The position numbers and the translations under genes are program-made. Shown here one piece after another: positions 1-12,987 of a stretch of 12,987 bases of DNA. The notes under the pieces were generated by a model. That model was not told where the DNA came from. It did no database searches and saw only the letters and a program-made list of their open reading frames with translations. The stretch is from assembly GCA_016203215.1 (NCBI GenBank), contig JACQNF010000085.1:1-12987 (forward strand). Direction: 5' to 3'. Each line of letters opens with the position of its first letter. Within the stretch, counting starts at the first letter, position 1. Origin of the DNA: Candidatus Woesearchaeota archaeon (GTDB lineage Archaea; Nanobdellota; Nanobdellia; Woesearchaeales; GW2011-AR9).

Positions 1-166
1 GCTTTCTAGCACATTTATGTCACAAAGTGCGGGGTTGAGAAATCGTCTCTTTCCAAGCCTCGGCTTTTAAGCCGAGGTGAGACGATTTCAAGAAATGTAA
101 AGAATATTACATTTCTGAACAGAAAACTGATCACCGTCAGTTTTCATGTTCCCGCACTTTCATGAC
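1..166. repeat. Multi-arm palindromic element (four-way junction)
   Basis: Seen directly: an outer stem pairs 24-33 (AAAGTGCGGG) with 151-160, extended by GTCA 19-22 with TGAC 163-166. It encloses three perfect or near-perfect hairpins. Arm I pairs 39-49 with 79-89 and carries an inner hairpin CCTCGGCT 58-65 with 70-77. Arm II pairs 91-100 with 107-116. Arm III pairs 117-130 with 137-151 with one bulged base, sharing its last base with the outer stem. The right stem strand overlaps the aldolase stop codon (160-162). Segment 1-18 reappears inverted at 7608-7625 (17 of 18 bases) and 153-166 reappears at 7628-7641 (14 of 14), so this is a repeated family. The left end is probably cut by the window edge. 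It could be a MITE-like foldback element or a structured 3' UTR; no known RNA family is recognised. Confidence 0.75.
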
Positions 167-1077
167 GCCTTTCCCGCGCTCCCGAAAAGACGGATGCGTT
201 GTTCTGCCACGTGTTGGATCAGATCTCGCGCCGGCCCAAGAATATGTCGTGGGTCAACGTCACGTGGTGAATTGTTCAACGCTTTCCGCACCGCAGCGTC
301 GAAGGCAAGACGAAGGTCGGTGTCCGTATTTATCTTTGTGACACCATTAGCGATAGCCTTCTTGATCTGCGCATCAGGAATACCGCGTACTCCTTGAAGA
401 GAGGCGCCGTATTTTTCAGCAAGTACGACAATCTTTCGCGGCACTGCTGACGCGCCGTGGAGGACGAGAGGAACCTGTACTCTTCGGCGGATCTGGCTGA
501 GGATGTTGTGCTGGAGGGATGGCTTTCCTGCGAACTTGTATGCACCGTGGCTTGTGCCGATCGCCACGGCTAGAAAATCACAGTCAGTGCGTTCTACAAA
601 TTCTTGAGCGGTATTCGGATCTGTGTACTGGATTTTTCGTTCTCGGACAGTGTCTTCCGCGCCTCCGATGGTTCCTAATTCTGCTTCCACTGCAATGTCT
701 TTTCGATGCGCTAATTGAACAATCCGTTTCGTCTTCTGAACATTTCGTTCAAATGGTTCATGCGACGCATCGATCATCACCGAGGAATAGCCTATCAGGA
801 TGGCTTTCCGCACAACTTCTTCATTTTGGCCATGATCAAGGTGAAGCGCAATCGGGATTGGCGTGACTTCTGAAGCAGTTTGTGCGAGGGAATAGAGGTA
901 ATTCATTCCTGCGTATTGAAGTGATCCTTCGGATGTCGCAAGAATCACTGGCGAGCGCAGTGTCGCTGCTGCGCGTGTGACTCCTTGCACGATCTCCATG
1001 TTGTTGATGTTGAAATGCGGGACAGCATATCGACCGCGTTGCGCTTTCTGAAGCAATTTTAATGTCGAATGAAACAT
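160..1077 (-). CDS. fba: Class II fructose-bisphosphate aldolase
   Basis: Zinc-dependent cytosolic aldolase interconverting fructose 1,6-bisphosphate with dihydroxyacetone phosphate and glyceraldehyde 3-phosphate. The 305 residues match the class II length. Visible active-site elements are HLDHGQ (79-84, with catalytic Asp81 and zinc ligand His82), MIDAS (101-105), Glu132, GTSHG with zinc ligand His177, HGAS with His207, and the phosphate-binding INTDTD (249-254). The region from HGASAVP to the C-terminal FGSAGKA resembles the class IIB subgroup known from thermophilic bacteria. The start has an AAGGT SD site a few bases upstream. It follows the PfkB-family kinase gene by 23 nt and is probably co-transcribed with it, which suits consecutive glycolytic steps. 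Many archaea use unrelated aldolases, so a bacterial origin by transfer is likely (inference). Ketose-bisphosphate specificity (fructose versus tagatose) cannot be settled by eye. Confidence 0.93.
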   Translation of the reverse strand: MFHSTLKLLQKAQRGRYAVPHFNINNMEIVQGVTRAAATLRSPVILATSEGSLQYAGMNYLYSLAQTASEVTPIPIALHLDHGQNEEVVRKAILIGYSSVMIDASHEPFERNVQKTKRIVQLAHRKDIAVEAELGTIGGAEDTVRERKIQYTDPNTAQEFVERTDCDFLAVAIGTSHGAYKFAGKPSLQHNILSQIRRRVQVPLVLHGASAVPRKIVVLAEKYGASLQGVRGIPDAQIKKAIANGVTKINTDTDLRLAFDAAVRKALNNSPRDVDPRHILGPARDLIQHVAEQRIRLFGSAGKAS

Positions 1078-1100
1078 TTTTTACCTTGGTTTTGATGTGT

Positions 1101-2066
1101 TTAAATTCTGCCTATCACGATGTTTATCTTCTTTTTTTGGAGTTCATGCCGCGCTTCGCGTTCAGTTAATAGTTTATTTTTTGCCCCGATATGTTGGATG
1201 ACCGATGACGCGTTGATCTGTCCGAGGCGGAGGCAGTCTTCAAATTTCCATCGTTTGATCATGCCTGCAACTACCCCTGAGGTAAACGCATCGCCTGCGC
1301 CGGCAGTATGAACGACCTTCACTGTAGGGGGGATAAACGAATAGGTTCTGTTGTCATACAATGCCCAGCATCGTTTTGCTCCATTGGTGATGATGATCAT
1401 TTTTGGCCCTTCCGCGTGTAATCTCTTGAGAAGATTCTTCGTCTTATCTTCCGTTGTCTTCAACAACGCCTGTGCTTCTTCAATGTTGAGGACGAGCAGA
1501 GTAGTGGCATCTAAAATTGATTTGAGAAACGACTTGCCCTTTGCCGCTAAATAGAGGGAAGGATTGAACACAAGAGGTATTTTTTTAGCCTGTGCAAATG
1601 ACGCAATCTTTTTTTCTGTCTGAAATGCATCTCCCCAGAGGGTTGCGAGGTAGATCCAGCGCGGCAAAGGAGATGTTATCGTAAAATCTGCCACCTGAAG
1701 ATCCTGTGACGCGCCTTTGTGGACAAAAATGATCCTGTCGGCGTTTTTCGGTGCAGAGATGACTGTGGCCGAATCCGTCGGTCGTCTGCTTCGCCGAGTA
1801 CACAGATTAGGCACTTTGTACCGTTTCATCTCCCGAAGAATAAATTCGGCATCATGATCATCACCTATTTTTGTAAGCATCTTTACTTTGAGGCCTAGCA
1901 AAGACAGGGCAGCAGCTGAGTTCGTAGCTCCACCACCAGAATGAGTCTCTGCAGCCTGGACAAGTACTTTATCTCCGGGATGGATCATTTCAAAAGGAGA
2001 ATTGATGGTCAAAAAGCGATCAACTGTTGCTGATCCTATACAGAGAACATCATATGGTGGATGCAT
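1101..2066 (-). CDS. PfkB-family carbohydrate kinase
   Basis: Ribokinase-fold kinase of 321 residues that phosphorylates a sugar, sugar phosphate or nucleoside using ATP. Motifs seen: N-terminal DVLCIGSATVDRF, the substrate-site GGGATNSA (44-51), NPS (168-170), NIEEA (194-198), TNG (227-229) and the anion-hole/catalytic signature TAGAGDAF (254-261), whose Asp259 is the expected base. It is first in a two-gene operon with the aldolase, so the best guess is a 6-phosphofructokinase or fructose-1-phosphate kinase. PfkB motifs do not fix the substrate, and adenosine or ribokinase-like activity remains possible. An SD-like GAGGT lies 8 nt before the ATG. The promoter at 2101-2114 carries the upstream motif shared with the sigma-like gene, which suggests co-regulation. 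Confidence 0.88.
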   Translation of the reverse strand: MHPPYDVLCIGSATVDRFLTINSPFEMIHPGDKVLVQAAETHSGGGATNSAAALSLLGLKVKMLTKIGDDHDAEFILREMKRYKVPNLCTRRSRRPTDSATVISAPKNADRIIFVHKGASQDLQVADFTITSPLPRWIYLATLWGDAFQTEKKIASFAQAKKIPLVFNPSLYLAAKGKSFLKSILDATTLLVLNIEEAQALLKTTEDKTKNLLKRLHAEGPKMIIITNGAKRCWALYDNRTYSFIPPTVKVVHTAGAGDAFTSGVVAGMIKRWKFEDCLRLGQINASSVIQHIGAKNKLLTEREARHELQKKKINIVIGRI

Positions 2067-2100
2067 CCTCGCGACCTCTTTTTAAGAGTAGGAGGAAAAC

Positions 2101-2114
2101 GAAGTTTAAATATG
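2101..2114 (-). promoter_or_regulatory. TATA-like box of the pfkB-fba operon
   Basis: Minus-strand CATATTTAAACTTC, about 40 nt before the kinase ATG, predicting a transcription start near 2080 and a short leader containing the GAGGT SD site. A small inverted repeat CTCTT/AAGAG (2076-2088) lies across the predicted start and could be an operator. The upstream motif at 2132-2143 begins 18 nt before this box. Confidence 0.5.
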
Positions 2115-2127
2115 TTGTTGTGTGAGG

Positions 2128-2159
2128 TCTGTATTTAGTTCGCCATCACGGCCGGCGGT
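2128..2159 (-). promoter_or_regulatory. Shared upstream motif, copy A (pfkB promoter)
   Basis: The minus-strand core GCGAACTAAATA (2132-2143) is identical to copies at 3328-3339 and 7092-7103. The flank towards 2159 also matches the inverted copy at 3571-3600: both read CCGCC, then GTGAyGG, then CGAACTAArTAC, differing by a 4-nt insertion and a few substitutions. The copy is therefore either a regulator site or a solitary end of the element at 3323-3597 sitting in the pfkB promoter. Confidence 0.6.
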
Positions 2160-2186
2160 TGACTTTTTTAAGAATTTTGATGGAAT

Positions 2187-3278
2187 CTATGTAGAGAGGT
2201 ATTTTCTCAATCTATTTGAAGGATGGCCAAGTTTCTCCAGTGCGTTTTTTTTGATCTGATTAATCCTCTGTTCTGTCACCCCAAATTTGGGAGCGATCTC
2301 GCGATGTGTTTTTTCGTTTACTACCGTTTCGCAAAGCACTCTCGTTTCTCTTCGAGTCAGCCTTTCCAATGCTTTCTGAAGGTTATCTCTCATTTCACGT
2401 CTTTCGACGTATTCTTCTGCCGTCACGGCGTCTTCGTTAGGACAATATCCTTCTTCAAAAGTTTCAGGCGAAAGAGGATCGCTGTTTGATTCTTTGTCGT
2501 CAGGATTGCCCCAGAGATCGATATATTCTCCATTCAGCGAACAGAGAAGCATTGCGGCGCGTTCATATCCCCATCGAGAATTGAGTGAAGACCTGTATGC
2601 TCGTTCAGCCATGGCATTAAGGAATTCATTGTCAAAATGAGTGCGGAAAAGCGTCCGCGCTTCCCAGTGCAGCTTTAGATACGGGAAAAGACCTTGCTTT
2701 CCTGAAAATCTTAACATTTGTCCGATAGCAGTAGTTCTTATCCAAGAGCTGATTCGACATTTTTCTGGTTGAAATGCATGAAACGATGAAACGATTCTTT
2801 CCATTCCTTCTTGAATCAGATCTTTTTGTTCGCAGCGAGAACCAAGAAGTGTCACTCTTCTCCCCTTTTTAATTTCAATGTACCCTGTTTTGGCTTCCAG
2901 AGCAAGAAGATGGAGATAGGGCATCGTCCTCGTGACGATTTCGCTGACAATCTCCTGTTGGCGAGGAGTGCGGTTCTGCGGAGTTGTCCCTTTTTCCTCG
3001 GCACACATAATTTGGTAATACTCCGCTCCAAGAGCATGAAGATAATCCCAACCCTTTTTGAGAGTATTTTCCGAATTCGGAAGCGATGTCTTTATTTTCT
3101 CCTCCAGCAAGATGGAGGATGGTGTTTCTTCTACTCTCTCTTCATTTCGGTTTGGGCGAAGATATCCTTCGATAACTTGATGTCGTTGATACTGGAAATC
3201 TTCCAAGTCCCATCCTCTCCGTTGATATCGAGGGCGCAACCTGTCAAGTATATGAAGTGCTTGGTCTACGGAACTCAT
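2187..3278 (-). CDS. Sigma-70-like transcription initiation factor
   Basis: A 363-residue protein with two blocks matching bacterial sigma-70. The region 2 block (about 114-191) contains DLIQEGMERIVSSFHAFQPE (153-172), matching the core-binding 2.2 helix, followed by SSWIRTTAIGQMLR (177-190), matching 2.3/2.4. The region 4 block (about 282-363) contains NEDAVTAEEYVERREMRDNL, then LERLTRRETRVL (304-315), the HTH EIAPKFGVTEQRINQIKKNA (327-346), and the primary-sigma-type ending LEKLGHPSN..LRKYL. No region 1.1 is seen, and residues 1-110 and 195-280 are unassigned. No SD precedes the ATG, but a TATA-like box lies 21-32 nt upstream, so the mRNA is probably leaderless and uses the archaeal machinery. 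Sigma-like genes have been reported from some DPANN genomes. Function here is unknown: alternative initiation factor, antagonist or DNA-binding regulator. The neighbouring foldback element may mean the gene was acquired. Confidence 0.85.
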   Translation of the reverse strand: MSSVDQALHILDRLRPRYQRRGWDLEDFQYQRHQVIEGYLRPNRNEERVEETPSSILLEEKIKTSLPNSENTLKKGWDYLHALGAEYYQIMCAEEKGTTPQNRTPRQQEIVSEIVTRTMPYLHLLALEAKTGYIEIKKGRRVTLLGSRCEQKDLIQEGMERIVSSFHAFQPEKCRISSWIRTTAIGQMLRFSGKQGLFPYLKLHWEARTLFRTHFDNEFLNAMAERAYRSSLNSRWGYERAAMLLCSLNGEYIDLWGNPDDKESNSDPLSPETFEEGYCPNEDAVTAEEYVERREMRDNLQKALERLTRRETRVLCETVVNEKTHREIAPKFGVTEQRINQIKKNALEKLGHPSNRLRKYLST

Positions 3279-3298
3279 TTGATAACTTACCAGTAGTT

Positions 3299-3310
3299 AC
3301 TTTTTAAATG
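3299..3310 (-). promoter_or_regulatory. TATA-like box of the sigma-like gene
   Basis: Minus-strand CATTTAAAAAGT, centred about 26-27 nt before the ATG at 3278, as expected for an archaeal leaderless transcript. The shared motif at 3328-3339 starts 18 nt further upstream, the same spacing as at the pfkB promoter. Confidence 0.6.
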
Positions 3311-3322
3311 TTTTGACTAAGA

Positions 3323-3597
3323 GTACATATTTAGTTCGCCGCAACGATTCGACGGGCGGGCCGTCTGTCTCGCGGAGAATAGCGTTGTCCTAATGGATGT
3401 ATAGGAAACCAACTAAATCATTTGGTGTTAACGGTTGGTTTCCTTATTAGAAATCCAACACATTGACAGAATTACTTTGTTGGATTTCTATACCTAAACT
3501 GTTCTACCGTCTATTCTCCGACATTAACCACTCTGCTTCGCTTAGTAGATCGAGACAGACACTTTGGCCTTGCCCGCCGTGACGGCGAACTAAGTAC
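3323..3597. repeat. 275-nt foldback element with nested hairpins
   Basis: Fills the gene-free stretch between the sigma-like gene and the glycerate-kinase-like gene. Outer inverted repeats are 3331-3341 (TTAGTTCGCCG) with 3583-3593, plus GGCGGG 3355-3360 with 3573-3578. A 20-nt strand 3363-3382 pairs in two halves: 3363-3372 with 3551-3560, and 3373-3382 with 3511-3520. This leaves a 30-nt bulge at 3521-3550. Inside are two long perfect hairpins: AGGAAACCAAC 3403-3413 with 3434-3444 (11 bp), and 3448-3460 with 3478-3490 (13 bp). No ORF is present. The overall T or Y shape suggests a non-autonomous foldback (MITE-like) element; a structured RNA or recombination site is an alternative. RNase P and SRP RNA signatures were not found. 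Confidence 0.75.
3328..3339 (-). promoter_or_regulatory. Shared upstream motif, copy B (sigma-like gene promoter)
   Basis: Minus-strand GCGAACTAAATA followed by TGTAC. Its proximal edge is exactly 50 nt from the ATG, the same distance as copy D before the 199-aa gene. It is also one end of the 3323-3597 inverted repeat. Confidence 0.6.
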
Positions 3598-3600
3598 AAA
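3571..3600 (+). promoter_or_regulatory. Shared motif, inverted copy C
   Basis: Plus-strand GCGAACTAAGTA (3585-3596), preceded by the short palindrome CGCCGTGACGGCG (3575-3587). It closes the foldback element. No TATA-like box or gene start follows it on the plus strand, so unlike copies A, B and D it is not obviously a promoter element. Confidence 0.5.
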
Positions 3601-3605
3601 CGACT

Positions 3606-3612
3606 CAAAAAG
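3606..3612 (-). terminator. Possible T-run terminator after the glycerate-kinase-like gene
   Basis: Minus-strand CTTTTTG directly after the TGA stop. Archaeal RNA polymerase stops at short T runs, but five T residues is weak evidence. Confidence 0.3.
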
Positions 3613-3615
3613 AAT

Positions 3616-4452
3616 TCACTTCTTCCACACAACTTTTGTGAAGGTATGCTCTTTATCAATCATAATCGTTGCATCCGGCTTGATTTTTTCATAGCATAAA
3701 TACGTAAACGGAAGAAAGAGATTGACAAAGCGCTCCACTTCTTTTTCAGACATGCCCTCGCCTCGGGCTTGTTTTAATTCCCGTTCCTGCTGCATCCGCC
3801 ATTTCAAATGAAGAGACGGGTGACGTGGACGAAGCATGATGGAGTAATCAACGAATTTCCAGAGCGGGCGGTATTTTCTGACAAAGCGAAGAACTTGTCG
3901 GGAATACTCTAATTTCGGGTCAATATCCTTGAGAGATATCGTATGCTTACTGCAGACTCGCGCGAGAGCAAGCGGTGTGACAAATGGGATCCCCACACAC
4001 CATCCCTCAAAGAGAATGAAATCCTGCCGTTGATGAACTGCTGCTTTCAATGGAGAAACATCTCCCCTGCCGTTTGCGATTGACTTGTCAAAGAGAGGGA
4101 TTTCCGTTCGTCTTCCTTGCCGGAGCTCGTACAAAACTGTTTTTAACAGAGAGAGACGATGTGTGCCCGGCAGGCCGCGAGGAATCTGATAAAATGGGTT
4201 CTGTGAGTATCGCTTCTGAAGCGCTTCCCGTTTTGAAAGTGGAAGGTAAAAATCATCGAGGGAGAACGAGGTGACGTGATATCCTTTTAACTCTAATTCT
4301 TTCTGGAGGACTTTTGTGAACGTCGTTTTTCCCGTCCCTTGACCCCCTTGGATACCGACAATGATGGTTTTGCCGGGAGTATAGAGTTTTTCTAGCTGAG
4401 CAATGAGCGGATGAAGTATCCTCTTGTGTTCTTCACGGCTAAACGGTTGCAC
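3616..4452 (-). CDS. P-loop kinase resembling plant-type D-glycerate 3-kinase
   Basis: A cytosolic 278-residue kinase of the uridine kinase/phosphoribulokinase fold. Seen: Walker A GIQGGQGTGKTT (33-44, Lys42), LDDFYLP (65-71), RGLPGTH (92-98) matching the GNPGTHD signature of D-glycerate 3-kinase and yeast Tda10-type proteins, LFDKS (120-124) and the Walker-B-like ILFEGWCVG (146-154). The predicted reaction is D-glycerate plus ATP to 3-phosphoglycerate, which would feed glycerate into lower glycolysis next to the PfkB/aldolase operon. The Asp usually following GTH is Arg here (Arg99), so the substrate is uncertain. The start codon is GTG. No SD is visible, and a TATA-like box centred 25 nt upstream (4473-4481) predicts a leaderless mRNA starting at that GTG. 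Fold confidence is high, substrate confidence moderate. Confidence 0.75.
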   Translation of the reverse strand: MQPFSREEHKRILHPLIAQLEKLYTPGKTIIVGIQGGQGTGKTTFTKVLQKELELKGYHVTSFSLDDFYLPLSKREALQKRYSQNPFYQIPRGLPGTHRLSLLKTVLYELRQGRRTEIPLFDKSIANGRGDVSPLKAAVHQRQDFILFEGWCVGIPFVTPLALARVCSKHTISLKDIDPKLEYSRQVLRFVRKYRPLWKFVDYSIMLRPRHPSLHLKWRMQQERELKQARGEGMSEKEVERFVNLFLPFTYLCYEKIKPDATIMIDKEHTFTKVVWKK

Positions 4453-4472
4453 AATCTAACGATGGCGTTGTT

Positions 4473-4481
4473 GATTATAAA
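4473..4481 (-). promoter_or_regulatory. TATA-like box of the glycerate-kinase-like gene
   Basis: Minus-strand TTTATAATC, centred about 25 nt from the GTG start. It supports GTG at 4450-4452 as the leaderless start and lies in the 37-nt gap after the triphosphatase gene. Confidence 0.5.
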
Positions 4482-4489
4482 TGTTAGGT

Positions 4490-5023
4490 TCAGATTATTT
4501 CTCTCTCTACGTGGATGAGCGCCATCCTCAGTGCCTGCATCGTGTATTCTTTCCTTGTCACTCTGCCTCTTGTCAAAATGCCGATGATTCCTTCTGCTGC
4601 GCCAACGTTGGGGTTGTTTGTATATCCTGCGAGATACGCTGCGTCGTTCAGTGTTTTCCCTTCTCTGATGTGGGCAAGAAGTTCAACCGGACAATTAAAC
4701 CCTGAAGAAAAACCATAGTGGACAACCTTCCCATTATAGATGGCGCAAACAGTTAATTCCATCAATCCGCCCTGCGCCCGCGGCGCTTCCAGGAATCCCG
4801 ATTCGATGCCTACACTAAAGAGGCAGTCCGAAGAGTAGCAACTCTTTGCCCTCGTCTCCGCTCCGCGCATGGTGTCGTCTAGCGTTAATGGCTGATCTGC
4901 CACTCCTGAATCAACCTCTTTAGAGATGACTTCTGCGTTCTGGAGAAAAGGATATTCTACGAGGAGATCGCGAAGAGCAGAAATCTTTGTGGGGTTTTGT
5001 GTTCCGAGAGTGATTTTGAGCAT
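4490..5023 (-). CDS. DUF84 inosine/xanthosine triphosphatase
   Basis: A house-cleaning enzyme that hydrolyses non-canonical purine nucleoside triphosphates (ITP, XTP) to diphosphates, keeping them out of nucleic acids. The 177 residues fit the YjjX/DUF84 family. Seen: the N-terminal GTQNPTKISAL (7-17), VDSGVADQPLTLDDTMRGAE (37-56) with the family pattern of SGV, QP and T..GA, VGIESGF (71-77), the Y-T..P.VG..EG motif in the last third, and GILTRGRVTR near the C-terminus. An SD-like GAGG lies 9 nt before the ATG. It is divergent from the winged-helix gene; a single TATA-like stretch at 5080-5088 could serve both directions. Nothing looks damaged. Confidence 0.88.
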   Translation of the reverse strand: MLKITLGTQNPTKISALRDLLVEYPFLQNAEVISKEVDSGVADQPLTLDDTMRGAETRAKSCYSSDCLFSVGIESGFLEAPRAQGGLMELTVCAIYNGKVVHYGFSSGFNCPVELLAHIREGKTLNDAAYLAGYTNNPNVGAAEGIIGILTRGRVTRKEYTMQALRMALIHVEREII

Positions 5024-5079
5024 ATGCGATTCCTCAAAATGGGGGTATGACTTTAAACCATGTTGAAGCTATCAGAAGG

Positions 5080-5088
5080 TATTTATAT
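5080..5088. promoter_or_regulatory. TATA-like box between divergent genes
   Basis: TATTTATAT on the plus strand (ATATAAATA on the minus) is centred 26 nt before the plus-strand ATG at 5110, giving a leaderless start for the winged-helix gene. Read on the minus strand it would place a start near 5058 and leave the triphosphatase a leader of about 35 nt including its GAGG site. A second minus-strand candidate, GGTTTAAAGT near 5054, would exclude that SD and is less likely. Confidence 0.5.
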
Positions 5089-5109
5089 CTTACGAGTCTA
5101 GCAGGTAGT

Positions 5110-5685
5110 ATGCAAAAAAATAACTTCCTCCTCGTCGATCTCAATGAACCAAAAACAAAGAAACTTGCTGAGACGATCACCAGCGAAACGAGTCGGAAGA
5201 TCTTGAACGTTCTCGCGGAGAACGACGCGACAGAGAGTACGATCGCTACTGATCTGAAGATTCCCCTCCCGACGGTTCATTACCATCTCCAAAAGTTGCA
5301 GGAAGCAGGTCTGGTGACCGTTGAAGAATTTCATTATAGTTCCAAAGGCCGCGAAGTAAATCACTATAAACTGGCGAACAAATATATTATTATTGCCCCG
5401 AGAAAAGTCAGCGGTCTTAAACAGAAATTGAGAGGCATCCTTCCTGTCGGATTACTCATCCTTGGTCTTAGTGCTCTTTGGGGGTTGTTCAGCAAAACGG
5501 TCATCTCTAAGCAGAGCGCAAAAGTGATGCCCGGATTTCCTGCCATGGAACAGAATGTCTTTGTCGTGCCGCCACCAACCTATGCAGACCAGTATAGCAT
5601 TCTCTGGTTTTTGCTTGGGAGTGTGGTGACGCTGCTGCTTTATGTGATTATCGTTATTGTGCAAGAAAGAATTGTACGAAGGTGA
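5110..5685 (+). CDS. Membrane-anchored winged-helix transcription regulator
   Basis: A 191-residue protein with an N-terminal ArsR-like winged helix-turn-helix (about 15-95): ETSRKILNVLAEND, then TESTIATDLKIPLPTVHYHL (41-60, recognition helix), LQEAGLVTVEE and a wing ending NHYKLANKYIIIAP. The C-terminal half has two membrane helices (about 110-126 and 163-184) separated by a roughly 35-residue, proline-containing outer loop, and ends in a basic RIVRR tail. This implies a one-component sensor that binds DNA while sitting in the membrane. An upstream in-frame ATG at 5047 exists, but the TATA-like box lies inside that extension and positions transcription at 5110, so the shorter start is preferred. 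The SIMPL gene follows after 6 nt, suggesting co-transcription and a shared envelope-stress role. No DNA target is known. Confidence 0.82.
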   Translation: MQKNNFLLVDLNEPKTKKLAETITSETSRKILNVLAENDATESTIATDLKIPLPTVHYHLQKLQEAGLVTVEEFHYSSKGREVNHYKLANKYIIIAPRKVSGLKQKLRGILPVGLLILGLSALWGLFSKTVISKQSAKVMPGFPAMEQNVFVVPPPTYADQYSILWFLLGSVVTLLLYVIIVIVQERIVRR

Positions 5686-5691
5686 TTTCCC

Positions 5692-6426
5692 ATGGATGAC
5701 AAAACAATGCAGGTATTAACCGTCGCGGGAGTAGTCTTACTGCTCTTGATGACTCTTTTCAGTGAAAAGCAGATCTCTCTCAGCGCAGAAAAGAATAAGA
5801 TCAGTGTTTCGGGAACGGCAGAAACGGAGGCCATGCCCGATGAGGTTGTTCTTTCGTTCACTGTCTTAACGGAAGGCAACGATGCGAAAAAAGTACAGGA
5901 GCAAAACTCACACAAGATGAATTCTGTCATTGCCGGACTCAGAGAGGCAGGCATCAAAGATAAAGAGATAGAAACGACCGGGTACAATCTCTATCCTTGG
6001 CAAGAATGGGATCCTTCTCTTCAAAAATCTGTGGAAAAAGGCTACCGTTTGCAGCAGACAATCAGCGTGACGACAAAAGCGACCGAACGAGCTGGCGAAC
6101 TTGTCACGCTTGCTGTTCAGAATGGTGTCAATACCGTGAATGGAATTTCGTTCCGGCTCTCTTCCGAGAAAGAACAGGAAGTGCGAGAACAACTAGTGGA
6201 AGAAGCATCTGCTAAAGCACGGGAGAAAGCCGAGAGTTTGGCGCGAAGCCTCGGTGTTTCGGTGGGCGACGTACTTCACGTGACAGAGAGCGGTTTCCCT
6301 AGCGGGCCGTGGTACTTTGATCGGGCGATGAAATCGGGGGTGGTCTTGGAAGCGGCAGTTCCGGAGATTTCTCCAGAACAAATAAAATTGTCGCTGCAGG
6401 TGAATGTGGACTTTGCGGTGGAATGA
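5692..6426 (+). CDS. SIMPL-domain (DUF541) envelope protein
   Basis: A 244-residue protein with an N-terminal hydrophobic segment (8-23), likely a signal anchor, followed by a SIMPL/YggE-type domain exposed outside the cytoplasmic membrane. Family features seen are ISVSGTAETEAMPDEVVLSF (37-56), an EQNSHKMNSVIAGLREAGIKDKEIETTGYNLYP-like helix-strand stretch, the AxxKAxxLARSLGVSVG segment, and a C-terminal strand IKLSLQVNVDF. YggE-like proteins are linked to oxidative or envelope stress protection, but no biochemical activity is established. A good GGTGAT SD site lies 5 nt before the ATG, and the gene closely follows the membrane-bound regulator. A T6 run after the stop could end the transcript. 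Confidence 0.85.
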   Translation: MDDKTMQVLTVAGVVLLLLMTLFSEKQISLSAEKNKISVSGTAETEAMPDEVVLSFTVLTEGNDAKKVQEQNSHKMNSVIAGLREAGIKDKEIETTGYNLYPWQEWDPSLQKSVEKGYRLQQTISVTTKATERAGELVTLAVQNGVNTVNGISFRLSSEKEQEVREQLVEEASAKAREKAESLARSLGVSVGDVLHVTESGFPSGPWYFDRAMKSGVVLEAAVPEISPEQIKLSLQVNVDFAVE

Positions 6427-6436
6427 AGCCGGGCAA

Positions 6437-6442
6437 TTTTTT
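6437..6442 (+). terminator. T6 terminator of the wHTH-SIMPL operon
   Basis: TTTTTT begins 11 nt after the SIMPL stop and abuts the stop codon of the converging 199-aa gene. A simple T run of this kind is the usual archaeal termination signal. Confidence 0.5.
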
Positions 6443-7042
6443 CTATCTTGTCAATTCATAGATATATTGCAATCCGCTTCCTCCTGTTTCACGTTCTCTC
6501 TGTTTAGCTTCATTTCCCATCCTATAAGCCATCTTATGGATTCCTTCTCCCTGAAATACCGTCGGGAAAACATATTTTACAGCCCAAAGCCGTATCCCGT
6601 CTCTCTGTTGAGGCAATCCTTCTGACGCCATATCTAAATAGAATGAAGCAACCGCATTTGCAGTCACTACAGGGTGCCGTATTATTGGTTTTATCCGGAG
6701 AAAGTCGCCCATCTTTAAGAGAAACGCCCACTCGAGATATCCTTTTTCGTTGAACTCAGACTCGGCAACCACTATTGCTCCCGAGGCTCTTTTATAGCTT
6801 GCCGGAAAGCCATTTAGTCCTCCTGGATGGTCTCTGGGCAGTGACCCGTCGTCTCTCAAAACAAAGACGGAATCGACTATCCTCTCTAATTCATCTTGTT
6901 TTTTCTTATCTTTCAGATGCTGTGTAAAGACGGTGAAGACAGGAAGAACTCGTTCTCGGATGAGGCTTTTATCTACATCTGACGCAAATGCGTGGAGATA
7001 TTGTATTTCCGCTATCGCAGTTGCAACAAACATTGGAGGCAT
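6443..7042 (-). CDS. Hypothetical protein, 199 aa, unrecognised
   Basis: No family recognised. The protein is soluble-looking, with no signal peptide or membrane helix and no cysteines. The N-terminal half is helical and charged (for example FTQHLKDKKKQDELERIVDS). The middle, GGLNGFPASYKRASGAIVVA (74-93), and the stretch around KPIIRHPVVTANAVASFYLD (118-137) look like a compact core; the C-terminus is rich in charged and glycine residues. The ORF is treated as real because a TATA-like box sits at leaderless distance from its ATG and because its promoter carries the GCGAACTAAATA motif exactly 50 nt upstream, as for the sigma-like gene. It converges with the SIMPL operon and diverges from the small membrane protein. 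Confidence 0.6.
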   Translation of the reverse strand: MPPMFVATAIAEIQYLHAFASDVDKSLIRERVLPVFTVFTQHLKDKKKQDELERIVDSVFVLRDDGSLPRDHPGGLNGFPASYKRASGAIVVAESEFNEKGYLEWAFLLKMGDFLRIKPIIRHPVVTANAVASFYLDMASEGLPQQRDGIRLWAVKYVFPTVFQGEGIHKMAYRMGNEAKQRERETGGSGLQYIYELTR

Positions 7043-7062
7043 AGTATCTTGCCAGAGAACGT

Positions 7063-7079
7063 CATTTAAAAATATATAG
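7063..7079 (-). promoter_or_regulatory. TATA-like box of the 199-aa gene
   Basis: Minus-strand CTATATATTTTTAAATG, spanning 21-37 nt before the ATG at 7042, consistent with a leaderless or nearly leaderless mRNA. Confidence 0.5.
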
Positions 7080-7091
7080 TTTCTGGGTACG

Positions 7092-7103
7092 TATTTAGTT
7101 CGC
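7092..7103 (-). promoter_or_regulatory. Shared upstream motif, copy D
   Basis: Minus-strand GCGAACTAAATA followed by CGTAC. It is identical in core to copies A and B and at the same 50-nt distance from the start codon as copy B. The flanking bases beyond the GCG do not resemble the foldback element ends, which favours a protein-binding site over a simple element remnant here. Confidence 0.6.
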
Positions 7104-7126
7104 TACAGAGCCTCGGCAGTCACAAC

Positions 7127-7136
7127 ACATAAAAAC
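7127..7136 (+). promoter_or_regulatory. TATA-like box of the small membrane protein gene
   Basis: ACATAAAAAC, centred about 26 nt before the ATG at 7157; the ATG has no SD site. Confidence 0.35.
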
Positions 7137-7156
7137 AAAAACTTTTTTCTCTTTCC

Positions 7157-7585
7157 ATGATTATAGAAGATAAGCGGCACCTTGATCGGAAACTGCTTTT
7201 TCACCTCCATTTTCTCTTTACCCTCTTTATTGTGAATGCGATCATCATCAGCTATGATATCCTCGTCCATGCCATCGATTTCTTGCTGGCATTGTCTGGA
7301 ATTCTCATGGGTGTCGGTCTTGGTTTCCTCGCGGGGAGAATAAATCGAATTAAATGGCATGAAGAGAAGAAAAAAGTGATCATTACGATGGATCGTCTTG
7401 GGATCATCATCTTGGTTTCATACATCTTCTTTGAATATTTCCGGAACCGTCTCTTTGGTCACTGGCTCGAAGGCGCAGCATTAACTGCATTTGGTTTCAG
7501 CCTTCTCGGCGGGATGATGTACGGGCGTTATCTTAGTCTAAGATTAGATATCGATGCCATTTTGAAAGAAAAGAAATCGAGATAG
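7157..7585 (+). CDS. Small four-helix membrane protein
   Basis: A 142-residue integral membrane protein of unknown function. Hydrophobic helices lie at about 13-31, 41-60, 80-95 and 105-124. The two halves look like a duplication: helices 2 and 4 are glycine-rich and both end in a Gly-Arg step (GFLAGRINRI at 56-65, GMMYGRYLSL at 119-128). A short basic loop, KWHEEKKK (66-73), links the halves. The layout recalls CcdC/DUF1453-like proteins, but I cannot confirm membership. The start is leaderless relative to the TATA-like box at 7127-7136. It stands alone on the plus strand, facing aspS. Confidence 0.7.
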   Translation: MIIEDKRHLDRKLLFHLHFLFTLFIVNAIIISYDILVHAIDFLLALSGILMGVGLGFLAGRINRIKWHEEKKKVIITMDRLGIIILVSYIFFEYFRNRLFGHWLEGAALTAFGFSLLGGMMYGRYLSLRLDIDAILKEKKSR

Positions 7586-7607
7586 GGTCTAACGTTGTAC
7601 TTCTACA

Positions 7608-7641
7608 ATAAATGTGCCAGAAAGCCTCGCACTTTCATGAC
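7608..7641. repeat. Partial copy of the position-1 element
   Basis: 7608-7625 is the inverse of 1-18 (17 of 18 bases) and 7628-7641 equals 153-166 (14 of 14). The two modules are adjacent here, whereas at position 1 about 134 nt of hairpin arms separate them. The copy itself can fold (AAATGTGC 7611-7617 region with GCACTTT 7629-7635, one bulge). It lies in the 85-nt convergent gap between the small membrane protein and aspS, so both copies sit at 3' ends of genes. A 10-bp palindrome AGCAATTGCT (7646-7655) follows. Confidence 0.65.
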
Positions 7642-7670
7642 TTCTAGCAATTGCTGGGCCAGTAAATCAA

Positions 7671-8978
7671 TTATGGCTTCTCACGTACCGGATCACGGGG
7701 CAAGAGCACTGCTTCACGGATGTTGTTCAGCAAAAGCAAGCGTTGAGTGATTCGATCAAGGCCAAAACCTGCTCCTCCATGGGGAGGGCAGCCGTACATA
7801 AAAATCTCTGCGTATTCCGGCATCGCCTCGGGATCGAGGCCTTTCTCTGCCGCCTGCTTCCTCCATACATCGAGACGATGTTCTCGCTGGGAGCCAGAAC
7901 ATATTTCCACTCCATTAAATAGAAGATCAAATGATTTTGTGACATTCTTGTTCTTCTCGTCTTTCATCTGGTAGAATGGTTTTACCTTCCACGGGAAGTG
8001 GGTGATGAACACAAATTCCGAACCGAATTTCTCTTTGACGATTTCAGAGATCAATCGTTCTCCTTCAGCATCTAAATCTTCATCTGACCCATATCTCTTG
8101 TCTTTTGATGTAAGCAACTTTTTTGCTTCGTCTAATGTCAAGCGTGGAATTTTGGTGGGAATACGATGTTCTACGTTGAGAAGTTTCAATTCTTCTGCTG
8201 CTTCTTTTTGAAGTGTTGAGATGAGGTCGATGAACATGTTCTCAATCAGCTCGAGAACGTCAGTATAATCCGAAATGAATCCCATCTCGAAATCGACACC
8301 TGTGAACTCGGTCAAGTGACGCATCGTGTTCGATTTTTCTGCTCGGAAAACAGGGCCGATTTCGAACACTCGTTCAAATCCGCCGCCGACAAACATTTGC
8401 TTATAGACCTGCGGCGACTGAGCTAAGTACATTGGCCGGTCAAAATAATTAACTTCAAAGAGTTCAGCTCCTGATTCCACGCCGATTTTGGTTAGTTTTG
8501 GACTGTTAATGTTTGTAAAGCCATTTTGATCAAAGAAATTGGTGACGATTTTCACGATCTTGCTCCTGACTTTGAAAATAGCCTGCTTATGCAAATTCCG
8601 GGTATCCAGCAAGCGATGATCGAGTCGTTTGTCTAAATTAGTTTGACTTTTGTCTGTGTTGTCGATCGGCAACGGCGCAGCTGCCGTGGAAATAACCGTT
8701 ATTTTTTTGATCCCTACCTCAATTCCCCAGCGCGATTCTCTATTTTCTTTTGGTATGCCGACGATTTCGACGACAGACTCTTTTGTCAGCTCATTGATCA
8801 ATTCGAAAGAAGAGATTTCAGTTTCGCTCTTAAACGCAACGGTCTGCATATCTCCTGTCCTGTCACGGAGGATGAGGAATTTGATCTTGCTGAGGTTGCG
8901 CAGTTCTTGAACCCAGCCTTGGATAAGAACTTCGGTATTGAGGTGTTGTTTCAAGTCTTTAATGAGTGTCCGTTTCAT
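7671..8978 (-). CDS. aspS: Aspartyl-tRNA synthetase, archaeal type
   Basis: Cytosolic class II synthetase charging tRNA-Asp (or tRNA-Asp and tRNA-Asn if non-discriminating). The 435 residues fit the archaeal type without the bacterial GAD insertion. The N-terminal OB-fold anticodon-binding domain (about 1-100) includes LIQGWVQELRN (18-28) and FLILRDRTGDMQ (34-45). The catalytic core shows motif 1 around Pro160, QSPQ (187-190), motif 2 FRAE (211-214) with RHLTEF (220-225), SGSQREHR (361-368) and motif 3 GFGLDRITQRLL (404-415) with Arg409. By eye, the specificity position equivalent to Trp26 of the Thermococcus enzyme is Gln24, matching neither the classical discriminating Trp nor the non-discriminating His. 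The ATG lacks an SD and has an A/T-rich TATA-like region upstream. Confidence 0.95.
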   Translation of the reverse strand: MKRTLIKDLKQHLNTEVLIQGWVQELRNLSKIKFLILRDRTGDMQTVAFKSETEISSFELINELTKESVVEIVGIPKENRESRWGIEVGIKKITVISTAAAPLPIDNTDKSQTNLDKRLDHRLLDTRNLHKQAIFKVRSKIVKIVTNFFDQNGFTNINSPKLTKIGVESGAELFEVNYFDRPMYLAQSPQVYKQMFVGGGFERVFEIGPVFRAEKSNTMRHLTEFTGVDFEMGFISDYTDVLELIENMFIDLISTLQKEAAEELKLLNVEHRIPTKIPRLTLDEAKKLLTSKDKRYGSDEDLDAEGERLISEIVKEKFGSEFVFITHFPWKVKPFYQMKDEKNKNVTKSFDLLFNGVEICSGSQREHRLDVWRKQAAEKGLDPEAMPEYAEIFMYGCPPHGGAGFGLDRITQRLLLLNNIREAVLLPRDPVREKP

Positions 8979-9003
8979 GGTGAAGCGAAGAATAGGCAGT
9001 TCT

Positions 9004-9017
9004 TTTTATTATTTATG
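9004..9017 (-). promoter_or_regulatory. TATA-like region of aspS
   Basis: Minus-strand CATAAATAATAAAA, about 26-39 nt before the ATG, within the 56-nt gap after the glutamate dehydrogenase gene. The exact box is ambiguous; the predicted leader is 0-8 nt. Confidence 0.4.
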
Positions 9018-9034
9018 GTGCGTAGGCTATCAAT

Positions 9035-10246
9035 TCACACCCTTCCCCTCAGCTTCTCTGCCATCAGCACTTTTTGAATGGCATGGATATACGTCGCTGT
9101 GCGGAAGTCGTACTTTTTCCCCTCGTAGGATGTCCACAGTGCGCTAAACGCGTTTACCATTTTCTCTTTCAAGCGCTCGCGGATCTCTTCTTCTTTCCAA
9201 TAATAAGTATACTTATTCTGCACCCATTCGAAGTACGAAACAGTCACGCCACCAGCGTTCGCAAGAATATCTGGAATGACCAAGACCCCATTTTTGTGGA
9301 GAATACGATCCGCTGCAGGAGTCGTCGGCCCGTTTGCGAGTTCGACGATGATCTTTGCCTTCACTTCGGCGGCATTCTCTGTCGTGATTACTCCGCTTAA
9401 TGCCGAGGGGAGGAAGACACTGCAGTTTAGTTTTATGATTTCATCGTTGCTGATTCTTTTTCCTTCGGTGTGATTCTGGACAGAACCAGTCTTTTCTTTC
9501 GTCTTCATCACGTCTCGGATCGCTAACCCTCTCGGGTTGTAGATCCCTCCTTGGGAGTCAGATACTGCGACGATGGTGTAGCCTAAATCCTGCAACAGCA
9601 GTGCGGCATTCATCCCTGCATTGCCAAAACCTTGAATTGCAACCGTTCTGTCTTTGACTTTTACTTTTTTCACCGCTTCTTCGAGAACATACACTCCACC
9701 TAATGCCGTGGCAATATCTCGCACCAATGACCCGCCCAGTTCCAAGGGTTTGCCGGTGATCATCCCTGGTTCATGATTTCCGTTCAGCTTTTCATATTCA
9801 TCAAGCATCCACGCCATGATCTGGCTGTTGGTATAGACATCTGGGGCAGGGATGTCTTTTTCTGCTCCTAAATGTGAAGAAAAAGCGCGAACATACGCGC
9901 GGCTCAATTCCTGTAATTCTGCGGGGGTGAGTTTTTTTGGATCAACGGCAACTCCTCCCTTACCACCGCCGAAGGGGATATCTGCGACTGCGGTCTTCAG
10001 CGTCATCCAGAATGCTAATGCCTTGACTTCTTCTTCGTTAACTTCGGGATGGAAACGGATTCCTCCTTTGTACGGTCCGCGGGCGTCATTGAATTGCACG
10101 CGATATGCTGAATATGTTTTTCCTCCGGCAGTTATTGTTGCTGTATGAGCGTGATTTGGAGTCTGCAGTCGTGTCAGTTCTTTTGCAGAAATATTAGCAA
10201 GCGGAGCGATTGTCTTCAGAAATTCTTGGACGTGATGGAAGGTCAT
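9035..10246 (-). CDS. gdhA: Glutamate dehydrogenase
   Basis: Cytosolic enzyme interconverting glutamate and 2-oxoglutarate plus ammonia with NAD(P). The 403 residues fit the short hexameric family. The N-terminal domain holds the expected substrate and catalytic lysines: Lys60 in GPYKGGIRFHP, Lys84 in WMTLKTAVADIPFGGGKGG, Lys96 in the same stretch, and Asp136 in PAPDVYTN. The nucleotide domain has GFGNAG (206-211) and VAVSDSQGGIYNP; a Ser after the second strand instead of a clear acidic residue leaves NAD versus NADP undecided. ANAGGVTVSYFEWVQN, near the C-terminus, is typical of the family. The ATG has no convincing SD and lies 26-27 nt from a TATA-like box, so a leaderless transcript is likely. 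It neighbours malic enzyme; the two together link pyruvate and 2-oxoglutarate metabolism. Confidence 0.95.
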   Translation of the reverse strand: MTFHHVQEFLKTIAPLANISAKELTRLQTPNHAHTATITAGGKTYSAYRVQFNDARGPYKGGIRFHPEVNEEEVKALAFWMTLKTAVADIPFGGGKGGVAVDPKKLTPAELQELSRAYVRAFSSHLGAEKDIPAPDVYTNSQIMAWMLDEYEKLNGNHEPGMITGKPLELGGSLVRDIATALGGVYVLEEAVKKVKVKDRTVAIQGFGNAGMNAALLLQDLGYTIVAVSDSQGGIYNPRGLAIRDVMKTKEKTGSVQNHTEGKRISNDEIIKLNCSVFLPSALSGVITTENAAEVKAKIIVELANGPTTPAADRILHKNGVLVIPDILANAGGVTVSYFEWVQNKYTYYWKEEEIRERLKEKMVNAFSALWTSYEGKKYDFRTATYIHAIQKVLMAEKLRGRV

Positions 10247-10268
10247 GCCTGTTCCAGGCGAAGAAGGA

Positions 10269-10278
10269 TATTTAATAA
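10269..10278 (-). promoter_or_regulatory. TATA-like box of gdhA
   Basis: Minus-strand TTATTAAATA, centred about 27 nt before the ATG, in the 72-nt gap after the malic enzyme gene; supports the chosen start. Confidence 0.5.
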
Positions 10279-10282
10279 TTGT

Positions 10283-10297
10283 GAAAAAGAACTAAAG
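10283..10297 (-). terminator. T-rich terminator after the malic enzyme gene
   Basis: Minus-strand CTTTAGTTCTTTTTC lies 20-35 nt after the malic enzyme stop and just before the gdhA TATA-like box, suggesting separate transcription of the two genes. Confidence 0.4.
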
Positions 10298-10318
10298 GTG
10301 TATGTTTCCAAGAGTCTC

Positions 10319-11599
10319 CTAAAACTTTCCCTTCGCCAGTTTCTTCGCCAATCTCTGTAAATCTTTGGCATACTGTCGCAGATCAGTAATCGGCTTCTGC
10401 GCCACTCCTGAATCCATCGCTGCCTTTGCAACAGCAGGCGCAACATGAGAGAGCACCCGTGGGTCAAATGGTTTTGGAATGATATACTCTGGTCCAAACT
10501 GAAAATCCTGCCCGTAGGCGTTCACGACTTCCTTCGGTACTTTCCGGCGTGCCAACGCCGCCAAAGCAGACACGGCTGCCAGTTTCATCGGAAGGTTAAT
10601 CCTCGTCGCACGAACATCCAGCGCTCCACGAAAGAGGAAAGGAAAGCATAATACATTATTCACTTGATTCGGATAGTCGCTTCTTCCTGTTGCCATAATA
10701 CAATCAGGCACAGCTTTCTTTGCTTCATCATAGGAAATTTCCGGTGTGGGATTGGCCATCGCGAAAATAATCGGTTTCGGATTCATCGTCGTCAGCATTT
10801 TTCCCGTCACGATATTTCCTTGTGAAACACCGATGAACACATCTGCATTCTGCAGAACTTCTTCGAGTTTCATGTTGCCACTTTTCTGGGCAAATGCTGC
10901 TTTGTAAGGATTTGTTTCATTCCGTCCTGCGATAATTAAACCTTGGCTATCAACCAGAAATATCCGTTCCCGTCGCGCTCCTAACTCCAGAAGCATCTCG
11001 GCGATGGCAATTGCGGCTGCGCCTGCGCCAGAGAACACAATTTTCACTTCCGACAGCTTTTTCTGTACTAATTCGAGCGCATTCTGCAGTGCCGCAGAGG
11101 TGATCACTGCTGTTCCGTGCTGATCGTCATGAAATACAGGGATGTTCAGCCTTTTTATCAGCGCTCGTTCTACGGCAAAACAATCCGGACCTTTGATATC
11201 TTCGAGATTAATCCCTCCAAATGTTGGTTCCAACGACGCGATAATCTCGATCAACTTGTGGGGATCTGCTTCATTGATTTCAAGATCAAACACGTCAATG
11301 CCGGCAAACCGTTTAAAGAGGACGCCTTTGCCTTCCATTACGGGCTTGCCTGCGAGCGCTCCGATGTTGCCTAATCCCAGCACTGCCGTGCCATTGCTCA
11401 TCACGGCAACAAGATTTCCTTTAGAAGTATATCGATAGGCGTCCGCCGGGTTCTTCTGAATCTCGAGGCATGGCTGTGCCACGCCTGGCGTGTACGCTAA
11501 AGAAAGATCTGCAACTGTCTTACACGGCTTGGTAGGAATAACCGCTACTTTCCCTGGGGTCGGATGTTCATGAAAATGCAATGATTTTTGTGTTTCCAT
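10319..11599 (-). CDS. Malic enzyme (malate dehydrogenase, decarboxylating)
   Basis: Cytosolic enzyme converting malate to pyruvate and CO2 with NAD(P). From the ATG at 11599 the protein has 426 residues, the usual short prokaryotic form without a phosphotransacetylase domain. Seen: [11 protein letters not shown] (34-44, catalytic Tyr36), [20 protein letters not shown] (68-87), [20 protein letters not shown] (89-108, catalytic Lys91), metal ligands in NLEDI (131-135) and FHDDQHGTA (156-164), and the Rossmann motif SGAGAAA (190-196), then ANPTPEI and the [13 protein letters not shown] substrate motif. A 25-residue longer in-frame start (11674) would overlap the upstream gene and precede the TATA-like box, so it is rejected. 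Cofactor preference cannot be read reliably. Confidence 0.93.
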
Positions 11600-11610
11600 C
11601 AGGATGTCCA

Positions 11611-11626
11611 AACGAAAAAAAGAAGA
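11611..11626 (-). terminator. T-rich run after the surface-protein gene
   Basis: Minus-strand TCTTCTTTTTTTCGTT includes T7, just after the stop of the surface-protein gene. It lies between the malic enzyme TATA-like box and start, so it may serve as both terminator and initiation region. Confidence 0.4.
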
Positions 11627-11627
11627 T

Positions 11628-11638
11628 AATATAAAACT
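11628..11638 (-). promoter_or_regulatory. TATA-like box of the malic enzyme gene
   Basis: Minus-strand GTTTTATATTA, centred about 33 nt before the ATG at 11599, predicting a leader of only about 6-7 nt. It overlaps the stop codon of the upstream gene. Confidence 0.45.
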
Positions 11639-12858
11639 TACTCTACCATCAGTGTTCCTTTCATCCCGCGCCACTCTTCGCAGCTGCTGCAGACATATTC
11701 AAATGAACCTGTTTCTGGAACAGAAACTTTTACTTTCGTCGGTCCACGAACCTCTTGTTGGACACCCAGCTGAGGTATTGCAAAGGTAAATTCGACATTG
11801 TCAGGTACAATGTTGAAGATGACTGATGATCCTCGTTTGACGGAGACTGCGGGAGGATTAAATAACCAGCGTTTTGCCGCAAGGCGTACTTCTACGGTCT
11901 GTGTCGCTTCTGGCTGTGTCACGGGTGCCGTCGTCGGTTGTTCCGTTACGGTCTCTTTTTTCTCTTCGGGTATTGTTTCTGTTGGCTTGACGGCATCTGT
12001 CGGTGCCGCATTTTGCGGCGTGTTTGAGAGCGAGCCTAAATTCAAGTTCGTATCCAACCCCTGAGGAAAAAATAACTTCCCGTCTTTCGTGAGATAGGAA
12101 TCAACAGTCTGGCCTGCTACCGAAAGAGTGAATTGATACAGCCCTTCCAATTCTGCTGATTTTACCACTTGCGCAACGTACGGCGGAGAGAGAAGGTTCT
12201 CGTTGACAAATGCAAGGGTTTTTGTTTCTGCTTCTTTCAGCGTCAGAGGCGCTGATGACAACGCTTTTTCTGGGAACTGGAATCCCTGCGTGAAGACTGA
12301 AAACAAGAGAAGAATAATCGTTATTCCTGTCAGTGCTTTCCATGTTGAAGCATCTTTGAAAAGTCCGCGATCATCCGCACTTTTTAATTCTACCTTGGGC
12401 TTTGTTTCTTTCTTCTCATCTGCCCACGGATCAACACGCGGGGACGCTTCTACGTATTTTGCAACTTTTTCTGTTTTCGGCTCCATCTTTAGCTCAGGTA
12501 CAGCTTTCTCTACGGCTTTCTTTTCTTCTTTTGGTGCTGATGTTTTCACTGGAGTGATCACGACGTCTTCCGTTTTTTCTTTCTTGACATCCAATTTAAC
12601 TGATGCCTTTGGCTCAACCTTTGCCGTCGCAGTTTTGACCGCTTTCGCTTCTTTCACTTTCTTTGCCGTCACTTGCGGCTTTATTTTTTCTTCTTTTTTT
12701 GAACTCGTCACGGCAGAAGCGAAAGGATTATCCTTACTTTTCAAGGATGCTTCTTTGGCATCTAATTCATCAAGAAAATCTTCGCTGACTACTTCTTCCT
12801 CTAAATATTCTTCTGCAAAAAAAGATTCATCCATCTCGTCTAATTGTTTTTGTTCCAT
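11638..12858 (-). CDS. Membrane-anchored surface protein with degenerate cupredoxin domain
   Basis: A 406-residue single-pass membrane protein. Order: an acidic start (1-35), a Lys/Glu/Val/Ala-rich low-complexity segment (36-160, presumably cytoplasmic), one membrane helix (about 173-190), a small domain (199-270) containing [18 protein letters not shown] and [14 protein letters not shown], a Pro/Thr-rich linker (281-322) and a cupredoxin-like beta domain (323-406). The small domain resembles the stretch preceding thioredoxin domains in some archaeal Dsb-like proteins (recollection, unconfirmed). The last domain resembles the CuA domain of cytochrome oxidase subunit II ([15 protein letters not shown], then [12 protein letters not shown]). 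The His that normally precedes the SF/TF pair is Phe357, the second His is absent, and the cysteines (390, 393) are CxxC rather than CxxxC, so normal CuA binding is unlikely. The mRNA has a predicted 72-nt leader. Confidence 0.75.
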
Positions 12859-12863
12859 TGCTA

Positions 12864-12880
12864 CTCACCTCTGTGGTGAG
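12864..12880 (-). promoter_or_regulatory. SD-sequestering hairpin
   Basis: In the mRNA, CTCACC-ACAGA-GGTGAG forms a 6-bp stem with a 5-nt loop. The 3' arm is the SD site of the surface-protein gene, ending 5 nt before its ATG. The same CTCACC can alternatively pair with a second GGTGAG at 12917-12922, so two exclusive structures are possible. Confidence 0.5.
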
Positions 12881-12912
12881 AGACATTCTAAAAGTAATCT
12901 AAAATCACTCAT
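12865..12912 (-). CDS. Possible 15-codon leader ORF
   Basis: Within the predicted leader, ATG at 12910-12912 is preceded 4 nt upstream by GGTGAG (12917-12922) and opens a frame encoding MSDFRLLLECLSPQR. Its TGA stop lies inside the SD of the surface-protein gene, 6 nt before that ATG. A ribosome on this frame would melt the 12864-12880 hairpin, so it could couple translation. Short frames arise by chance; the support is the good SD, the exact stop placement and the predicted transcription start just upstream. Confidence 0.35.
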   Translation of the reverse strand: MSDFRLLLECLSPQR

Positions 12913-12933
12913 CAATCTCACCGTCGTTTTTAC

Positions 12934-12949
12934 TCTCTCGGTGGAGAGA
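12934..12949. promoter_or_regulatory. Inverted repeat between TATA-like box and predicted start
   Basis: TCTCTC-GGTG-GAGAGA, a 6-bp inverted repeat placed immediately downstream of the TATA-like box at 12952-12960 and upstream of the predicted start near 12930. This is where archaeal repressors often bind. Confidence 0.35.
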
Positions 12950-12951
12950 TA

Positions 12952-12960
12952 ATTTATAAA
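12952..12960 (-). promoter_or_regulatory. TATA-like box of the surface-protein gene
   Basis: Minus-strand TTTATAAAT, a strong match to the archaeal TATA consensus. It predicts transcription from about 12930 and a leader of about 72 nt, the longest leader in the window. Confidence 0.6.
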
Positions 12961-12987
12961 TATTTAGATGGTTAAATGAGATAATCC

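What the first reader, a model, noticed from the sequence alone, without database searches (positions are those of the whole stretch)
2187..3278. Bacterial-type sigma-70-like factor in an archaeal genome
The protein keeps a region 2 core (DLIQEG...F.PE...SSWIRTTAI) and a full region 4 ending with the primary-sigma signature (LEKLGHPSN..LRKYL), although the surrounding genes and promoters are archaeal. Archaea normally initiate with TBP/TFB. Sigma-like genes have been noted in a few DPANN genomes but have no known role. The gene itself has an archaeal leaderless promoter, suggesting it is expressed by the host machinery.
Basis: partly seen in the sequence, partly recalled or inferred. Interest (0 to 1): 0.8.

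Follow-up and report, generated by a model that had tools for sequence, protein, structure and literature searches.

The report
Degenerate sigma-like factor in an archaeon
A tiny uncultured archaeon carries a reshaped relative of the bacterial sigma factor that kept the parts facing RNA polymerase but lost many of the residues that open and read bacterial promoters, so it is more likely a borrowed regulator of archaeal transcription than a working bacterial sigma factor.

Summary
Confirmed: ORF 2187-3278(-), 363 aa, holds sigma-70 regions 2 and 4 (31.8 and 40.8 bits, both over cut-off). Contig and RNA polymerase are archaeal (order of Woesearchaeota). Sigma genes in such archaea are already in print (PMC8204110); region 2 is found in 40 of 49 family genomes, and TBP and TFB in 25 of 25 near-complete ones. 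New: the window protein is not a canonical sigma. It belongs to a divergent clade ("group B", 11 loci in 9 genomes) with an insert between regions 2.1 and 2.2 and no tryptophan dyad (0 of 11; 12 of 19 canonical archaeal sigmas). The window copy also lost three of four -35 base-contact residues, but keeps the RNAP-facing DLIQEG helix and region 4 tail. The polymerase shows no adaptation to sigma in the parts examined: flap length is the same in 30 of 30 Rpo2. Best reading: a bacterial sigma turned accessory RNAP-clamp factor, not an alternative holoenzyme (0.4). Its own promoter is a leaderless TATA promoter with an upstream repeat end that lies at fixed spacing before TATA at 29 of 48 genomic ends, an unexpected side finding.

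The parts
2187..3278 (-). sigma-70-like gene, 363 aa, group B
2694..2966 (-). region 2 domain with insert (residues 105-195); pLDDT block means 89-97 outside the insert up to residue 190
2829..2885 (-). insert between 2.1 and 2.2 (about residues 132-150), modelled as two short strands 133-137 and 140-143 at low confidence (block means 53 and 65); a longer stretch here is shared by 11 of 11 group B and not by 19 of 19 group A examined
2805..2822 (-). DLIQEG (residues 153-158), the RNAP clamp-facing helix of region 2.2 (role recalled)
   Evidence: sequence
2706..2756 (-). region 2.3-2.4 equivalent (RISSWIRTTAIGQMLRF, residues 175-191): tryptophan dyad replaced by T-T, Q437 by G
2226..2420 (-). 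region 4 helix-turn-helix domain (residues 287-351)
2196..2240 (-). C-terminal primary-sigma-like tail LEKLGHPSNRLRKYL (residues 347-361)
   Evidence: sequence
3303..3308 (-). TATA box TTTAAA of the gene, leaderless spacing
3328..3340 (-). promoter-proximal end of the repeat element (GGCGAACTAAATA), 19 nt before the TATA box
3328..3596 (.). full-length repeat element (269 nt, long inverted repeat) just upstream of the gene

Best explanation
The gene encodes a bacterial-derived sigma-70 family protein that has been remodelled inside Woesearchaeota-type archaea into an accessory transcription factor. Shown: sigma 2 and sigma 4 domains, kept DLIQEG helix and region 4 tail, loss of the melting dyad and of most -35 contacts, an insert, an archaeal promoter, and an archaeal polymerase. 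Inferred: its region 2 docks on the clamp coiled coil of the archaeal RNAP, the same homologous site that TFB, TFE and Spt4/5 use (PMC3223566), while its region 4 helix-turn-helix touches DNA with changed or relaxed specificity. It would then modulate initiation or the initiation-to-elongation handover at TBP/TFB promoters, rather than replacing TBP/TFB or opening -10 elements itself.
For: Sigma profiles and fold. Group B is one side of a branch with 11 rows (SH-aLRT 98.6, quick tree). Census against E. coli RpoD residues, similar residues counted (residue roles recalled): region 2.2 RNAP face A 120/133, B 55/77, window 6/7; -10 and melting A 170/228, B 67/132 (identities 135 against 27), window 6/12; -35 base contacts A 67/76, B 29/44, window 1/4; region 4 tail A 97/133, B 51/77, window 6/7 (A and B, window). 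Both tryptophans: A 12/19, B 0/11. TBP and TFB each in 43 of 49 family genomes and 25 of 25 near-complete ones, so the basal system is intact in the family. Clamp coiled coil as shared site of sigma70, TFB, TFE, Spt4/5 and NusG: PMC3223566, Discussion passage.
Against: No binding data. The host clamp lacks the bacterial sigma-contact residues (E. coli R275, E295, A302 align to I, L, H; pairwise alignment; roles recalled) and Rpo2 has no longer flap in 30 of 30 (81 residues against 104 in E. coli), so neither bacterial docking site is there in its known form. For group B as a whole the RNAP face is looser than in group A (55/77 against 120/133), and Q406 and E407 are similar in 4 of 8 each, window included. 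The gene is patchy: 0 region 2 matches in the two same-genus genomes. Neighbours are not shared across group B at large: of eight places compared, only two (G032:C28 and G014:C126) share any neighbours within group B, a translin, a metallophosphoesterase and a small protein.
Confidence: 0.4

Rival explanations
1. It is a free-standing helix-turn-helix DNA-binding regulator that no longer touches RNA polymerase; region 2 is only a scaffold.
For: Region 4 gives the strongest Pfam match; it also scores near the cut-off of the KorA/TrfB repressor family (25.7 against 26.7); the polymerase lacks bacterial docking residues.
Against: DLIQEG and the region 4 tail are kept in the window copy (6/7 and 6/7), which a pure DNA binder would not need.
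Confidence: 0.22
2. It is an active alternative sigma factor that forms a hybrid holoenzyme with archaeal RNAP and recognises its own class of promoters.
For: Sigma 2 and 4 folds; canonical RpoD-like sigmas in the same archaeal family keep most DNA-contact residues and in two genera sit just upstream of the rps13-rps4-rps11-rpo3 operon.
Against: No tryptophan dyad, three of four -35 contacts changed in the window copy; no excess of -35/-10 patterns in the window (13 found, shuffle mean 15.1, sd 4.4); no longer flap in Rpo2.
Confidence: 0.15
3. It is a decaying relic of a laterally acquired sigma gene, with no present function.
For: Long branches in group B; one member is split over two frames (L211); absent from both same-genus genomes; no other copy found with the single sequence in 5.8 billion proteins.
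Against: Intact 363-aa frame with confident sigma domains, a TATA promoter, and a shared insert across 11 loci in 9 genomes with a majority N-terminal motif, which drift would not keep.
Confidence: 0.15
4. The contig is bacterial and was mis-binned.
For: The bin holds one contig, C24, with a second sigma gene and bacterial-looking promoters.
Against: For the window: non-discriminating AspRS, tetranucleotide correlation 0.955 to 61 kb of other contigs of the bin against 0.757 for C24, and repeat ends shared genome-wide with TATA promoters.
Confidence: 0.03
5. The archaeon exports sigma factors to act on the RNA polymerase of a bacterial partner.
For: Canonical group A copies keep most RNAP- and DNA-contact residues although the one Rpo1N examined lacks the bacterial partner residues.
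Against: No export signal or partner was examined; the G035 copy lies inside the RpoD clade near Myxococcota and Oligoflexia sequences, so recent transfer can explain its conservation.
Confidence: 0.02

Closest known systems
sigma-70 family proteins reported in Woesearchaeota and other DPANN (PMC8204110, fam00359)
   Same: Sigma-70 gene in a DPANN archaeon beside the archaeal basal factors; no anti-sigma found there (passage).
Canonical RpoD-like sigma factors in the same archaeal family (group A here)
   Same: Regions 2 and 4; DLIQEG-like helix; region 4 tail.
   Different: Two long group A members scanned have regions 1.2 and 3 (the precomputed domains of the G035 copy show 2, 3 and 4); tryptophan dyad in 12 of 19 and -35 contacts 67/76; group B has an insert and 0 of 11 dyads.
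Bacterial primary sigma (RpoD/SigA)
   Different: 38.5 bits against a cut-off of 354 for RpoD_Cterm.
Archaeal TFE and Spt4/5
   Same: Proposed common docking site, the Rpo1 clamp coiled coil (PMC3223566, passage).
   Different: No homology claimed; the likeness is of proposed action only.

Membership tests
sigma-70 family (broad) | Region 2 profile over curated cut-off | tested here: met
   PF04542 31.8 against 24 bits, partial: profile 16-67 of 71
sigma-70 family (broad) | Region 4 profile over curated cut-off | tested here: met
   PF04545 40.8 against 24.1 bits; TIGR02937 75.0 against 42.9
sigma-70 family (broad) | Binds core RNAP and directs initiation | not testable with these tools
   needs biochemistry
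primary sigma (group 1, RpoD/SigA) | Regions 1.2 and 3 present | tested here: not met
   no PF00140 or PF04539 among the six families listed at E<=1
primary sigma (group 1, RpoD/SigA) | Tryptophan dyad and -35 base-contact residues (roles recalled) | tested here: not met
   W433T, W434T, R584E, E585Q, R588N; Q589 kept
primary sigma (group 1, RpoD/SigA) | RpoD model cut-off | tested here: not met
   TIGR02393 38.5 against 354 bits
FliA/WhiG sigma | TIGR02479 cut-off | tested here: not met
   48.2 against 189.6 bits
ECF sigma (group 4) | Two-domain sigma of about 200 aa (recalled) matching an ECF subfamily model | tested here: inconclusive
   two sigma domains only, but 363 aa with insert and helical N-terminus; no specific ECF model over cut-off among the 25 of 56 rows shown
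KorA/TrfB repressor | PF16509 cut-off | tested here: not met
   25.7 against 26.7 bits, over the region 4 HTH only
group B (this report) | Insert between 2.1 and 2.2, no WW dyad, one clade | tested here: met
   stretch of 34-59 residues against 19-27 in group A; 0 of 11 WW; SH-aLRT 98.6 in a quick tree, unresolved in an earlier careful tree with eight of the rows
fam00359 of PMC8204110 | Family assignment | not testable with these tools

The most novel reading that the evidence does not exclude
Group B is a class of archaeal transcription factor that I did not find described: a bacterial sigma factor stripped of promoter opening and refitted with a new insert, which rides the archaeal RNA polymerase clamp beside TBP/TFB and competes with TFE or Spt4/5. 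That would be a bacterial initiation factor domesticated as a part of an archaeal initiation machine.
Probability: 0.28. Interest if true: 0.82.

Novelty: new variant of a known kind. Interest (0 to 1): 0.5.

Why it matters
Bacterial and archaeal initiation are textbook opposites, and recent papers still state that archaea have or need no sigma factor (passages in PMC12316311 and PMC12993045), yet most genomes of this DPANN family carry sigma-70 genes with no known role. A copy that keeps one face and loses much of the other gives a concrete, testable hint of what such proteins do with an archaeal polymerase, and shows that sigma annotations in archaea cover at least two different things: canonical sigmas, at least one of them close to bacterial RpoD, and a remodelled archaeal clade.

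Tried and rejected
Viral or plasmid origin: tblastn of the protein against phages and plasmids gave no match; viral-contig scans with the window protein (59), two other group B proteins (62, 64) and one group A protein (63) gave no relative. These scans find close relatives only. The sigma gene as cargo of the flanking repeats: it lies between a repeat end at 2132 and an element at 3328-3596, but single ends are common in this genome and each of the two ends in question lies ahead of a TATA promoter, so no composite element is claimed.

The repeat end as the sigma protein's own necessary target: rejected, because both same-genus genomes have the motif family but no region 2 match. Sigma promoters in the window: 13 patterns against a shuffle mean of 15.1. 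TFB and TBP missing from the own genome, and Rpo2 too: assembly gaps are the likely cause (83% complete, 650 kb against 1.0 and 1.2 Mb in the two same-genus genomes), since 25 of 25 near-complete relatives have TFB and TBP.

A common neighbour for group B: eight places were compared (window, L098-L104). Within group B only G032:C28 and G014:C126 share neighbours (translin, metallophosphoesterase, a 75-79 aa protein). Four group B places share housekeeping neighbours with group A places of other genomes: G024:C17 with G063:C56 (ZPR1, OapB, OapC, a GTPase), G032:C7 with G021:C13 (among them a CDP-alcohol phosphatidyltransferase), G032:C57 with G017:C3 (one family not identified) and the window with G014:C39 (glutamate dehydrogenase); the sigma genes lie at different spots there, so I read this as gene order of the archaeal family, not as sigma partners. 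The name of the genome: the genome-contig scan gave one Bacilli match only, own records being left out; the order is named through P0002, identical to the L005 frame of G050, as Candidatus Woesearchaeota, and a same-family copy, P0025 of G035, as Nanoarchaeota.

Literature: of the ten searches, three returned nothing. I read passages, not whole texts, of PMC8204110, PMC7289017, PMC3223566, PMC12316311, PMC5413776 and PMC12993045; the rest were seen as listings. Only PMC8204110 was seen to treat sigma genes in DPANN. A 2013 Nature paper on microbial dark matter that, as I recall, reported sigma factors in archaea is not held and was not seen.

Full report

The setting is archaeal. The window's AspRS passes the non-discriminating models, the bin's Rpo1N is archaeal, and the window's tetranucleotide profile fits 61 kb of other contigs of the bin (0.955). 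The genome is 650 kb in 93 contigs, 83% complete. A protein of the same order is named Candidatus Woesearchaeota (P0002, identical to the L005 frame of G050) and one of the same family Nanoarchaeota (P0025 of G035).

Sigma genes are common there. Region 2 hits 40 of 49 genomes of the family, 22 of 25 near-complete ones, and 101 of 279 sampled in the phylum. TFB and TBP are each found in 43 of 49, and in 25 of 25 near-complete ones, so sigma comes in addition to the archaeal system. In two genera a canonical sigma gene lies just upstream of rps13-rps4-rps11-rpo3-L18e-L13-S9-rpo10 (families by Pfam in G035, by BLAST links in G034), which argues strongly against mis-binning for those. PMC8204110 already reports sigma-70 as particularly prevalent in Woesearchaeota, without anti-sigma factors found (passages read); [quoted passage not shown]

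The window protein is of another make. An alignment with E. coli RpoD, RpoH, FliA and RpoE and 18 archaeal copies shows two sets. Group A looks like RpoD. Group B (window; G022, G024, three in G032, G050, G014, G063, G293, G263: 11 loci in 9 genomes) has an N-terminal majority motif around GWEKLNELGxEYH (8 rows), a longer stretch between regions 2.1 and 2.2 (34-59 residues against 19-27 in 19 group A and 19 in E. coli), and no tryptophan dyad (0 of 11 against 12 of 19). In a quick tree of 51 rows the 11 form one side of a branch (SH-aLRT 98.6); an earlier careful tree with eight of them left this open. Against 5.8 billion proteins the single sequence found only itself, and the group B profile of eight rows found 24 proteins: the window's, P0002, and 22 others with sigma Pfam domains that were not sorted one by one. 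In 371 genomes of the phylum the profile matched 106 at E<=1e-6; of the fetched loci tested, four scored better with it than with a general sigma profile (G022, G063, G293, G263). Matches not fetched were not classified, so 11 is a lower bound.

Function by residues. The residue roles are recalled, the counts computed (A and B, window). RNAP-facing region 2.2: group A 120 of 133 similar, group B 55 of 77, window 6 of 7. Reading and melting of the -10 element: 170 of 228, 67 of 132, window 6 of 12. Base contacts at -35: 67 of 76, 29 of 44, window 1 of 4. Region 4 tail: 97 of 133, 51 of 77, window 6 of 7. So the window copy keeps the polymerase faces better than the DNA faces. For group B as a whole the RNAP face is also looser than in group A, which weakens the argument for the clade.

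The polymerase side speaks against simple use of bacterial docking. In 30 of 30 Rpo2 sequences fetched (of 35 genomes with a match among 40 searched; own genome none), the flap stretch has the same 81 residues (104 in E. coli), with or without sigma genes (four of the 30 genomes, G007, G009, G020 and G070, had no region 2 match). G035, which has two canonical sigmas, has an Rpo2 that aligns without gaps over 370 residues to chain 36ro_B, an archaeal Rpo2 (organism recalled as Pyrococcus). In the own Rpo1N, E. coli R275, E295 and A302 align to I, L and H (pairwise alignment). On the other hand the clamp coiled coil is the shared site of TFB, TFE, sigma70, Spt4/5 and NusG (PMC3223566, Discussion passage), so docking there by changed residues is plausible.

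Best reading: an accessory factor on the archaeal RNAP clamp (0.4). Rivals: a free helix-turn-helix regulator (0.22), a hybrid holoenzyme (0.15), a relic (0.15).

The promoter of the gene led to a side finding. GGCGAACTAAATA occurs 27 times exactly in the bin and the reversed control 0 times; with one mismatch 48 against 0. It forms both ends of a dispersed element, 177-179 nt in eight full copies and longer in three, an imperfect long inverted repeat; the copy at 3328-3596 is 269 nt and folds with z -10.3 as RNA. Of 48 distinct ends, 29 have a TATA-like hexamer starting 17-22 nt downstream (300 shuffles: mean 1.7, largest 5) and 29 an ATG at 47-53 nt (5 at 37-43, 1 at 27-33). In the same genus 11 of 12 matches in G001 read GGCAAACTAAATA and 7 of 9 in G002 GGCCAACTAAATA (only sites within one mismatch could be seen), mostly followed by CGTAC, with other element bodies. 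A TATA-like hexamer lies at the same distance in 4 of 12 ends in G001 (shuffle mean 0.5, but the largest shuffle value was also 4) and 6 of 11 in G002 (mean 0.4, largest 2). Either a mobile element aims at a fixed distance upstream of TBP/TFB promoters, or the end is an upstream activating site that species have changed in concert. The sigma gene is one of the genes with this promoter; both same-genus genomes lack a sigma region 2 match, so the element does not depend on it.

A caution on counting. The bin's second region 2 hit lies on contig C24, which has bacterial-type promoter patterns (27 against a shuffle mean of 15.8, sd 4.7, one perfect extended -10 site), no repeat end in the exact or one-mismatch search, and an outlying tetranucleotide profile (0.757; window stretches of the same length 0.948-0.954). 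It is probably a bacterial contaminant, so some sigma hits in such bins may be too, and the tallies are upper-end figures for that reason.

Noticed in passing
window 3328-3596, 2132-2144(-), 7092-7104(-), and 48 ends in the bin: Dispersed element of about 178 nt whose outward end GGCGAACTAAATAC sits 17-22 nt upstream of a TATA-like hexamer in 29 of 48 ends (shuffle mean 1.7) and 47-53 nt upstream of an ATG in 29 of 48. Same-genus species carry variants at the fourth base (11 of 12 and 7 of 9 matches) with other element bodies.
   Followed up: partly
G000:C24 (locus L105): Probable bacterial contaminant contig in the bin, with a second sigma region 2 gene and a perfect TTGACA-17-TATAAT site. 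The other reading, sigma-type promoters in an archaeon, is not fully excluded.
   Followed up: partly
L109:4696-9348(-) (G014:C39): 1550-aa open frame with three sigma region 2 matches and matches to regions 1.2, 3 and 4.
   Followed up: no
L106, L107 (G061:C56, G062:C28): Tandem arrays of three sigma genes next to members of one protein family; the L107 member has a DUF7343 domain.
   Followed up: no
L108, L117 (G035, G034): Canonical sigma gene directly upstream of the archaeal rps13-rps4-rps11-rpo3 operon in two genera; the G035 copy shows 55-68% identity to the other proteins listed, those with an organism named being bacterial, over 61-82% of its length (120 of 7999 scored rows listed).
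   Followed up: partly
G059, 10 matches: The 8 distinct G059 sites shown belong to another repeat (GGCGAACTATATA in most) without a TATA box at that spacing, so the likeness is probably chance.
   Followed up: yes
window 11638-12858(-): Protein with a C-terminal stretch weakly like halocyanin (E 0.014, below the cut-off).
   Followed up: no
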